From positions 1,108,082 to 1,172,081 of the forward strand of contig NZ_JDTH01000002.1 of NCBI RefSeq assembly GCF_000710615.1: 64,000 nucleotides of DNA, given 5' to 3'. The stretch is from Haladaptatus cibarius D43 (lineage in GTDB: Archaea > Halobacteriota > Halobacteria > Halobacteriales > Haladaptataceae). The notes below the pieces were generated by a model, which was not told where the DNA came from, did no database searches, and saw only the letters and a program-made list of their open reading frames with translations. The position numbers and the translations under genes were made by a program. This document shows positions 1 through 64,000 of this stretch, one piece after another; position 1 is the stretch's first letter; the number at the start of each line of letters is the position of its first letter.

Positions 1-71
1 GAAGTCCATCCGATTTCGGCCTGAAATCGAAAGGAGTGGCTTTCTTAACTGGGCCGGTCGTAGACTCAATC

Positions 72-1238
72 ATGACAGGTGTTCGGATTGCGGGAGTCGG
101 GTTGACTCATTTCGGGAAGCATCCCGAGCGAACGGGGAGAGATCTCTTCGCCGAAGCGAGCGAGCGCGCGTTCGCGGACAGCGGCGTCTCCCACGACGAC
201 ATCGAATCACTCTACTACGGCAATTTTATGGGTGAACTGGCCGAGCATCAGGGCCACCAAGGGCCGCTAATGGCCGAGGCAGCGGGGATTCGTGCACCTG
301 CCACGCGCTACGAAAGTGCGTGTGCATCCAGCGGGGTTGCGATTCGGCAGGCCGTGAAAGACGTTCGAAACGGCGAAGCAGACGCCATCCTCGTCGGCGG
401 GGCGGAGCGGATGAACAACCTCGGAACCGCGGGAACGACGGAAGCACTCGCCATCGCGGCGGACGACCTCTACGAGGTTCGGGCCGGAATCACGTTCCCC
501 GGTGCCTACGCGCTGATGGCCCGCGCCTACTTCGAGCAGTACGGTGGTTCCAAGGAGGATTTGGCCCACATCGCGGTCAAAAACCACGACCACGCGCTGC
601 CGAACGACCACGCCCAGTTCCAGAAGGAAATCAGCGTCGAACAGGCGCTCGACGCGCCGATGATTGCGGAACCGCTCGGCCTGTTCGACGCCTGTCCGAT
701 TACGGACGGTGCGTCCGCGGCCGTCCTCGTCAGCGACGAATACGCCGAAGAACACGGCCTCGACGCACCGGTTTCTATCACGGGAACCGGACAGGGCGGC
801 GACCGAATGGCGCTCCAAGGGAGGAAACACCTTGCGCGCTCGCCCGCCGCGGAAGAGGCCGCAGAGGAAGCCTACGCCGAGGCGGGCATCGACGCGGGCG
901 ACGTTGACGTGGCCGAAGTTCACGACTGTTTCACCATCGCAGAAGTACTCGCGCTCGAAGCGCTCGACTTCTACGCCCCCGGCGAGGGAATCGGCGCGGC
1001 CCGACGCGGCGAAACGACCCGCGACGGCGACTGTCCGGTCAACCTCTCCGGCGGCCTGAAGGCGAAGGGTCACCCGGTCGGTGCGACCGGAACGAGCCAA
1101 CTGGTCGAGATGACGCGAATCCTGCGCGGCGACCACCCGAACAGCGATGCCGTGCCGGACGCGAAAACCGGCGTGGCGCACAACGCGGGTGGAACGGTTG
1201 CCAGTGCGACCGTTCACGTCTTGGAGGTGAATGAGTGA
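72..1238 (+). CDS. Thiolase family protein (acetyl-CoA acetyltransferase / SCP-x type)
   Basis: This 388-residue thiolase-fold enzyme probably condenses or cleaves acyl-CoA (acetoacetyl-CoA synthesis or beta-oxidation). The nucleophile region ESACASSG puts the catalytic Cys near residue 84. A VHDCF motif lies in the C-terminal half, and the thiolase signature KGHPVGATG near residue 338 supplies the catalytic His. An in-frame start exists at 36, but the ATG at 72 begins the family-like MTGVRIAGVG, so I chose 72. The stop overlaps the DUF35 start by one base (TGATG). In archaea such thiolases work in a complex with DUF35 proteins, often for mevalonate or PHA precursors. The exact substrate cannot be read from sequence. 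Confidence 0.88.
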   Translation: MTGVRIAGVGLTHFGKHPERTGRDLFAEASERAFADSGVSHDDIESLYYGNFMGELAEHQGHQGPLMAEAAGIRAPATRYESACASSGVAIRQAVKDVRNGEADAILVGGAERMNNLGTAGTTEALAIAADDLYEVRAGITFPGAYALMARAYFEQYGGSKEDLAHIAVKNHDHALPNDHAQFQKEISVEQALDAPMIAEPLGLFDACPITDGASAAVLVSDEYAEEHGLDAPVSITGTGQGGDRMALQGRKHLARSPAAEEAAEEAYAEAGIDAGDVDVAEVHDCFTIAEVLALEALDFYAPGEGIGAARRGETTRDGDCPVNLSGGLKAKGHPVGATGTSQLVEMTRILRGDHPNSDAVPDAKTGVAHNAGGTVASATVHVLEVNE

Positions 1239-1609
1239 TGAGCGACCACGGAAATACGGGCTACGACGAATGGCTGGACGCGATTGCCGAAGGGAACGCC
1301 TACTACCTCGAATGCGGAAACGGCCACGGGTCGCTCCCACCGCGCCGAATCTGTCCCGAGTGCGGAGAGGGTGACCTCGAAGAAATCCCGCTTCCGGAAA
1401 CCGGAACCGTCGAAACCTACACTGTGGTTCACGTTCCGGCACCGTCGTTCGCGGACGACGCGCCGTACACCACCGCAGTCGTGGATTTCGGCCCGGTTCG
1501 ACTGACCGGCGTGACAGAGGACGGCGTGGAAGTCGGGACGGACGTTTCGGCGAAAATCAGTGAATCGGAGACGACCGGCGACCGACTACTGCGGTTCGAG
1601 CGGCGCTAG
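1238..1609 (+). CDS. DUF35 OB-fold / zinc-ribbon acyl-CoA-associated protein
   Basis: This 123-residue protein has an N-terminal rubredoxin-like zinc ribbon (LECGNGHG, then ICPECG around residues 25-46) followed by an OB-fold half. This is the Zn_ribbon/DUF35 architecture that bridges thiolases to partner enzymes by binding CoA. One of the usual four Cys ligands appears to be His or Gly-rich here, so zinc binding may be weakened. A GTG codon three bases upstream is an alternative start, but the ATG overlapping the thiolase stop is preferred. Translational coupling supports a stoichiometric thiolase-DUF35 pair. The 3' end overlaps the convergent hydrolase gene by 24 bases. Confidence 0.85.
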   Translation: MSDHGNTGYDEWLDAIAEGNAYYLECGNGHGSLPPRRICPECGEGDLEEIPLPETGTVETYTVVHVPAPSFADDAPYTTAVVDFGPVRLTGVTEDGVEVGTDVSAKISESETTGDRLLRFERR

Positions 1610-2524
1610 TTCGTCGAACAGCACGTCCAAGAACGGGCCGGGATGTTCGACGTGCGGAAGCAGTCGCGCCTCGTCGAAGACGATGAGGCGCGTATCTCCT
1701 TCATCCGCGAGTTGTTCGCCGTAGTCGAGCGGCGTGACTTTCGCGTCTCGACCCCAGACCAACGATACCGGAACATCTACCTGCGCGAGTTCCTCGCCGA
1801 GGTCGGCGTCGGGATTCAGATGCCCTGACACGAACGACGCGGGCGCAAATCTCGCACCGGGTTGGTGGGCGGTCTGCCACTCGAACTCCACGTCTTTCTC
1901 GGTGTACGACGCTTCGCTGAAGTAGCCGTCGCGCTCGTTGAACCGGCGAATCGACCGCTTGCTGGCGAGGGCGTTGAACAGCGCGGTGCCGACCAGCGGC
2001 GAGCGCAGGAGCATCCGGAGCCACCCTCGCTGCGGCCCGGTGTTAGCGGTGGGGCAGATGAGTTCCAACCGCGAGAACGTGTCCGTCTCGTTCTGGACGA
2101 TAGTCGCGTAGGAACCCGAAATCGATGACGCGAGACAGATTCCGTCGTCGGTCATGTCTTTTGCGAAATCGGTGACGAACGAGATGTAAAGCGATGCCGA
2201 GTAATCTACCGGCGGGCGCGAGGAACGACCGAATCCCGGCAAATCGGGCGCGATGACGTGGTACTGCGTGGCGAGTTGCTGGAAAATCTGTTCGAACTCC
2301 TTGTTCGTCGCGGCGGCGTGCAGACCGTGCAGGAGCAGTACATCCGGGTTGTCCGGGTCGCCCGCCTCGGTATAGGTGATGTCGAATCCCTTCCAGCGAT
2401 AGGTTCCCTGATAGCCCTCCAACGGCGGTTCCAGTGGTTCGGCGCGCTGTGATAGCGTCTTGTTGACGAACGCGGCCAATCCGATTCCGCCTGCCGCTCC
2501 GGCGGCGAGTCGGCTGAGTTTCAT
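1586..2524 (-). CDS. Alpha/beta-fold hydrolase
   Basis: This 312-residue alpha/beta hydrolase starts with a hydrophobic, Gly/Ala-rich stretch (residues 4-22) that may be a membrane anchor or signal. The oxyanion region LLLHGLHAAA (around 64-73) is clear. The nucleophile elbow reads ASSISGSYA, a variant of GxSxG with Ala in place of the first Gly. The acid is likely the Asp in VWGRDAKVTP and the base the His in LPHVEHPGPF near the C-terminus. The substrate is unknown. It is transcribed convergently with the thiolase pair, with a short 3' overlap, so no functional link is implied. Confidence 0.85.
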   Translation of the reverse strand: MKLSRLAAGAAGGIGLAAFVNKTLSQRAEPLEPPLEGYQGTYRWKGFDITYTEAGDPDNPDVLLLHGLHAAATNKEFEQIFQQLATQYHVIAPDLPGFGRSSRPPVDYSASLYISFVTDFAKDMTDDGICLASSISGSYATIVQNETDTFSRLELICPTANTGPQRGWLRMLLRSPLVGTALFNALASKRSIRRFNERDGYFSEASYTEKDVEFEWQTAHQPGARFAPASFVSGHLNPDADLGEELAQVDVPVSLVWGRDAKVTPLDYGEQLADEGDTRLIVFDEARLLPHVEHPGPFLDVLFDELAPLEPQ

Positions 2525-2611
2525 ACGTAGACAGGCGGGCCGGATTGGTTTATCCGTTGTGCCAGAAATCAGTGGTGTCCGATACAGTCATTCTCAACCG
2601 TGTCCGCGGAG

Positions 2612-3610
2612 TCAGTCGTGCACGCAGTCTTCGATAGGTGCGATTACGTCGGCGGCGACTGAGTAGGGGTCGGTTTCGCGCTCGTACACGGCTTCGACCA
2701 GTTCCGTCATACCGCCGTGTGACTCGATTTCTTCGGTGACGAGTCGGTTCGCATCCTCGCGCAGGAGCGCTCGGATTTCCTCGGCGTAGCGCGTACGAGC
2801 TTTCGCGTCGAGCATGCCCGTCTTTTCGAGCAGTTCGTGGTGTTCGTCGAGCAGGTCGATGAACTCTTCCACGCCCTCGCCTTCCTTCGCAACCGTCTCG
2901 ATGACTTCCGGCGTCCAGTCGTAGCCCTCCACGTCGGCCCCGAACTCCGGCGTCGGTTCGTCGCCGCGCATGTGAACCATCTCTTTGAGGTCGGACACTG
3001 CGCGGTCGGCACCGGGGAGGTCTGCCTTGTTCACGACGAACACGTCCGCGATTTCGAGGATGCCCGCCTTGAGCATCTGAACGTTGTCGCCGCTCTCGGG
3101 CGGCACCAGCACCGCGACCGTATCCGCGGTTTTCACGATGTCGATTTCGTTCTGTCCCGCGCCGACCGTCTCCACGATGATTTTGTCCTTGCCGAACGCG
3201 TCGAGAGCTTTCACGGCGTCCGTCGTCGCGGTGGATAGACCGCCGAGACTGCCGCGAGCGCTCATCGACCGGAAGAACACGTCCATGTCGCCGACGTTGC
3301 TGGCCATGCGAATCCGGTCGCCGAGGACGGCCCCGCCGGTAAACGGCGAAGAGGGGTCGATTGCAATGACGCCTACCGTCTCGCCGCGGTCGCGGTAGTA
3401 GTTCGCTACCTTGTCCACGAGCGTGGATTTTCCCGCGCCGGGACTGCCGGTGACGCCGATAACGTCGGCGCTTCCGGTGTGGCCGTGGAGTGCCGAGACG
3501 AGTTCTCTGTAGCCCGGGTCGCGGTTCTCGATTTTCGTGATGACGCGGGCCAGCGCGCGGTGTTTTCCGTCGAGGAGTTCGTCCAACAGATCGGCGTGCT
3601 TCGCGCTCAT
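2612..3610 (-). CDS. meaB: Methylmalonyl-CoA mutase-associated GTPase MeaB (ArgK family)
   Basis: This 332-residue G3E-family P-loop GTPase protects and reloads B12-dependent methylmalonyl-CoA mutase. Visible motifs are Walker A GSPGAGKST (about residue 56), the switch segment IAIDPSSPFTGGAVLGDRIR, the ETVGAGQNE segment with its conserved Glu, and the NKAD base-recognition motif. The C-terminal helical part matches MeaB/ArgK length. The ATG overlaps the stop of the mutase B12 subunit by four bases (ATGA), so the two are co-translated, which fixes the assignment over a generic LAO/AO transport ATPase. The older lysine/arginine transport name for this family is historical. Confidence 0.93.
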   Translation of the reverse strand: MSAKHADLLDELLDGKHRALARVITKIENRDPGYRELVSALHGHTGSADVIGVTGSPGAGKSTLVDKVANYYRDRGETVGVIAIDPSSPFTGGAVLGDRIRMASNVGDMDVFFRSMSARGSLGGLSTATTDAVKALDAFGKDKIIVETVGAGQNEIDIVKTADTVAVLVPPESGDNVQMLKAGILEIADVFVVNKADLPGADRAVSDLKEMVHMRGDEPTPEFGADVEGYDWTPEVIETVAKEGEGVEEFIDLLDEHHELLEKTGMLDAKARTRYAEEIRALLREDANRLVTEEIESHGGMTELVEAVYERETDPYSVAADVIAPIEDCVHD

Positions 3611-4023
3611 CGTTCGGGCGCGTTTTCGCGGACGAACTCGATAGTCTCTTCCATCGGCGTGCCCGGACCGAACACCTCCGCGACGCCGAGTTCTTTGAGT
3701 TCCGCCTTGTCGTCGTCGGGGACGACACCGCCGACGAGGATGAGGGTATCCTCGAATGCGTCGTACTCTTTCAGCCCAGCGACGATTTTGGGGACGAGCG
3801 TGTCGTGTGCACCCGAGAGAATCGAGATTCCGAGGACGTTCACGTCCTCCTGCACCGCGGCCTGTACGATTTCGTCGGGGGCGTTGTGGAGTCCCGAGTA
3901 GATGACTTCGAATCCGGCGTCGCGGAAGGCGCGGGCGATGACGTGTGCGCCGCGGTCGTGGCCGTCAAGACCGACTTTTGCGACGAGACAGCGAATCGAC
4001 TGCGATTCCTGATCTGCGCTCAT
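3607..4023 (-). CDS. Methylmalonyl-CoA mutase, cobalamin-binding (small) subunit
   Basis: This 138-residue B12-binding Rossmann domain is the separate small subunit of methylmalonyl-CoA mutase, as is usual in archaea. The cobalamin motif DGHDRG (DxHxxG) lies about 20 residues in, followed by ISILSGAH and the GGVVPDDD loop. The reading frame stays open upstream to 4341, but the upstream residues are not B12-domain-like, and ATG 4023 starts the acidic MSADQ typical of these proteins. The catalytic large subunit is not in this window. The enzyme interconverts methylmalonyl-CoA and succinyl-CoA. It is coupled to meaB by an ATGA overlap. Confidence 0.92.
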   Translation of the reverse strand: MSADQESQSIRCLVAKVGLDGHDRGAHVIARAFRDAGFEVIYSGLHNAPDEIVQAAVQEDVNVLGISILSGAHDTLVPKIVAGLKEYDAFEDTLILVGGVVPDDDKAELKELGVAEVFGPGTPMEETIEFVRENAPER

Positions 4024-4449
4024 ACACACCCCTTCCCCGCGTTCGGGTTTCACTTTAACGGAAATACGTGTGAAACCGTAGTTGTTAAACCGCAAGTCGA
4101 ATTGCAAGCAGAGAACGCAAAGACGTGATCCCGAGCGTTCGACAATCCACAATGGCGCGCCTGTGCTGACAGCGTGCGAGGGATGAGGCTTACAAGACGC
4201 ATTGCGTCTTGCTGACCTGCGACTGTGGCCCGCAGGTATCGCAGGCCGAAGGCCGAGAAACGCAGTCGGTTGGGGAGGTGGTTTTGGCGATGCGGTTGCG
4301 GTCATCTGTTGACTAGTAAAAATCTCCACGCCGTGATTCACCCATGACGAACGACCTTCGTTCGAATCGCGTTACCCTCATCCGATGCGAATCCAATTCT
4401 TGCCCGTAATGCGATTCCTTTTGACGCCCGACTTCCTACCATCACTCAA
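4024..4449. other. Intergenic gap with tandem hairpins
   Basis: No credible gene lies here. Around 4194-4258 there are stacked inverted repeats: AAGACGC-ATT-GCGTCTT (4194-4210), ACCTGCG/CGCAGGT (4215-4237) and a small GGCC-GAA-GGCC hairpin near 4244-4254. This may be a structured RNA or one of the hairpin-rich intergenic elements seen elsewhere in the window. The rest should hold the divergent promoters of the mutase subunit (leftward) and hisF (rightward). Confidence 0.5.
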
Positions 4450-5265
4450 ATGACCCTCACGAAGCGAATCATCCCGTGTATCGACGTGGACTTGGACGAC
4501 GATGGGAATCCCGCGGTGTACACCGGCGTCAACTTCGAGGACTTGCAGTACACCGGCGACCCGGTGGAGATGGCGCGCCAGTACAACGAGGCGGGCGCAG
4601 ACGAGTTCGTGTTCCTGGACATCACGGCCAGCGCGGACGGCAGAGAAACGATGCTCGACGTAGTTTCCAGCGTGGCCGACGAGGTGTTCATCCCCCTCAC
4701 CGTCGGCGGCGGCATCCGAACGCGCGAGGACATCAAAGAAACCCTTCGCGCGGGCGCGGACAAAGTCTCCATCAACACCGCCGCGCTGGAGCGCCCGGAG
4801 TTGGTGACGGAGGGCGCAACCGCGTTCGGTAGTCAGTGCATCGTCATCAGCGTGGACGCCCGCAGGCGATTCGACGAGCAGGGCGAACACTACGAACAGG
4901 TCGATGGCGAATCCTGCTGGTTCGAATGCACGGTCAAAGGTGGCCGTGAAGGAACCGACATCGACGTGGTCGAATGGGCAGAAGAAGCCCAATCCCGCGG
5001 CGCGGGCGAGTTGTTCGTCAACTCCATCGACGCGGACGGGACGAAAGACGGCTACGACGTCCCCTTGACGAGGGCGGTCTGTGACTCGGTTTCCACGCCG
5101 GTCATCGCCTCCTCCGGATGCGGCGGCCCGGAAGATGCCTACGAGGTGTTCACCGAGGCGAACGCGGACGCGGCCCTCGCTGCCTCTATTTTCCACTTCG
5201 GCGAATATTCGATTGAGGAAGTAAAGGAGTATCTCGCGGAGCGCGACGTGCCGGTTCGGTTGTAA
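4450..5265 (+). CDS. hisF: Imidazole glycerol phosphate synthase subunit HisF
   Basis: This 271-residue TIM barrel is the cyclase subunit of histidine biosynthesis. It uses ammonia from HisH to convert PRFAR into imidazole glycerol phosphate and AICAR. It opens with [10 protein letters not shown], carrying the first catalytic Asp. [11 protein letters not shown] and [12 protein letters not shown] form the phosphate-binding strands, [13 protein letters not shown] contains the second catalytic Asp, and IASSGCGG is the last phosphate site. Compared with about 250 residues in bacteria there is a short insertion around residues 139-155 (acidic, [14 protein letters not shown]), common in haloarchaeal proteins. 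It stands alone here, with no other his gene adjacent. Confidence 0.96.
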
Positions 5266-5336
5266 TCTACACCAGTCGCATTTCGTGGTCGCTCTGCCGT
5301 CGCATCAAAAGCAAGGAAAAATCGATAGTCGGCCGA

Positions 5337-5621
5337 TTACGCCGCGGCGGTGAACGCGTCGCGGAAGGCGCTCGCTTTGTCTTTGATGTTCTGTGCGCCG
5401 TTTTCCAGTGCGTCGAGTGGGTCAACGCCGCCCTCGGTTTTCAGCGAGAGAATCGGGTCGGTCTGACCACCAGACTGTTCGGGATTCAGGTCGTAGGTAG
5501 CCGCCGCGACGCCCTCGGTTTCGAGGAGCGCACCCTTCAGTACGTTCATGAACGTGTGGTCTTCGCCTCCGATTTCTATCTGGAGTTCGGTGTCGCTCTT
5601 CTCGATAACCCGCAGTTCCAT
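5337..5621 (-). CDS. rpoL: DNA-directed RNA polymerase subunit L
   Basis: This 94-residue protein is the archaeal Rpo11/L subunit, which dimerises with subunit D to scaffold polymerase assembly. The [16 protein letters not shown] segment (residues 19-34) is the conserved RpoL dimerisation helix. It continues with the [11 protein letters not shown] strand and ends in a long C-terminal helix. The frame is open upstream to 5735, but the family starts at MELRVIEK, so ATG 5621 is chosen. It appears monocistronic and is convergent with hisF. Confidence 0.94.
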
Positions 5622-6084
5622 GCGTGTTGGTTCTCCGTTGTCGCGTTTCAATCTTGCGAAGCACAGGTTTCGAGATAGTTTGTGGATTTGTAGAGTTCTT
5701 GTGTTTGAGCCTCTTGTCGGAATCAGTGGTTTCACTATCGAGATTGCAAATTACAACGCCAGTTTGGAGTCTACAAATCGCGACAACAAATGACCGCCAC
5801 CGCGTGCGGGCGGGTGCGCCGACCACTGGCGCACCCGCCCTTTTCGTCCCCCTCGCTCGCGGGTCTTCCTTCCCGCTCGCAATCGAGGCAGACCGCTTGC
5901 CTCGTACTCCCCGGGCGCTCGGACACCTGCGCCAGTGGTCGGCGCAGGTGTTCTCACCGCGTCCTGTCGTCTGTTCAGTCGGCTTCAGGAGTGGTCGTTC
6001 AGTATCACGCAAACCGCGGTTCAGGAATCGGAAATCGAAGAGACTCGTCGCTCGCCAATCGAAACGAAACGGGAAAATCGTGGT
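5622..6084. other. Intergenic region with a three-hairpin element
   Basis: No gene is convincing here. The left part (5640-5790) should carry the rpoL promoter. From 5808 to 5951 there are three strong hairpins, each with a 7-nt loop; details are given under the repeat entry. The segment between the hairpins is GC-rich. Confidence 0.5.
5808..5951. repeat. Three-hairpin inverted-repeat element with complementary loops
   Basis: Hairpin 1 has a perfect 13-bp stem (arms 5808-5820 and 5828-5840) with loop GACCACT. Hairpin 2 is 7 bp (5884-5890 and 5898-5904) with loop GACCGCT. Hairpin 3 is 11 bp (5923-5933 and 5941-5951) with loop AGTGGTC. Loops 1 and 3 are exact reverse complements, so either a kissing interaction or a 17-bp long-range pairing between hairpins 1 and 3 is possible. 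It lies downstream of coxC and upstream of rpoL. It could be RNA, a DNA protein-binding site, or a haloarchaeal intergenic repeat. Confidence 0.6.
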
Positions 6085-6948
6085 TTAGAGCTGAACTTCC
6101 GCGCCGACGTACAGCACGACAACGAGGAAAATCCAGACAACGTCCACGAAGTGCCAGTACATCGAAACCGTACTGACCGACAGGTGGCGCTCCGCGGAGT
6201 ACTGTCCGTAGAGTGCGCGCACGAACACGATACCGATGAGAACCGCACCCATCGTCACGTGAATCCCGTGCAGGCCGGTCAGGCCGTAGAACGCGCTGTT
6301 GAACACGCCGCCGGTGAACGTAAATCCTTCTTCGACGATGAAGACGTAGTATTCGTACACCTGTCCGCCGATGAAGATGACGCCGAGCAGGAGCGTCGCG
6401 GCGAGTCCCGCGAGGAAGCGACTCCGGTTGTTCTTCCGCAGTTCGACGTGCGCCCAGTGGAGCGTGATACTACTCAACACCAGCAGTGCCGTGTTGATGA
6501 GCACGAGGTCGCCGACGAGATGCGGTAGCTCAGCACCTGCCGGGGGCCACGTCCCCGCGCGGATGAAGAAGAAATACACGAACCCTGCGCCGAAGGTTGC
6601 GATTTCGGAACCGAGGAACGCTATCATTCCCCAGCGAAGCGCGTTGACCCCTTTTTCCCGTGAATCCTTGCTCCAGAAGTGTTTGACGAAGGCGTGATAC
6701 ACCCAGCCGTACAGTCCGGCGAGGAAAACAGCGGTGCTGGCGATGAACACTGCCGGGCCAATCGTCGGCCCGACGAGGTTGGTTCCGCCGTGTCCGAGGA
6801 CGAACAGCGCGGCACCGATGTAGAACCCTGCCCCACCAACGGCGGTGATAAAGGGCCACCACGACGCCTCACCGAAGCCTTTCGGCCAGTCCTCGACGGC
6901 CGGGAGGTGATGGCCGTGCTCCTCTGTCGAATCGTCCGTTACCGTCAT
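6085..6948 (-). CDS. coxC: Cytochrome c oxidase subunit III
   Basis: This 287-residue polytopic membrane protein is subunit III of a heme-copper terminal oxidase. It begins with the amphipathic WPKGFGEASWWPF segment and has about seven predicted helices. The conserved FLGSEIATFGAGFVYFFF helix carries the family Glu, and the protein ends with the characteristic STVSMYWHFVDVVWIFL helix. It is the second gene of a leftward pair with coxB, 132 bases apart. Subunit I is not in the window, so it must be encoded elsewhere. Confidence 0.94.
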   Translation of the reverse strand: MTVTDDSTEEHGHHLPAVEDWPKGFGEASWWPFITAVGGAGFYIGAALFVLGHGGTNLVGPTIGPAVFIASTAVFLAGLYGWVYHAFVKHFWSKDSREKGVNALRWGMIAFLGSEIATFGAGFVYFFFIRAGTWPPAGAELPHLVGDLVLINTALLVLSSITLHWAHVELRKNNRSRFLAGLAATLLLGVIFIGGQVYEYYVFIVEEGFTFTGGVFNSAFYGLTGLHGIHVTMGAVLIGIVFVRALYGQYSAERHLSVSTVSMYWHFVDVVWIFLVVVLYVGAEVQL

Positions 6949-7080
6949 ACTGAGAGGGTTATGGGCCGACTACTAAAAATGCACCCAAAACCTTCCGGCG
7001 GACACAGAACGTTTCGGCTGGCGGATAGCAAAGCGACCGCTAGTAACGAGCGGTTGAAAAGATAATGGATAAAAAGCGAA

Positions 7081-7881
7081 TTACGCCGAGGCAGTCGTGG
7101 TGGTTGCGTTGCCGCCTGCGCTGCTGTTGTTACCACCGGAGCTGCTGTTACCGCCGGAGCCGCCACTGTTTTCCTGTTTCTGCTCTTGGAGCCAGTTCTG
7201 GTACTCGCTCTGGGAGACGACTTGGATTTCACCGAGCATGTTGGAGTGGCCGACGCCACAGTACTCCGCACAGTAGAGCTGGTAGGTGCCCGTTTCGGTC
7301 GCCTTCGTCTTGATGACGTTGTGCTGGTTCGGGATGGCGTCCTGTTTCAGGCCGAGTTCGGGAACGTGAAGCGCGTGTAACCAATCACCGGATGTGACGT
7401 TGAGATACACCGGGCGGTCTTCGGGAATCACCATCGTTCCGCCGGTGGAGACGTTCTCACCTTCGTAGTTGAACGTCCAGATGTACTTCTCCGCCACGAC
7501 TTCGACTTCGACTGCGTTGCCCTCCATCTCCTGTGCGTCTTCCGGGGTGGTGGTGACGTACTCGTTTGCCATCACGCCATAGGAGGCGTAGCCGACGAAC
7601 AGTAGGACGATTGCAGTCGCAACAGTCCACGTGATTTCGAGGCGACGGTTCTCCTTCGTCGGGAGTGGGTTGTCGTTGTTGCGGAACTTCCACACGGTGT
7701 AGATGAGGATACCCTCGACAAGCACCGTAATCGGAATCGCTGCATACAGCAACTGGGTGTTCAGCGTCTGGATGAGTTCCTCGGTCGTCGAACTGTAGCC
7801 CTGTGCCAGCACGGGATCTACAGCGGCCGAAAGAAGCGCCGCGCCGAACACCGAGACGAACGCTATCCGCTTGGAATCCAT
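7081..7881 (-). CDS. coxB: Cytochrome c oxidase subunit II
   Basis: This 266-residue subunit II carries the CuA centre that receives electrons for the terminal oxidase. It has an N-terminal signal-like segment (residues 3-25, ending near VLAQG), two transmembrane helices (about 37-60 and 77-100) and an exported cupredoxin domain. The CuA ligands are in CAEYCGVGHSNM (CxxxCxxxHxxM), with the upstream His in the WLHALHVPELG segment. The C-terminal tail is Gly/Ser/Asn/Thr-rich and likely exposed. The start ATG 7881 is preferred over upstream in-frame codons because the signal begins there. It is divergent from the heme O synthase fusion. Confidence 0.94.
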   Translation of the reverse strand: MDSKRIAFVSVFGAALLSAAVDPVLAQGYSSTTEELIQTLNTQLLYAAIPITVLVEGILIYTVWKFRNNDNPLPTKENRRLEITWTVATAIVLLFVGYASYGVMANEYVTTTPEDAQEMEGNAVEVEVVAEKYIWTFNYEGENVSTGGTMVIPEDRPVYLNVTSGDWLHALHVPELGLKQDAIPNQHNVIKTKATETGTYQLYCAEYCGVGHSNMLGEIQVVSQSEYQNWLQEQKQENSGGSGGNSSSGGNNSSAGGNATTTTASA

Positions 7882-7981
7882 ATGCGCTAGACTTAGGAAA
7901 CGGCCCATAAATATGTGCTGTCTTTGTCGCCGTGGAAAGTCGGATGGTCTAAGTACGCGGGAACACAACCGTCGTACAACG

Positions 7982-9367
7982 GTGGCACTGCAGGGTTCCT
8001 CTTCCGACCGGTTCGAACGTGCGCTGACAGCAACCGCAGTCGGCGTCTATCTGCTCGTCGTCGTCGGTGCAACGACATCGCTCACCGACGCCGCGACCGC
8101 CTGTTCGACGTGGCCCGCCTGCAACGGCCAATGGGTCGTCCCGTTGGACGATCCGAAACTCGCAATCGTATGGGGACACCGCGTCGTCGCGCTCGTCGTC
8201 GGTATCCTCCTCCTCGCTACGACGCTGTTCGCGTGGCTCCGCGACTCGCGCAAGCGCGTTCAATTTTCACTCGCGGTCGCCGCGGTTCTGTACCCTATTC
8301 AAGTGGGACTGGGTGCGTTGGCCGCGACGACGGCAGTAACGAACGTCCTTTCCGCGACTCACCTCGTCGTCGGGATGGGTATCTTCACGGGAATCGTTCT
8401 CGCCCTCGCGTGGACGCTCGAACCCGAGGAGAAAGACGGCCCGGTCGAGATGGGCGTCGAACAGAAATCCGCAACCGGGTCGCCCACTCCGGAATCCCTT
8501 TCCGGAACCGGCGCGACCGCCTACGCTTATTTCCGACTGATGAAGCCGCGGCTGATGTGGCTCCTCTGTCTCGTCGCCTCCGCTGGAATGGCGCTCGCTG
8601 GGGGACAGAACCTCGAAGTCGGAACCGTCGTCGCAACGCTCACGGGCGGCGTCCTCTCCATCGGCGCGAGCGGAACGTTCAACCACGTCCTCGAACGCGA
8701 CGTCGACAAGCGAATGAACCGCACCGCAGACCGCCCCGCCGCAACGTCCCAAATCCCGGTCAGAAACGCGGTGGCGTTCGGCGTCCTGCTGTCGGTCGCT
8801 TCGCTGGCCGTCTTCCTCTCGGTGAACCTGCTCGTCGCCGTCTTCGGCCTCACCGCAATCGTGTTTTACAGCGTCGTCTACACGCTCCTCCTCAAACCGA
8901 ACACGGTGCAGAACACGGTTATCGGCGGATTCGCGGGGTCGCTTCCGGCGCTCATCGGCTGGGCCGCGGTCGAAAACGGTGTCGGCCTTCCGGCGCTCGT
9001 CCTCGCAGGGGTCATCTTCCTCTGGACGCCAGCCCACTTCTACAACCTCGCGCTGGCGTACAAGGACGACTACGCGCGCGGCGGCTTCCCGATGATGCCC
9101 GTCGTCCGCGGGGAAGCCGAAACCCGAAAACACATCCTGCTGTGGTTGGGCGCGACCCTCCTCTCGGCGGGACTCCTCGCCACCGTGACGCCCCTTAGCT
9201 GGCTGTACGCAATCACGACGGTTGCGTTCGGTGCGGTGTTCCTACTGGCGGTCGTGCGACTTCACCACGAACGCGACGAGTCGGCGGCGTTCCGCGCATT
9301 CCACGCATCGAACGCCTATCTCGGGTCGCTCCTCGTTGCCATCGTCGTCGATTCCCTCGTCCTATGA
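7982..9367 (+). CDS. ctaB: Heme O synthase (protoheme IX farnesyltransferase) fused to a CtaA/COX15-like N-terminus
   Basis: This 461-residue membrane protein has two parts. Residues 1-145 have four hydrophobic helices resembling half of a heme A synthase (CtaA/COX15 family; ACSTWPACNGQW, then GHRVVALVVG). Residues 170-461 are a UbiA-type prenyltransferase with NHVLERDVDKRMNRTADRPA carrying the Mg/diphosphate aspartates and a second YKDDYARGGFPMM motif. It farnesylates heme B to heme O for the oxidase. The start is a GTG (VALQGSSSDRF), because upstream in-frame codons lie in the coxB promoter region. Such fusions occur in haloarchaea. The half-size CtaA part alone may not make heme A. Confidence 0.9.
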   Translation: MALQGSSSDRFERALTATAVGVYLLVVVGATTSLTDAATACSTWPACNGQWVVPLDDPKLAIVWGHRVVALVVGILLLATTLFAWLRDSRKRVQFSLAVAAVLYPIQVGLGALAATTAVTNVLSATHLVVGMGIFTGIVLALAWTLEPEEKDGPVEMGVEQKSATGSPTPESLSGTGATAYAYFRLMKPRLMWLLCLVASAGMALAGGQNLEVGTVVATLTGGVLSIGASGTFNHVLERDVDKRMNRTADRPAATSQIPVRNAVAFGVLLSVASLAVFLSVNLLVAVFGLTAIVFYSVVYTLLLKPNTVQNTVIGGFAGSLPALIGWAAVENGVGLPALVLAGVIFLWTPAHFYNLALAYKDDYARGGFPMMPVVRGEAETRKHILLWLGATLLSAGLLATVTPLSWLYAITTVAFGAVFLLAVVRLHHERDESAAFRAFHASNAYLGSLLVAIVVDSLVL

Positions 9368-10035
9368 GTACGATTAGCACTCGGTTTGCGCGATTCCGGC
9401 CGAGCGGTGAAACCCTGCTGTGGGGAGCCGTGGTGCTGAACGCCGAACTGTTCACCCTCATCTTCTACTTCGCCACGTCGAACCATTCGAGCGGCGAACT
9501 TCGATACCTGCTCTACCCGTTCATCTGGATAAACGTCGCGCTGTTCGCGGTGTGGAAGACGAATCCAATCGCGCGCAGTGACCGCGACAAAACCGTCGGC
9601 ATTGCGGTTGCGGCAGTCTATTTCCTCGTCTTGGGCTACGCAGGCGGCCTGTTCGGCCCGAGTCCCTCGATGCCCGGGATGCCTGCGACAGGATTCCGAA
9701 TCGCGTGGCTTCCGCCGGGGTGGGGGCCTGCTCTGCTCTATCACGGCGACCTGCTTCGGTTGTCGATTTTGCCGTTCAAACTGGTCGGCTATCTCGCCCT
9801 CGCCTACCTCGTTTACGCGACGGTGTTGGATGCCGCAGGCTCCGCGATTTCGGGCATCCTCGGCCTGTTTTCCTGCGTGAGTTGCACGTGGCCCGTCGTC
9901 GCCTCGTTTGTCACAGGCATCGCCGGGGCGGGGTCAGGATTCGCCGCGATGGCCACGTCGGGTTCCTACGACATTTCGACGGTCGTCTTCGTCGTCACCG
10001 TCGCCCTGCTGTACTGGCGGCCGACGATTCGGTGA
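9364..10035 (+). CDS. Polytopic membrane protein next to ctaB (DUF7546-like)
   Basis: This 223-residue protein has about six hydrophobic helices, a possible Cys pair (FSCVSCTWPVV near residue 168) in a late helix, and a Gly/Ala-rich stretch (TGIAGAGSGFAAMA). It overlaps the ctaB stop by four bases (ATGA), so it is translated with heme O synthase. I recall uncharacterised haloarchaeal proteins in this position. The CxxC in a membrane helix is compatible with metal or heme handling during oxidase maturation, but no function is demonstrated. Confidence 0.8.
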   Translation: MSTISTRFARFRPSGETLLWGAVVLNAELFTLIFYFATSNHSSGELRYLLYPFIWINVALFAVWKTNPIARSDRDKTVGIAVAAVYFLVLGYAGGLFGPSPSMPGMPATGFRIAWLPPGWGPALLYHGDLLRLSILPFKLVGYLALAYLVYATVLDAAGSAISGILGLFSCVSCTWPVVASFVTGIAGAGSGFAAMATSGSYDISTVVFVVTVALLYWRPTIR

Positions 10036-10095
10036 GGAATCGACCGTCGATTTTCCCTTCCATTGCCGACCGAAGCAATCATTATTTTTGACTGA

Positions 10096-10341
10096 TCCGG
10101 CCGGGAGTATTCGGCAGACCGCGGCGCGGTCGGAATAACGGGCGACCCGGCGAATTTGGCCAGCGCGCTTCGAACGCTGGACGAGGAAATCGCGGAGACA
10201 CCGACCGAAGACCTTCGAGAACTCGACAGCACCGCGGCGCTGTCGATTGCTCCACTGTCGGTCGAGCTCGGACTGAGTGCGTTCCCGATGTCTCACCCAC
10301 CGACGGAAAGGCGAGTCGAACGACTGTGGGCGATGATGTGA
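10096..10341 (+). pseudogene. C-terminal remnant of an HtpX-type M48 membrane protease
   Basis: The frame from 10096 reads REYSADRGAVGITGDPANLA and ends MSHPPTERRVERLWAMM. This is the C-terminal third of HtpX: the REYxADR motif supplies the third zinc ligand and SHPPTxxRxxRL is the usual tail. A stop codon sits directly upstream (10093-10095), and the HExxH-containing membrane half is absent, so about 80 codons survive of roughly 290. A functional htpX is probably elsewhere in the genome. It lies between the ctaB operon and the ABC transporter. Confidence 0.8.
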
Positions 10342-10410
10342 CGTTCCGTGATATACTTCTTCGGTCGCTGAATCGAACTCCTTACCTGCGAACAAGCGCA
10401 ACGTCCTCCC

Positions 10411-11415
10411 ATGACCGACACACTCGTCGCCGAGAACCTCCACAAGCGATACGGCGACACCGTCGCACTTGACGGCGTCTCGCTCTCGGTCGGCGCGGGC
10501 GAAGTGTTCGCACTCATCGGGCCGAACGGCGCGGGGAAAACCACCCTCGTCCGGGCGCTGACGGGGACGACGATGCCCGACGAAGGGGGCGTCTCCGTCC
10601 TCGGCGGGCGACCCGCCGACGTGGACAAATCGCGGGTCGGCCTGCTCCCCCAGTCGTTCGACCCGCCAGCACGCCTCTCCGCGCGGGAACTCGTTGACTA
10701 CTACGCGGGCCTGTACGACGATGCTCGCAATCCCGACGAGGCCCTCGCGGACGTAGGGCTTTCCGACACAGGCGACACGTGGTACGAAAACCTCTCGGGC
10801 GGCCAACAGCGACGTGCCTGCGTCGCGGCCACGCTCGTCAACGACCCGGACGTGCTCTTTCTGGACGAACCGACGACGGGTATCGACCCCGCAGGACGGC
10901 GCGCGCTCTGGTCGCTGGTCGAAAATCTCGCGGACGGCGGCACGACCGTCTTCCTGACGACACATTACATGGCGGAAGCCGAACGACTCGCCGACCGCGT
11001 GGGACTGCTGGCAGACGGCGACCTCGTCGCGGTTGGCACGCCAGAGTCGCTGGTCGCGGAACACGGCGGCGAGAGCCGACTCGTGGTCGAAACCGACGCG
11101 CGGCGAACCGCCGTCGAAACGCGATTCATGGTCGAGGAAACCGAATCCGGATTGGTGTTCGACGGCGTCACTCCGGCGGACATCGGCGAAGTCGTCTCGG
11201 AACTGAACGACCGCGGTATCGACTACGAGGCGCTGACGTGGACGGAACCCGATTTGGAGGACGTGTATCTCCGACTGACGGGTGCATCGCTCGGCCCTGA
11301 AATGACTCGAAAAGCGGGACAGCCAGCGGTTGCAGGTCAGGGAATCGGTGCGGATTCGGGTGCGGGAACAGGGACGGATACGGGCGCAGACGCGAGTGCC
11401 GGAGGCAAACGATGA
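10411..11415 (+). CDS. ABC-2 type exporter ATP-binding protein (DrrA/CcmA-like)
   Basis: This 334-residue ATPase has Walker A GPNGAGKTT (about residue 40), Q-loop LLPQSFDP, signature LSGGQQRRA, Walker B VLFLDEPTTGIDP and the H-loop TTHYMAEAERLA. After the roughly 215-residue nucleotide domain there is a DrrA-type C-terminal domain and a Gly/Ala/Asp-rich tail (GADSGAGTGTDTGADASAGG) with no evident structure. The permease gene starts four bases inside its end. The exported substrate is unknown, but the setting within the oxidase/heme locus suggests a maturation or cofactor role. Confidence 0.92.
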   Translation: MTDTLVAENLHKRYGDTVALDGVSLSVGAGEVFALIGPNGAGKTTLVRALTGTTMPDEGGVSVLGGRPADVDKSRVGLLPQSFDPPARLSARELVDYYAGLYDDARNPDEALADVGLSDTGDTWYENLSGGQQRRACVAATLVNDPDVLFLDEPTTGIDPAGRRALWSLVENLADGGTTVFLTTHYMAEAERLADRVGLLADGDLVAVGTPESLVAEHGGESRLVVETDARRTAVETRFMVEETESGLVFDGVTPADIGEVVSELNDRGIDYEALTWTEPDLEDVYLRLTGASLGPEMTRKAGQPAVAGQGIGADSGAGTGTDTGADASAGGKR

Positions 11416-12212
11416 GTTCGATTGGCCGAGTGCGGGCGGAAGCGGGGGCCGCGTGGCGGTCGTTTCTTCGTCGCCGAACCGCCGTCTTCTTCACGTTTTT
11501 CTTCCCGGTCATCCTCATCCTCATCTTCGCGGTGCTGGTACAGACGAATCCGGGCGATGGCGGTTCGGGCGGCGGCATCTTCGCGGAACCACCAGCCTAC
11601 TACCTGCCGGGATATCTCGCCGTCGTCGTGCTATTTACGCCTCTTTCGCGCGTCGGGAGTTCGGTATCCCGTCACCGCGAGTCGAACCGGTACGAGAAAC
11701 TGGCGACCACACCGCTCACGCGCGCTGAGTGGCTGTTGGCCCACACGCTCGTCAACGTCGTCATCATCGGACTGGCGGGCCTCATCATCCTCGCGCTGAT
11801 GGCGCTCGTGACGAACGCGGGCGTTTCGTTCGCGGCACTCCCTGCGGTCGCCGTCTTCGTCGCGCTCGGCGTCGCGCTGTTCTGCGGCGTCGGCGCACTC
11901 CTCGGTAGTTTTGCAAGTTCACAGGACGGCGTCATCGCGGCGAGCAACGCGATTGCGCTCCCGCTTCTCTTCCTATCGGACACGTTCGTGACCCCGAACC
12001 TTTTGCCGGAGTGGTTCAGACCGGTGATGAATCTCTCACCTCTGACCTACTTCGCCCGCGGTGTGCGGGAGCTGACCTACGACGCGCCCTCGATTTCGGT
12101 GGTCGGGCAGTCTTCTCCCTTCGATGGCTGGTTGATTAATCTGGCCGTCCTCGCGGTGCTGTCGCTGGTCTTTTTCGCCGCCGGGGCGCGCTCGATTCCA
12201 CAGACGGACTGA
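11412..12212 (+). CDS. ABC-2 type transporter permease
   Basis: This 266-residue ABC-2 permease has six predicted helices. After a short cytoplasmic amphipathic start (RVRAEAGAAWRSFLRRRTA), the first helix FFTFFFPVILILIFAVL is followed by an external loop, then helices around residues 62-80, 112-130, 140-165, 175-195 and 240-260. It contains the typical NAIALPLLFLSDTFV ... LPEWFRPVMNLSPLTYFARG segment of the family. It is translationally coupled to the ATPase and forms a homodimeric exporter with it. Confidence 0.92.
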   Translation: MSSIGRVRAEAGAAWRSFLRRRTAVFFTFFFPVILILIFAVLVQTNPGDGGSGGGIFAEPPAYYLPGYLAVVVLFTPLSRVGSSVSRHRESNRYEKLATTPLTRAEWLLAHTLVNVVIIGLAGLIILALMALVTNAGVSFAALPAVAVFVALGVALFCGVGALLGSFASSQDGVIAASNAIALPLLFLSDTFVTPNLLPEWFRPVMNLSPLTYFARGVRELTYDAPSISVVGQSSPFDGWLINLAVLAVLSLVFFAAGARSIPQTD

Positions 12213-12272
12213 GTTCGGCTCTTCCGACTGCTGTTTGATTATAAGTATTTCCGCCACGAATACCGTTTTACG

Positions 12273-12783
12273 ATGACAGAATTTCGTATGGACTCCCCGC
12301 CTTCCTCGCAGTCGAACACCCGGCGATGGCATCGGCTCATCGAACAGTACACACCGGACGGTGCCCTCGGGCGGCTTTTACTGGCAGTTACGACTGGATC
12401 GATTAGCATGGGTTCTTTTTTGTCATGGCCGGAGTGTGGGTGCGGCGAATCTGTTATTTCTCCTCCTCGCCCCACTTTGGGCGGGACTCAGCCTCGGGGC
12501 TGCCATTTTGACCTTCGCCACGCTCTGGCCCGTGTATCTCTCGCTCATTGGAAACGTGGACTCGACAAAGGAATATCCGCGAACATCGTCCCCGAACCCC
12601 CGACAATCCGAGTCGTCGATGGACGACCCGGACGAATCCGACCCGATAGTGGTGTTAAAACGAGAATACGCCCTCGGAAACATCTCCGAACCGGAGTTCG
12701 AGCGCCGACTCAATACTCTCCTTGAGGCTGAGGGAATGACGACGGGGTCGGAGTATCGAACTCGGGAGCCGGAGCGAAATTGA
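12273..12783 (+). pseudogene. SHOCT-domain membrane protein gene, frameshifted
   Basis: The first part of a small haloarchaeal membrane/SHOCT protein is in one frame (RLIEQYTPDGALGRLLLAVT, from 12273). The second part is in the +1 frame: a membrane helix GAANLLFLLLAPLW, WPVYLSLIGNV, and the SHOCT helix VLKREYALGNISEPEFERRL near the end. The switch falls at about 12415-12450, right after a six-T run, so the gene is either broken or miscalled. Restored, the protein would be about 165 residues with two membrane helices and the C-terminal SHOCT motif. It is reported as a pseudogene pending read-level checks. Confidence 0.7.
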
Positions 12784-12833
12784 ACTTGCAGAACTGAAAC
12801 CGAAGTCGAAACGTGACCGATTCGCTGAATCGG

Positions 12834-13382
12834 TCACGTCGTTTCTCTCTCCAACTCGCGGTCGATTTCGGTGCGCAGATTGGTTTTTTCTTCGCCGAGT
12901 TCGGTGATTCGAATCCCTTTCCAGCGAAGCAGTTCGATTGCCTTTTCGGCGTCGGATTCGTGCGGAAATTCGATTTCCGTGGTTTCTACGTCCTCGAACT
13001 CACCCACGGCGAGTTCGAGTTGCTTTTCGTTGTGTTCGACTTCGCGGATGGTTCTGAGTGGAATCGAAACATCCGTTCGGAGTCGTCCGTTTACTAGCAT
13101 GAGAACGCCAGCGGCAACGTAGAAGAACAGCAACGAGATAACGAATCCGACTGACAGCAGTGCTCCGGAGAAGCCGAGCCAATCGTTGATGAATCCTCCG
13201 ACTGTCACCGCGGTAAAAATCGAGGAGAAGACGAACCAACCCTGCTGGAGCTTATCTTTTCCCTCCCAGTTCTCGAAGTAGATGCCCCGGACGGCACCTC
13301 GGGGCGTCGTCCGGACGCGAAGGTCGCCGCTTTGGACGGTGAACTCCCCGTCTTTGGTTGGTACTGTGTCGCGGCTAGTCAT
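12834..13382 (-). CDS. Two-helix membrane protein with PH-like halves
   Basis: This is a 182-residue protein of unknown function. Residues 1-45 form a soluble start with beta-strand character. Two hydrophobic helices lie at about 46-72 and 75-98. An acidic C-terminal half follows (EVEHNEKQLELAVGEFEDVE), which may be the second half of a PH/bPH2-like domain. The upstream tiny acidic ORF overlaps its start by ATGA. It is convergent with the broken SHOCT gene. Confidence 0.7.
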   Translation of the reverse strand: MTSRDTVPTKDGEFTVQSGDLRVRTTPRGAVRGIYFENWEGKDKLQQGWFVFSSIFTAVTVGGFINDWLGFSGALLSVGFVISLLFFYVAAGVLMLVNGRLRTDVSIPLRTIREVEHNEKQLELAVGEFEDVETTEIEFPHESDAEKAIELLRWKGIRITELGEEKTNLRTEIDRELERETT

Positions 13383-13480
13383 TTTTCTCCCTCCTCACCC
13401 TCGTTGCACTCGGGCTCGCATCCGATTTGACCGTCGTCAGCTTCGTCGTCCCTATCTCCGTCACCATCCTCACCAACCAT
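13379..13480 (-). CDS. Tiny acidic 33-residue ORF coupled to the membrane protein
   Basis: An ATG at 13480 opens a 33-codon frame (MVGEDGDGDRDDEADDG, then a CEPEC pair near the end). Its stop overlaps the start of the downstream membrane protein by four bases (ATGA). An AT-rich TTAATTTT-like box lies about 35 bases upstream of its ATG, as expected for a promoter feeding both. The extreme acidity and the two Cys make it either a real microprotein or a leader peptide. Composition alone cannot settle this. Confidence 0.35.
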   Translation of the reverse strand: MVGEDGDGDRDDEADDGQIGCEPECNEGEEGEK

Positions 13481-13589
13481 TGAGACGACGTACTCTCGTC
13501 ACCGATGTTAATTTTCCCATCGACCAGCAGTTTAGAAGACGACAGTGGGGCGGCGGGACAGTGGAAGCGGCGGGACAGTAGGTTCGGTG

Positions 13590-14177
13590 TTACGCCGGAA
13601 TTTCCCAATTGTATATGTGGTTCAACATCACGTAGGTGACGACGCCGAGGACGAGCGACACGATCCACGCCGAGGCCGCGATTCGTCCGATTTTCGCGTG
13701 GGCCGTCTCCTTGAGTTCTGCGGGGGTGTGCGTCAGTCCGAGCACGAGAGCGAACAGCACGACCGGCACGGAGACGATGGACAGGATGATGTGGACTGCG
13801 AGCATGATGAGGTAGGCGTAGTACGGGAACCCGTCCACGAGGATGTGTTTCTCGCCGCCAGCACCCCCGACTTTCGTCAGATAGAGCACAAGGAAGACGA
13901 TGATGAGGCCGAACGCGGTCAACATCGCGGCGCGGTGTTTTTTCACCTCTCCGTTGCGAATCCAGTACCATCCAAGCACGAGCGAAATCGTCGCCACGCT
14001 GTTGACGACTGCGATTGCATCCGAGAGCAGGTTGACCGTCCCGATGTCGAGTTCCGGATAAATCGGAATCACGCCCGCGAAGGTGCCGAGAACCAGCACG
14101 TATCCGATTGCCGAGAGCACTGCCGTCACCTTTACTGGACTCTCCCGCGCGCGCTGTCGTGCGTTCGCCGTGGCCAT
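13590..14177 (-). CDS. DUF420 family membrane protein (oxidase-associated)
   Basis: This 195-residue protein has five to six membrane helices and conserved histidines in KKHRAAMLTAF and MLAVHIILSIVSVPVVLFAL, typical of the DUF420 (COG2322) family. That family is frequently encoded beside cytochrome oxidase genes and is suspected of a role in heme or copper handling. Here it sits in the same respiratory locus as coxB, coxC and ctaB, although transcribed separately. It ends in a short tail with NHIYNWEIPA. Confidence 0.85.
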   Translation of the reverse strand: MATANARQRARESPVKVTAVLSAIGYVLVLGTFAGVIPIYPELDIGTVNLLSDAIAVVNSVATISLVLGWYWIRNGEVKKHRAAMLTAFGLIIVFLVLYLTKVGGAGGEKHILVDGFPYYAYLIMLAVHIILSIVSVPVVLFALVLGLTHTPAELKETAHAKIGRIAASAWIVSLVLGVVTYVMLNHIYNWEIPA

Positions 14178-14269
14178 GCGCCCCCCTTAGGAGCGATACG
14201 GTAAGGTGGCTTCGCTTTTCCGACAGCACCACAGGCTTATTACTCCCTCCGGAGTATCAACGAGCAGTG

Positions 14270-14878
14270 ATGTTCAGGTCAGAAACAATCACCCTAAATC
14301 GCATACTGGCCGGACTGTTCGCCCTGATGCTCCTCCTCGCGGCCGTCGTCTTTCTGACCGGCAGTGACGTCGTCAGGAAACTCCTCAGGTTGCTGGTTCC
14401 GCTCTCCGGCATCGTGTTCGCACTCACCGCGCTGACCGACGCGGAATCGCGAATCGCGCGTGTCGCCGGGATCGTCCTCGCGGTCAGTTGTTCCATCGGC
14501 ATCTACCTCGAAATCGCCGGGGATGGCGTGTTCTCCAATCCGATCGTGGACATCGCCATCCTCGCCAGCGCGATGGGTATCGGGGAATCGCGGGGGAACG
14601 ACGGGCCGGAGACGTATCGCAAACCGAACGAGAAACCGAGCTTCTGGGAGAATCCACGGTCGGCCCTCCCCAGTTCCGAATCGGTGCTCATCGCCGTTCT
14701 GATGCTCGGTGCGGTCGCCGTGTTTCTGGACATGATGGGAATCGACGCGGTCGGAAACCTTACGGAAGCCGTCGAATCGAACCCGCTCCAGTTCCTTTCG
14801 ATAGTCGGGCTCTTCGTGCTCTCGAAAGTCGTGGACATCGGTCGGCGTCGCATGAACGAGTCGCTTGAGAGCGAGTAA
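14270..14878 (+). CDS. Four-helix haloarchaeal membrane protein of unknown function
   Basis: This 202-residue protein has hydrophobic helices at about residues 12-30, 37-55, 63-80 and 140-160, plus a weaker one near 175-190. A hydrophilic loop (ESRGNDGPETYRKPNEKPS) divides two membrane halves, which resemble each other weakly and may be an internal duplication. The frame is open upstream to 14108, but the ATG at 14270 follows an AT-rich stretch suited to a promoter and begins a plausible N-terminus. It is divergent from DUF420. No family recognised. Confidence 0.7.
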   Translation: MFRSETITLNRILAGLFALMLLLAAVVFLTGSDVVRKLLRLLVPLSGIVFALTALTDAESRIARVAGIVLAVSCSIGIYLEIAGDGVFSNPIVDIAILASAMGIGESRGNDGPETYRKPNEKPSFWENPRSALPSSESVLIAVLMLGAVAVFLDMMGIDAVGNLTEAVESNPLQFLSIVGLFVLSKVVDIGRRRMNESLESE

Positions 14879-15224
14879 AACGCGTCTTATTGGGAACTGT
14901 GATCGATTACCCAACCAGAAGGCTGCGCCAGCGCGTTCGCGTGAGAGGTGAGCGAAGCGAGCACCGAGCGCACTTCCGCGCTGGCGAGGAGGAGTGGGGA
15001 GTGCGAGATTTCTGCGAAATCTCGATTATGAGCGGCGAAGCGGCGAACTGGCAGTGCGGAGGCGGTTTGCGGTCTAATTAGAGTCGTGATTTGCCTCAAC
15101 ACAATCGTATCAAACGGGCGTGAGCAAATCACAACGTCACATACCGCCATCGTGGTTCGTTGCCATTCACGACCCGTATCCGAACACCGATACACCGAAG
15201 TACCGCGCGAACCGACGCAAGAAT
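14879..15224. other. Intergenic region with hairpin-rich repeat
   Basis: No gene is seen until the small membrane protein at 15225. The stretch 14926-15024 contains inverted repeats: CGCCAGCGCG (14926-14935) with CGCGCTGGCG (14977-14986), and a perfect 9-bp hairpin CGAGATTTC-TGC-GAAATCTCG (15004-15024). The surrounding GAGCGAAGCGAGC text is the kind of intergenic repeat common in haloarchaea. The 3' part should hold the promoter of the next gene. Confidence 0.5.
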
Positions 15225-15371
15225 ATGAGCGGCCACGAATACGAACCCGGCGAGATAGAGCGCGTAACGTCCCCGATGCAGGAGTTCTCGATGAGCCAAG
15301 TGACGACCGGCATGCTCGTCACCGTCATCGGACTCGCAGTCGTGTTCGGCATTCCGCTCCTGCTCGCATAA
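15225..15371 (+). CDS. Small single-helix membrane protein (DUF7550-like)
   Basis: This is a 48-residue protein with an N-terminal acidic part (MSGHEYEPGEIERVTSPMQEF) and one C-terminal hydrophobic helix (TGMLVTVIGLAVVFGIPLLL). The MQEF then helix layout matches a small haloarchaeal family I recall as DUF7550. The frame is open upstream to 15120, but the preceding residues look non-coding, so ATG 15225 is chosen. It is convergent with purL. Function unknown. Confidence 0.75.
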   Translation: MSGHEYEPGEIERVTSPMQEFSMSQVTTGMLVTVIGLAVVFGIPLLLA

Positions 15372-15418
15372 AAACCAGTCGGCCACTTTTCTCGCTCTTT
15401 CACTGCCGACGAGCGAAC

Positions 15419-17581
15419 TCAGTCCAGTTCCCGAACCAGCACGTCGCGCAGTTCCGCAATTTGTTCTGCCGACCAGCGGAGCGTTCCCCCATCGACCTCG
15501 ATTTCCAGCGCGCCCGACTCGTCCGCGGTTCCGAGTTCTGTGACGGGAGCAATTTCCTCAAATGCTCCAATCACTGCTTCCGGATTCGTCGTTTCCACGA
15601 CCGCACGGCCCGGAAGTTCGCTGAACAGCGATTCTGCGGCGGAGCCATCCGCCGAAATGGAAACGGACGCACCAGCATCCTCCGAAATCATCTCGGCCAG
15701 CGTCACCGCCATCCCGCCGTCGCTCACGTCGTGAACCGCGAGGGTTCCGTCCTGCGTGGCGACCAAAGCGAGGGCGGAAACGACCTCCGATGCGTTCTCC
15801 GGCAGTTCTGGGAATCGGTCGCTTCCGCCGACCTGTGCGAGATATTCCGACCCGCCGAGCGAACCGGAGGGTTCGCCGACCAGAAGCAGGGTTCCTTCGC
15901 CCGAAAGTTCCGTTGGCGGTGCGTCGTACTCCGCCGTCGTGCCCGTCATCGCCAGCGTCGGCGTCGGCGGAATCGGGCCGGACGGGGAGTCGTTGTACAG
16001 CGAGACGTTTCCACCGACGACGGGAACGTCGAGTTCACTGCACATGTCCGCGAGGCCGTCCACGATTCCGGAAAAACCGCCGTACACGTCCGGTTTCTCG
16101 GGATTGCCGCCGTTCAGGCAGTCCACTGCCGCGAGCGGTTCCGCGCCCTTCACCGCCAGATTCGTCGCGTTCTCCAGCGCAACCGCGCGGGCACCGTCGT
16201 AGGGGGAAACAGTCGTCCAGTGCGGATTCGCGCCGGACGAGAACGCGAGGCCGAGTCCAGCGCGTCGAATCGCCATAACTGCCGAATCGTCGCCCGGCGG
16301 AGTCGCGGTGCGAGTCTGCACTTCGTGGTCGTACTGCCGGTAGACCCAGCGTTTGCTCGCGCAGTTCGGGGAGCCAACGACTGTCTCGAATGCCTCACCG
16401 AGGTCGGATTTCGGCAGGTCGATTTCGGGTTGCGTCGGCTCCTCCGCTGGCAGGTCGTTCATCGGCGCGCCGTCGCCGATGAACTCGGCGGACACGTCCA
16501 CGACCGTCTCTCCTTCGAACGTACAGACGTAGTTGCCGTCGGTTACGTCGCCGATGACGGAACAGCCGAGGTCGTACTTCTCGGCGATGTCGGCCACGGC
16601 ATCGACGTTCTCGGGCCGAACTTCGTAGCACATTCGCTCTTGCGATTCAGCAAGGAGAATTTCGAGCGCGTTCATGTTCGGTTCGCGCTGGTGGACGCGG
16701 TCGAGTTCGATGGCCGCGCCGAGGCCGCCTTTGGCCACCAGTTCGCTGGAGGCACCGCCGAGTCCGGCCGCGCCGAGGTCGCGGGCCGATTCCACGAGGT
16801 CGCCGTCCACAAGTTCTTCGTTAGCCTCGATGAGCAGTTTCTCGGTGTAGGGGTCACCGACCTGCACTGCCGGGCGGTCTTCCGTTTCGGCGTCCTCCGC
16901 GAGGTTTTCGCTGGCGAAACTCGCGCCGCCGAGTCCGTCCCGCCCGGTTCCGTTTCCGACGAGGACGAGTTTGTTGCCCGGTTCCTGTGCGTTCGCCGTG
17001 ACGAGTCGGTCGGCGGACAGCAGGCCGACGCAGGCCACGTTGACCAGCGGGTTGCCCTCGTAGTCGGGGTGGAACTGCGTGCTTCCAGCCACCGTCGGCA
17101 CGCCGATGGAATTGCCGTAGTCCGCGATGCCTTCCACGACACCCTCCAGCAGGTAACGGGAGTGTTCGCGGTCGAACCCACCGAAGTAGAGGCTGTCCGC
17201 GAGCGCGATGGGGTAGGCACCCATCGACAGCGTGTCGCGGACGATGCCGCCCACGCCCGTCGCCGCGCCGTCGTAGGGGTCAACGTAGGACGGGTGATTG
17301 TGGCTCTCGATACCCATCGTGATGTAGGTATCGTCGTTCGCGCGGCCATCGCCGCGAGTGGAGTCGGTGTCAGCCGACGGAAGCGCGACGACGGCGGCGT
17401 CGTCGCCGGGACCGACGACGACGTCCTCGCTTTCGGAATCGAACGCCGACAACAGCGGGCGCGACGAGCGATAGGCGCAGTGTTCGCTCCAGAGGTTCTC
17501 GAACAGCGTTTCCTCGGCGGGAGTCGGGTCGCGGCCCAGTTCGGCGACGACCAGTTTGCGGTCGGACTCGGAGAGACTCAT
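15419..17581 (-). CDS. purL: Phosphoribosylformylglycinamidine synthase subunit PurL
   Basis: This 720-residue small-type PurL is the ATP-dependent synthase subunit that works with PurS and PurQ to convert FGAR to FGAM in purine synthesis. Motifs include the [13 protein letters not shown] histidine near the N-terminus, [29 protein letters not shown], and duplicated PurM-like halves with GNVSLYND and [15 protein letters not shown]. Its start codon, first 14 codons and upstream promoter lie within the 97-bp left repeat of the integrated element (17539-17635). The coding sequence is intact, but any control sequence farther than about 54 bases upstream has been replaced by element DNA. Confidence 0.97.
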
Positions 17582-17635
17582 TCACTGTGATGTAGATATA
17601 GGGCGGATTAATGCCTTTCCATATGCACGAACGTG
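17539..17635. repeat. Left attachment site (attL), 97-bp direct repeat copy 1
   Basis: Identical over 97 bases to 29747-29843. It holds the purL start codon (17579-17581, minus strand), its first 14 codons and about 54 bases upstream. On the minus strand the upstream part contains an AT-rich box (GGCATTAATCC) about 28 bases before the ATG, fitting a leaderless haloarchaeal promoter. The recombination event therefore leaves purL with a complete start and core promoter. Confidence 0.93.
17605..17616 (-). promoter_or_regulatory. Probable purL core promoter inside attL
   Basis: On the minus strand the sequence CATTAATCCGCC lies roughly 25-35 bases upstream of the purL ATG. This is the right spacing for a TATA element directing a leaderless transcript. 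An identical copy is present in attR (near 29813-29824), pointing toward the integrase. The call rests on spacing and A/T content only. Confidence 0.45.
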
Positions 17636-17865
17636 TTGAACCTCCGTGCAATGGATATAAGCCACCTGTCTACCAGTCTTTTGAGAGGATACCAACTTCG
17701 TGCTGAACAAAGTCGGAAACTGATAGTCTCTCGCCACCGTCATGGGGTTAGAGTAACCAACGATTGTCTACACAATAGTTCTAACGACTATAGGAACCAG
17801 AAACAGAAATCAAAGGCTTAGCCGTGTTCAATCGGTCGTGGTACGAACGGTAGTCAAAACAGTCG

Positions 17866-18036
17866 CTAGTTTAGAATAGCGTCTGCAACCCCAGAGGCAA
17901 ACCACACAGCTACAAGAGTCAGTGCAATACCAGGAATGAGTTGAATCAACCATGAAGGGTCACTACCGTTGATTTCCATTAACACTACCAGTAGAACACA
18001 TCCGATGATGATGCTTCGGACTGTTTCTGTATTCAT
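17866..18036 (-). CDS. Small two-helix membrane protein, element-encoded
   Basis: This is a 56-residue frame with two hydrophobic segments (TVRSIIIGCVLLVVLM and WLIQLIPGIALTLVAVWF) and a short polar link NGSDPS. The frame runs upstream to 18087, but ATG 18036 gives a compact membrane protein, and the AT-rich sequence ahead (TATAAATATTT) makes a good promoter. Composition matches the element, not the host. Function unknown. Confidence 0.55.
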   Translation of the reverse strand: MNTETVRSIIIGCVLLVVLMEINGSDPSWLIQLIPGIALTLVAVWFASGVADAILN

Positions 18037-18186
18037 CAAACACGAATAGGTTGACATACAATATAAATATTTCCTACACGTATTCAAACTGTCTTGTCAT
18101 CAAAACAGTCTCTGTGACAATATTACCCTATGGATATTTCAAAATTATAATCAGAGCCGAGATACCCTCAACAAGATAGGTTAATT

Positions 18187-18963
18187 TCAAAACAGTGGTT
18201 CTCCATCCATCTTAGAAGGACTCACATCGAAGTCGTATCCGTACTTTCTCGTGACTGACCTAACCGTTTCCTCAAGCCAACTCGGTGCCGTGGGAGCTAC
18301 TAGTACTTTCTCAACAAGTGTATCGGGGTCAACAGAAATCGGGATTCCCGTTTCCTGAGATTGAAGAATTTCGATCATCGACTTAGTCTCTTTAGAGGGA
18401 TCACTACTTTCTTGGAAGAAAAGACGATATTCATGCTCATGTCGGAAACCCTCTCTCTTATAATAGTATGGTGAAATGGTATTCCCATCTGGGATAATCT
18501 CGTTCTCATAGTCTGCGTACTCTACTTTACCAGACAATATATCCTTTTCCGACTCAATGGCATTTTTCAAATTCATTGGATTTGTGATGATGGCAACACC
18601 ATTATTTTCAGTATACATTCTCCACATAGCATCGGACTCATGGTTGTTCATATGCCAGCAATTCAAGAAAGAAAAGTATCTACTACCTTCGATAGCTCTC
18701 TTCATTCCCTCTGAACGTACTTTTTCAAATTCCATATCACGTTTTTCAACGTTGAGCCGTGGTAATGATCCCTCGTAAGGGTCATCAAATTGGTCTGCAC
18801 GACTAAACCACAATTCTTCTCGATCAAGGAATGTAACGTACTGTCCTAAACTACGATAACGCCACAATTGCTCGTCACTAGAGGGTTGTGGAGGTCGCCA
18901 TTCGTCTTGAAAGAGATCCACCCACTCTTCACCGTTCCACTGTCTTGGTTCTACCAGTCTCAT
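18187..18963 (-). CDS. DUF2971 family protein
   Basis: This 258-residue soluble protein has the DUF2971 pattern: LWRYRSLGQYVTFLDREELW, then FSRADQFDDPYEGSL (about residues 52-66), then the core FLNCWHMNNHESDAMWRMY and GVAIITNP. A later KREGFRHEHEYRLFF segment is also conserved. Members are common on mobile elements and in defence islands of bacteria and archaea. The biochemical activity is, to my knowledge, not settled. It is divergent from a membrane protein 122 bases away, which may be a functional partner. Confidence 0.85.
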   Translation of the reverse strand: MRLVEPRQWNGEEWVDLFQDEWRPPQPSSDEQLWRYRSLGQYVTFLDREELWFSRADQFDDPYEGSLPRLNVEKRDMEFEKVRSEGMKRAIEGSRYFSFLNCWHMNNHESDAMWRMYTENNGVAIITNPMNLKNAIESEKDILSGKVEYADYENEIIPDGNTISPYYYKREGFRHEHEYRLFFQESSDPSKETKSMIEILQSQETGIPISVDPDTLVEKVLVAPTAPSWLEETVRSVTRKYGYDFDVSPSKMDGEPLF

Positions 18964-19085
18964 GTGAGAGATACGTTAGTGGTAGAGAATATAGTACTTT
19001 AGGGGGTACTATCGTCGTCAAAACTTATGACTGATATATAGATAAGAAGACATATACAATCGAGAGAGAAAATGGCGACTAAATT

Positions 19086-20033
19086 ATGGATGAAGAAACA
19101 AAACGTGAAGCAGACAAATTTACCTTTGATAGCTTCCTCAAGAACAACTCTGAATATTTTGTCGTTATGGGAGTATTTGCAGCCCTTGCCATATATATAC
19201 GACAAATGTCTGGATTTAACTCGATAAGAGAGGCAGGTACGGCTACTCAGTTCTCATTTTTCACATCATTTCTCATGGGACTTCTAGTTATTGCACTATT
19301 CTATAAGCAAATGAGCCGCAAACTGGGTTCTCTCGGTGAATTAGCTAAGGCACATCGTCTTAGTTCAAACATAGATCTAACGCTTTTTACCAGTCTTCTA
19401 ACGCTTACCCTCGTTGGACTCTGGGAGATAATAATACCGTCTGGTGGGATATTGTTCTTAATCGTAACTACTGGGTTGGCTCTATTACTGTTAATATTAT
19501 TCCTGAATGTATTGCAGTATTTTGGGTCGATAGTACCTTATACTCCTAAATGGCGGATTCTAATGGGTCTTACCGTTTGCTTAACTGTATTAATTATATC
19601 TACTTTCTCTCTAGAGTATTTGCAGACCTCCTACCAAATTACGGATGTCAAGAATCTTTCTGTGCAGGGTCCAAAATTAATAGCCATTGATCTTCTGTTC
19701 TTTATTGCTGCGACAAGCCAATCAATCGCATCAATCGGGGTTATCGCTTCGGTAGTGTCGATCCCCATCGTTATTATCGATAAAATTCGTGGAACAAGTC
19801 CATATGATGAAGTAAAAAGGACGGACATTAAACCCGACCAAAATAAATCTTCGATGAAATCTAATTCACAGGGTTCCGAAAAAGAGACCGACCTTGCTAC
19901 AAGACGGACGAATCTTCGAAAGACAATCGTGAATGCATCGTCTGAAGAAAAGCGTCAACAGGCAATGTTAGAGCTTGCTACTCTTGACCGTGAAGAACAC
20001 CCTGAATGCTATGAAGAACTAAAAGAGAAATAG
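19086..20033 (+). CDS. Element-encoded polytopic membrane protein with a charged cytoplasmic tail
   Basis: This 315-residue protein of no recognised family has about six to seven hydrophobic helices between residues 22 and 235 (for example YFVVMGVFAALAIYI, FFTSFLMGLLVIALFY, ILMGLTVCLTVLIIST). A polar, Lys/Glu/Arg-rich C-terminal tail of about 80 residues follows (SEEKRQQAMLELATLDREE). Codon use is AT-rich like the rest of the element. Its divergent pairing with DUF2971 makes a two-gene membrane-effector/sensor defence pair worth testing, but that is inference. Confidence 0.75.
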   Translation: MDEETKREADKFTFDSFLKNNSEYFVVMGVFAALAIYIRQMSGFNSIREAGTATQFSFFTSFLMGLLVIALFYKQMSRKLGSLGELAKAHRLSSNIDLTLFTSLLTLTLVGLWEIIIPSGGILFLIVTTGLALLLLILFLNVLQYFGSIVPYTPKWRILMGLTVCLTVLIISTFSLEYLQTSYQITDVKNLSVQGPKLIAIDLLFFIAATSQSIASIGVIASVVSIPIVIIDKIRGTSPYDEVKRTDIKPDQNKSSMKSNSQGSEKETDLATRRTNLRKTIVNASSEEKRQQAMLELATLDREEHPECYEELKEK

Positions 20034-20585
20034 CATTTTCCTCTTTTTGACCACGTCGATGTCACCCTCCACTGACATCGATTCACTATACACGAGTGCG
20101 CACATAGCAAGGCCATGCCTTCAGATTAGAGTATATATATGGCCGTTGAGACAAGGGGCTATGCCATTTAAGGGTAATTTGAGCAGCCAGACCCGTGTCT
20201 CGTGACACAGTACACTGTGTCACTACGGTGAGTAGCATGCATAGGCTACGTAACTTCAGTAATCCCCGTGACGACAGAAACTATTGTGACGCTATCAGCA
20301 GCCGCACAGACACATCCTTCTCTTGTGTCTACGTATGAGACAACGAGAGATACATCGACTTGTGCCACGGATGTATAGGTGCCGCATTTCGCCAGCAGTT
20401 CCGATACTCGTGAAGTGAGACAACCGCGTCTCACGTTCACTCCGTATTCTCACTTGCCTGGCGATCCTCGCTGTGATATGTTAGTAGAATAGTTAGAATA
20501 CTTCACTTGACAAGGGCGAGATTGAAACAGCATTATAATCTGCATTACATATGTGATAAATACATGCAAATAAATAATTATTCAA
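20034..20585. other. Gene-free stretch of the element with palindromes
   Basis: No convincing gene on either strand. A perfect 9-bp palindrome GTGACACAG-TACA-CTGTGTCAC lies at 20202-20223, and weaker AGACACA/TGTGTCT pairing lies near 20306-20331. The last 60 bases are A/T-rich and should hold the HNH gene promoter. It may be a terminator zone or a binding site. Confidence 0.45.
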
Positions 20586-21041
20586 ATGAAGAACAAACGG
20601 CCTGAAAATTGGCAAAGTGTATCACGTCGGGTGAAACGAAGAGACAGATACCGATGTAAAAATTGTAACTACAAAGGCAGTGAGGGGGATGGTAAAATGC
20701 ATGCACATCACATTGTTCCTCTCAAGGATGGTGGAAGCAATAACATGAGCAACCTAATCACCCTTTGTGAAGATTGTCACAATGCTATTCATCACAAAAA
20801 GAAGCTTGCGCCAACCGCACGTCAAAATCAACCACAGAACGAATTAGGACCGATGGGGAAGTTCTGTAGTGGAGTATATGCTATAATGATTGTATGGTTT
20901 TTGCCAACATATCTCTTAACAAGTCAACTAAATCAGAGTCTACTTATTTCTAGTGTGTTTACTGTAATCACACTGCCATTTGCGTATCGCTGGCATCAGA
21001 ACAATAAACAAGAAATAGAGAAGAATATGCGATCTCAATAG
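20586..21041 (+). CDS. HNH endonuclease-like protein with a C-terminal membrane hairpin
   Basis: This 151-residue protein starts with a complete HNH/zinc-finger domain: CKNCNY (CxxC, residues 21-24), MHAHHIVPLKDGGSN with the catalytic HH, NLITLCEDCHNAIHH with the second CxxC and terminal His. Residues 80-150 differ from usual HNH proteins: two hydrophobic helices (SGVYAIMIVWFLPTYLL and LLISSVFTVITLPFAY) then a short basic tail. So a nuclease domain appears to be tethered to the membrane. The ATG follows a strongly AT-rich leader. It might act on incoming DNA at the membrane. Confidence 0.82.
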   Translation: MKNKRPENWQSVSRRVKRRDRYRCKNCNYKGSEGDGKMHAHHIVPLKDGGSNNMSNLITLCEDCHNAIHHKKKLAPTARQNQPQNELGPMGKFCSGVYAIMIVWFLPTYLLTSQLNQSLLISSVFTVITLPFAYRWHQNNKQEIEKNMRSQ

Positions 21042-22520
21042 CAGATAGCGTATATTCATACATGATTTGTGTTACGTGGTTTCCAAACCATTAGGAAAGT
21101 CACGTATTCTGCGGTTGTGTATATTGTTGATTCCGCTGACGTTCAGTGAGCAAGAATATGACGATGTAAGCCACTCTCGCTGTACTGTTGTTGGTTCATT
21201 TTAATTTCCCGTAACGAGAGTAAACTAGACACGAAATTGACGATGCTAAACTATTTTCTACCTCACGCCAATAATTTGTCAGTTGGGATTTAATAATGTT
21301 TAACTAATATCCCGAAATAGTCACGGATATTAAAATCTAATCTCTATCCAATCATGTTACTCATTCACAGCCATGAGTCACGACATATCCTCTTGATCTA
21401 CGTCACTGATTGACGGATATGACTACATAGACGACCCCCGAGAAAACGGACATACAGCCGTTAAACGTCTCTATCGTGCCAAAGGTCACAGTTAGAAAAA
21501 GTAAACCACTATAACGAGAAGACAGTATACTACTTCATTAGACACGACACGGTATCACGTCACTCAACTCCTTTTCGAGTCTAGAAAGTAAGTGTACACT
21601 GCTGTAGTGGAATGCAGGTATATGACTGATTGAGGAACACTACGTGTTCCGATTGAAGGATATATACCAAATGGAACGGTGTACAACTACCATTTACACA
21701 GCTGGTAAACGTAGTTATAATGTTATAGATACATTACAGCACCCCCATACCTTCGTAAAAAGAAAAGGGTGTTACACACCCCAAAAGAAAAGCCGTTTCC
21801 TTCCCCCCAACCATCATGGTTCTAACTGCATTTGTCATGATTCATGGTGTTCTCTGAGAGCTATAGTAACGGTCTGCGCTCCGTCGTGGTTAGTTCTGTG
21901 ACATATCCCACTTCTCACACCGTCAATCTACTGTGAGCCGTCTCAGTCGGCTCAGAGAGGCGTGTATTGGTCGGTCGGTGGCTACCCAACTGACTCGGTA
22001 TACACTCATTTTCTCTGAGAGGCACACATTTGCCTCACATCATGTTTCTTTCTTCAACATGATTCATACCCTTCAGACGAAATCCAAATTGATTGTAGGC
22101 CTACTCTTGTTCGTTACAGAGCAAATTGGCGCATAGTCAGATGTCGAATTTCTACTCGCCACTCAAAATTCGTTTGTGAGACATCAGTATTTCTCTCTAT
22201 TCTGTTGGACCCTCGATTTAAGAATGTTAGGATAGTGGACAAGAATATCTTAATATTTTCAATACACATTTCCTTACTCAGGGCTGTTTTATTCCCCATA
22301 TTCATCTAGCCTACAAAAACATACATTAAATCCAAACATTTAAGTGTCTAGACCCCCTAGTAGTAGACAGGCACAGTTGTCAGAGATATTTGTCTCTAAG
22401 TGGCTGTTGTTTTGGTCACAAATTTCAACACACAACGAGTGTAGAGACTATTTCCCTGATAACTGTCTCACTTTGCTAACTATGTATGATTTTACTAATT
22501 TCGATAGAGGGGTATTCTGA
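21042..22520. other. 1.5-kb gene-poor AT-rich stretch of the element
   Basis: Reading both strands I find only short open frames without protein-like character (the longest near 21644-21901, Cys/His-scattered and not convincing). Short G/C-rich islands such as GGGTGTTACACACCCC near 21767-21783 could fold into hairpins. This length without genes inside a compact element is unusual and may hold an origin, decayed genes or non-coding RNA. Confidence 0.4.
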
Positions 22521-22880
22521 ATGTCTGCGTCAAATGCATTTGAGACACAGATTGAAGAAGCAGACAAGCCTTCTACGGAAGATTCGTTTGCGACAGGGGA
22601 AACAGCCGATGAACGTGAAAAACTCGTTGAGAGGCTAGACAGCTCCGTCAGTGAGCTTGCCAGTGGTGGATACTGTGTTCGTACCAACCATCCTGGGCAA
22701 ATGGAGCATCTACTGAATCGTGACGATAGCAAGTTGATTTCGATCACTGTTATCAACCACTTCGACTGCAAAGAACGTGTCTCAGATATTGAAAGATATG
22801 AACGCCAGTTCGAAGACTGTCCTATTGTCGAGGTCGGTGTTTGGCTACCTGAATATCCGAAAACATTGGGTGGAAACTGA
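22521..22880 (+). CDS. Small element protein, first gene of a four-gene run
   Basis: This 119-residue protein has no recognised family. The first 45 residues are acidic and likely disordered or helical (EEADKPSTEDSFATGETADE), then a compact alpha/beta part (YCVRTNHPGQMEHLL ... KLISITVINHFDCKERV ... CPIVEVGVWLPEYP). The stop overlaps the next start by one base (TGATG at 22878-22882), so this gene leads an operon of small proteins. An AT-rich promoter region lies at 22450-22515. Confidence 0.65.
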   Translation: MSASNAFETQIEEADKPSTEDSFATGETADEREKLVERLDSSVSELASGGYCVRTNHPGQMEHLLNRDDSKLISITVINHFDCKERVSDIERYERQFEDCPIVEVGVWLPEYPKTLGGN

Positions 22881-23203
22881 TGGGAAAACACTACTCAACA
22901 CCGAGGCTGCCAGATAGAACGTTACGACAGTTGCACGACCTTCGATGTATTCTTAGTGGAATGGATTTTGACAGCGAAAATCCACCTGTGTCCTATAATG
23001 ACGTTCTAACACTGTTGCTGGATTCAGAAGCGACGATGCAGGTGCAACAAGACTTCAGGGATTACTCCCATACGGAATTGGCTGAATACACCCGTAAACT
23101 CAACGAGCAATGGCAGACCGAGATGGAGGAGGATATGGGTATTAACAAGCCGATGACGACAGAGGAGTTTGACCAGTATAGAGAAGAATATGGGGTGGTC
23201 TAA
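22880..23203 (+). CDS. Small ribbon-helix-helix-like protein A
   Basis: This 107-residue protein opens with a basic strand-helix segment (YSTPRLPDRTLRQLHDL). A polar insert follows, then the motif PPVSYNDVLTLLLDSEA around residues 36-52, where a turn is followed by a hydrophobic helix capped by LLLD. The same strand, helix, turn and LLL(D/E) helix order recurs in the downstream proteins, and it is the order of RHH (CopG/Arc) folds with a lengthened loop. The C-terminal half is acidic and helical. Assignment to RHH is by pattern only. Confidence 0.6.
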   Translation: MGKHYSTPRLPDRTLRQLHDLRCILSGMDFDSENPPVSYNDVLTLLLDSEATMQVQQDFRDYSHTELAEYTRKLNEQWQTEMEEDMGINKPMTTEEFDQYREEYGVV

Positions 23204-23494
23204 ATGAGTATCCCACAAGTGGGGGAAATCAGCATGAAAGTGGAAGCGCAAACCGAGTGGAAGCTACGGAAGTTCATTGCTAGCCTGTCTGATGACGGTT
23301 CTACTCACGCCTCCTACACACTTGACCTAACGCCAAGCCAGTGCATCGCGCTTCTTATTGACTACGTTGATGAGGACGAATTGACTGCGGAATATGGAGA
23401 GATTACTACTATGCAAGAAACTGCGAATGAACTAGAATCAGAATGGATGACTAACCACCTCGATGACGAGAGAGAGAATGGAGGTGTACTCTAA
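23204..23494 (+). CDS. Small ribbon-helix-helix-like protein B
   Basis: This 96-residue protein follows protein A with no gap. It begins VGEISMKVEAQTEWKLRKF (beta strand then helix), then a Ser/Thr-rich loop, then LDLTPSQCIALLIDYVDEDE, which parallels the LLLD helix of protein A. The tail is acidic. The stop overlaps the next start by one base (TAATG). It is likely a paralogue of its neighbours by fold, though direct identity is low. No function can be assigned beyond probable DNA binding or dimerisation. Confidence 0.6.
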   Translation: MSIPQVGEISMKVEAQTEWKLRKFIASLSDDGSTHASYTLDLTPSQCIALLIDYVDEDELTAEYGEITTMQETANELESEWMTNHLDDERENGGVL

Positions 23495-23943
23495 TGAAGA
23501 CTGTCGGGAAAACCAATCTCAATATTGACGCTCATGTCATGTCTCTACTGACAGATTTCAAAAACGAACTTCAACAGCATGACGTGAACGTGAATTTAGA
23601 CGAAACAAATCTTCTCTTTCTGCTACTTGAAGAGTCTGCAGGAGATCTCATTGAGAAAGCAGAAGATGGTGATACAAGCTTTGTAGGAGATATTGACCAC
23701 CGATACGAACTTTCTCGAAAGTCCAAGAATATGATTGACTACGGGACTCCTGGGATGGGTGTCTACTACCAAGACGGGTGTAAAGAGTTAGCAACTGAGT
23801 ACGTAGATACTCCCGATGATTTCCACCCCTGGAAAGACGTTGATCAGCTCTTCGCCCTTAGCGAGTTACTTGGATTGATAGACGGTGGTTGGAACACCCG
23901 TGAACAAGTCGAGAGGGTCTTAGAAGAAAACACAGACGAGTAA
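23494..23943 (+). CDS. Small ribbon-helix-helix-like protein C
   Basis: This 149-residue protein starts with KTNLNIDAHVMSLLTDFKNE (strand then helix), a polar linker, then VNLDETNLLFLLLEESAGDL, matching the helix of proteins A and B. A longer C-terminal part (residues 75-149) carries GTPGMGVYYQDG and LFALSELLGLIDGGWNTREQ, not seen in the others. It is the last gene of the overlapping run. A hairpin followed by five T residues (24152-24186) lies about 210 bases downstream. Confidence 0.6.
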   Translation: MKTVGKTNLNIDAHVMSLLTDFKNELQQHDVNVNLDETNLLFLLLEESAGDLIEKAEDGDTSFVGDIDHRYELSRKSKNMIDYGTPGMGVYYQDGCKELATEYVDTPDDFHPWKDVDQLFALSELLGLIDGGWNTREQVERVLEENTDE

Positions 23944-24151
23944 ACCCGCTTAATCGGCCTGCATTTCAACGATAGCCGATTAGCGAGATTCAATATTCAT
24001 GTGGGGCCGTCATGCATGGCCCTGTAACCTCGTCGTAGATACGTAATAGATTCACTGTGGGGAAAACATTGGTAAAATCCGTGATTCCCCAACCGCGAAG
24101 ATTCAGTCGGCGCAATCGAAATCGCACACATAGTAGTATTTGAAATGTTGT

Positions 24152-24186
24152 GTCGGAGGGGGATGTTCCTCTCCGACGGTTTTTAC
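24152..24186 (+). terminator. Hairpin plus T-run ahead of the fourth RHH-like gene
   Basis: GTCGGAG (24152-24158) pairs with CTCCGAC (24171-24177), and the stem extends inward by a G-T and two G-C pairs around a 6-nt loop. It is followed within three bases by TTTTT. It could terminate the upstream operon or act as an attenuator, because the next gene starts at 24201. Confidence 0.5.
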
Positions 24187-24200
24187 ACTCATACAAAACA

Positions 24201-24407
24201 ATGGTAGAAGTTTTCATGGAAGCAAGCGCAGTTGCACAGTTCGATAAAGTACGAAAAGCAGAGGGAGACAAAAGTCGGAGTGAATTTCTCTTGGAGTTGC
24301 TTGAAGAGTCAGATTACGAATTTACAGATAGTGTGACTAATACTGACCACGGCATCGAGTTCGATAACCGTAACGAGGGATCACGGTTCCGCCCAGATAC
24401 AGCTTGA
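24201..24407 (+). CDS. Short ribbon-helix-helix protein D
   Basis: This 68-residue protein is the clearest RHH candidate of the group: strand VEVFMEASAVAQF, helix with DKVRKAEGDK, then SRSEFLLELLEESDYEF, the SRSE turn and second helix of CopG-like repressors. A GTG at 24150 would add 17 residues encoded by the upstream hairpin, so I prefer ATG 24201. It may be an autoregulated repressor acting on the hairpin-containing leader. Probable function: transcription control within the element. Confidence 0.65.
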   Translation: MVEVFMEASAVAQFDKVRKAEGDKSRSEFLLELLEESDYEFTDSVTNTDHGIEFDNRNEGSRFRPDTA

Positions 24408-24416
24408 GGGATACAT

Positions 24417-24575
24417 ATGAAGAAAATACAAATCACAGATAATTGCTTCGATGACCTCCTAGAAATAAACGAGAGTGTCTTTGACGGTCGCGTTACGCCA
24501 GATATTATCGTCGATTGGTTGCTGATTCAAATAGAACTACCTGAACGTTCAGAGTATGTTTCTACTGGTGATTGA
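24417..24575 (+). CDS. 52-residue ribbon-helix-helix-like protein E
   Basis: A short frame starts at the ATG nine bases after the previous stop: MKKIQITDNCFDDLLEINES (strand, helix), then RVTPDIIVDWLLIQIELPE, the same turn-plus-amphipathic helix seen in its neighbours. The stop overlaps the next ATG by one base (TGATG), which strongly supports translation. It is below the usual size cut-off of gene callers. Likely a minimal RHH DNA-binding or antitoxin-like protein. Confidence 0.6.
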   Translation: MKKIQITDNCFDDLLEINESVFDGRVTPDIIVDWLLIQIELPERSEYVSTGD

Positions 24576-24901
24576 TGATACCGACAGACCTTCTTCTCGG
24601 TACTGATCAAGACTTTGAGCAAAACGAAGTGGGTGACTTAGCTACCGTCAGTGGCAACGAGTATATCAAACAGCGAATTGCAATGGAGTGTCTTGATGAA
24701 GCACATGACTTCATTGGTTCACCTGGCACTGCAACTGACATTGAAGACCTGATTGTCGATATTCGTGGTGAGTTGAAGAAATTGCGTAATGAGGGGTTGA
24801 TTACTCAAATTGGACGGATTCGAGTCACGGAGTTTGATGAATCGTCTGTAACGTTGTCTATTCAATTAGCATCAGACGAGATTGAGTTAGAATTGCCGTA
24901 G
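24575..24901 (+). CDS. Small protein with weak resemblance to phage baseplate gp25/W proteins
   Basis: This 108-residue protein has the layout of the gpW/gp25 baseplate family: TDLLLGTDQDFEQNEVGDLA, then TVSGNEYIKQRIAMECL helix, a Gly-Pro loop, and a C-terminal RIRVTEF ... VTLSIQLASDEIELEL beta sheet. The usual conserved charged residues are only partly present, and no other tail gene is nearby, so this could instead be an unrelated small regulator. It is coupled to protein E by a one-base overlap. Confidence 0.55.
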   Translation: MIPTDLLLGTDQDFEQNEVGDLATVSGNEYIKQRIAMECLDEAHDFIGSPGTATDIEDLIVDIRGELKKLRNEGLITQIGRIRVTEFDESSVTLSIQLASDEIELELP

Positions 24902-25555
24902 CGACCTACTTCTTTTTCCTGTTTATTTTGTTTTCCACCTAACTTCGTAGATACATCTATATCTCTCACGTCTATTTCTAGGCACTCTCGTTTGTTCTGG
25001 GACGGTTCTTTGGGTTGGATAAGGTATTATCCTCGGGGTCGAGGAAAAAATCGCTGAGAGGCTTGTGAGGCCCTACACACTTTTGTATATTGTCACTCTA
25101 TTTTTACTGATGTGATTTATTTAATTGAATAGATGCTTCTCTATCTAACGCGGTGTGCAAGTCAGTAACACGACCACAATTATTCTGGCTATTTTAATTT
25201 TAAAAATAATATATAGACGACGGTCAAATGGATTTTCATATACTATTGTTTCCAGTCGATTACGTACATAGCGAGCCACACAGATTGATACAGAGGGGCT
25301 TAGTGAACACCTCACATTATCAGGGCGTAGTCCCCTTAACGAACGCTAATGTTGACTACGGGGACACGGGTAAGTGCTATTCAATATGAGTGATATAATG
25401 ATAGCCAATTGTGTGAAATATGGGACTATCACTCAACAATCAAAGGGATATAAGAGGCTGTCTGATATACATGTGAGTAAGAAGCATTCGTCCTTTTCTT
25501 AATTGAAAAGGCAACGTGTTCTAGCACGTTACCTGGGTGCTTCGGGAATGAAGCA
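24902..25555. other. AT-rich gap ending in the structured leader of the SWIM gene
   Basis: No gene is seen between the gp25-like gene and the SWIM gene. The left half is A/T-rich. A box ATATAAG at about 25448-25454 makes a likely promoter, giving a transcript start near 25475-25480 and a leader of about 75-80 bases. That leader contains three hairpins (see the regulatory entry). Confidence 0.5.
25492..25555 (+). promoter_or_regulatory. Three tandem hairpins abutting the SWIM start codon
   Basis: Hairpin 1 is CCTTTTC-TTAATT-GAAAAGG (25492-25511). Hairpin 2 is GGCAACGTG-TTCTAG-CACGTTACC (25510-25533, one wobble or mismatch). Hairpin 3 is TGCTTC-GGGAAT-GAAGCA (25538-25555). All have 6-nt loops, and the last stem ends one base before the ATG at 25556. 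A structured leader placed there should affect ribosome access, or it may be an RNA or protein recognition site. Confidence 0.65.
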
Positions 25556-25924
25556 ATGTCAAGTTCGCCTCAACAGCACTTCAGTGCTACGGTAATCGGA
25601 GAACAGTTCACAGTCGTCAATGTAGACGAGAATAAAACAAACATCCGCAACGACGACAAGAATACGATATATACTGTCACACACGAGAGTGGCAATGCAT
25701 CATCGTGTACTTGCCCCCACTTCTGCTACAAAGTGGCTTACTGCAAACACATGGCCGCTGTCGAATCAACGTTAATCGACAGTGACGATGATTCCACGAA
25801 GAAGGAGATTAGTGGCCCGTACACGGGATTCGACAAGTACGGAAACTTCGATCACACGTACTGGAAATGTGAATCGTGTGGTGCAGAGGCAACTGATGAA
25901 GCTGCACTCAAGGAGTGTTGTTAA
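25556..25924 (+). CDS. SWIM zinc-finger protein with a C-terminal zinc ribbon
   Basis: This 122-residue protein has a SWIM finger, CTCPHFCYKVAYCKHM at about residues 51-66 (CxCx7CxH), preceded by strands of the usual SWIM frame (FTVVNVDENKTNIRN). A second metal site, CESCGAEATDEAALKECC, closes the protein. SWIM domains bind DNA or protein partners, and small haloarchaeal versions are frequent on plasmids and proviruses. It is followed one base later by a 69-residue gene and preceded by the hairpin leader. Confidence 0.85.
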   Translation: MSSSPQQHFSATVIGEQFTVVNVDENKTNIRNDDKNTIYTVTHESGNASSCTCPHFCYKVAYCKHMAAVESTLIDSDDDSTKKEISGPYTGFDKYGNFDHTYWKCESCGAEATDEAALKECC

Positions 25925-25925
25925 A

Positions 25926-26135
25926 ATGAGTGACTGGAGAGACGTTGACCGAGATCTGTGGGAGAAACGTGTTACGGAAATGAAGAAGAAAATACTGGAT
26001 GAAGAAGACAGTGTTACAACGTCGTCCATGCCTGTGAAACGCATCAGTCGGATAGGTGTCGATACGACACTCTACGTCAGTGCCACTGAATGGATCAAGT
26101 CGGATAGTCCAGTATCACTTGTAGACAGCCGATAG
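25926..26135 (+). CDS. 69-residue charged protein coupled to the SWIM gene
   Basis: ATG 25926 lies one base after the SWIM stop. The product begins with a charged helix (MSDWRDVDRDLWEKRV, then EMKKKILDEED) and ends with a beta-like part (RIGVDTTLYVSATEWIK). The frame runs upstream through the SWIM gene in another phase, but only this start gives sensible spacing. No family recognised; co-expression with the SWIM protein is likely. Confidence 0.55.
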   Translation: MSDWRDVDRDLWEKRVTEMKKKILDEEDSVTTSSMPVKRISRIGVDTTLYVSATEWIKSDSPVSLVDSR

Positions 26136-27550
26136 GGCAACATATCTATCTCTTTTACGCCTGTTCACAGCCATAGAGGCGTGTCTCAACTACATATCTT
26201 ATAGACGGCATTGCGTCGGTGTCTTGCCGTTGGCGGGCGACACACGACGCTTCACGAAGACGTGAGTAGGATGGAAATTACCTTACCCCATAGACGAGTA
26301 TCTCGTCCACATGAGTAGGTCGTCACTCTCGTCACTATAAGAAAGTGATATTCCACTCTGCTGTACAGCGAGTTCCAAAAGCAAGTATCCTTCCTCGCAA
26401 GCGAATTCGTGAACGTCAGCCACGGGCGGTGCGGAGAGTGGGCGACTTCACGACATCGAACGAGGGAGGTACTTGCGCCACTGCTACCCTCGTTAATACA
26501 GATACGTAACTAGAACATTCACGTTTGTCGTCCTCGGTGAATAACTGTTCTATGTATGTGTACAGTAGTACTGTTATTGGCGTTTCGCAGAGTCGTCCCT
26601 TAGTGACGCCTGCCACATCAGTAGACAATTGAAACTGATGTGCGACGAAGTTTCGCACCGTAGTGAACGTTAACTCACTTTGACTCACGATTACAGGGAT
26701 ACCAACAGAGCGATTCAGTTGCCACCTGAATGCTCACCACCCTTCTAATTCGAATGAATTGGTTTCAACCGAATTAGACCACAAACCATGCCTCAATGGG
26801 ACATGATCGTGCTATCCCGCTCAATGTAGTCTCACGGCCAATTGTTTTTGCAATGACCTTGGGAATACAACTCCCTTCGACTAACGGTACGCTTTTGCGT
26901 TCAAATTACTCTGAACCATGCTAGTCTAAGAGTAAGATATAGGTATATCTACACCATTCAAGTATAAAAGAATTTCGGTTGGGATGGAGTGGACTATCCA
27001 GCTGTACTGGGATAACGGTTGGAGCGAAGAAACAATGCTTTAACGTATGAGTGCATCGGGGTTGATGTACCAGTTCGGTGGGCTACCCCCTAATACAACG
27101 GTGGTTTCTCCGAATCATGGTACAATAGAGAAATCTCCATGAAACGAGACAACTCTAAGGACGGACAAACCACTGGCGTGCTGAAGGAGATACAGATTCG
27201 GTTGTCGATTCTCCTCACCATGCTCAAGATTGTTCGTATCCTTACACAGCTGTAGTGCTACTGTTGGCACTCAATTGTGTTACGTCAGTAGAATAGTCCG
27301 CCGACCACTGCGGTCGGTGAACTACCCCCTAATACGTGTAGTACAATTGTATCCCACAGCAATAAACCTTTATGGACATCAATACAAGCCGTATATCGAT
27401 TCTATCGCCTGAAATCTGTACTTGAGTGCTATTCAACACTCTTTCTTTCACATCTATAGACCGTTTAAGGTCAACTTATGAGTAACCCAAAAACCGCCCA
27501 TAGTTGAACAATTGGCCTATGGGTTACCCTTAGACCAGTCTACGTTCAAC
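26136..27550. other. 1.4-kb gene-poor stretch of the element with a repeated 14-mer
   Basis: No gene is convincing. A 90-codon frame on the minus strand (26416-26688) has some helical character but no support. The 14-mer CTACCCCCTAATAC occurs at 27083-27096 and again at 27322-27335, each just after a GGT/GCGGT-rich segment, as would iterons or operators. The region lies upstream of the convergent restriction gene and could hold an origin or regulatory RNA. Confidence 0.4.
27083..27335 (+). repeat. Two copies of the 14-mer CTACCCCCTAATAC
   Basis: Exact copies at 27083-27096 and 27322-27335, 239 bases apart and in the same orientation, both preceded by CGGT and GG-rich bases (TTCGGTGGG and GCGGTCGGTGAA). 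The match is longer than expected by chance in this AT-rich area. Function unknown. Confidence 0.5.
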
Positions 27551-28504
27551 CTATAATTCTAATTCACCAGCGTATGCTAATACGAGTCCATCAAGATCTC
27601 GCTCTTTTGCCTGTTTCGCCAACTCATCACCATTTACAAGCTCAATATCTTCACTGTGGTACTTTTGATGACATTCTTTAGTGAAATCTTTGGCACTCAC
27701 GAAAACATCAATTGAGTCGTATTCATCAATATCTTTTTTCGAGAGATTAATCGCATGCCGTTTCACTTCGATGTTCTTTTCTACTTCGTTCCTTGTAGCG
27801 ATTATGTCGATACCACCATCGGCTATTCGTGGGGTCACATCTGTTTTCCACCCACTATGTTCGTAGAGATCGGCAACAAGATACTCGAACTCATATGGAT
27901 CAATGTTGAAGAACTGTTCTTGAATTTCACCAGTAGAGAGTGACGGTTCGACCGTTGGTGGATCACCGTTTTTAGAGAGTGATTTGTATTTTCGAACCAA
28001 GTCTAATGGTGGGTTGAAGTCTTTTTCCTGATTTGCAAACCAATACACAGAGTGAATTGCGAAGTCACTTTGCGAATGTCCGAAAAACGGAGGTGTTTCT
28101 ACAATCTCCGTCACCATCTCTTTCACTGTTTTAGGTACGGTAATATCTATTTTCTCACATTCTGGCTCAACATGGTTTTCACTGTACTCGGTTTGAGTAC
28201 GTGTATAATCGTCAGTCCATCCGAGTGGTGGAATGAGGCAGTTGGTAGAATACTCGTCACGAAAGTCAGGTACCTCCGCTTGGTTATCAACTTGGTGTGC
28301 AAGAAACATTCGAATTGCCCTATCACCTGCTTCCGCCACTGTTAGTCCATAATAGTCGCCCACTGCTCTAAATTGATCAACCACGGAAGGAGTTGGATTC
28401 TGTACTCTGATTGATGCTCTACGCCCCTCAAAATCCGCCCCATTCCAGTTTCCGATGTCTACATCATCTTTCCACGGATTTGCTATCTTGTAGTCTCTAG
28501 CCAT
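27551..28504 (-). CDS. Mrr-like restriction endonuclease
   Basis: In this 317-residue protein the C-terminal 120 residues form a PD-(D/E)xK restriction domain of the Mrr type: FEYLVADLYEHSGWKTDVTP, then the catalytic GGIDIIATRN and IEVKRHA (D, then ExK). The N-terminal 200 residues contain segments such as PTPSVVDQFRAVGDYYGLTV (RHH-like) and PKTVKEMVTEIVETPPFF. These may be DNA-recognition modules of a modification-dependent (type IV) enzyme. It is a defence cargo gene of the element, transcribed in the same direction as the integrase. Confidence 0.85.
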   Translation of the reverse strand: MARDYKIANPWKDDVDIGNWNGADFEGRRASIRVQNPTPSVVDQFRAVGDYYGLTVAEAGDRAIRMFLAHQVDNQAEVPDFRDEYSTNCLIPPLGWTDDYTRTQTEYSENHVEPECEKIDITVPKTVKEMVTEIVETPPFFGHSQSDFAIHSVYWFANQEKDFNPPLDLVRKYKSLSKNGDPPTVEPSLSTGEIQEQFFNIDPYEFEYLVADLYEHSGWKTDVTPRIADGGIDIIATRNEVEKNIEVKRHAINLSKKDIDEYDSIDVFVSAKDFTKECHQKYHSEDIELVNGDELAKQAKERDLDGLVLAYAGELEL

Positions 28505-28617
28505 CTCTGTCGTACCTCACCAACGAATGAATACCCATTATTATAGTGTTGTTGAATTGATAGGTTATAAATAGGTATCCAGCGTCGTAACCTCTGGAAA
28601 CCAAAACAGGAGGTGAT

Positions 28618-29625
28618 TCAGATATTGTCCAAATACCCTCTCCGCTGTTCTACTTTTTCAAGTTCCGTTCTTTCATCGTAATGCTCTGAGATAACCTCTT
28701 TACTCACATCGAATCGATCAGAGACAACTGTATCAGGCACATCTCGCTTGAGGAAGTGCGTAATCGCCGCTCGTCGCATTGGATGACCACTATATGACGA
28801 TGGGCATTTACTTGAACTACTGTACTTCTGGGCCGCATCACACGCTTCTATGCTTCTATCATGAGGACAGTCGTTTTCATACACACATGGTCTTGAAAGG
28901 CGATAGACGGTGCGTCGTAGCGTTTGTACTGTAAGCCGACCTTCGTGTGATGTAAAGAGGGGGTTTCGACCGTACTCACCAGTTATCTTCCGTCGATTCA
29001 CCTCAATGTAGTCGTCCAGTACAGTACACAACTCGGGTTTGAGTGCGATATACCGCTCGGCATTTTCCTTGTTTTTCAGCGGTGTTTCTTCTTCAGGACG
29101 ATGCTCAACTTTCACGTGCTGTTCTGAACTGCTGTAGTTGTCGAGGTCGAGTGAACGGAGCGTACCTGTCCTGCAACCTGTGTTCCACAGAAAATAGAAG
29201 ACAGCGTGGTCACGTGAGCCATAACTATACTTGGCACAGTATTCCAGTATTGCTCTTATTGTCTCAGTGTCAGGCATCTCGTGTCGCTGTCCATCACTGA
29301 CCTTTGGAATCAGAATCTTCTCTGCTAACCCCTCCTTGACGGCTTCGATTGTTACTGCCCATCTCAAGAACACTCGGAGTGTACTCAATTGTCCTTTGAG
29401 AGTTGTCTGTGCAAGTCCAGCTTGTTTTCGACTAATTCGATACTGGTGCAAGTCACGTCCTGAAAGGGTGTTTAGATTCTTCAGTTCATTGTCGTCACAC
29501 CACTCGACAAAACGATTGAGGTTTGATTTGTGACTGATGAGGGTGAGTGCTGCAAGTTCTGTCTCTCTATCTGTGATGTACATCTCGACTGCGTCACGTG
29601 GGGAAATTGGCGTGAGTTCCGTCAT
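28618..29625 (-). CDS. Tyrosine recombinase/integrase of the element
   Basis: This 335-residue integrase has an N-terminal SAM-like core-binding domain (TPISPRDAVEMYI through DLHQYRISRKQAG) and a C-terminal catalytic domain. Visible catalytic motifs are the box-I Arg in GCRTGTLRSL, HPMRR (HxxR) and the nucleophile Tyr in SEHYDERTELE, as in archaeal XerC/D-like integrases. The start ATG 29625 (MTELTP) is preferred, but the frame is open upstream to a GTG at 29793 inside the attR repeat. The gene lies directly inside attR and downstream of the duplicated purL promoter. Confidence 0.93.
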   Translation of the reverse strand: MTELTPISPRDAVEMYITDRETELAALTLISHKSNLNRFVEWCDDNELKNLNTLSGRDLHQYRISRKQAGLAQTTLKGQLSTLRVFLRWAVTIEAVKEGLAEKILIPKVSDGQRHEMPDTETIRAILEYCAKYSYGSRDHAVFYFLWNTGCRTGTLRSLDLDNYSSSEQHVKVEHRPEEETPLKNKENAERYIALKPELCTVLDDYIEVNRRKITGEYGRNPLFTSHEGRLTVQTLRRTVYRLSRPCVYENDCPHDRSIEACDAAQKYSSSSKCPSSYSGHPMRRAAITHFLKRDVPDTVVSDRFDVSKEVISEHYDERTELEKVEQRRGYLDNI

Positions 29626-29745
29626 TGTTGGTAAGTGCTTCCCCATGACGGTGATGAACAACACCAGAGTGACCACGAGTGGTCTCGGCCCACTCGTTGC
29701 TTTCTGCGGTTTGGAAAGCAACGCAGTAGACAGCTTTGCTGTCAG

Positions 29746-29789
29746 TGTTCGGCGACGACCAGTTTGCGGTCGGACTCGGAGAGACTCAT
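29746..29789 (-). pseudogene. Orphan purL 5' stub created by element insertion
   Basis: It begins [14 protein letters not shown], identical to intact purL, then diverges at the repeat boundary and stops after one codon. Any peptide would be about 15 residues. It marks which side of the repeat was the original purL upstream flank. Confidence 0.8.
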
Positions 29790-29843
29790 TCACTGTGATG
29801 TAGATATAGGGCGGATTAATGCCTTTCCATATGCACGAACGTG
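29747..29843. repeat. Right attachment site (attR), 97-bp direct repeat copy 2
   Basis: Perfect copy of 17539-17635. It contains the purL ATG at 29787-29789 on the minus strand and 14 codons, after which element DNA supplies one further codon and a stop (VVAEH then TGA), so the copy is a dead purL stub. The promoter-like box is retained and points left into the integrase gene. Host DNA resumes at 29844. Confidence 0.92.
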
Positions 29844-30147
29844 CTTTTCTCTAGCTGTAGATTGGCTCCCTCCGTTCTGGGTTCGTGAAATGAGTGTGGA
29901 AACGTGCGCCAGCGTCCACTACAACAGACGGTTTGCTATAAACCGCTCTTCCAAATGTCGTTGAATAATTGGTTCTGTGTGTTATTCATCCTGCCATTAT
30001 GCATTAGGTTCGCTACAAACTCGACATCGTCTAATTTGATTCTAGTATAAGAAACAGTCACAATCAAGAACAGTTCCAGAAAGCATTTACCGAACTCCAG
30101 CCACCATCATAGCTGACGGACACCGCACAAAACCACACGTCGAAACC
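29844..30147. other. Host flank upstream of a small membrane gene
   Basis: No gene is seen. This was the native purL upstream region before insertion. It is A/T-rich at 29940-30060 and contains likely promoter material for the small gene at 30148. No repeats stand out. Confidence 0.4.
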
Positions 30148-30309
30148 ATGAGCCTCCATCATCACCCTCTCGAACAAATCGTCCTGAAGACAGTCACGTT
30201 TACACTCACGCCGTTCGTCGTCGCCTTCGTCGGATTGGCCTTGCTCGTCAAAGGCCGTCCACGAGACGCCTACAGCTGGTTTACGAGCGAATGGCGAGAA
30301 CCACTGTAG
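30148..30309 (+). CDS. 53-residue membrane protein
   Basis: A short frame MSLHHHPLEQIVLKTVTF continues with a hydrophobic helix (LTPFVVAFVGLALLVKG) and a charged tail (RPRDAYSWFTSEWREPL). Codon use has the host G/C bias. It follows an AT-rich promoter stretch and precedes the PHP gene by about 90 bases. No family recognised; it may be a membrane anchor or small subunit. Confidence 0.6.
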   Translation: MSLHHHPLEQIVLKTVTFTLTPFVVAFVGLALLVKGRPRDAYSWFTSEWREPL

Positions 30310-30402
30310 TTTCGGAGAGTGACTTTTCAGTTCGATTGACGACGATTATTTCCACGAACTCGTACCGAGTTGCTTTTGCCATCCCCCTCCCAACCTCCGG
30401 CC

Positions 30403-31089
30403 GTGCTTTCGGTCGAGTTGCATTGTCATTCCGCGCTCTCTCACGATGGTCGTGACCCAGTAGAACTACTCTTAGAGCAGGCGAAGGCTGTCGGCCTCGA
30501 CGCCCTCGCCGTCACCGACCACGACGAGATCGATGCCAGTCTCGAAGCCGCAGAACTCGCCCCCGAATACGGATTGGTGGGCATTCCCGGCATGGAAATC
30601 ACCTCGCGTGCCGGGCACGTCCTCGGATTAGGTATCGAAGAACAGGTGCCGCCCGGGCTGTCGTTCGACGAAACGCTCGACCGAATCCGAGAACAGGGCG
30701 GCGTCGCAATCGTTCCGCACCCCTTCCAGAAATCACGGAGCGGCGTCGCCGCGAACGTTACCCGAAAACAGCTCGCGCAGGCGGACGCCATCGAGGTGTA
30801 CAACTCGCGTCTGTTGACCGGACGGGGCAACCGCCGCGCGAAGGATTTTGCTCGGGAAGAGGGCGTTCCGATGACTGCGGGGAGCGACGCCCACATCAGC
30901 GAGATGGTCGGCCAAGCCGTGACAAATATCGACGTAAACACTCACGACAGCAGGGCGATTTTGGGCGCAATCGTCGATGGCCGAACCGAGGTGCAGGGCA
31001 AACGGACGCCGTGGCGAATCAGCTTTCGACAGGCCGCGGGCGGCGCGAAACGCCGCGTCATCAGCCGCGTCGGGCAGTATTTCGGATGA
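30403..31089 (+). CDS. PHP-domain metal-dependent phosphoesterase
   Basis: This 228-residue PHP protein of the TrpH/YciV type hydrolyses phosphoesters (nucleotide or nucleoside bisphosphate) with a metal cluster. The motifs are ELHCHSALSHDG (HxH), VTDHDEID (DHD), PHPFQ and GSDAHISEMVG. The preferred start is the GTG at 30403 (VLSVELHCHS); the upstream TTG start adds only a poly-Pro/Ser lead. Its stop overlaps the asparagine-synthase-like gene start by ATGA, so the two are co-translated. Confidence 0.88.
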   Translation: MLSVELHCHSALSHDGRDPVELLLEQAKAVGLDALAVTDHDEIDASLEAAELAPEYGLVGIPGMEITSRAGHVLGLGIEEQVPPGLSFDETLDRIREQGGVAIVPHPFQKSRSGVAANVTRKQLAQADAIEVYNSRLLTGRGNRRAKDFAREEGVPMTAGSDAHISEMVGQAVTNIDVNTHDSRAILGAIVDGRTEVQGKRTPWRISFRQAAGGAKRRVISRVGQYFG

Positions 31090-32189
31090 TGCAGGGTGCA
31101 GATACAGACCTCGTCCGGCGTGCAATCGAGACGAACGACCCCTTGCCGGGAACGCGAGGATTCGCGGGAGAACTGGCCGGGAACGAGGGTGAAACCGACA
31201 CCCCAAAACTCGTCCGTGACGTTTTGGGCCGCTATCCGGTTTTCTCCGAGATTGACGACCCGACAACGTGGAGTTACGACCCCCGAGATTTGGACGACCC
31301 GAAACCGGTTCCCGCGGGCTTTGCTCGCACTGAAGACGGCGACGAGCAGTTATGGGAACTGCCCAATCCCCCGCTTTTCGAGGATGAGGGCACGGCAGTC
31401 AGAGCAGTCTGTGAGGCCGTCGAAGACGGCCTCGCAGACATTGCGTCGGACAACCTCGCAGTCGCGTTTTCCGGCGGCGTCGATTCCGCCGTCGTTGCCA
31501 GCGCGTTCGACTGTCCGTTGTACGTCGCCGGGTTTCCGGACAGTCACGACGTGGAGGCCGCACGAACCGCCGCGGAGGCGATGAACCGCGAGGTACAAGT
31601 GGTCGAACTCACGCACGAGGCCATCGAACGCGCGGTTCCCGAGGTCGCTCGCGCAATCGACCGAACGAACGCGATGGACGTGCAAATCGCGCTGCCACTC
31701 TACCTGACCGCCGAGCGAGCGCGAGCGGACGGCTACGACCGACTCGCAGTCGGACAGGGGGCTGACGAGTTGTTCGGCGGCTACGAAAAAGTCGCGCGCG
31801 CAGACCACCGCGTCGAGGCCGAAACGGTTCGCGGTGCGGCCCGCGAGACGATTTCGACGCTCCCCAAGCAGTTGACGCGGGACGTGCTGACGCTTCGGTC
31901 TGCGGGCGTCGAACCGGTTGCGCCGCTGCTTTCTGACCGCGTCGTTCAAACCGCGCTTCGATTACCGGACAAAATGCTGGTGTCGGAAGTAGGCGTTCGA
32001 AAATGGGCGTTCAGGGAGTCAGCAAGGCCGTTCGTCCCAGATGCGGTAGCGAGTCGGGACAAGAAAGCGGTGCAGTACGGCAGTCTCGTCGCGCGCGAAC
32101 TCGACAGACTCGCGCGGCAAGCAGGCTACAAACGGCGGATGGACGACCACGTGACCAAGTACGTCCGCTCGCAACTAGAAGAAGTCTAA
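31086..32189 (+). CDS. Asparagine synthase-like ATP-pyrophosphatase
   Basis: This 367-residue protein has a PP-loop SGGVDSAV near residue 120, followed by GFPDSHDVEAA, NAMDVQIALPLYL and GQGADELFGGYEKV, the signature of the synthase domain of AsnB. The N-terminal glutamine amidotransferase domain is missing, leaving only a non-catalytic lead of about 100 residues (DRDDP-type loops such as SYDPRDLDDP). The amide donor would be ammonia or another protein, or it may act on a modified substrate. It is coupled to the PHP phosphoesterase, suggesting a shared small-molecule pathway. Confidence 0.87.
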   Translation: MMQGADTDLVRRAIETNDPLPGTRGFAGELAGNEGETDTPKLVRDVLGRYPVFSEIDDPTTWSYDPRDLDDPKPVPAGFARTEDGDEQLWELPNPPLFEDEGTAVRAVCEAVEDGLADIASDNLAVAFSGGVDSAVVASAFDCPLYVAGFPDSHDVEAARTAAEAMNREVQVVELTHEAIERAVPEVARAIDRTNAMDVQIALPLYLTAERARADGYDRLAVGQGADELFGGYEKVARADHRVEAETVRGAARETISTLPKQLTRDVLTLRSAGVEPVAPLLSDRVVQTALRLPDKMLVSEVGVRKWAFRESARPFVPDAVASRDKKAVQYGSLVARELDRLARQAGYKRRMDDHVTKYVRSQLEEV

Positions 32190-32380
32190 GAACTCTGTTG
32201 ACGCGGCGTTCTGTCCGTGAGTCGACTCTGCAACCACGAATCGTGATAGCCGATGCAGTGACCGCCACATTCGCCACACGCCTGCCTGTCGAGTTCGTAT
32301 CGCGTCCCGCACGCTTTACATTCGAACCGTGCCGATTTCGCACGGATAAGTTTCAGACCAACTTGGCTGACAAATCCCAT
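32186..32380 (-). CDS. 64-residue zinc-ribbon protein
   Basis: It carries two CxxC knuckles, CKACG and CGECGGHC, separated by 12 residues, and begins MGFVSQVGLKLIRAKSARF. It is typical of small haloarchaeal zinc ribbons whose role is unknown. The host-type codons and a start far from the convergent AsnB-like stop support a real gene (3' overlap of 4 bases). Confidence 0.7.
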   Translation of the reverse strand: MGFVSQVGLKLIRAKSARFECKACGTRYELDRQACGECGGHCIGYHDSWLQSRLTDRTPRQQSS

Positions 32381-32523
32381 CTCATATTTGTCTGACTTCC
32401 GGTATATGTATTATTATACACGGATTAAACGGCTACAGAACAGGTTTGGAGCGTTATTCGAATCTCGAAGGTGGAATATAGGAAAGAGTACAGTTTTAAC
32501 TAGGCTGATATGAATCTCGGCTG

Positions 32524-32667
32524 TTACTGTCTCGGTGTGACGATTTGTTCGCTTCCACAGTCGGGGCAGAGTTTTCGCTCGTCGTCGAACGCTTTTCCAC
32601 AGCCAGTACAGACGTAGGTCGGTCGGGGGTCTTCGTCGCTGCCGAACAGTCGGTTGATGATGCTCAT
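32524..32667 (-). CDS. 47-residue zinc-ribbon protein
   Basis: A small frame reads MSIINRLFGSDEDPRPTYVC then CGKAFDDERKLCPDCGSEQI, giving two CxxC zinc knuckles (CTGC and CPDC). It is below normal size limits for gene callers but has host codon use, a clean start and a stop in a gap that is otherwise empty. It lies just 143 bases from the other zinc ribbon, so the pair may be related in function. Confidence 0.65.
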   Translation of the reverse strand: MSIINRLFGSDEDPRPTYVCTGCGKAFDDERKLCPDCGSEQIVTPRQ

Positions 32668-32742
32668 GCCCCGGAGAATCCACTGGAAAGACCTTATTAT
32701 ACACCGCCTAATCCGGTATCTGGCACACCAATCGCCAGCTAT

Positions 32743-33213
32743 TTACTGCGAATCGACACGTTCGATTGCCTCGATTCCGAGCGTGACGACTTCCGCCGTC
32801 AACCCGTCGTGTTCCCGGAGTCCGTCCGGGGCGAACCACTCCCAGTCATCGCCAGCAACTTCGCCGTCGTCCGGCGAGAGGGTTCGGTTCGCGGACTCTC
32901 CGTAGTAGACGAAATCGATGTGCTGATGGGCGACTTCTCCGTCGAAGCTGTCAATGTCGTAGAGCATGGTGTGTTCCGCGGGCGACAGTTCTCTGCCGAA
33001 ATCGGCGCTAATCGTCGGTTGCGGTTCGAGAAGCGTCACATCCAGTCCGGTTTCCTCCTCGACTTCCCGTAGGGCGGTCTCTCGCGGCAGTTCGTCACGG
33101 TTTAGGTGTCCACCCGGCGGCAACCACATTCCCAGTCTGTCGTGCTCGTGAAGCAAGCACTCGCCGTCGTGGACGGTGTAGGTCGTCGCGGTGAAATGTC
33201 GCGTCGTCTCCAT
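32743..33213 (-). CDS. NUDIX hydrolase
   Basis: This 156-residue NUDIX enzyme has the box GGHLNRDELPRETALREVEEETG (residues 35-57, with REVEEETG), which binds the metal ions. It hydrolyses nucleoside diphosphates linked to other groups. The start is METTRHFTATTYTV, and the whole domain is present. No substrate can be named from the box alone. It stands alone between a zinc-ribbon gene and tfb. Confidence 0.88.
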   Translation of the reverse strand: METTRHFTATTYTVHDGECLLHEHDRLGMWLPPGGHLNRDELPRETALREVEEETGLDVTLLEPQPTISADFGRELSPAEHTMLYDIDSFDGEVAHQHIDFVYYGESANRTLSPDDGEVAGDDWEWFAPDGLREHDGLTAEVVTLGIEAIERVDSQ

Positions 33214-33282
33214 GTAGACAGTGGTTCGCGGTGCCGGTTTACGGTTTCGATTACCGGTCGAAAAAAAGGATTCCGGCCACGT

Positions 33283-34317
33283 TCAGGGCGTTATCGTCCC
33301 TTCTTCCGCATCGAGTAGCTCGTGATATCGGTTTCGAATAGTAACCTCGCTGATGTTCGCTACCTCGCTCACCTCGCTCTGTGTGACCTTCTCGTTGGTC
33401 AGCAGGGCGGCGGCGTACACCGCCGCGGCGGCGAGTCCGACCGGACTCTTGCCGCTGTGGATTTCCTTTTCTGTCGCCGTATCGAGCAATGACCGCGCCC
33501 TGCGCTCGGTTTCGTCGGACAGGTCGAGTTCCGACGCGAACCGGGGAACGTAGCTTTTCGGGTCGGCGGGTTCGATTTCGAGGCCGAGTTCGCGGGCGAC
33601 GTAGCGGTAGGTACGAGCGATTTCGTCCTTCTCGACGCGCGAAACCGCCGTCAGTTCGTCCAAACTGCGCGGAGTTCTGGCCTGTCGCGCCGCGGCATAC
33701 AGAGAGCCAGTCGCAACGCCCTCGATGGAGCGGCCGGGAAGGAGATTTTCATCCAGCGCGCGGCGGTAGATGACGCTGGCCATCTCTCGAACCGAATCCG
33801 GGAGGCCGAGGGCGCTCGCCATGCGGTCGATTTCACCGAGCGCCTGTTTGAGGTTACGCTCCTTGCTGTCGCGGGTGCGGAAGCGCTCGTTCCACTTACG
33901 CAATCTTTGCATCTTCTCGCGCTGGCGCGACCCGAGCGAATTACCGTAGGCGTCCCTATCGCGCCAGTCAATGTTGGTGGAAAGGCCCTTGTCGTGCATC
34001 ATCGTCGTCGTTGGCGCGCCGACGCGAGATTTCTGTTCGCGCTCGCTCGCGTCGAAGGCGCGCCACTCCGGCCCGCGGTCTACTGCATCCTCTTCGACAA
34101 CGAGGCCGCAATCGTCACAGACGCGCTCGCCACGCTCTTCGTCGGTCACCAGCAGACCGCCGCATTCGGGACAGCGTTCTCGCTCATCGAGCGCCTGCTC
34201 GTCAGGGTGGCGCTCACCGGACTGCTGTTCGTCTAACTGCTGTTCGCTGGACTCGGATTTCGTTTGCTCGCCACTGGTCTCCGTTCGTTCGTTTGGTCGA
34301 GTACGTGTATCAGTCAT
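33283..34317 (-). CDS. tfb: Transcription initiation factor TFB
   Basis: This 344-residue TFIIB homologue has a zinc ribbon CPECGG ... CDDCGLVV at residues 49-73, the B-finger/linker WRAFDASEREQKSRVGAP, and two cyclin-like repeats (LKQALGEIDRMASALGL ... and VPRFASELDLSDETERR ...) ending with NISEVTIRNRYHELL. It recruits RNA polymerase to TBP-bound promoters. The acidic N-terminal lead of about 45 residues is longer than in many TFBs. ATG 34317 (MTDTRTRPN) is chosen over the open upstream frame. Haloarchaea carry many tfb copies, so this is one of several. Confidence 0.94.
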   Translation of the reverse strand: MTDTRTRPNERTETSGEQTKSESSEQQLDEQQSGERHPDEQALDERERCPECGGLLVTDEERGERVCDDCGLVVEEDAVDRGPEWRAFDASEREQKSRVGAPTTTMMHDKGLSTNIDWRDRDAYGNSLGSRQREKMQRLRKWNERFRTRDSKERNLKQALGEIDRMASALGLPDSVREMASVIYRRALDENLLPGRSIEGVATGSLYAAARQARTPRSLDELTAVSRVEKDEIARTYRYVARELGLEIEPADPKSYVPRFASELDLSDETERRARSLLDTATEKEIHSGKSPVGLAAAAVYAAALLTNEKVTQSEVSEVANISEVTIRNRYHELLDAEEGTITP

Positions 34318-34589
34318 GGGCGCGTGCTGTCGAAGAAGGATAGAGGTTGGAGAAGCGATAGACGTACTGCATAGGACATGCACCAACTTAAGTCTAGTGT
34401 GATTTTTGAACCATTGTTTCAAGATTATTATTAAGAATCTATCGGTGTCATCTTCACATCGGAAAAGACTGCTGTGTGGTATCAATTTCCGCTTTTCACG
34501 GCAGGTCGGTCGTTCCATACTCGCGCTCAAAACACCGAATGGGGTTGAGTATCGAAACTCTTACCGCTTGCCCGCGGGTTCATCAATAC

Positions 34590-34868
34590 ATGAGCGATAC
34601 GTCTCCCGGGCCTGACGAGGTTCGGCACGTCGCACGGTTGGCCCGTGTGGCCATTTCCGAGGAGGAAGCCGAGCAGTTCGCCGGACAGTTCGCGGACATT
34701 CTGGGGTACTTCGAAACGCTGGACGAGGTTCCGGAAGTCGAACGCGATACCGACCTCGTGAACGTTATGCGCGAGGACGAGATTCGGGACAGCTTAGAAC
34801 AGGAAGACGCATTGGCGAACGCGCCGGAATCGGAAGACGGCTATTTCAAGGGGCCGAACGTCTCATGA
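34590..34868 (+). CDS. gatC: Aspartyl/glutamyl-tRNA amidotransferase subunit C
   Basis: This 92-residue GatC is the small subunit that stabilises GatA in the transamidation of Asp-tRNA(Asn) or Glu-tRNA(Gln). The N-terminus DEVRHVARLARVAISEEEAE is the conserved helix, and the middle DTDLVNVMREDEIRDSLEQE wraps GatA. It starts at ATG 34590 (MSDTSPGPD), close behind a probable TATA box at 34555-34565. It overlaps gatA by ATGA (34865-34868). Confidence 0.93.
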   Translation: MSDTSPGPDEVRHVARLARVAISEEEAEQFAGQFADILGYFETLDEVPEVERDTDLVNVMREDEIRDSLEQEDALANAPESEDGYFKGPNVS

Positions 34869-36139
34869 GCGGAAACGGCACCATCTTCATCACCGAGGAA
34901 ACAATCGAGGGCGAAGCCGACGGCCCGCTTGCCGGAAAGTCGGTCGCCGTCAAGGACAACATCAGCACCGAGGGCATCCGAACCACCTGTGGGTCGGCCA
35001 TGCTGGAAGAGTACGTCCCGCCATACGACGCAACCGTCGTGACGAAGCTGAAAGGCGCTGGTGCGACCATCGTCGGCAAGGCCAACATGGACGAGTTCGG
35101 CATGGGAACGACCACCGAAACCTCCGCCTTCGGCGCGACCGAAAACCCGGTCGCCGAAGGCCGAGTTCCGGGCGGTTCGTCCGGCGGCAGTGCCGCGGCA
35201 GTCGCGGCGGGCGATGCAGACCTCGCGCTCGGCACCGATACCGGCGGTTCGATTCGTTGTCCCGCCGCGTTCTGCGGCGTCGTCGGCATCAAGCCAACCT
35301 ACGGACTCGTCTCGCGCTACGGACTCGTGGCCTACGCCAACAGTCTCGAACAAATCGGCCCGATTGCCCACTCCGTCGAGGAGGCCGCCGAATTGCTGGA
35401 CGTTATCGCAGGGCCAGATGAACACGACGCCACAACCAGAGAGGAAGGCGCGGACGCGAACTATGCCAACGCCACCGACGGCGACGTTGACGGACTCGAC
35501 ATCGGCGTCCCAACAGAACTCGTCGAAGGTGCGGACGAGGGCGTCGTCGAACAGTTCTGGGCCGCCTTGGACGACCTCGAATCGCAGGGTGCGACCGTCC
35601 ACGAAGTGTCGCTCCCGTCGGTCGAACACGCGGTCGAAGCCTACTACGTCATCGCTATGTCGGAAGCGTCCTCCAACCTCGCACGCTACGACGGCGTCCG
35701 ATACGGCCACTCCGGTGGCTACGACGGCAACTGGAACGAGGTCTTCTCGGAAGCCCGCGAAGAGGCCTTCGGCGACGAGGTCAAACGCCGTATCCTCCTC
35801 GGCACCTACGCCCTCTCGGCAGGCTACCACGACAAATACTACAAGAAAGCCCAAGACGCCCGCGCGTGGGTGAAACAGGACTTCGATTCGGCCTTCGAGG
35901 ACGTGGACGTGCTGGCCAGTCCGACCATGCCGACACCGCCGTTCGAACTCGGCGAGAGTCTGGACGACCCGCTCCAGATGTACCTCGCGGACGCGAACAC
36001 GGTTCCAGTAAACCTCGCCAACCTCCCCGCGATTTCGGTTCCCGCGGGCGAAACCGACGGCCTCCCCGTCGGCGTGCAGTTCATCGGGCCGAAGTTCGGC
36101 GAGAAGCAAGTGATTCGAACCGGAAGCGCGCTGGAGTAA
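34865..36139 (+). CDS. gatA: Aspartyl/glutamyl-tRNA amidotransferase subunit A
   Basis: This 424-residue amidase-signature enzyme releases ammonia from glutamine for tRNA transamidation. The Ser-cisSer-Lys triad is visible: KDNISTEG near residue 30 (Lys), GGSSGGSAAAVAAG around 105 and GTDTGGSIRCPAAFCG around 127. The C-terminus ends SALE, shorter than bacterial GatA, as in archaea. GatB is not adjacent. Translational coupling to gatC confirms the assignment. AT-rich DNA begins immediately after the stop. Confidence 0.96.
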   Translation: MSGNGTIFITEETIEGEADGPLAGKSVAVKDNISTEGIRTTCGSAMLEEYVPPYDATVVTKLKGAGATIVGKANMDEFGMGTTTETSAFGATENPVAEGRVPGGSSGGSAAAVAAGDADLALGTDTGGSIRCPAAFCGVVGIKPTYGLVSRYGLVAYANSLEQIGPIAHSVEEAAELLDVIAGPDEHDATTREEGADANYANATDGDVDGLDIGVPTELVEGADEGVVEQFWAALDDLESQGATVHEVSLPSVEHAVEAYYVIAMSEASSNLARYDGVRYGHSGGYDGNWNEVFSEAREEAFGDEVKRRILLGTYALSAGYHDKYYKKAQDARAWVKQDFDSAFEDVDVLASPTMPTPPFELGESLDDPLQMYLADANTVPVNLANLPAISVPAGETDGLPVGVQFIGPKFGEKQVIRTGSALE

Positions 36140-36303
36140 TCGCGGGACGAGAGCGACTGTTTTACACCTATAAAGCTACGTGAAACTGTTACTGAGGAGA
36201 TGGAATATCCGGTAATTAGCTAATGGGATATTCGCGACCAAGTATTGTATATTATTTATTTTTTAATAGAATGTTATATATGCGCTAAAGAGATAGTTAA
36301 CTT

Positions 36304-36669
36304 ATGGACGACAAGACATCAATTGTATCGGGTTTACTAGTGGCAACCACTGCAACGGGAATGATGTATTTTAGCTCTTTTTGGAACTTAAAGTTAGCCA
36401 GTGTTACATTCACAACATATTTTATTGGTGTGGGACTATTGATTAAATATCGTCATCTCATACAATCATCTAGCAATCTTTTTTCTGCGCTATTTGCATT
36501 AACTATCACTCTTGGATCATATCTCGGAGTAACCTCAGATCTTCCAATTAGTTCTGATTTACGAATATCACTAATTATTTTAATATATGGTATTGCTATG
36601 TGTCTATCTGGCATAGTTCTTAGAATTTCACTCAGCAATTATAAAAATCACAAAGAGATAACTGCTTAA
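36304..36669 (+). CDS. Four-helix membrane protein of an AT-rich islet (possible immunity protein)
   Basis: This 121-residue protein has four hydrophobic helices (SGLLVATTATGMMYFSSF, VTFTTYFIGVGLLIK, LFSALFALTITLGSYL and LIILIYGIAMCLSGIVL) and a short basic tail. Codon use is A/T-rich, unlike gatA. It ends 17 bases from the end of the convergent halocin-like precursor gene. Small multi-helix membrane proteins next to bacteriocin precursors are commonly immunity proteins, but no sequence family supports this. Confidence 0.65.
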   Translation: MDDKTSIVSGLLVATTATGMMYFSSFWNLKLASVTFTTYFIGVGLLIKYRHLIQSSSNLFSALFALTITLGSYLGVTSDLPISSDLRISLIILIYGIAMCLSGIVLRISLSNYKNHKEITA

Positions 36670-36686
36670 AATGTTTTATTAATTAT

Positions 36687-37454
36687 CTAGTCGTATTCAC
36701 AAGCGTATCCCACTTTTGTCCTGCTAACCTTATAATTATCGTACACGTTACAATTATCACCAACGACCCACAACGCTAAATTACCACCCGAAGCAATAAC
36801 GCATCCGACTAAGCCACCAGTGGCACAGCTCAGACCCCAAGCAGCAGCAACAATTGCTAAACAATCATAGTTCCAATTGGTACAATTTTCAGAGACCACA
36901 GTATCGCAACCACAGCGATAACAAACGCCTCCTCCCCCTCCACCACCGGGACCAATAGGCTTGCGAATAGTAGCATTATCACCAGTATTTCTGGTACTAC
37001 TAGCGACATATTTTTCGGTAACAGTTGTCACACTCTCATTTTGAACAGTAATTGAGGTTTCTTCATGTTCATCAGTATTTATAATATTCGCGCTTGTGGG
37101 CCTATCTGTCCCGCTGGTCCAGCGGAACACTCCATCAGTTTCAACCTCGGAATTTGATAGTGGGATAGCAGCTAGCTTGAAATCATTCCCCTCCGGAGCT
37201 ATTATCTGTCTATATGTTCCCTCCCCGAATTGGGAAGTCCAACCATGATCTGAAATATAATCTAAAATCTTCAATGATTCTTTTTCATTTTGAATGTTTG
37301 AGATGGTTTGCTCAATCTCAGTTTCAGACAACCTTTCGACATCCCGACGGGATTCTGAGGCTCCAACTGTAGAAGGAAGAAGCGATGCACTACTTGCAAC
37401 GCCAAACTTTTTTAATACGCTTCTACGGTTTATTCTGTCATTTCTAGACATCAT
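36687..37454 (-). CDS. Tat-exported cysteine-rich precursor, halocin C8-like
   Basis: This 255-residue protein has a twin-Arg signal INRRSVLKKFGVASSASLL (residues 8-26) and a pro-region of about 140 residues. A poly-Gly linker (GPGGGGGGGV at about 167-176) leads into a Cys-rich C-terminal domain of about 78 residues containing nine Cys (CYRCGC, DCLAIVAAAWGLSCATGGLVGC, then more) and a hydrophobic Gly/Ala core. This order matches halocin C8 precursors, in which the C-terminal peptide is the antimicrobial and the N-terminal part gives immunity. The spacing of Cys differs, so this may be a new halocin type. The gene is AT-rich and convergent with a small membrane protein. Confidence 0.72.
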   Translation of the reverse strand: MMSRNDRINRRSVLKKFGVASSASLLPSTVGASESRRDVERLSETEIEQTISNIQNEKESLKILDYISDHGWTSQFGEGTYRQIIAPEGNDFKLAAIPLSNSEVETDGVFRWTSGTDRPTSANIINTDEHEETSITVQNESVTTVTEKYVASSTRNTGDNATIRKPIGPGGGGGGGVCYRCGCDTVVSENCTNWNYDCLAIVAAAWGLSCATGGLVGCVIASGGNLALWVVGDNCNVYDNYKVSRTKVGYACEYD

Positions 37455-37806
37455 CTATATGTTTGTTCATATCCACTTTAATTTAATGAAGGGTATAATA
37501 AACATGTATCGTGTATTTATTATTGTCCTCTAAAATAATATGGTCAATTAAGAAAACAACTCAAAATTTTCTTGAGTACTCCAATTAATCGCGTGCAAAT
37601 TCATCGAGCCAAATATTGGAGCGAAGCAGCCAGAAACAGCGAGTGTAGACGAACTAGAAACTGTTTGTAAAAATTCTCTCCTATTCATTGAACCACAGTA
37701 GATTGGTGTGTGAATTAAATTTTCTTAAGGAAAATAGACGCAAGACAAGGAAGTCTCCATCCTCTAAAAACTATTGCTGTTCGTGAACCTACGAAAAGAA
37801 TCCTGT
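37455..37806. other. AT-rich islet end with a Tat/lipobox microprotein
   Basis: Apart from the 46-codon frame at 37548-37688 (separate entry) nothing protein-like is visible. The sequence is A/T-rich up to about 37790, then returns to host composition at the winged-helix gene. The promoter of the halocin-like gene (leftward) should lie at 37460-37510. Confidence 0.45.
37548..37688 (-). CDS. 46-residue Tat signal/lipobox peptide or lipoprotein remnant
   Basis: The frame MNRREFLQTVSSSSTLAVSG is followed by Cys, giving an RREFL twin-Arg motif and the lipobox AVSGC for N-terminal lipidation. The 25 residues after the Cys end in a stop without a domain. It may be the 5' end of a lost Tat lipoprotein gene, such as a partner of the halocin-like precursor, or a genuine tiny lipoprotein. 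It lies 93 bases upstream of the precursor start on the same strand, so the two may share a transcript. Confidence 0.5.
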   Translation of the reverse strand: MNRREFLQTVSSSSTLAVSGCFAPIFGSMNLHAINWSTQENFELFS

Positions 37807-38157
37807 TTACTCCTCGTAGGCGAGGTTCATAATCCACTGCGAAAAGGCGTCGCTTTCGGGGTCGATTTCCTCCTCACCGATGAACGGCGAGAGCATGTCG
37901 CCCGCCATCAGGAGGGCGAAATTGAGGTCTTTCGCGGCGGGGGTGACGAAGTAGGTGTTGTGCCCGTCGTAGACGGTCTTTTCGCGCTGGACGAGTCCCT
38001 TTGCGACCAGCGATTCGACGATTCGACTGCCCTTCCGGGACGAAACGTCGAGCTGTTTCCAGAAGTCGCTCTGGTGGATGCCGCCCGTTTCGCGGACGAG
38101 TTCGAGTCCCGCGAACTCGTCCTCGGTGAGGTCGTCCTCGGACGTGGCCGTGCTCAT
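37807..38157 (-). CDS. Winged-helix transcriptional regulator
   Basis: This 116-residue HTH protein has a helix-turn-helix ETGGIHQSDFWKQLDVSSRKGSR at residues 26-48 and a wing (REKTVYDGHNTYFVTP). It ends with a C-terminal helix rich in Glu (GEEEIDPESDAFSQWIMNL). MarR/Lrp-type small regulators with this shape are frequent in haloarchaea. The open frame extends upstream to 38409, but only ATG 38157 (MSTATSEDD) gives a normal length. The target is unknown; the divergence from host G/C content in the next islet does not extend into it. Confidence 0.8.
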   Translation of the reverse strand: MSTATSEDDLTEDEFAGLELVRETGGIHQSDFWKQLDVSSRKGSRIVESLVAKGLVQREKTVYDGHNTYFVTPAAKDLNFALLMAGDMLSPFIGEEEIDPESDAFSQWIMNLAYEE

Positions 38158-38182
38158 GTTCCATACAGGGACGGGCGGGCGT

Positions 38183-38884
38183 TTAAAGGTGACCTTCCAC
38201 GCTTCGGTACGCCGTCTCGCAAGGTGGGCCATCGGCGAATTCGTAGGTGCCGACGCCCTCGCTGTTGATGGTAACGATGGACGAGGAGCGAGTTCCGTAG
38301 CCATCGCCGTGGACGCACGCCCCGATGTCGTGGTCGCGGAGAACGGTTTTCGCTCGCTCGCGCCACTCCGCAACGGAAGCGTCCTCACTGAGGTCGGGGT
38401 GGACGGCATTTAAAATCCGCTCCGACTTCGGTGCGTCGCAGTTCATTCCTTCGTTGACGACGACGTGGTAGCCCGGTTCGAGGGGCGTCGCTTCGAGGAC
38501 GCCGTCCCACTCCAGAACGCTCGCTTCGTCGGTATCGGCCAGGAAAAGGTTGAATCCGGCGTACTGCCGTTCTGCGAGTTCGTCGTGAACGAATCCGAGG
38601 GCATCGGCGGAGGACTCGTGGGACAAGGTATCCCGAACCAGTAACCCGCGGGAGCGTTCTCCGTCGATTTCGGCCGGTCGGTTCGTCACGCCGACGAACA
38701 GGCCGTGTTCGTTGTAGCCTATCCACGTTCCGCCGGCCTCCTCGTCCTGTGGAGCGACGACGAGGGGGTCGTGGTCAAGGACTGCGGGGGAACGTGACGG
38801 ACGGCCTAACGCCTCATCGCGGTTGGCGGCGGCGACGATTGGCGTTCCGTCGAACACCTGCCACGCGACAATGAGAGTACACAC
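38183..38884 (-). CDS. NRDE/TANGO2-family protein
   Basis: This 233-residue protein starts MCTLIVAWQVFDGTPIVAAANRDE, with the conserved Cys2 and the NRDE motif of the TANGO2 (DUF833) family. GGTWIGYNEHGLFVGVTNRP follows in the conserved segment. The family has an N-terminal nucleophile-hydrolase fold and is linked to heme or lipid handling in eukaryotes, but the prokaryotic role is unclear. It is 72 bases from menE and faces the same way, with no overlap. Confidence 0.88.
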   Translation of the reverse strand: MCTLIVAWQVFDGTPIVAAANRDEALGRPSRSPAVLDHDPLVVAPQDEEAGGTWIGYNEHGLFVGVTNRPAEIDGERSRGLLVRDTLSHESSADALGFVHDELAERQYAGFNLFLADTDEASVLEWDGVLEATPLEPGYHVVVNEGMNCDAPKSERILNAVHPDLSEDASVAEWRERAKTVLRDHDIGACVHGDGYGTRSSSIVTINSEGVGTYEFADGPPCETAYRSVEGHL

Positions 38885-38956
38885 GGCGGTCTGTTGGTTT
38901 CCATCGAATAAAAGGATTCGTTGCAGATAAACTGACGAAACCCGACGGAAATGTCC

Positions 38957-40450
38957 CTACCGTAGTCGCTCGCGGACTGCTTCGCGGTCGATGGTTCCGG
39001 AGGTGGTTCGCGGCAGTTCCGCCGCCGTTTCGAGCAGTCTGGGGTGCTTGTATCCTGCAAGGCGGCCCTCGCAGAACTCCCGAACTGATTCGAGGGACAT
39101 CGTTTCCACCTCATCACCTACTGGAACGACGAGCGCGCCGATTCGCTCGCCCCATTCGTCGTCTTCGACGCCGACGACCGCAACCTCCCGAATCCCGGGA
39201 TGTTCCCGGAGTACGGCCACAACCTCTCCGGGGTGGACGTTCTCCCCCCCGGTGACGATTCGGTCGGAACGCCGGTTCAGCACCCAGATACGGCCCCCCT
39301 CGTCGCGGTAGCCAATGTCGCCGGTGTGTAGGCCGTAGTCGCCGAACGCTTCCGCTGTCGCCTCCGAATTGCCGTAGTAGCCTGCCATGACCGTTGGGCC
39401 GGAGACGACGAGTTCGCCCGCGGTGCCCGGTTCGGTCGGGTTTCCGTCTTCGTCGAGAACCGTAACGTCGGTGAACATGAGCGGTCGGCCGACCGTCCCG
39501 AGACGTGAAAACGCCTCCGCGGGTCTGGCGGTGGCGATTTGCGACGCAGTTTCGGTCATTCCGTAGGTCGGGTGAACTGGAACCTCGCGTTTTTCGCATT
39601 CACGAACCAGTTCGTTGCGGGCAGGCGCCCCGCCGAGCAGGACGAATCGAAGGGAATCAGAAATAGTTCCGGCGTCTAACATTCGGCGGAGCATCGTCGG
39701 AACGAGCGAGATACCGGTTGCGCCGTACTTCCGAACGTTTTCTAGCGTCTCCTCGGGGTCAAATCCGGTTCCAGTTTGAACCACCACGGTGGTTCCGTAC
39801 AGCGTGGAACGCAGGAGGGGAGCGAGTCCGCCCATGTGGTAGGTCGAAAGGCAGAGGTGCCAGCGGTCGTCGGGAAGGACGCCGAGCCGAAACGCCGAGG
39901 CGGTCGCGCTGGCAAACAAATTCCCCATCGTGAGGACAACGGCCTTCGGATTGCCGGTCGTTCCCGAGGTGAACAACATCACTTGCGGGTCGTCGTGTGA
40001 CCACCGTTTCGCCGTGAATCCGACTCGTTCGCACTCGCCGAGGGTCGCGTCGGTCGATGCATCGACCGACGCGACCGGAACGTCCCCGGGAATTTCGCGG
40101 GCAGTCGATTTTGTTTCGGCCTCACAGACGAGTGCCGACAGGTCGGTGTGACCGACCTGTCGGCGAAGTTCTGGTTCTGCGAGGCGAACGTTCAGCGGCA
40201 CCAGCACGCACCCGAGTCGCACCGCGGCGTGAACGAGCCGAATCGACGCCATTCGCGTTTCCATCAGAATACCGAGATGGTCGCCCGCGCGAAGACCGAG
40301 TCCGGCGAGTTGTCCCGCGGTTTCTTCCACGGCAGAGTCGAGGTCGGCATACGTCCACTGTTTCCCGTCTTCGGCCTCGATGAGCGCGGTCGCTTCCGGC
40401 GACACGTCGGCCCTGTGTGCGAGCCAATCTACCGTATTTTGGGGGTTCAT
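38957..40450 (-). CDS. menE: o-Succinylbenzoate-CoA ligase (acyl-CoA synthetase)
   Basis: This 497-residue ANL-superfamily adenylating enzyme has the P-loop motif MLFTSGTTGNPKAV at about residue 160, PTYGMTETAS around 285, GELVVSGPTVMAGYY, and the C-terminal hinge LHTGDIGYRDEGG ... NRRSDRIVTGGENV. It activates o-succinylbenzoate with CoA in menaquinone synthesis. The start ATG 40450 overlaps menC by four bases (ATGA), placing it third in a menA-menC-menE operon, which justifies menE over a general acyl-CoA ligase. Confidence 0.92.
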   Translation of the reverse strand: MNPQNTVDWLAHRADVSPEATALIEAEDGKQWTYADLDSAVEETAGQLAGLGLRAGDHLGILMETRMASIRLVHAAVRLGCVLVPLNVRLAEPELRRQVGHTDLSALVCEAETKSTAREIPGDVPVASVDASTDATLGECERVGFTAKRWSHDDPQVMLFTSGTTGNPKAVVLTMGNLFASATASAFRLGVLPDDRWHLCLSTYHMGGLAPLLRSTLYGTTVVVQTGTGFDPEETLENVRKYGATGISLVPTMLRRMLDAGTISDSLRFVLLGGAPARNELVRECEKREVPVHPTYGMTETASQIATARPAEAFSRLGTVGRPLMFTDVTVLDEDGNPTEPGTAGELVVSGPTVMAGYYGNSEATAEAFGDYGLHTGDIGYRDEGGRIWVLNRRSDRIVTGGENVHPGEVVAVLREHPGIREVAVVGVEDDEWGERIGALVVPVGDEVETMSLESVREFCEGRLAGYKHPRLLETAAELPRTTSGTIDREAVRERLR

Positions 40451-41490
40451 CGCCGTCCCCACGTATCCGCGACGCCGTTTCCTGCGTCCTGCGGGACGCT
40501 GACCGAACCGTCAACGAGGCGAGTGCGGTCTGGCCCCAAATCGCGGGCGAGCATCGTCCCGGTTGCGAGTCCGCTCGCCGGGCGGTCGGGAATCGCGGCC
40601 GCGGCGTGAATCGCGGCGGTTCGGGCCACCACGCCGTCGATGGTGGTCGTCACGACCGGTGTGACACCAACATCGCGGGCACGTTCGGCGACTTCCACGA
40701 CCTTGTCCGGGCCACCAAGCACCATGGGCTTGCAGATGAGAACGTCGGCGGCCTCGGCGTCGAGGACGGCATCGACCGAGGTTTCGGCTATCGATTCGTC
40801 GGCCGCGACGCGAACCGACCGACCGCGGAGGTCGGCGAGGGCGTCGAGGTCGTCCCCTGAAACCGGCTGTTCCACGTAGGCGATTCGAAGGGGGTCGAGC
40901 TTGTGAAACGCTTCGCGTGCTTGCGCGCGTGACCAGCCGCCATTGACATCGACTCGGAGTTCGATGTCGAAACCGACGGCGTCGCGGACGGCTCGAAGTC
41001 GCGCCACGTCGTCGGTCACCGACCGCACACCGACTTTCACTTTCACGCATTCGAATCCGGCAGAAACCGCGTCCTTTACTGCATCCACTGTTTCGGCGGG
41101 TGAGCAGTCGCCGACGGTCGCATTCGCTTGAATCACTTCGACCTGTTCCGGGCCGCCGAAGTGTCGGTAGAGCGGAACGCCGTCGCGCTTCGCCCGGATG
41201 TCCGCGAGCGCGAGTGAAAGGCCGTGTCTGGCCGCAGGCGTCGATTCGAGAGTGGCCAACCGCTCTTCGAGGGTCGAAAGTTCATCCCCCGGCGCTTCGA
41301 TGTCGGCAAGCGCGGCACGACACGCCGGAAGCGACTCGGTCCACCCCGGCAGCGGCGTCGCCTCGCCAATTCCAACTTCGTCGCCGTCCTCGATTCGAAC
41401 GAGGATGCCCTTTCGGTGTTCAATCGAACCGTGGGCCGTGTCGAGCGGCGATTCCAGTTGGAGCGAAAACTCTCGCGTTTCGACTCTCAT
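40447..41490 (-). CDS. menC: o-Succinylbenzoate synthase
   Basis: This 347-residue enolase-superfamily enzyme dehydrates SHCHC to o-succinylbenzoate. It shows the KxK motif in VKVKVG (about residue 150), then the metal ligands in LRVDVNGGWS, YVEQPVSGDD and RVAADESI, and the second Lys in ICKPMVLGG. Enolase-superfamily members that racemise dipeptides have related motifs, but the location between menA and menE fits MenC. It starts one base after the menA stop. Confidence 0.91.
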   Translation of the reverse strand: MRVETREFSLQLESPLDTAHGSIEHRKGILVRIEDGDEVGIGEATPLPGWTESLPACRAALADIEAPGDELSTLEERLATLESTPAARHGLSLALADIRAKRDGVPLYRHFGGPEQVEVIQANATVGDCSPAETVDAVKDAVSAGFECVKVKVGVRSVTDDVARLRAVRDAVGFDIELRVDVNGGWSRAQAREAFHKLDPLRIAYVEQPVSGDDLDALADLRGRSVRVAADESIAETSVDAVLDAEAADVLICKPMVLGGPDKVVEVAERARDVGVTPVVTTTIDGVVARTAAIHAAAAIPDRPASGLATGTMLARDLGPDRTRLVDGSVSVPQDAGNGVADTWGRR

Positions 41491-41491
41491 C

Positions 41492-42433
41492 TCACATCAC
41501 CATTCCGAGGGCGAACAGGGCCGAGTGGACGGCCAGCAGTTTCCCCGTCTGTTCGAGCGCGGGATTGAGCGCCTCGCCCGACGTTTCCGTTAGCAGGGTT
41601 CGGGCGACCATCACGGCGTAGGGGCCGGTAAGCAGAGGCAGGAGGACGAGAAGGCCGAACTCGCTACTCGTCCAGAAGTAGATGGGAACGAGGTACGAGA
41701 GTGCTAGCAGACCGACGAACTCGGCGCGACTGGCCGAGTAGCCGATGAGCACCGCCAGCGTCTTTTTGCCTGCTTTCTTGTCGGTTTCCAAATCCCGGAC
41801 GTTGTTCACGACGAGGATGTTCGTGGAGATTGCCGCGACCGGGAGACTCGCCAAAAACGCCTGCCACGTGACGGTTCCGGCGGGAATCCCAAGCGCGAGC
41901 GGTGCGGCGAGCACTGCCGCGGCCTGCACGTAGAACGTCCCCATCACGGCGACGACGCCGAAGAAGACGAAGACGAACAGGTCGCCCAAGCCGTTCGAAC
42001 CGAGCGGAAACGGCCCGCCTGCGTAGGCGATACCACTAATTACGCTAGCTAGTCCGATAATCAGAATCGGAAGTCCGCCGACGTACACCAGGTACGCGCC
42101 GACGACAATAGCGAGCAGGAACGTTCCGTACATCGCGCGCTTGACCTCGTCGGCCGCGATGAGGCCGGATTGGGTGACCCGGGTGAATCCTTTTCGCTCG
42201 TCGGTATCGACGCCCTTCACGGCGTCGTAGTAGTCGTTTGCGAAGTTGGTACCGATTTGGATGAGCGCTGCGCCGACGAAAGCGGCGAGCGCGGGAAGCG
42301 GGGCGAACAGGCCCTCGTGGACGGCGAGGCCGACGCCGACGAAAATCGGGGCGGCGGCGGCGGGGAGGGTGTGCGGTCTGGCCGCCATGAGCCACGCTTT
42401 CGTGCGAGAAACCTCGGTCGCCGTGTCGTTCAT
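41492..42433 (-). CDS. menA: 1,4-Dihydroxy-2-naphthoate polyprenyltransferase
   Basis: This 313-residue UbiA-family membrane enzyme attaches the isoprenoid tail to dihydroxynaphthoate. It has eight to nine helices; NFANDYYDAVKGVDTDERKG (about 64-83) carries the first Asp-rich motif, and NVRDLETDKKAGKKT (about 190-204) the second. It is preceded by a promoter-like repeat at 42532-42564 and starts at ATG 42433. First gene of the menA-menC-menE operon. Confidence 0.93.
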   Translation of the reverse strand: MNDTATEVSRTKAWLMAARPHTLPAAAAPIFVGVGLAVHEGLFAPLPALAAFVGAALIQIGTNFANDYYDAVKGVDTDERKGFTRVTQSGLIAADEVKRAMYGTFLLAIVVGAYLVYVGGLPILIIGLASVISGIAYAGGPFPLGSNGLGDLFVFVFFGVVAVMGTFYVQAAAVLAAPLALGIPAGTVTWQAFLASLPVAAISTNILVVNNVRDLETDKKAGKKTLAVLIGYSASRAEFVGLLALSYLVPIYFWTSSEFGLLVLLPLLTGPYAVMVARTLLTETSGEALNPALEQTGKLLAVHSALFALGMVM

Positions 42434-42531
42434 TGCTACGACTGTTCTAGCGAGTGGGGTATAGCATCTACGGTTTTCGCGGAATCGAGTGAAATGTTCT
42501 GTCACGAAGCGAGTCGAACTGGCTCGACATC

Positions 42532-42564
42532 CATTTAAGTGGTTCTAGCGACAAGGAGTAGATA
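42532..42564 (-). promoter_or_regulatory. 33-bp promoter-like motif, copy 1 (menA upstream)
   Basis: On the minus strand TATCT-n4-CTTGTCGCTAGAACCACTTAAATG. The CCACTTAAATG end resembles a BRE/TATA box. It lies about 100 bases upstream of menA. Two similar copies are at 43519-43551 and 43663-43695 on the other strand. Confidence 0.5.
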
Positions 42565-42637
42565 CGAGGAAGGTCGGCTCGTGTTCTACGCAGAAATCGA
42601 CACTCGGTAGCGTTTGCTTTTGCCGTCTTAGCTCTAC

Positions 42638-43396
42638 TTAGTCTCCCGCTTCAGCACCCATCCCCCGACTCGTGAGACTCGGCAGGTTCGGATCGCGGTG
42701 CGGATTCCGACCGTGAACCGCGTACTCTAACTCGTTTTCGTCCAGTTGTTCCCGAAGCACGCGCCGGAGGCGGTTCAAACTCGTGATATTGAGGCCGTGT
42801 TTTTCGGCCAGTTGCGTGAACTGCGCTTCGTCCGTCAGCGATTCGAACTGGTCGTACAGGTCGGTCAGTCGCTCCGGCGGTAGGCCGCGTATCCACTCGT
42901 CGTCGTGCAGTCCGAGGTGATGCTCGCGCTCCCGGTCAACGATATGGCGGATGACGACCAGCGCGACCTTCGGGATGGCCCGCTGGCTTCCGAAGGCGGT
43001 CAAATCGAGTTCCGACATGACGCCGAGGACGCAGTCGCGTTGCCACGGCGTCAAAGAGAGGTCGTTGCAAAGCGCGTGACTCACGCGCAGTTTGTCGAGG
43101 TGGTGCATCCGACTGCTGTGTCCGGCCATCGCAGAATGGCGTTCCTCGTGCAGTCGGCGGATGCTGTCGCTCAAATCGTCCTCCGGCGATTTCGCGCGCC
43201 CGATAACGGTTGCACTGGGCGTCACCGGCCCCCACTTTCTTACCGACTGGTCGCGCTGAAGGTCGGCCCGCCGAACCGCACCATCCCCCGGCAGTTGGCT
43301 CAGTTCGCGCGCTTCTCGGTCGTCCTGTGTGGCGTCCGCTTCCACTCCCCACTGCCAACTGGCAGTCTGCGAATCGCCGTCACCTCGATGCATCAC
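42638..43396 (-). CDS. Haloarchaeal RNA polymerase epsilon-like subunit
   Basis: This 252-residue protein is found in haloarchaea under the name RNA polymerase subunit epsilon. It has a variable acidic N-terminus, a VRKWGPVTPSATVIGRA segment, the core HHLDKLRVSHALC with LTPWQRDCVLGVMSELDLTAFGSQRAIPKVALVVIRHIVD, and a C-terminal helix SLNRLRRVLREQLDENELEYAVHGR. The name and its place in the polymerase rest on earlier purification reports, and no family domain is known. Two adjacent Met codons give alternative starts. Confidence 0.85.
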   Translation of the reverse strand: MMHRGDGDSQTASWQWGVEADATQDDREARELSQLPGDGAVRRADLQRDQSVRKWGPVTPSATVIGRAKSPEDDLSDSIRRLHEERHSAMAGHSSRMHHLDKLRVSHALCNDLSLTPWQRDCVLGVMSELDLTAFGSQRAIPKVALVVIRHIVDREREHHLGLHDDEWIRGLPPERLTDLYDQFESLTDEAQFTQLAEKHGLNITSLNRLRRVLREQLDENELEYAVHGRNPHRDPNLPSLTSRGMGAEAGD

Positions 43397-43518
43397 ACCT
43401 GTGTACTCGGGCGAGATAGTTCAAAGGTTGGTTTGGAGAAGAAATAGTTTCAGCACGTCGATAGCTACCGCTGGTGTCCGTGTGAGTTTCCGGTAGAACC
43501 CGCCCCGCTTTCCGTCCG

Positions 43519-43551
43519 TATCTTTATCTTGTCGCCAGAACCACTTAAATG
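43519..43551 (+). promoter_or_regulatory. 33-bp promoter-like motif, copy 2
   Basis: TATCT-n4-CTTGTCGCCAGAACCACTTAAATG, nearly identical to the menA copy. It points right into a stretch without a recognised gene, so it may drive an untranslated RNA or a microprotein. Confidence 0.5.
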
Positions 43552-43662
43552 CCGACTGGATGGTTGATGGAATGGTTGTTGGAATGGCGATTTCAGAGAA
43601 TCCGGAGCAGTCGCTATCAGAAGTCAATGCGTCGGGTCAGAATACGACCCGTCTTCCATCCA

Positions 43663-43695
43663 TATCTCTACCTTATCACGAGAGCTACTTAAATC
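43663..43695 (+). promoter_or_regulatory. 33-bp promoter-like motif, copy 3
   Basis: TATCT-n4-CTTATCACGAGAGCTACTTAAATC; it shares the overall layout with copies 1 and 2 but with about seven changes. It lies just outside the 3' end of the convergent membrane protein gene at 43708. Confidence 0.45.
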
Positions 43696-43707
43696 GAATT
43701 GGACGTT

Positions 43708-44112
43708 CTACCGCCTGTGAATATCGACGTACAGCAGTCCGACCGTCAACAGAAACCCGACTGCGAGAAGGGGGAAGAAGGGGTCGAACGACGTGCCACA
43801 GCCAGACGATGCCGTGTCCGCACAGTGCGCCATCGGTTCCAAACCGACTACGGTCAGGAGAACGCCACTGACGAGTCCGAGGGACGCTCCTTGCCGCAAT
43901 TGGTCGTTCATTCGAATGCTCCGAGCGAGTTGCACGAGCGAGATAGTAACCAGAAGATATGTTATCACAGGAAGACCGAAGGGGAGGTCTGCAAACGCGA
44001 ACTGCCTCCAAAATAGCGCGATTATGACGACGATTCCGATAGCGAGTCCTGTTGCCGTAATTCCTTTTAAATAAGTATCTTTAGGGTCGGTTCGGGGGGC
44101 GGTTTCACCCAT
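43708..44112 (-). CDS. Four-helix membrane protein of unknown function
   Basis: This is a 134-residue protein with hydrophobic helices at about residues 17-36, 45-62, 72-92 and 108-128. It has an unusual loop with Cys (MAHCADTASSGCGTSFD) between helices 3 and 4. It starts MGETAPRTDPKDTYLKG. No family recognised. It is divergent from the truncated VapC gene. Confidence 0.65.
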   Translation of the reverse strand: MGETAPRTDPKDTYLKGITATGLAIGIVVIIALFWRQFAFADLPFGLPVITYLLVTISLVQLARSIRMNDQLRQGASLGLVSGVLLTVVGLEPMAHCADTASSGCGTSFDPFFPLLAVGFLLTVGLLYVDIHRR

Positions 44113-44141
44113 GGTTATGCGTCACGACGATTCAATAGAAA

Positions 44142-44507
44142 ATGAATGTTCCGGAAATTGAGAAATTTGGTCGACCGATAGCGTTCTCCCGTCTCCGAGG
44201 AGAACAGTGGTTGCCAACGCCAGTTGTTGCAGAAACGTACTACGGCGTGGCGACGGTTCGGAGCGATATGATGGAAAGCGAGGTTCGAAACCGACTGCTC
44301 GGCTACCCCCGAATAAAAATCGACGAGGAAATCGCGCGAACTGCCGGGCAGTTGCTCGCGCAGGCCGACGACGCTTCCGGCGGTGATGGCGGTATCGGGC
44401 CAAACGACGCCTACATCGCGGCGACTGCCGAGGTGTTGGACGATTCCGTGCTCACCGACAACGTGCGCGATTTCGAGGAACTCCGCGTCTCGGTCGAAAC
44501 GTACTAA
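44142..44507 (+). pseudogene. Truncated VapC-type PIN-domain toxin
   Basis: The frame TPVVAETYYGVATVRSD and, at the end, IGPNDAYIAATAEVLDDSVL plus TDNVRDFEEL match the C-terminal two-thirds of PIN toxins. The first catalytic Asp (the usual DTN near the N-terminus) is missing because an upstream stop (44136-44138) cuts the frame and the first 30 residues do not resemble PIN. No antitoxin gene is adjacent. It is probably an inactive remnant, though 121 codons remain open. Confidence 0.7.
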
Positions 44508-44735
44508 GGGTCAATTTGTCTTTCTGCGATTCATCGCGAGCGAGGAGCGACAGCGACGAGCGAGCGGGCCGACGACTGAATGGAGTTTGGCAAACTCGCA
44601 CCGCGAGTTTGCCGAAACAAAATGAAGGAGGAGTGCTTTTGGTCCAGCTTTTACAGGGAGTCAGCACGCGGGACGGCGACCGCCGCCGTCCCGCGTGGCT
44701 GCGACCGTCGTAAAAGGTGGTAGTCAAAAGGTAGG
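44508..44735. repeat. Hairpin-rich intergenic element between VapC remnant and menB
   Basis: Two strong hairpins: GGCAAACTCGC-ACC-GCGAGTTTGCC (44589-44613, 11 bp) and a 14-bp perfect stem CACGCGGGACGGCG / CGCCGTCCCGCGTG (44665-44678, 44684-44697). The second is enclosed by CTTTTAC/GTAAAAG (44648-44654, 44710-44716). The text GGAGTGCTTTTGGTCCAGC resembles intergenic repeats I recall from other haloarchaea. No gene. Confidence 0.6.
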
Positions 44736-45632
44736 TCAGTAGTGCCAGCGGTAGTCTGAGAAGTCCGGGTCACGCTTCTCGACAAAGGCGTCCCGGCCTT
44801 CTTGGGCCTCGTCGGTCATGTACCCAAGTCGGGTGGCTTCACCCGCGAACACTTGCTGGCCGACCATGCCGTCGTCGGTCATGTTGAAAGCATACTTGAG
44901 CATCCGCATCGCGGTCGGACTCTTGGAATTGATTGCCTCTGCCCACTCCAAGGCCACGTCCTCCAGTTCCTCGTGCGGAACTGCTTCGTTCGCCATGCCC
45001 ATCTCTGTGGCTTCCTCGGCGGAGTAGGTTTTTCCGAGGAAGAACACTTCGCGGGCTTTTTTCTGGCCGACCTGTTTTGCGAGGTAGGCCGACCCGAACC
45101 CGGCGTCGAAACTCGCCACGTCGGGGTCGGTCTGGAGGAACTTCGCGTGCTCTTCCGAAGCGAGCGTCATGTCGCAAACGACGTGGAGACTGTGGCCGCC
45201 GCCGACCGCCCACCCCGGAACCACGCAGATGACTGGCTTGGGAATGTGACGGATGAGTCGCTGGACTTCGAGGATGTGGAGTCGGCCCGCTTCGGACGCG
45301 GCTTCGCTCTCCTCGTCTTCTCCCTGATATTCGTAGCCTGCGCCGCCGCGAACGCGCTGGTCGCCGCCGGAACAGAACGCCCACCCTCCGTCCTTCGATG
45401 ATGGCCCGTTGCCGGTCAGGAGGACACAGCCAACGTCGGTCTGGCGTTTCGCGTGGTCGAGCGCGCGGTAGAGTTCGTCCACCGTACCGGGACGGAAGGC
45501 GTTTCGCACGTCCGGGCGGTCGAAGGCGATTCGAACCGTTCCTTGTTCTTTCGCCTTGTGGTAGGTGATGTCGCGGAAATCGAAGTCCGTGATTTCCTCC
45601 CAGCGTTCCCCATCGAAGAGTTCGGATACCAT
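44736..45632 (-). CDS. menB: 1,4-Dihydroxy-2-naphthoyl-CoA synthase
   Basis: This 298-residue crotonase-fold enzyme closes the second ring in menaquinone synthesis. The MenB-specific FCSGGDQRVRGG (oxyanion hole, about residue 86) is present, then VPGWAVGGGHSLHVVCD, and FDAGFGSAYLAKQVGQKKAREVFF. The C-terminal ALEWAEAINSKSPTA helix is as in MenB. It lies apart from menA-menC-menE by about 2.3 kb but on the same strand. It is divergent from the aminotransferase. Confidence 0.95.
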   Translation of the reverse strand: MVSELFDGERWEEITDFDFRDITYHKAKEQGTVRIAFDRPDVRNAFRPGTVDELYRALDHAKRQTDVGCVLLTGNGPSSKDGGWAFCSGGDQRVRGGAGYEYQGEDEESEAASEAGRLHILEVQRLIRHIPKPVICVVPGWAVGGGHSLHVVCDMTLASEEHAKFLQTDPDVASFDAGFGSAYLAKQVGQKKAREVFFLGKTYSAEEATEMGMANEAVPHEELEDVALEWAEAINSKSPTAMRMLKYAFNMTDDGMVGQQVFAGEATRLGYMTDEAQEGRDAFVEKRDPDFSDYRWHY

Positions 45633-45775
45633 GCCGGAAACTGAATCCGGAGCGACCTAATAGGTTCCCGTCCGATTCCGATTTCAGTTTCGAACTCCCG
45701 CAAAAATCCGCACAACCCGGCAAACCGCGATGGGTCTGCAAAGCTACTTGCGCCGAGAACGCAACGGTCGAAACC

Positions 45776-46942
45776 ATGACCAGAATCGCGTCACGAGCGA
45801 CCAATTTCGAGCGGTCGGGGATTCGAGTGATGTTCGAACTCGCGGAAGCACAGGGCGGCGACCTCGTCCGACTGGAAGTCGGCGAACCGGATTTCGACAC
45901 GCCGGAACACGTCATCGACGCGGCAGAGCAATCGGCACGGAACGGAAAAACGCATTACACCTCCGGGGCTGGAATCCCCGAACTTCGCACCGCAATCGCG
46001 GAGCGAATGACCGACGAAACCGGCGTTTCGTTCGACCCTGAACGGCACGTTTCGGTTACGACCGGCGCGATGGAAGCCTTGTCCTTGGCGCTCTCGGCAA
46101 TCGCGGAACCGGGAGACGACGTACTGATTCCGACGCCAGCGTGGCCGAACTACCGGAATCAGGCGCGACTCGCGGGAGCTACACCCGTTCCGATTCCGCT
46201 CGCTGCGGAGGATGGCTTCGACCTTGACCCGGACAGAATCACCGAGCAGTTGAGTCAGGACACTGCCGCAGTTATTTTGACTACTCCATCGAACCCGACC
46301 GGGCAGGTGTACGACGAGGACGCTGTCACGGAGGTTGTTGAGGCAGCACAGGAACACGACGCGTTCGTCATCGCGGACGAGGTGTACGCCCGCCTCACCT
46401 ACGGCGACGACCATCGGCGAATTGCGTCCTACACGGACTATCCCGAAGGTCTGCTAACCGTCGATTCCTGCTCGAAAACCTACGCTATGACCGGATGGCG
46501 TCTCGGGTGGCTCGTCGGCCCCGAAGACGTGATTTCGGCCGCCACGAGCCTCGGCGAAAGCACGACGGCCTGCCCGTCGAGTATCGCCCAACACGCCGCG
46601 CTCGCCGCCGTGACCGGGCCACAAGACCCAGTCCACGAGATGCGGGCGGCGTTCCGCGAACGACGAGACTATCTGGTAAATCGCGTCGAGGAAATCCCAC
46701 ACATTTCGTGTCCGCAACCTGACGGCGCGTTCTACGCGTTTTTGGACGTGAGCGAACTCGACGGCGACAGCGCCGACGTTGCGGAACGTCTGCTTTCCGA
46801 ATACGGCGTCGTCACCGCACCCGGAACCGCGTTCGGCGACGCTGGCGAAGGGTATCTTCGGTTGAGCTTTGCGAATAGTACGGAGCGAATCGAACTCGGA
46901 CTCGACCGTCTGGAGGCGATGGTCGAAGACGAACGAAGCTAA
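45776..46942 (+). CDS. PLP-dependent aminotransferase class I/II (aspartate-type)
   Basis: This 388-residue fold-type I aminotransferase is probably of the aspartate or aromatic class. The PLP Lys is in DSCSKTYAMTGWRLGWLVG (about residue 234), with the substrate-cofactor Asn in LTTPSNPTGQVY and the Asp in FVIADEVYARL. C-terminal LRLSFANS carries the carboxylate-binding Arg. The start ATG 45776 lies after an AT-poor divergent promoter with menB. Substrate cannot be fixed from sequence. Confidence 0.92.
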   Translation: MTRIASRATNFERSGIRVMFELAEAQGGDLVRLEVGEPDFDTPEHVIDAAEQSARNGKTHYTSGAGIPELRTAIAERMTDETGVSFDPERHVSVTTGAMEALSLALSAIAEPGDDVLIPTPAWPNYRNQARLAGATPVPIPLAAEDGFDLDPDRITEQLSQDTAAVILTTPSNPTGQVYDEDAVTEVVEAAQEHDAFVIADEVYARLTYGDDHRRIASYTDYPEGLLTVDSCSKTYAMTGWRLGWLVGPEDVISAATSLGESTTACPSSIAQHAALAAVTGPQDPVHEMRAAFRERRDYLVNRVEEIPHISCPQPDGAFYAFLDVSELDGDSADVAERLLSEYGVVTAPGTAFGDAGEGYLRLSFANSTERIELGLDRLEAMVEDERS

Positions 46943-46953
46943 TTCGAATCCGC

Positions 46954-48030
46954 TCAGAACAGATTGTCGAGTTCGTCGTTCTGGAACATCTCTGCCGGGT
47001 CTTCTTTGCGCTCTTCCTGTTGATTTGCCTCCTTTGCTCGCTTCATGAACTCCTTCATGCGCGGGGAGCGTTCGACGCCGCCGAGGAGGATGAGCGAAGC
47101 CAATCGGTCGCTGTCCAACGGGAAGTCCCCGCCCCGAACTTGCAGGCTTCCTGTTTCCCCTTCGAGCCATTTTCGGGCCTTCTCGACGCCCTTCCGCGGG
47201 ATTCGGTCGGAATCACCGGCAACAACCAGCAGCGCGGAATCGGCGTCCGTCGCTTTCGGCACGCTGAGATTGCTCAGGATTGCTTGCCGCGTGTTGCTCG
47301 TCACCGTGTTGATGTTCTCTCCACTTTCCTCGCTCGCGCCCGCGCTGGCATAGCCGAGGGCCGCGATACCGCCCGAGCGAAGCGTGTTGATAACTTCGCT
47401 CGAATCGACCACGCTCTCGCCGACGCCTTCAACCGCTTCGCCCGAGGCGAGTAGAATGCCCACGCGCTGAGCGATTTGCTGGTTGATGGCGTCGAACGCT
47501 TCGCCGACGCTCTGGCCGGATTCGTGCCACGCATCGTTATCGATGAGAAGGGACGCATCCGCCTCTCGAACGACGGTTTTGAGCGACCGACCAGCGTTGG
47601 CTTGATACATCGACCCCTCGCCGCGACCCGGGAGGATACCGAGCGCGTAGACGGGCATCTCGTAGATTCGCTGGAGTTCGTGGACGAGCACCGGTGCGCC
47701 GCCGCTACCGGTTCCGCCGCCGAGTCCCGCGACGACGAAGATTGCTTCGGCTTTCGCCGTGATGCGTCCGTCGAGCGCGCTCATCACTTCGCCCGCATCG
47801 CTTTGCATAACCTCTGCACCGAGTTCGTTGTCCCCGCCGACGCCGTGCCCTTTCACTCGCTCTTGACCGACGAGAATCGTGTCGAGGTCGAGCGACTGTA
47901 AATCAGTTTTCGCGGAGTTAACCGCCAACGCACCCTGTATCGCGTTGAAATTCATGTTTGCGTCGAACTCGACGAGTTTCTGTGTCAGTTTCCCCCCGGC
48001 TTGACCGATACCAATCAGGACGACTTTCAT
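46954..48030 (-). CDS. cetZ: CetZ-family tubulin-like GTPase
   Basis: This 358-residue FtsZ/tubulin-superfamily protein of the haloarchaeal CetZ group controls cell shape and motility. The GTP motif is GLGGGTGSGGAPVLVHEL (about residues 100-117), preceded by VVLIGIGQAGGKLTQKL at the N-terminus and AVNSAKTDL. The T7-loop part DNDAWHESGQSVGEAFDAIN follows, and the C-terminal tail is acidic (EDPAEMFQNDELDNLF). The start is fixed at ATG 48030 (MKVVLIGIG). Several CetZ paralogues usually occur per genome, so the number is left off. It is divergent from the pilus-type operon. Confidence 0.94.
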   Translation of the reverse strand: MKVVLIGIGQAGGKLTQKLVEFDANMNFNAIQGALAVNSAKTDLQSLDLDTILVGQERVKGHGVGGDNELGAEVMQSDAGEVMSALDGRITAKAEAIFVVAGLGGGTGSGGAPVLVHELQRIYEMPVYALGILPGRGEGSMYQANAGRSLKTVVREADASLLIDNDAWHESGQSVGEAFDAINQQIAQRVGILLASGEAVEGVGESVVDSSEVINTLRSGGIAALGYASAGASEESGENINTVTSNTRQAILSNLSVPKATDADSALLVVAGDSDRIPRKGVEKARKWLEGETGSLQVRGGDFPLDSDRLASLILLGGVERSPRMKEFMKRAKEANQQEERKEDPAEMFQNDELDNLF

Positions 48031-48115
48031 GCCAAAGCCCACCCGTTCACCCGTAATGAATTTTCTGCCATCGGTCACATCAATTTTAAGTAGATAAGCG
48101 AAACCAATGCCGTCC

Positions 48116-48622
48116 ATGTCGAACATAGAAACCCTCGATACGCGTCTCCGCGCCGTCGAACGCGCGCTAACCGAGAACGGTTCGGATTCTTCTGTGCGCG
48201 AAGACACGAGTGTAGACGACCATCGAACAGTGAATTCGGTGACAGTATCCGAACTGACCGCGCGCCTCGACGAACTCGAATCGAGAATGGACGACATAGA
48301 ACCGCGACTGGACGAACTCGACGCCGCCGTCCAAGCGCTCCGAGGTTACGTCGGCAACATCCGTGCGGTCAACGCGGAGGTCGAACGACGGGCGGACGCC
48401 GCCCTTGCGAAGGCCGAATCGAAATCCAACCGACGCGAATCATCCGAGTATCGTTCGACGCACCGGGAATCATCAACTACCGGCCGCGAGCCTGCCGGTG
48501 GACGCACCTCGGAACTCCCGACAAAACGCCAGCTTTCGGGAGGAACATCCGAAACGGAATCGGAGACAGAATCGGAGACAGAATCGGATTCAATCTTCGC
48601 GCGACTCCGCGGAATGCTGTGA
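48116..48622 (+). CDS. Coiled-coil protein of the secretion operon (DUF7310-like)
   Basis: This 168-residue protein starts MSNIETLDTRLRAVERALTE, then a heptad-rich coiled coil (VSELTARLDELESRMDDIEP through about residue 95). A Ser/Arg/Glu low-complexity tail follows with SETESETESETES near the end. A TTTTAAG box at 48084-48090 lies about 28 bases before this ATG, so it is chosen over the ATG at 48107. It is first in the operon; the next gene starts inside its stop (GTGA). Function unknown, but it is a regular partner of the ATPase in haloarchaea. Confidence 0.78.
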   Translation: MSNIETLDTRLRAVERALTENGSDSSVREDTSVDDHRTVNSVTVSELTARLDELESRMDDIEPRLDELDAAVQALRGYVGNIRAVNAEVERRADAALAKAESKSNRRESSEYRSTHRESSTTGREPAGGRTSELPTKRQLSGGTSETESETESETESDSIFARLRGML

Positions 48623-49161
48623 GCGTTCGCGTCGTTCTCGCCGTGATTCTCGTCGTCGCCTTCTGTAGCGTCTCCTATCCCGCCATCGAGGATGCGCGAA
48701 CGACGCGTGCGGAACACCACGCGGCGGGAGAGCTAGCAACCGTGGAAAACGCCCTCCTCGACCTCTCAACGGAAACTACGGTTTCGATGGGGCATCCCGG
48801 TGCCCGCAGAGTGGTTACACTCTCGATTCCGCACGAATCCACGAGCACTGCCCGAATCGAATTCGTCGCTATCGGCGGCGTTCCCGAATCGGGACACGAA
48901 CGCGAAAAAGACGCTCACGGCGACGTTCTCGCCTATCGCGCCGGCGGCGAAACCCACGTTCGGCACGTTCCGTTCGACCTCCGCGTTGCCCGCGCCGGTG
49001 GGCAGAAACGCGATCACGATTGGCATCTCGAAACCGACCGGACTCCGCTGGTCGTCCGCGATACGGGACGAACCGAAATCGCATTCCGACTGGTCGAACG
49101 GCGGGGAAAGCGTCTCGTCCTCGTCACTCCCATCGACGAATCGCCTTCTTCTACTGCCTGA
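48619..49161 (+). CDS. Membrane-anchored pilin-like protein (DUF7311-like)
   Basis: This 180-residue protein with GTG start has one N-terminal helix (VRVVLAVILVVAFCSVSYPA, residues 3-22) and an exported part with beta-strand character (ARRVVTLSIPHEST ... TARIEFVAIGG). The N-terminal helix with Glu-like charge after it is similar to type IV pilins, but the FlaK/PibD cleavage motif is not obvious. It overlaps the upstream stop by four bases and is followed by the ATPase gene after 33 bases. Confidence 0.75.
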   Translation: MSVRVVLAVILVVAFCSVSYPAIEDARTTRAEHHAAGELATVENALLDLSTETTVSMGHPGARRVVTLSIPHESTSTARIEFVAIGGVPESGHEREKDAHGDVLAYRAGGETHVRHVPFDLRVARAGGQKRDHDWHLETDRTPLVVRDTGRTEIAFRLVERRGKRLVLVTPIDESPSSTA

Positions 49162-49194
49162 GCTTTAAATCGGAAGACGGAACCACGCCGACCC

Positions 49195-51210
49195 ATGTGG
49201 AACCGATTGGCGAGAAATCCGTTTTCGAAGGCCCGGAACGCCGAGAAAGAACACCACTGCGACTGTACCAGTTCGTTCGACGGCGACCTGCTCTCCGTCG
49301 ACGCGAACGACTGTTCGGGCGGCGGGATTTTATCGGAGAACCCCGCCTGTCGAGCGACGGTTATCGACGCGCTCACGCAGCGCGAGGCGAATCAAGTGCT
49401 GGTTCGACGGAACGGCATCGAACGCGCCTACGAAGGCGACGACGCCGCGTTTCTCGTCTCGGCGGGACGGTTTGCCGAACGAGTCGCGTTTTACGACGAA
49501 ACCCTCGCAGAACGGGCGCGCCGCGACCCGATTCGGGCGGGAACCGACGCCGTGGGCCGTGCTGGACAGGTGTCGAAAATCGTCGCGGAAACCGGCCTCG
49601 CGGAAGGCGTCCACCGAATCGACGGCTACGACGAGTTCCGACCGTTCGTCGGGCCGACAATCGCGCGCTCGCGGGTGGCGGTTCGACCGCCACCCCGCGC
49701 TCGACTCGAAGACCAGTACACGCTCGAAACGGGCGCGACGGTTCGATGCTACGACACCGCCGGTACCGCGACTACCGTCGAAAACGATACCCTTCGAACC
49801 TACCACCTCGAACCGCTCGAAACCTCGTTCGACGCATCGGCCCTCGAAACGCTCCATCGCGCCACGGAACGACTCGCAAGCGGTAGTGTTGGTAGAGGAG
49901 CGGGTACCGGAAAACGAGCGCCCGGCCAGGCCGTCAGAGCGGTCGCAACCGTCGATGACCCGATTGACGACCTTGCAGCAGTTCTCCGAAAGTACACCCA
50001 AGGCTACGGAATTCTCTCCGATTTGTTCGCGGATGCCGCCATCTCGGACGTGTTTGCGACGGCCCCGGTCGAGGAAAATCCCCTCCGCGTCCGAATCGAG
50101 GGCGAACTGATGCAGACCAACGTTCGCCTGACGACGGCGGGCGCGGAGTCCCTCGCGTCCGGCTTTCGGCGGCGGAGCGGTCGCGCATTCTCTCGCGCGA
50201 GTCCGACCCTCGACGCGGTTGCCGAGGTTCACGATACGACCGTCCGCGTCGCCGGAGTAACCGACCCCGTCAGCGACGGGGTCGGATTTGCGTTTCGCGT
50301 CCAGTCCGGGGACACGTGGACGCTTCCGATGTTGGTGGAAAACGGAACGGTGCCCGCGGACGCCGCTGGATTGCTTTCGCTCGCCGTCGAACGGGCTGCC
50401 GCAGGTTTGGTCGCAGGAACTCGCGGCGGGGGAAAGACGACCTGCCTCGGCGCGCTCCTTTGGGAACTGCCGAGCGGAACGCGAACCGTCGTCATCGAGG
50501 ATACGCGGGAACTCCCCGTCGAATCGCTTCAGCGCGACGGACGAGACGTGCAATCACTGCTGACGACCGCGAACGAAGACGAACCGGGAGTCAGACCGGC
50601 AGACGCCCTCAAAACTGCGCTTCGGTTGGGTGAGGGCGCGCTCGTCATCGGCGAAGTTCGCGGAGAGGAAGTGAGCGTTCTGTACGAAGCCATGCGAGTC
50701 GGTGCCAGCGGAAGCGCGGTTCTCGGAACCATTCACGGCGACTGCGGCGAGGCGGTGTACGAGCGAGTCGTGACTGACCTCGGCGTGACACCGTCGTCGT
50801 TCGCCACGACGCAGTTCGTCGTCACCCTCGAATCATACGAATCGGGCGAAACCAGCGGCGACAGCGGCGAAAGCGGCAAGCGCGTCAAAGGAATCGAGGA
50901 AGTCGTCGGAGACGGCGACTCGATTCGGTTCGAACCGCTGTACAAACTCGACGATGGGAATCTCGCTTCGACCGGGCGAATCGACCGCGGAAACAGCGTC
51001 CTCGTGTCCGACCTCGCGGAATCGGCTGAAACGTATGCCGACGTTCGGGCGGCACTCGCCGCCCGAACGAGCGAGATTGAGAACCGAGTCAACACATTAA
51101 ACCCGGAATTTTCGGTGACCGAATCGAAAATGAGCAGGTCGAGAATAAACCGGTCGAAAGCGGACGGGTCGAGAATGGATAGGTCGAAAACGGGTGACGA
51201 GTCAGCGTGA
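49195..51210 (+). CDS. Type II/IV secretion system ATPase, haloarchaeal
   Basis: This 671-residue ATPase of the PilB/GspE/TadA class energises pilus assembly. It has an N-terminal CDC-type Cys pair (HHCDC, around 20) and a long divergent N-terminal domain. Walker A GTRGGGKTT is at about residue 405, the Asp box is EDTRELP, Walker B is ALVIGEVRGEE, and the His box is GTIHGD. The C-terminus has Ser/Arg repeats (RSRINRSKADGSRMDRSK) of unknown purpose. The TGATG overlap with the next gene couples it to the membrane platform. It differs from the adhesion pilus PilB by its N-terminal region. Confidence 0.9.
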   Translation: MWNRLARNPFSKARNAEKEHHCDCTSSFDGDLLSVDANDCSGGGILSENPACRATVIDALTQREANQVLVRRNGIERAYEGDDAAFLVSAGRFAERVAFYDETLAERARRDPIRAGTDAVGRAGQVSKIVAETGLAEGVHRIDGYDEFRPFVGPTIARSRVAVRPPPRARLEDQYTLETGATVRCYDTAGTATTVENDTLRTYHLEPLETSFDASALETLHRATERLASGSVGRGAGTGKRAPGQAVRAVATVDDPIDDLAAVLRKYTQGYGILSDLFADAAISDVFATAPVEENPLRVRIEGELMQTNVRLTTAGAESLASGFRRRSGRAFSRASPTLDAVAEVHDTTVRVAGVTDPVSDGVGFAFRVQSGDTWTLPMLVENGTVPADAAGLLSLAVERAAAGLVAGTRGGGKTTCLGALLWELPSGTRTVVIEDTRELPVESLQRDGRDVQSLLTTANEDEPGVRPADALKTALRLGEGALVIGEVRGEEVSVLYEAMRVGASGSAVLGTIHGDCGEAVYERVVTDLGVTPSSFATTQFVVTLESYESGETSGDSGESGKRVKGIEEVVGDGDSIRFEPLYKLDDGNLASTGRIDRGNSVLVSDLAESAETYADVRAALAARTSEIENRVNTLNPEFSVTESKMSRSRINRSKADGSRMDRSKTGDESA

Positions 51211-52913
51211 TGCTCGTACGCCTCGCCGCCCTGTATCCGTGGGACGTTTCATCCGATGCCGACATCGACCGCGCACTCGGATTTCTTGGAACTGACGCGG
51301 ACAGCACGAAAATCATCCAGGCCGGAAACGGGGCGGCGATTCTCAGCTGTTTCGTCGCGCTCGTCGTGACGGTACTGGTGCCCCCGAAAATACGTATTCC
51401 GACCGCTGGATTCCTGTTCGCCGGTTCGCTCCTCGTTTCGGCGGTAGTTCGGCGCGCTCCCGTCCTGCTCGCCGCGGCGAAACGCACGCAAGCGCTCGGT
51501 GACGCGCCCGACCTCGTCGCCAGAGCGGTGCTTCGGATGCGAATCGAACCGACCGCGGAAACCGCCGCCGAGTTTTCGGCCCGAACCGGCGACGGCCCGC
51601 TTGCTGCCAGTTTGGATGGCCACGTTCGGCGCGCGGTCGGTTCGCCGGAGTCCGGGTTTGCCGCGTTCGCCGAGGAGTGGAGCTCGTGGAATCCAGCGCT
51701 CAATCGAGCAGTGACGCTCGTTTCGGCCGCCAGCGAAGCCCCGCCTGACGAACGGGAGCGAACGCTCGACCGTGCGCTGTCGGCGATACTCGACGGGACA
51801 CGGGAAGAGATGGCGGAGTTCGTGTCGGAGATTCGGGAACCGGCGACAGCGATGTACGCTTTCGGGGTTTTGCTTCCGCTCGCGCTGGTCGCAGTACTCC
51901 CGTCGGCACGGGCCGCAGGTGTGCCACTGTCGCCGACCGTACTGGTCGTCGTCTACGACGTCGTACTTCCGCTCGCGCTCGTCGCCTGCTGCGTGTGGCT
52001 TCTCACCCACCGTCCGGTCGCGTTTCCGCCGCCGAACGTGACTCGCGCGCATCCGGACGTTCCGAATCGACGGCGCGACGTGCTGATTCTGAGTTCCATC
52101 GCTGGCGGGGTTGCGTTTTTCGTCACCGGATTCCTGCTTCCGGACTGGACGCGCTGGATTGCCGGTGTCGGATGCACGCTGGGATGCTCGCTCGTCGGGG
52201 TGACACAACCGACAGTTCGGGTCAGAAGCCGGGTTCACGCCGCCGAGGAGAATTTGACCGACGCGCTGTATCTCGTCGGTCGGCGGGTGAACGACGGAAT
52301 CGCCGTCGAGCGCGCGATTTCGGTCGCCAGCGACGAAATTCCCGGCGAGACAGGAAAACTGTTCGTGCGGGCAGACAGTATCCAGCGACGGCTTCGAGTC
52401 GGCGTTCGAGAATCCTTCCTCGGTAACCACGGCGCGCTCGCGGACGTGCCAAGCCCACGCGCGAGGAGTGCCGCGGCACTCCTCGCGCTTTCAGCACGGG
52501 AAGGACGGCCCGCTGGCGGTGCGGTGCTGTCGATGGCAGACCATCTGGACGACCTTCAGCAGGTCGAACGAGAGGCACGACGTGAATTGGCGCAAGTGAC
52601 CGGAACGCTTCGCCACACGGGGTCGCTGTTCGGCCCGCTCGTTTCGGGGGCGACAGTTGCTCTCGCCGGTGGAATGGGGGACGTTGGAGCAACAGGAACG
52701 AACGCGGCTCTCGCCGGAACGTTTCCAGCGGACGTTCTCGGACTCGCAGTCGGCGTCTACGTCCTGTTACTTTCGGCGATACTCACGACGCTGGCGGTCG
52801 GATTGGAACACGGACTCGACAGAACGCTCGTCGGGTACCGAGTCGGCCACGCCTTGCTCTCTGCAACCGGAATCTACCTTGCCGCGTTCGTACTCGCGGG
52901 AACTGTAGCCTGA
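51210..52913 (+). CDS. Type II secretion/type IV pilus inner-membrane platform protein (GspF/TadB-like)
   Basis: This 567-residue membrane protein has two T2SSF repeats. Helices are at about residues 35-60, 65-85, 215-235, 245-265, 285-330 and 510-565. The soluble T2SSF domains contain DGPLAASLDGHVRRAVGSPE and GETGKLFVRADSIQRRLRVG. Large hydrophilic segments between helices are as in haloarchaeal PilC. It works directly with the preceding ATPase. GTG 51207 is an alternative start. Confidence 0.88.
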   Translation: MLVRLAALYPWDVSSDADIDRALGFLGTDADSTKIIQAGNGAAILSCFVALVVTVLVPPKIRIPTAGFLFAGSLLVSAVVRRAPVLLAAAKRTQALGDAPDLVARAVLRMRIEPTAETAAEFSARTGDGPLAASLDGHVRRAVGSPESGFAAFAEEWSSWNPALNRAVTLVSAASEAPPDERERTLDRALSAILDGTREEMAEFVSEIREPATAMYAFGVLLPLALVAVLPSARAAGVPLSPTVLVVVYDVVLPLALVACCVWLLTHRPVAFPPPNVTRAHPDVPNRRRDVLILSSIAGGVAFFVTGFLLPDWTRWIAGVGCTLGCSLVGVTQPTVRVRSRVHAAEENLTDALYLVGRRVNDGIAVERAISVASDEIPGETGKLFVRADSIQRRLRVGVRESFLGNHGALADVPSPRARSAAALLALSAREGRPAGGAVLSMADHLDDLQQVEREARRELAQVTGTLRHTGSLFGPLVSGATVALAGGMGDVGATGTNAALAGTFPADVLGLAVGVYVLLLSAILTTLAVGLEHGLDRTLVGYRVGHALLSATGIYLAAFVLAGTVA

Positions 52914-52951
52914 GCGTAGGTTTAAGTCGGAAAACGAACCCACTCCGGGCC

Positions 52952-53437
52952 ATGTTCGATGCACCTGTCGATGCGTGGTACGTCTGGCTCGGCGTGGCGG
53001 TGGCGAGTCTGGCGGTGTTCGGCGTCGCCGCCGAACTGCCGACGACACCGCCGCCGGACGCCGTCCGTGCGGTCAACACGGTCGATTCCGTTGCGGGATG
53101 TGAGTACACTGCGACCGCGGAGCATCCGATTTCGGCGCGGGAAGTCAAACTCGATGCTCGTGGAATCGGATTACGCGGTGTGGGCGGTTCTGCCCACGCC
53201 GCGTTCGTCTCGGATTCCGTCGTTCCGGTCGGGAGCGTGGACGGCTCGAAACGAGACACGAATCTGCGGCGAGTATTGAACGGAGAGCCACCGGATTCCG
53301 TGTTTGATTCCCCGACCGATTTCGCGTCGGCGGTACGCGTCGCCGGAAATCGGAAAGCAACGTGGCAGGGTGCGGACAACACCCTTCGGATTCGCTGTGT
53401 TTCGTGGGAGGGAGTGGATGCCACACTGGTCGCGTGA
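52952..53437 (+). CDS. Membrane-anchored exported protein (DUF7283-like)
   Basis: This 161-residue protein with an N-terminal helix (WYVWLGVAVASLAVFGVAAEL, residues 9-29) has a compact extracellular domain that begins PTTPPPDAVRAVNTVDSVAG and contains two Cys (AGCEYTA and IRCVSW), probably disulphide-linked. It resembles a pilin-like subunit without a classic prepilin cleavage site. It is followed by an overlapping gene 20 bases before its end (53418). Confidence 0.78.
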   Translation: MFDAPVDAWYVWLGVAVASLAVFGVAAELPTTPPPDAVRAVNTVDSVAGCEYTATAEHPISAREVKLDARGIGLRGVGGSAHAAFVSDSVVPVGSVDGSKRDTNLRRVLNGEPPDSVFDSPTDFASAVRVAGNRKATWQGADNTLRIRCVSWEGVDATLVA

Positions 53438-53849
53438 ACGGGCGCAAGCCGAACCGCTCCCCGCACTCGTCGCGGTGTTCGCCGTGTGCGTCGGACTCGT
53501 GACCTACACAGGAGTCTTGGGCGACGCGATGCCGGAACCGAATCGGAATCCAGCGCCAGCGACGCTATCGGAAGTCGAGCAGGTCATCAGTTCGAACGGC
53601 ATCGTGGAACCGACTCGACTCGCGGACGCGCTCCGAACGAAACCGGCGGGTCGCCGCCTCAACATCACGCTTGCGACGGATTCGGGGAACGGAAACCAGA
53701 CCCAACTGTGGCACGCAGGCCCGCCAGTCCCGAAGACTGCGAATTCTGCGGAAACCGCGAATTCTGCTGAAATCGCCGAAACCGTCGTGAGCGTTCGAAT
53801 CTCTCCAGGAAACATCCGCCCGGCCCGCCTGCGCGTGGAGGTGTGGTGA
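53418..53849 (+). CDS. Membrane-anchored exported protein (DUF7285-like)
   Basis: This 143-residue protein reads MPHWSRERAQAEPLPALVAV then the N-terminal helix FAVCVGLVTYTGVL. RAQAEPLPAL is reminiscent of archaeal prepilin-like junctions (Glu after a short basic lead). The later part is low-complexity with a TANSAETANSAEIAET repeat and a beta strand (VSVRISPGNIRPARLRVEV). The start overlaps the preceding gene by 20 bases. No enzyme motif. Confidence 0.76.
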   Translation: MPHWSRERAQAEPLPALVAVFAVCVGLVTYTGVLGDAMPEPNRNPAPATLSEVEQVISSNGIVEPTRLADALRTKPAGRRLNITLATDSGNGNQTQLWHAGPPVPKTANSAETANSAEIAETVVSVRISPGNIRPARLRVEVW

Positions 53850-54730
53850 TGGGCAAAACCCGGCGACGGGCCATCAGCACCGTCTTCGACGTGACGCTCT
53901 GTTTGCTGTTGGTGAGCGCCAGCGCGTTCGTCCTCGTCGGGGCGCAGTCGCCCCGTCAGACCACAACCGACGAGGAACCGACCGGCAAGGAACCGGCCGC
54001 CGAATCGACGGCAAACGTTCTCACCACCAGCACTGCGGCGGTGAACTACACCATCCGAACCAAACAAAAACCGCTGCCGCGGAAACATCACGGCACAGTC
54101 GCGGGACTGCTCACCGAGGCCGCGATTGCCAATACGACGGTTCACGGAACCGAGCTACTGCCGGAGAGCGAGAATTTCGAAACCGCCGTCGCACGGAGAG
54201 TACGGAATCAAATCGGTATCACGAACGGGACGAATACACACGTCGTCGTTCGCTGGCGACCGTACCGAGACGCCCACATTCGGGGAGACACCGCTGTCGG
54301 AAACTTGCCACCGCGAGACGCAACTGTCCACGCCACCTCCCTGTCTGTTGCGAGCGGACTACCGGGAGTTCGAGACGGTGCACTCGACGCGGCACGGCAG
54401 GATGGCTATCGCGGCGTTGCACACGTCGTTGCGACCGGAATCGTCTCCGGGTTGGTTCCGAAGCATTCGACGAATCTTGCGCTCCACGACCGACCCGCGG
54501 TGGCGGATTCCGCGGCCGGTCGATTCCAACGACTGAACAAACGGTACGATGCCAAATTGCCGAGCGGTGCGAACGACGGTGGTGGAATAGGAACCAGACA
54601 AACACTCGTTCGGGCGATGACTACGACAATCGAAACCGAACTCCGGAAAACGTTCGAATCGCCAGTGGAAGCGGCCCAATCCGTCTCCGTCGGACGGGCG
54701 GAACTCGTCGTCAGGACGTGGTCTGCATGA
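53849..54730 (+). CDS. Membrane-anchored exported protein (DUF7284-like)
   Basis: This 293-residue protein starts MGKTRRRAISTVFDVTLCLL with an N-terminal membrane helix (residues 9-31, then QSPRQTT). The exported part contains conserved TAAVNYTIRT, HGTVAGLLTEAAIANTTVHG and the C-terminal AMTTTIETELRKTFESPVEA helix. AISTVFDVTL resembles the AISTV leader of haloarchaeal prepilin-like proteins. Two upstream GTG codons are alternative starts. It overlaps its neighbours on both sides. Confidence 0.77.
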   Translation: MGKTRRRAISTVFDVTLCLLLVSASAFVLVGAQSPRQTTTDEEPTGKEPAAESTANVLTTSTAAVNYTIRTKQKPLPRKHHGTVAGLLTEAAIANTTVHGTELLPESENFETAVARRVRNQIGITNGTNTHVVVRWRPYRDAHIRGDTAVGNLPPRDATVHATSLSVASGLPGVRDGALDAARQDGYRGVAHVVATGIVSGLVPKHSTNLALHDRPAVADSAAGRFQRLNKRYDAKLPSGANDGGGIGTRQTLVRAMTTTIETELRKTFESPVEAAQSVSVGRAELVVRTWSA

Positions 54731-57700
54731 AATTGGCAGCGGATACTCGGGGACGGGTTCCGTTCGCTCTCGTCGGCGTCTTGCTACTGGTCGGCAGTGC
54801 GACGTTCGCGGGGACGCTTGCGACTCGAACGTCGCCGACGGTAGACCGAAGCGTCGAGCGAGCGATGGAACACGCCACGGCGAGTACGCAGACTGCCCTT
54901 CGAGGCGCGGTTCAGCGGGCCGGAAACGACGCATCCGCACAACCGCTCATCGAACCCGCAAACACGACTACCGGTGAGATCATCAACGATTCTGCGGCGT
55001 TTCGGGAGTATCTCCGACTCCGGATCTATCTCACTGCGCGGGAGCGACTCGAATCCACCTCTGTCCGCGTCGGCGACGTTCGCGCGACGCCGTCGCTTTC
55101 CCCGACAGCAAACGCCAGTTCGCTCCGGCGTGCGACGGAGCGAGTCCACGTCGAACCGGTCGGAAATGCGACCGAATCGGGGCTTCGAGTCAGAATCGAA
55201 AACGTCACACTGCGAGCGTACCGCGACGAATCTATCGTCGCGGAAACCGCTCGAAACATCACCATGGTCGTCGAAACGCCTGTTCTCGCGCTTCACGAGC
55301 GAGTTCAGCGGTACGAAACGCGGCTGAACCGCGACCCGTTCGACCCCGGCCTCGGGCGACGACTGACTGCACGACTGTATGCGACGACGTGGGCGCGCGG
55401 CTACGCCCAGTACGGCGGTGCGCCCATCGGAAACGTGTTGACGAATCGCCACGTCGAACTGATGGCGAACGGGGCGATGCTGGAAGAACAACGAAACGCC
55501 TTCGGTCGAAGCGACCCTGCCGGACGGAACGGACTCCGGCGGGCGACTGCTCGCGTCGGACTGTCAGACGTCCTGATTCCGACTACGAAACGAGGGACGT
55601 TCTGGACGGACATCGTGTTGGAAACGACCGACACCCTCGCCGACGAACCGCAGACCATCTCCGGCCCGACGAATACGACGTACTCGCCCGAAGATGGAAT
55701 GGTCGTCGGCGTGAATGAATCGGCGGACAGGGCACTGTTCGACCTCATCGGAGAGAACGAAGCATCCGCAGGTGGCGAAAAAAACCAGTTCGACACTGCA
55801 CTCGAATCCGCCTCCGAAGTTCCCGTTCGGACGGTTGCAACCGTCCGAACGGTTCGAGACGAATCTCGTCCCAAACCGCGGTCGCCGGGGAAAAACTGGA
55901 CGCTCGTAGAACAGAAATCCAAAACGCGAGTGTCCGCCGAAAAGGCCGACGAAGAGCGCCCCGGAACACCTCCCGGATGGCATCTGTTGTGGACTGCTGA
56001 CCGACGTGTCACCCAAACGCACGTAACAATCGACCGCTGGGAGAACGAAGACGGGACGAACCGAACGACGACACGGCGATGGACGGACGAGTTCGTCGTT
56101 TCGCTCGGCGTTGCGGGCGACCACACGACGACCGAGTTCGCACCGGAACGACCGCTGCCGACGGCGCACGAACCCGGTGGGCCGTTCTCCGGGGCGAATC
56201 TCGCGGACGTCGAGCGAAAAGCGGTCGACGTGCTCGTTTCAGCGCGTGGCGGCCCGGACAGCCTTTCGAAACGGGCCGTCGATGGCACGCTCGACACGCG
56301 TCCGAAAACGGTGCAGGGTCGGCTTCCGACCGAACTGCGGGAGTGGGCGTATCGGGACGTTCGTGAACTCCGAAATCGAATCGAAAACCGCACGATGACG
56401 GTTTCCCGCGGCGCAGTTGCCGGTGGGAAAACGAATCCGGCCGCGACGCTGGCGGCGGAAATCCGAACGAACAGAGATGAGTTGGTGGCTGCACCATCGA
56501 CCTACGACAGCACGGCCGAGCGAGCGCGCTACGCGGTTCGCGCTGCGTACATCGACGCGGTTTCGTCTCGCCTCGATAGCAGAGCGGAACGAACTGAACG
56601 CACGCAAAAAGGATTCACTTCGGCGGTTCGGGACGCGACTGGCATTCCGCTCGACCGCGTGCAGAAGATACTCGATTCCAGAACGCGGGTCGAATCGCCG
56701 ACGCGGAATCCACTTCCGACGAGTGGTCCGGGTACGCCGACGCCCCTTTCCGTCGATGGCGCACCCGCGTATCTCACGCTTTCGGCAGTCGAACACGACC
56801 ACGTGTCGGCAGTTCCGCGGGGAGAGAACGCCCATCCGATGTCCGCACGAAACGTCAACCTGTTCGCGGTTCCCACCGCAGACGTGACGGACGGTATCGT
56901 CTCGTTATTGCCGGATGCGCGGGATGAAAAGCGGGTGAGTCTCCGAGACGGCGCACTCACCTTAAAAGCCGCGAACAGGACGCTTTCGGGCGGTGACAAC
57001 GAAAGCCTGCGGAGACAGCGAACCGGCCTCCAGCGGTCACTTCGGCGGACGAATACCGGCGTTAGGAAAAATCTCGCTGATTCCCTCGAAACGACCGATT
57101 TGAGTTGGGGAGAACGCTGGGTCGCCATCCGCCGCGGACTTGCCCGATGGGAGACGACGGCAGACCGGTCGCTCGCGCTCTCGAACGGTTCCGCGGCGAA
57201 ACCCATCGCGGCGGAACTCGAAAAGCAAGGAACAGCACAGAGAACCCAGATACAGCGCGACCGACTGACGATTCAGGTTCAGATCGGACTCGAAACCGCG
57301 CGCTCGGAGACGAAGGGCGTGAAGGGGTCGGCGGTCGAACCGGCGAGGAAAACGGTTCGAACAATCGTCGAGGACGAAACGAAGCGACTGGCGAAACAGA
57401 CGATAGAGAAGGGAGTCGAGGGTGCACAGAAAAAATGGGTCAACGAGACGATGGCGAGTCTCACAGCAGGATTGCCGGTTGCCCCCGTCCCGGGATACTG
57501 GTACGCGACGGTCAACGTCTGGCAGGTCGATGTGTCGGGAACCTACGCCCGGTTTACCGTTCGGGCGCGACACGGGTCGCCCGTCTCTCCGGGCGCGTCA
57601 GTCGCGTACACTCGGAAGTCACAAGCGGTTCGGATGGATTTCGACGGCGACGGCAGAAAAGAACTGTTCGGTCGAACGACGCCCGTTTCGTTCGACACGT

Positions 57701-57849
57701 GGACGACGGTTCTCATCGCGGTTCCACCGGGGAAGCGTGGCGTCGGCGACGTAAACGGCGATGCGGACGAACGGTCGCCGGGATGGTCGAATCGGAGTAA
57801 CAACCCATTTGACTCGCGCGCCCTTCGTGGCGAGCATGCTCTACGATGA
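54727..57849 (+). CDS. Large membrane-anchored protein of the secretion operon (DUF7286-like)
   Basis: This 1040-residue protein starts MKLAADTRGRVPFALVGVLL with one N-terminal helix (VPFALVGVLLLVGSATFAG). It is followed by a very long exported part rich in Arg, Thr and Glu, with many N-glycosylation-type sites (NTT, NAS, NIT, NRT). Segments such as GRVPFALVGV resemble the AISTV-type leader of the neighbours. A GxDFDGDGRKELFGRT near the C-terminus looks like a calcium-binding repeat (DFDGDGRKE). It may be a surface adhesin or tip protein of the pilus. It is the last gene of the operon, overlapping the DUF5791 gene by 14 bases. Confidence 0.78.
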   Translation: MKLAADTRGRVPFALVGVLLLVGSATFAGTLATRTSPTVDRSVERAMEHATASTQTALRGAVQRAGNDASAQPLIEPANTTTGEIINDSAAFREYLRLRIYLTARERLESTSVRVGDVRATPSLSPTANASSLRRATERVHVEPVGNATESGLRVRIENVTLRAYRDESIVAETARNITMVVETPVLALHERVQRYETRLNRDPFDPGLGRRLTARLYATTWARGYAQYGGAPIGNVLTNRHVELMANGAMLEEQRNAFGRSDPAGRNGLRRATARVGLSDVLIPTTKRGTFWTDIVLETTDTLADEPQTISGPTNTTYSPEDGMVVGVNESADRALFDLIGENEASAGGEKNQFDTALESASEVPVRTVATVRTVRDESRPKPRSPGKNWTLVEQKSKTRVSAEKADEERPGTPPGWHLLWTADRRVTQTHVTIDRWENEDGTNRTTTRRWTDEFVVSLGVAGDHTTTEFAPERPLPTAHEPGGPFSGANLADVERKAVDVLVSARGGPDSLSKRAVDGTLDTRPKTVQGRLPTELREWAYRDVRELRNRIENRTMTVSRGAVAGGKTNPAATLAAEIRTNRDELVAAPSTYDSTAERARYAVRAAYIDAVSSRLDSRAERTERTQKGFTSAVRDATGIPLDRVQKILDSRTRVESPTRNPLPTSGPGTPTPLSVDGAPAYLTLSAVEHDHVSAVPRGENAHPMSARNVNLFAVPTADVTDGIVSLLPDARDEKRVSLRDGALTLKAANRTLSGGDNESLRRQRTGLQRSLRRTNTGVRKNLADSLETTDLSWGERWVAIRRGLARWETTADRSLALSNGSAAKPIAAELEKQGTAQRTQIQRDRLTIQVQIGLETARSETKGVKGSAVEPARKTVRTIVEDETKRLAKQTIEKGVEGAQKKWVNETMASLTAGLPVAPVPGYWYATVNVWQVDVSGTYARFTVRARHGSPVSPGASVAYTRKSQAVRMDFDGDGRKELFGRTTPVSFDTWTTVLIAVPPGKRGVGDVNGDADERSPGWSNRSNNPFDSRALRGEHALR

Positions 57850-58267
57850 AATAGAAAACCCCGGCGAGTTGACGCCAGCGGAGGTTCACGCGCAGTACGT
57901 CGCCGAACTCGCGGGAACAACCGAATCAGTCGGCGTTGACGACGTGGTTGCAGAAACGGAACTTGACCGAGAAGCGGTCGAGTCCGTCGCAAATGGCGAG
58001 AAACTGGAACTCACGCTCGAAGATGCCGCCGCCATCCTTGCGACGGGTGACGCCCCGCCGAAAGACACCATCCTGCTCGAAGTGCGCGACCACCTCCTGA
58101 TGGGAATGACGACCGGCGTTCTCGACATCGACACGCTCGCGTCCAGCATCGACAGCGACCTCGGTGCGCGCGCACTCCAGCAGAAAATCGAGGGGCGAGC
58201 GCCGATGACGCTCGAAGAGTACGCGCTCGTCCACCATTTCATTGCAACCCGAAACGACCGCGACTGA
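57836..58267 (+). CDS. DUF5791 family protein
   Basis: This is a 143-residue acidic protein with MLYDEIENPGELTPAEVHAQ, LTLEDAAAILATGD and HLLMGMTTGVLDID segments. It ends ALVHHFIATRN, which matches haloarchaeal DUF5791 as I recall it. It looks helical and soluble. It overlaps the end of the big secretion gene, so it may belong to the same transcript, but the family occurs without the operon elsewhere. The upstream in-frame start is inside the big gene and is rejected. Confidence 0.82.
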   Translation: MLYDEIENPGELTPAEVHAQYVAELAGTTESVGVDDVVAETELDREAVESVANGEKLELTLEDAAAILATGDAPPKDTILLEVRDHLLMGMTTGVLDIDTLASSIDSDLGARALQQKIEGRAPMTLEEYALVHHFIATRNDRD

Positions 58268-58363
58268 GATTCGGCGAGATGGCGAAACGACAAGACGATG
58301 AGACGACGAGACAGCGGGACAGCGAGACGGCGGGGTTTTCTGCATTGCATCCGAAGGTTTCGT

Positions 58364-59203
58364 ATGAACGTCGCAATTCTCGGCTGTGGCTACGTCGGCC
58401 TCGAACTGGGTCGACAGTTGGACGAGAACGGACACGACGTGGTCGGCGTCAGGCGGTCTGCTGATGGCGTACAGACCATCGAAGACGCGGGGTTCGATAG
58501 CGTGCAAGCGGATGCAACCGACGAGAAATCCTTGTCCGCGATTCCTGACGTGGAGGCGCTGGTTTATGCAGTCAGTGCAGGCGTCCGCGATTCGGATTCA
58601 GCACGAAACGCCTACGTGAACGGCCTTCGAACGACGCTGTCCCATTTTTCGGAACGTAACTCGCCGCCGGAACGAGTCGTCTACACCTCCAGCACCGGCG
58701 TGTACGGCGACCGGAATGGGGATTGGGTTGACGAATCGACGCCATTGGAACCGGAAACCGAGCGACAGGAGATTCTGGTCGGAGCCGAACGAATCGTTCG
58801 GGAGGAACACGATATGGAATGGACGGTTGCCCAATTCGCGGGATTGTACGGCCCTGACCGATACCGACTGGAACGTTATTTGGACGGAACCGTGGCAGAA
58901 CGATACCTGAACCTGATTCACCGCGACGATGCGGCGGGCGCGATTCGGTTCCTGTTGGAAACCGACTCGGCGCGGAACGAAACCGTGCTTGTGTGTGACG
59001 ACGAACCGATTTGGAAACCGACGCTCGCGGAGTGGCTTGCGGAGCAGTGCGGTGTCGAGGGGCCGACGGTGGGGGACGCAACCTCCGAACGCGCGCGGTC
59101 GAGTAAACGTTGTTCGAACGAGAAATTGCGGGAGTTGGGCTACGAACTTCGGTATCCGACGTATCGGGAAGGGTACCAAGATGCGATTTCCGCATACCGA
59201 TAG
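58364..59203 (+). CDS. NAD-dependent epimerase/dehydratase (extended SDR)
   Basis: This 279-residue extended SDR reads MNVAILGCGYVGLELGRQLDENG with the GxGxxG nucleotide motif. VYTSSTGVYGDRNGDWVDES contains the catalytic Ser/Tyr area, although the typical YxxxK is replaced by a shifted ETERQEILVG. PEAQ-type positions are not clear, so catalysis is uncertain. The 5' flank (58280-58363) is low-complexity GAGACR repeats and not part of the protein. It resembles the YeeZ/SDR_a5 group that acts on UDP- or NAD-linked sugars. Confidence 0.82.
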   Translation: MNVAILGCGYVGLELGRQLDENGHDVVGVRRSADGVQTIEDAGFDSVQADATDEKSLSAIPDVEALVYAVSAGVRDSDSARNAYVNGLRTTLSHFSERNSPPERVVYTSSTGVYGDRNGDWVDESTPLEPETERQEILVGAERIVREEHDMEWTVAQFAGLYGPDRYRLERYLDGTVAERYLNLIHRDDAAGAIRFLLETDSARNETVLVCDDEPIWKPTLAEWLAEQCGVEGPTVGDATSERARSSKRCSNEKLRELGYELRYPTYREGYQDAISAYR

Positions 59204-59271
59204 CCCGGAAACGTCTGACATCTGTTACCGTTGGGAAAAGTTCTTGTTGTCACATATCGACAATTCGGAGT

Positions 59272-60453
59272 ATGGAGTTTCCGGCCGACCAGTCGGTTCA
59301 GGGGCTATTTCGGACGGCGCAGGTTTATAGCTCCGAGAATACGATGCTCGTCGTCGGTGCGGCACTGGGCACAGTCGTGCTCGCGGTGTCGTTGTGGCTG
59401 GTCGTTCGGTGGATTCGGCGACCGATGGGTGCCAGACTCAAACGGGCGCTGGCGAAACGGGACGAAATCGTCGTCCTCATGCATCCGAACCCCGACCCGG
59501 ACGCGATGGCCTGTGCAATCGCCGTCGCGTATCTCGCCGAAACGGTCGAAACGGACGTAACATTACAGTATTCCGGCCAAATACGACATCAGGAAAATCG
59601 CGCGTTCCGAACGATTCTCGACCTCGAACTCACTCGCGTCAAACACGTAACCGACCTCGCTTCTTCGACCATCGTCCTCGTTGACCACAACACTCCTCGC
59701 GGATTCGACGAGGCCGAACGAATCGAACCCTACGCCGTCATCGACCACCATCCCGGCAACGGAACCGGCGAAGTGTTCACCGACAAGCGAACGAACTACG
59801 GCGCGTGTTCGACCATCGTATCGGAGTATTTCGAGGAACTCGGTGCGACTCCCGTCGGGCCGGACGAGATTCCGCCAGAAGACGAATTCGTTCTCCCCTC
59901 GGACGTCGCAACCGGACTGCTGTACGGGATTCAGTCCGACACGAAACACCTCACGAACGGCTGTTCCGAGGCGGAATTTTCGGCCTGCGCGTATCTGTAT
60001 CAGGGTGTGGACGAACACCGCCTCGACAGAATCGCAAATCCGCAGGTCAGTGCGGAGGTGCTCGAAATCAAATCGCGGGCCATCACGGAACGCGAAGTTC
60101 GTGGCTCGTTCGCGGTCTGTAACGTCGGCGAACTGTCGAACGTGGATGCGATTCCGCAGGCCGCGGACGAACTCATGCACCTCGAAGGCGTGACGGCGGT
60201 CGTCATTTACGGTCAGAAAGAAGACACGTTTCACGTCTCGGGTCGTTCGCGCGACGACCGCGTCCACATGGGAAAAGCACTGCAATCCGCAGTGTCCGAG
60301 ATTCCGGGTGCGGGTGCAGGCGGGCACGCTCGCATGGGTGGCGGGCAGGTACCCGTCGAATCGGCGGTCGTCGCGGGCGGGATGGAAGTCAGCCTGTGGA
60401 CGAATCGGGAGTTCACCGACGGTATTTTCGACGCGCTCAACGGAAACGTCTGA
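59272..60453 (+). CDS. Membrane-anchored DHH/DHHA1 phosphoesterase
   Basis: This 393-residue protein has an N-terminal helix (TMLVVGAALGTVVLAVSLWLVVRWI, about 25-49) and a DHH domain with the metal motifs HPNPDPDAMACA, LVDHNTPRG and AVIDHHPGN. A DHHA1 domain with SGRSRDDRVHMGKAL and GAGAGGHARMGGGQV follows. Proteins of this shape hydrolyse cyclic dinucleotides or short RNA (NrnA/GdpP-like), so a role in second-messenger turnover at the membrane is plausible. It starts at ATG 59272. DUF373 follows on the same strand. Confidence 0.9.
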   Translation: MEFPADQSVQGLFRTAQVYSSENTMLVVGAALGTVVLAVSLWLVVRWIRRPMGARLKRALAKRDEIVVLMHPNPDPDAMACAIAVAYLAETVETDVTLQYSGQIRHQENRAFRTILDLELTRVKHVTDLASSTIVLVDHNTPRGFDEAERIEPYAVIDHHPGNGTGEVFTDKRTNYGACSTIVSEYFEELGATPVGPDEIPPEDEFVLPSDVATGLLYGIQSDTKHLTNGCSEAEFSACAYLYQGVDEHRLDRIANPQVSAEVLEIKSRAITEREVRGSFAVCNVGELSNVDAIPQAADELMHLEGVTAVVIYGQKEDTFHVSGRSRDDRVHMGKALQSAVSEIPGAGAGGHARMGGGQVPVESAVVAGGMEVSLWTNREFTDGIFDALNGNV

Positions 60454-60484
60454 CGAACGACAGCCAGTTGGCATAAAGAAGACC

Positions 60485-60492
60485 TTTTTATC
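60485..60492 (+). promoter_or_regulatory. TATA box of DUF373
   Basis: CCTTTTTATCC places a TATA-like TTTTTATC about 28-35 bases before ATG 60520, typical of a leaderless haloarchaeal transcript. The preceding gene ends at 60453. Confidence 0.55.
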
Positions 60493-60519
60493 CCCTGCCC
60501 GTCTGAAGTCAGATACCGA

Positions 60520-61659
60520 ATGAGTACGCTGGTGGTGTGCGTCGATAGAAACAACGACATCGGGCGCAAGACCGGACTTGACATGCCCGTCGCGGGGTGG
60601 GAAGCAGTTCGCTCGCTCGTCACCGATGTCGGACTCGCCGACCCGGAGGATTCGAGTGTCAACTGTCTGCTCGAAACGCTCCGTGTGGCCCGCGACCTCC
60701 GCGACGGCAACGAGGAACCGATAGTCGCGGTCATCTCCGGCACCGCCGAAACACGGGTGGGCGCAGACCGCGCCGTCGCCGCACAAATGGACGAACTCGT
60801 GGCTGAACACGACCCCGATTCCGCCATCATCGTCATCGACAGTGCGGAAGACGAGCGGTTGGTTCCCATCGTGGAAAGTCGCATTCGCGTCGATGCCGTT
60901 GACCGCGTGGTCGTCCGACAAGCCCGCGACATCGAATCCACCTACTACCTGCTGAAGCAGTTCCTCGCAGACGAGGAACTGCGCCAGACCGTCCTCGTCC
61001 CGACCGGTATCGCGCTCATCGCATTCCCGGTACTGTTGCTCGAACTGGGACTGGCTATCGCGACCTCGGCAATCACCGCGGTTATCGGTCTGTTCGTCCT
61101 GTACAAGGGCCTCGCAATCGGGGACTACTTCCGCGATTTGCCCGGCGAAGCACGCGATGCGCTGTACTCTGGGCGCGTTTCAATCGTCACCTACGTCGTC
61201 GCGTTGGGGTTGTCGCTCATCGGCGTCTTCGCAGGTGCACTCCGCGCCGCGCCGCTGGAACCCACGGAGAGCATCCTCATCACCGCGATGGCGTTCACGT
61301 TCGAGAGCGTGCCGTGGCTCGCGGTCGCCGCGCTGACCGCGAGCGTGGGCCGACTGCTGGACGAGGCGATTCGCAACGACCGACTTCGGAACTCCTACCT
61401 CAACCTTCCGTTCGGCGTCCTCGCAGTCGGTCTGGTCGTCCGCGGGTTTTCCGCCTACTTCCTCCAGCGCGACGGCAAAATCGCGCCCGTCGTCGTTCCC
61501 GAAATCTCGGTCGGCCAGACGACCATCAACCAGTTCACCCTCGACCCCGGGGCGCGACTGGCGGTGTACGTCTTCCTCGGCGTCTTCGTCAGTTTGCTGG
61601 GCGTGCGCGTAGCCTCCTACGTGAGCGGAACGACCATCGAAGAGGAAGTTGCGGAGTAA
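60520..61659 (+). CDS. DUF373 family membrane protein
   Basis: This 379-residue archaeal DUF373 protein has an N-terminal soluble part (MSTLVVCVDRNNDIGRKTGL, then AIIVIDSAEDERLVPIVESR). It continues with about six helices between residues 165 and 365 (QTVLVPTGIALIAFPVLLLE, TYVVALGLSLIGVFAG, and others). The GRKTGLDMPVAGW segment is conserved in archaea. Function unknown. It is separated by 37 bases from Dph6 downstream on the same strand, with an independent TATA box for that gene. Confidence 0.88.
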   Translation: MSTLVVCVDRNNDIGRKTGLDMPVAGWEAVRSLVTDVGLADPEDSSVNCLLETLRVARDLRDGNEEPIVAVISGTAETRVGADRAVAAQMDELVAEHDPDSAIIVIDSAEDERLVPIVESRIRVDAVDRVVVRQARDIESTYYLLKQFLADEELRQTVLVPTGIALIAFPVLLLELGLAIATSAITAVIGLFVLYKGLAIGDYFRDLPGEARDALYSGRVSIVTYVVALGLSLIGVFAGALRAAPLEPTESILITAMAFTFESVPWLAVAALTASVGRLLDEAIRNDRLRNSYLNLPFGVLAVGLVVRGFSAYFLQRDGKIAPVVVPEISVGQTTINQFTLDPGARLAVYVFLGVFVSLLGVRVASYVSGTTIEEEVAE

Positions 61660-61696
61660 CCGAGGGCCATTTATTCCCGCATTTTCAAAGCAAACC

Positions 61697-62401
61697 ATGA
61701 ACCAGCAGGCGTGGGTCAGTCTCTTTTCCGGCGGGAAAGATTCTTCGTGGGCGCTTTACCGCGCACTCGAAGACGGTCTGAACGTGGAGCGACTGCTCAC
61801 CGTCCATCCAGCGGGAGATTCGTACATGTATCACGTCCCGGCGACCACGTTGTCCACGCTCGCCGCCGAAAGCATCGGCATCCAACTCGTCAACGTCGAT
61901 GGCGACTTCGACGCCAAAAACGCCGAAGATGCCGGAGAGCAGGGCGACAAGGAAACCGAAACGCTGGAAGCCGCGCTTCGCGACCTTGACCTCGATTTGG
62001 CGGGCGTCACGGCGGGCGCAGTCGAAAGCGAGTTCCAAACGCATCGGATTCAGGATTTGTGCGACCGCCTCGGCATCGACCTGTTTGCTCCCCTCTGGCA
62101 GGAAGACCCCCGCGAACTTGGGGATGCGATGATTGACGCCGGATTCGAAATCAAAATCATTCAAGTCGCGGCCTACGGCTTGGACGAATCGTGGCTTGGC
62201 CGAACGCTGGACAAGCAGGCATTGGACGAACTGGAGACACTCAACGACGAGTACGGCGTTCACATTTTGGGGGAGGGCGGAGAGTTTGAGACGTTAGTAA
62301 CCGATGCGCCGCATATGGAACGACCAATCGAATTGGAGTACGAGACTGAATGGGATGGAGACCGGGGACGGGTTCGAATTTCGGATGCGAAACTAGGGTG
62401 A
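61697..62401 (+). CDS. Diphthine-ammonia ligase (Dph6-type ATP pyrophosphatase)
   Basis: This 234-residue protein has the PP-loop LFSGGKDSSWALYRALEDG and the conserved later parts FAPLWQEDPRELGDAMIDAGFE and HILGEGGEFETLVTDAPHM. These match the archaeal MJ0570/Dph6 family. It amidates diphthine on EF-2, the final step of diphthamide formation. The TTTAT box at 61669-61673 is about 26 bases before ATG 61697. It is convergent with the nucleotidyltransferase gene. Confidence 0.9.
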   Translation: MNQQAWVSLFSGGKDSSWALYRALEDGLNVERLLTVHPAGDSYMYHVPATTLSTLAAESIGIQLVNVDGDFDAKNAEDAGEQGDKETETLEAALRDLDLDLAGVTAGAVESEFQTHRIQDLCDRLGIDLFAPLWQEDPRELGDAMIDAGFEIKIIQVAAYGLDESWLGRTLDKQALDELETLNDEYGVHILGEGGEFETLVTDAPHMERPIELEYETEWDGDRGRVRISDAKLG

Positions 62402-62460
62402 GTAGCGTTCCACGAACGAACAGCGTGAGTGAGCGGACTTCTGTTGTTTGTAGAATCAGT

Positions 62461-62494
62461 ACGAAGACATGACTCTGGGAAGTCATGTCTTCGT
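62461..62494. terminator. 14-bp perfect hairpin between convergent genes
   Basis: ACGAAGACATGACT (62461-62474) pairs perfectly with AGTCATGTCTTCGT (62481-62494) around a 6-nt loop CTGGGA. It lies 60 bases after the dph6 stop and 35 bases before the nucleotidyltransferase stop, so it may serve as a terminator on both strands. No T-run follows; haloarchaeal termination signals are poorly defined. Confidence 0.55.
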
Positions 62495-62528
62495 CAAAAG
62501 TCAAACTAGTCGGATTCGAGGCTTTGCG

Positions 62529-63506
62529 TTACTCGTCGCGCGCACCGTTCGTAATCTGGGTGTGCGCACCGATGAGGGCACCCGCGAGGTCCATATTCTC
62601 GATGTGCGTCTTCTCGTCGATGATGGAATCTCGCACGTCACAGTCCCGAACCATTGCGTTCGAGAAGATGATGGCGTTATCGACGCTGGCGTTTTCGAGC
62701 GTCGCACCATCCATCACGTGGACGTTCTCGCCGACTTCGGCGTTGTCGAGCGTCGCGCTGTCGGCGACGTAAGAATCGCCATCGAGATACCACGACACCG
62801 CATCGAGATAACTTTCCGGCGTGCCGATGTCGAACCACGCTTCTTCGAAGGAGAAGGCGTACACCGGTTCTTGGGCCTGCAACCACTGGAGGAACCACCC
62901 GGGTTCGTCCGGGTTGTTGCCATCTTGGAGGTACTCCTGCAGGAGCGGCAAGTTGTCCTGCGTGAATGCGTAGCAGGCGATGGAAACCAGCGTCGAGTTG
63001 GGGTCGTCGGGTTTCTCTTGGAAATCGACGACGCGGTCGTTGTCCAGTTCTACGAGGCCGTAGGATTTCGCGCGCTCCTTGGTCCCAACGTCGTAGGCGG
63101 CCAGAATCGGCGATTCTTTCTCCTCGAAGAAATCGACGAACTCGCCGACGTCGAAACTGATGAGGTTGTCTCCGGCGATGACGATCATGTCGTCATCGAC
63201 TTCTTCGCGTTCGACCAGTTGGGCCAGTGCGCCGACGACGCCGAACTTCTCGTCTTCTTCGGCGGTGTCTTCGACGCTCAGTGTCGGCTTTTCGAACTCG
63301 CTTTCTTGGAGGTGCGTGCGGAACTCGTCCGCGAATCGCTCGTTCGTACTGACGTACACCGTATCGATACGGTCGTCGGCTTCGAGGTCGGCGAAAATGC
63401 GGTCGATGACCGTTGTCTCACCAATCGGGAGAAACATCTTTGGCCGGTGTTTCGTGATGGGCCACAGGCGCGTCGCGTATCCGCCCGCGAGGACGACGGC
63501 TTTCAT
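62529..63506 (-). CDS. Sugar nucleotidyltransferase (dTDP-glucose pyrophosphorylase-like)
   Basis: This 325-residue nucleotidyltransferase family protein begins MKAVVLAGGYATRLWPITKH with the GGxxTRL-like signature (GGYATRL) and the KMFLPIGE Lys. Further motifs are VIAGDNLISFDVGEF and GWFLQWLQ with FDIGTPESYLDAV (the metal Asp). A C-terminal left-handed beta-helix tail (DNAEVGENVHVMDGATLENA) gives an acyltransferase-like fold. It probably activates a sugar phosphate for glycosylation of surface proteins (AglF-like); the sugar is unknown. Confidence 0.9.
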   Translation of the reverse strand: MKAVVLAGGYATRLWPITKHRPKMFLPIGETTVIDRIFADLEADDRIDTVYVSTNERFADEFRTHLQESEFEKPTLSVEDTAEEDEKFGVVGALAQLVEREEVDDDMIVIAGDNLISFDVGEFVDFFEEKESPILAAYDVGTKERAKSYGLVELDNDRVVDFQEKPDDPNSTLVSIACYAFTQDNLPLLQEYLQDGNNPDEPGWFLQWLQAQEPVYAFSFEEAWFDIGTPESYLDAVSWYLDGDSYVADSATLDNAEVGENVHVMDGATLENASVDNAIIFSNAMVRDCDVRDSIIDEKTHIENMDLAGALIGAHTQITNGARDE

Positions 63507-63645
63507 GCGTTGACCGTCACTCCCGCCCCCTAAGTCCTTTTTCATTGCAGTGCCGACGAATGCTGTGCGGCCTCCGTACCGACTCTGTGCGAACATTCGC
63601 ACAAAAAATCTATGCACTTACGCGAAAATTCCCGCGTAAAACCGA

Positions 63646-64000
63646 CTAGCCGTCGATGAACGCCGAAAGGAGTTCGTTCTGTGCCTTCCGAAGATGATAG
63701 TGGAGCGTCGGCGACGTAATATCGAGCGACCCCGCGACTTCCTCGGCGGTGCTCCCGCGTGGCCAGTCGTAATATCCCGCGAAGTACGCCGTTCGGAGCG
63801 CCGTCTCCTGTCGGTCGGTAAGCCGTTCGGTCAACGACTGTCGGAACTCGCGGGCCGTTTGTGTTCCTCGCCTAACTGTGCGCTTGCCGACCAACTGCGA
63901 GTCCGGGTAGGCTGACTGAAAGGTGTCCACGACTTGCCGAACGTCGGTGTCGTGTGGCACTTCCGCGACGAGGGTCACTTCGCCCGAATCAACGGTTGCG
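63646..64000 (-). CDS. HTH-10 family transcriptional regulator, 5' end cut by the window edge
   Basis: The visible 3' part (118 codons) carries SLTERLTDRQETALRTAYFA, YYDWPRGSTAEEVAGSLDI and PTLHYHLRKAQNELLSAF, the bacterio-opsin-activator-type (HTH_10) DNA-binding domain that closes these proteins. The frame is open to the window end, so the N-terminal sensor part lies beyond 64000. It controls target genes unknown here. It is divergent in sense from nothing in view. Confidence 0.85.
   Translation of the reverse strand, partial: ATVDSGEVTLVAEVPHDTDVRQVVDTFQSAYPDSQLVGKRTVRRGTQTAREFRQSLTERLTDRQETALRTAYFAGYYDWPRGSTAEEVAGSLDITSPTLHYHLRKAQNELLSAFIDG

Follow-up and report, generated by a model that had tools for sequence, protein, structure and literature searches.

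A convergent gene pair in a low-G+C islet

The window, a 64,000-nucleotide stretch of the Haladaptatus cibarius D43 genome, contains an AT-rich islet in which the gene for a Tat-type precursor converges with the gene for a small membrane protein, their stop codons lying 17 nt apart. The features of the locus are listed below in window coordinates.

36143–37791, no strand: AT-rich islet flanked by gatA and the gene of an HTH regulator (flank alignment, GC)
36304–36669, + strand: membrane protein of 121 aa with 3–4 helices, candidate dedicated immunity protein (recurrent neighbour; Haloferax mucosum orthologue 52% identical)
36687–37454, − strand: Tat-type precursor of 255 aa, candidate halocin-type bacteriocin (ORF; Hfx. 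mucosum orthologue 55% identical)
36690–36923, − strand: Cys-rich C-terminal domain, residues 178–255, predicted active peptide (sequence, profile comparison)
36741–36743, − strand: Tyr238 (TAC), a Cys in aligned relatives of the W class defined below (alignment)
36927–36953, − strand: glycine linker GPGGGGGGG, residues 168–176, presumed close to the processing site (sequence)
37110–37349, − strand: pro-domain core, residues 36–115, remotely homologous to the N-terminal (HalI) domain of halocin C8 (hhalign)
37356–37454, − strand: Tat signal region, residues 1–33, NRRSVLKKFG... (sequence; twin Arg aligned throughout the family)
37548–37688, − strand: 46-aa Tat/lipobox ORF, not conserved, possible lipoprotein-gene remnant

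The islet has a G+C fraction of 0.378 vs 0.613 in its flanks, in agreement with the AT-rich setting that a preliminary description of this DNA had given the gene pair. In the closest sister genome examined (G166, locus L136), the flanks are 92% identical up to 36142 and again from 37792, and gatA lies 178 bp from the HTH regulator gene, vs 1649 bp in the window; by this alignment, the cassette is an inserted islet of ~1.6 kb. Among nine genomes of the genus, a full-length match to the precursor came from the window's genome only. The preliminary description had also placed in the islet's system a 46-residue Tat/lipobox peptide encoded upstream on the same strand. The ORF is indeed present, but the 600 nt of upstream sequence at 22 related precursors held no counterpart, and we rejected it as a cassette member; it is probably a lipoprotein-gene remnant that lies outside the cassette.

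The interval from gatA to the HTH regulator gene is also occupied in G190, where it holds a Tat-signal Amidase_2 protein (L137 1852–2913, E 2.9e-30), by domain match a candidate peptidoglycan hydrolase that would be secreted and antibacterial. Killing of bacteria by peptidoglycan hydrolases from archaea has been reported (PMC12352652), and on the basis of two genomes this intergenic site may be an antagonism spot.

A HalI-like pro-domain joined to a distinct Cys-rich domain

Sequence and alignment place a Tat signal, a pro-domain and a Cys-rich C-terminal domain in that order within the window protein, and every element of the architecture described earlier, including the poly-Gly linker and the nine-Cys tail of ~78 residues, was confirmed in the 255-residue ORF at 36687–37454(−). 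From the RR motif, we infer that the precursor is exported by the Tat pathway. The nine cysteines occupy residues 178, 181, 183, 191, 198, 210, 218, 235 and 252, the core of the domain is hydrophobic (GRAVY 1.43 over residues 198–235), and the predicted peptide of residues 178–255 would have a reduced mass of ~8.3 kDa if cleaved there. No Pfam or NCBIfam model matched the precursor or the membrane protein by hmmscan, nothing linked the C-terminus to a family of enzymes or adhesins, and a search of solved structures gave no convincing match; AlphaFold pLDDT was 31.8 for the precursor, from a two-sequence alignment only, and 33.8 for the Cys domain alone, too low for a usable model. The protein is probably the precursor of a secreted antimicrobial peptide whose class the family databases lack.

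Sequences are known for few halocins. The textbook example of toxin and immunity arising from one gene is halocin C8. We take locus L058 to be the halocin C8 precursor, recognised through its mature sequence. For profile comparison, the halocin side was assembled from loci found via their C-terminal domain only, which avoids selection on the N-domain. Compared with these TIGR04449-selected precursors, the pro-domains of the W and K classes (see below) gave an hhalign probability of 96% (E 6e-9; 0/100 column shuffles) and a score of 60 vs a shuffle maximum of 10.4, with a weaker signal for the five core W sequences alone (probability 38%, E 3e-4, score 31 vs a maximum of 12, 0/100). The aligned stretch corresponds to residues ~36–115 of the window protein, and by these measures a distant homology links the pro-domain to HalI in halocin C8-like precursors. 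The C-domain, when compared with the halocin C8 domain, gave hhalign probabilities of just 0.1–0.6%, with 30–83 of 100 Cys-preserving shuffles scoring as high. TIGR04449 (curated cut-off 24 bits) likewise failed to match the C-terminal domain at E ≤ 10 by hmmscan and had no match in the whole genome, while exceeding its cut-off in 51/392 related genomes, L058 included; PF22862 (curated cut-off 27 bits), against which L058 scores 164 bits, did not match the window N-domain at E ≤ 10.

At the level of profiles, then, the Cys domain has no kinship with that of halocin C8, and the pro-domain is common to both. By either defining model the window protein would not count as a halocin C8 member; it would act like a halocin. 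The earlier suspicion of a distinct C-terminal class, separate from the halocin C8 families, is thereby borne out at a profile probability below 1%, and the proposed resemblance to halocin C8 precursors, with an immunity part at the N-terminus, survives in the HalI homology of the pro-domain and fails for the C-domain, TIGR04449 and PF22862. What the two have in common is a Tat signal, a remotely homologous N-domain and a hydrophobic Cys-rich peptide of similar size carried on a single precursor; what sets the window protein apart is the unrelated C-domain, the failure of both models, the Gly linker and the adjoining convergent membrane gene, which is absent at halocin C8 itself. We found no description of the C-terminal class in the literature readable to us, most halocin papers being subscription-only, so earlier publication is possible. 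Since no similarity between the C-domain and halocin C8 could be detected, the antimicrobial function that we propose for it rests on gene context.

Distribution and relatives of the precursor

Profile searches of haloarchaeal genomes recovered the C-domain of the window protein, which defines the W class, in about nine haloarchaea: the window, Haloferax mucosum, G087, G302, G352, G081, G205 (where the precursor is broken by a stop), G410 and a Haloterrigena salifodinae plasmid. Hfx. mucosum, the sole match in a related-locus search across genomes, has both genes (L134/L085), arranged and oriented as in the window, at 55% (precursor) and 52% (membrane) amino acid identity, and between the two pairs the third codon positions are the most changed and the second the least. 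Orthologues with a codon bias of purifying selection argue that the gene pair is not a chance arrangement. On the Haloterrigena plasmid, pHTS138, the 26% identical JMJ58_RS20945 (WP_204749461.1), annotated only as a hypothetical protein, resembles the Hfx. mucosum orthologue in having the same C-terminal class and a small membrane gene downstream. Each W cassette lies 11–24 points below its flanks in G+C and one is plasmid-borne; viral contigs and phage records contained no relatives.

Two wider classes, K and M, have a W/Y-x-C motif and CxxC pairs in common. The W/K/M grouping was made by eye on alignments and is supported by profile comparison, in which the C-domain profiles matched with probabilities of 91% (W-K) and 85% (W-M) and 0/100 shuffles with fixed Cys columns. 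Linkers of the GGG/PGG type occur in 4/7 W, 2/8 K, 4/6 M and 3/26 C8-type precursors. M-class precursors (L118–L120, L037–L041) carry an extra tail of ~45 residues or more beyond the Cys region, a hint that their active peptide may be internal.

These long M-class tails would also suit a Cys domain with a non-antimicrobial role on this Tat/pro-domain scaffold, be it as a secreted signal, an inhibitor of proteases or a surface protein, as would a C-domain unrelated to any characterised halocin that has a model. We nevertheless judge such a role quite improbable, given that antagonism genes, and not housekeeping ones, typically show such a patchy spread, insertion as low-G+C DNA, presence on a plasmid and exchange of a small membrane partner.

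A recurrent small membrane protein gene beside the precursors

The convergent membrane protein, earlier described as four-helix, has 3–4 hydrophobic segments and proved to be a recurrent partner of such precursors. A small ORF with at least three TM segments lies no more than 150 nt from the 3′ end in 5/8 W loci vs 2/383 control genes (0.5%; p 1.6e-8), the controls being drawn under one set of ORF rules from ~460 kb of these or related genomes, window included; L158, a further W-class locus, has none. Counting nine W loci, a small 3–4-helix gene is found downstream within 150 nt in 5/9 and within ~510 nt in 7/9, the more distant cases being Hfx. mucosum (~510 nt) and the Haloterrigena plasmid (~480 nt); G205 and G410 (2/9) had no partner close downstream. 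The pattern recurs in K and M loci, in 4/12 loci retrieved later (within 150 nt) and in 7/29 TIGR04449-type loci, some of which are closely related, so that p-values are approximate. Nearly all pairs of W precursors align (z 8 or more, mostly 8–35), with one exception, whereas their partners are detectably homologous in only the two pairs that have the closest precursors (z 47 and 25; the rest below 3). Partners that appear to diverge together with their precursors are the pattern expected of cognate immunity proteins.

A conserved haloarchaeal 4-TM family of ~125 aa (L185–L190, L194), with the motif G[YS]WD.QL ... FGVHMDLP, occurs without precursor neighbours, and the window partner belongs to this broader family; the idea that the partner's family is restricted to precursor neighbourhoods was rejected, as relatives stand alone. 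The window partner may therefore have been recruited from the general 4-TM family, or may mimic it.

Immunity could instead reside in the precursor. ProC8 is exported by the Tat pathway and matures into HalI and the peptide (PMC11509114), and a helix-loop-helix at the HalI N terminus is reported as essential for halocin C8 immunity in the title of Mei et al. 2008, a reference of PMC11509114. With a pro-domain homologous to HalI, the window peptide might be a bacteriocin whose own pro-domain gives immunity as in halocin C8, leaving the membrane protein to serve otherwise (as an export aid, receptor or regulator) or to be a resistant copy of the target. The existence of partner relatives without precursors fits this arrangement, as does the lack of such a partner at L058–L061, the halocin C8 precursor included. 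We regard it as unlikely, because the partners adjoin precursors far more often than the background would give and diverge along with them in the usual manner of cognate immunity. Same-strand 3–4 TM genes also lie directly downstream of TIGR04449-type precursors at L056, L062, L063, L074, L075 and L081, so separate immunity genes may exist within this halocin C8-like family as well.

Apparent loss of one conserved cysteine

The relatives usually have an even total of cysteines (8 or 10), and the window copy has nine because of a Cys-to-Tyr change at residue 238. One Cys of the window copy is therefore probably unpaired; Tyr238 may be a true mutation or a sequence error, either of which fits. 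Since the change takes one transition, and since the solitary 46-aa lipobox ORF has no counterparts elsewhere, the window copy could be a once-active bacteriocin islet that is decaying, short of a disulfide and flanked by what is left of a lipoprotein gene. Both ORFs are intact, though, comparison with the Hfx. mucosum pair shows codon-position differences in keeping with purifying selection, and a single Cys change need not destroy activity, all of which makes decay rather improbable.

A candidate two-gene bacteriocin cassette

We consider it probable that the locus is a two-gene, halocin-type bacteriocin cassette of haloarchaea in which the membrane protein gives the producer immunity. The precursor would be exported folded via Tat, as its signal indicates, and the HalI-like pro-domain would hold the Cys-rich peptide inactive or confer immunity. 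An extracellular subtilisin-like protease, for which the window's genome has 14 subtilase matches, could then cleave near the Gly linker, freeing a disulfide-rich hydrophobic peptide of ~78 residues that would attack the membranes of related haloarchaea. Recurrent adjacency and co-divergence point to the convergent membrane protein as the cognate immunity protein, with the pro-domain perhaps also protective. Against this proposal stand the conserved Cys missing from the window copy, the Gly linker found in part of the family only, the partner family members without precursors and the 2/9 W loci without a partner. Of the halocin-type bacteriocin islet originally suggested, the architecture, the pro-domain homology and the recurrent partner are retained, and the lipobox peptide is not.

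Bacteriocins of the Gram-positive type pair a peptide with an adjacent small multi-TM immunity gene, and the two diverge together. The window cassette would work by analogy to such a bacteriocin with its separate small membrane immunity protein, but it is archaeal and apparently Tat exported, has a long pro-domain, and lies in an islet without a dedicated transporter gene. Halolysins activate secreted precursors, and HmHapP (HFX_0892), paired with HlyR4, is likewise secreted as a precursor whose activation is attributed to a subtilisin-like protease outside the cell (PMC12893001). The active part of HmHapP is an N-terminal helical fragment, whereas the candidate in the window is the Cys-rich C-terminus.

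More broadly, the evidence is evenly poised on whether these loci belong to a modular haloarchaeal bacteriocin system, in which a conserved Tat/HalI-type pro-domain would bear several unrelated, exchangeable Cys-rich C-domains, the halocin C8 domain being one, with a co-diverging membrane immunity gene swapped along in many classes and low-G+C islets moved into shared antagonism sites. A sister class that combines this pro-domain with an unrelated peptide and a separate membrane partner would extend the range of bacteriocins known from archaea. A comparison of the pro-domain with the membrane gene would make the immunity question testable, and the common pro-domain offers a search handle for precursors that current models miss.

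The window's genome also encodes a second Tat precursor, of 226 aa (L002 1498–2178; G000 contig C5, near 81862), with an N-terminus similar to that of the window protein and a Cys-rich C-terminus of another kind (CWTETSCTNDECDWFCL...); it may be a further peptide of this scheme.
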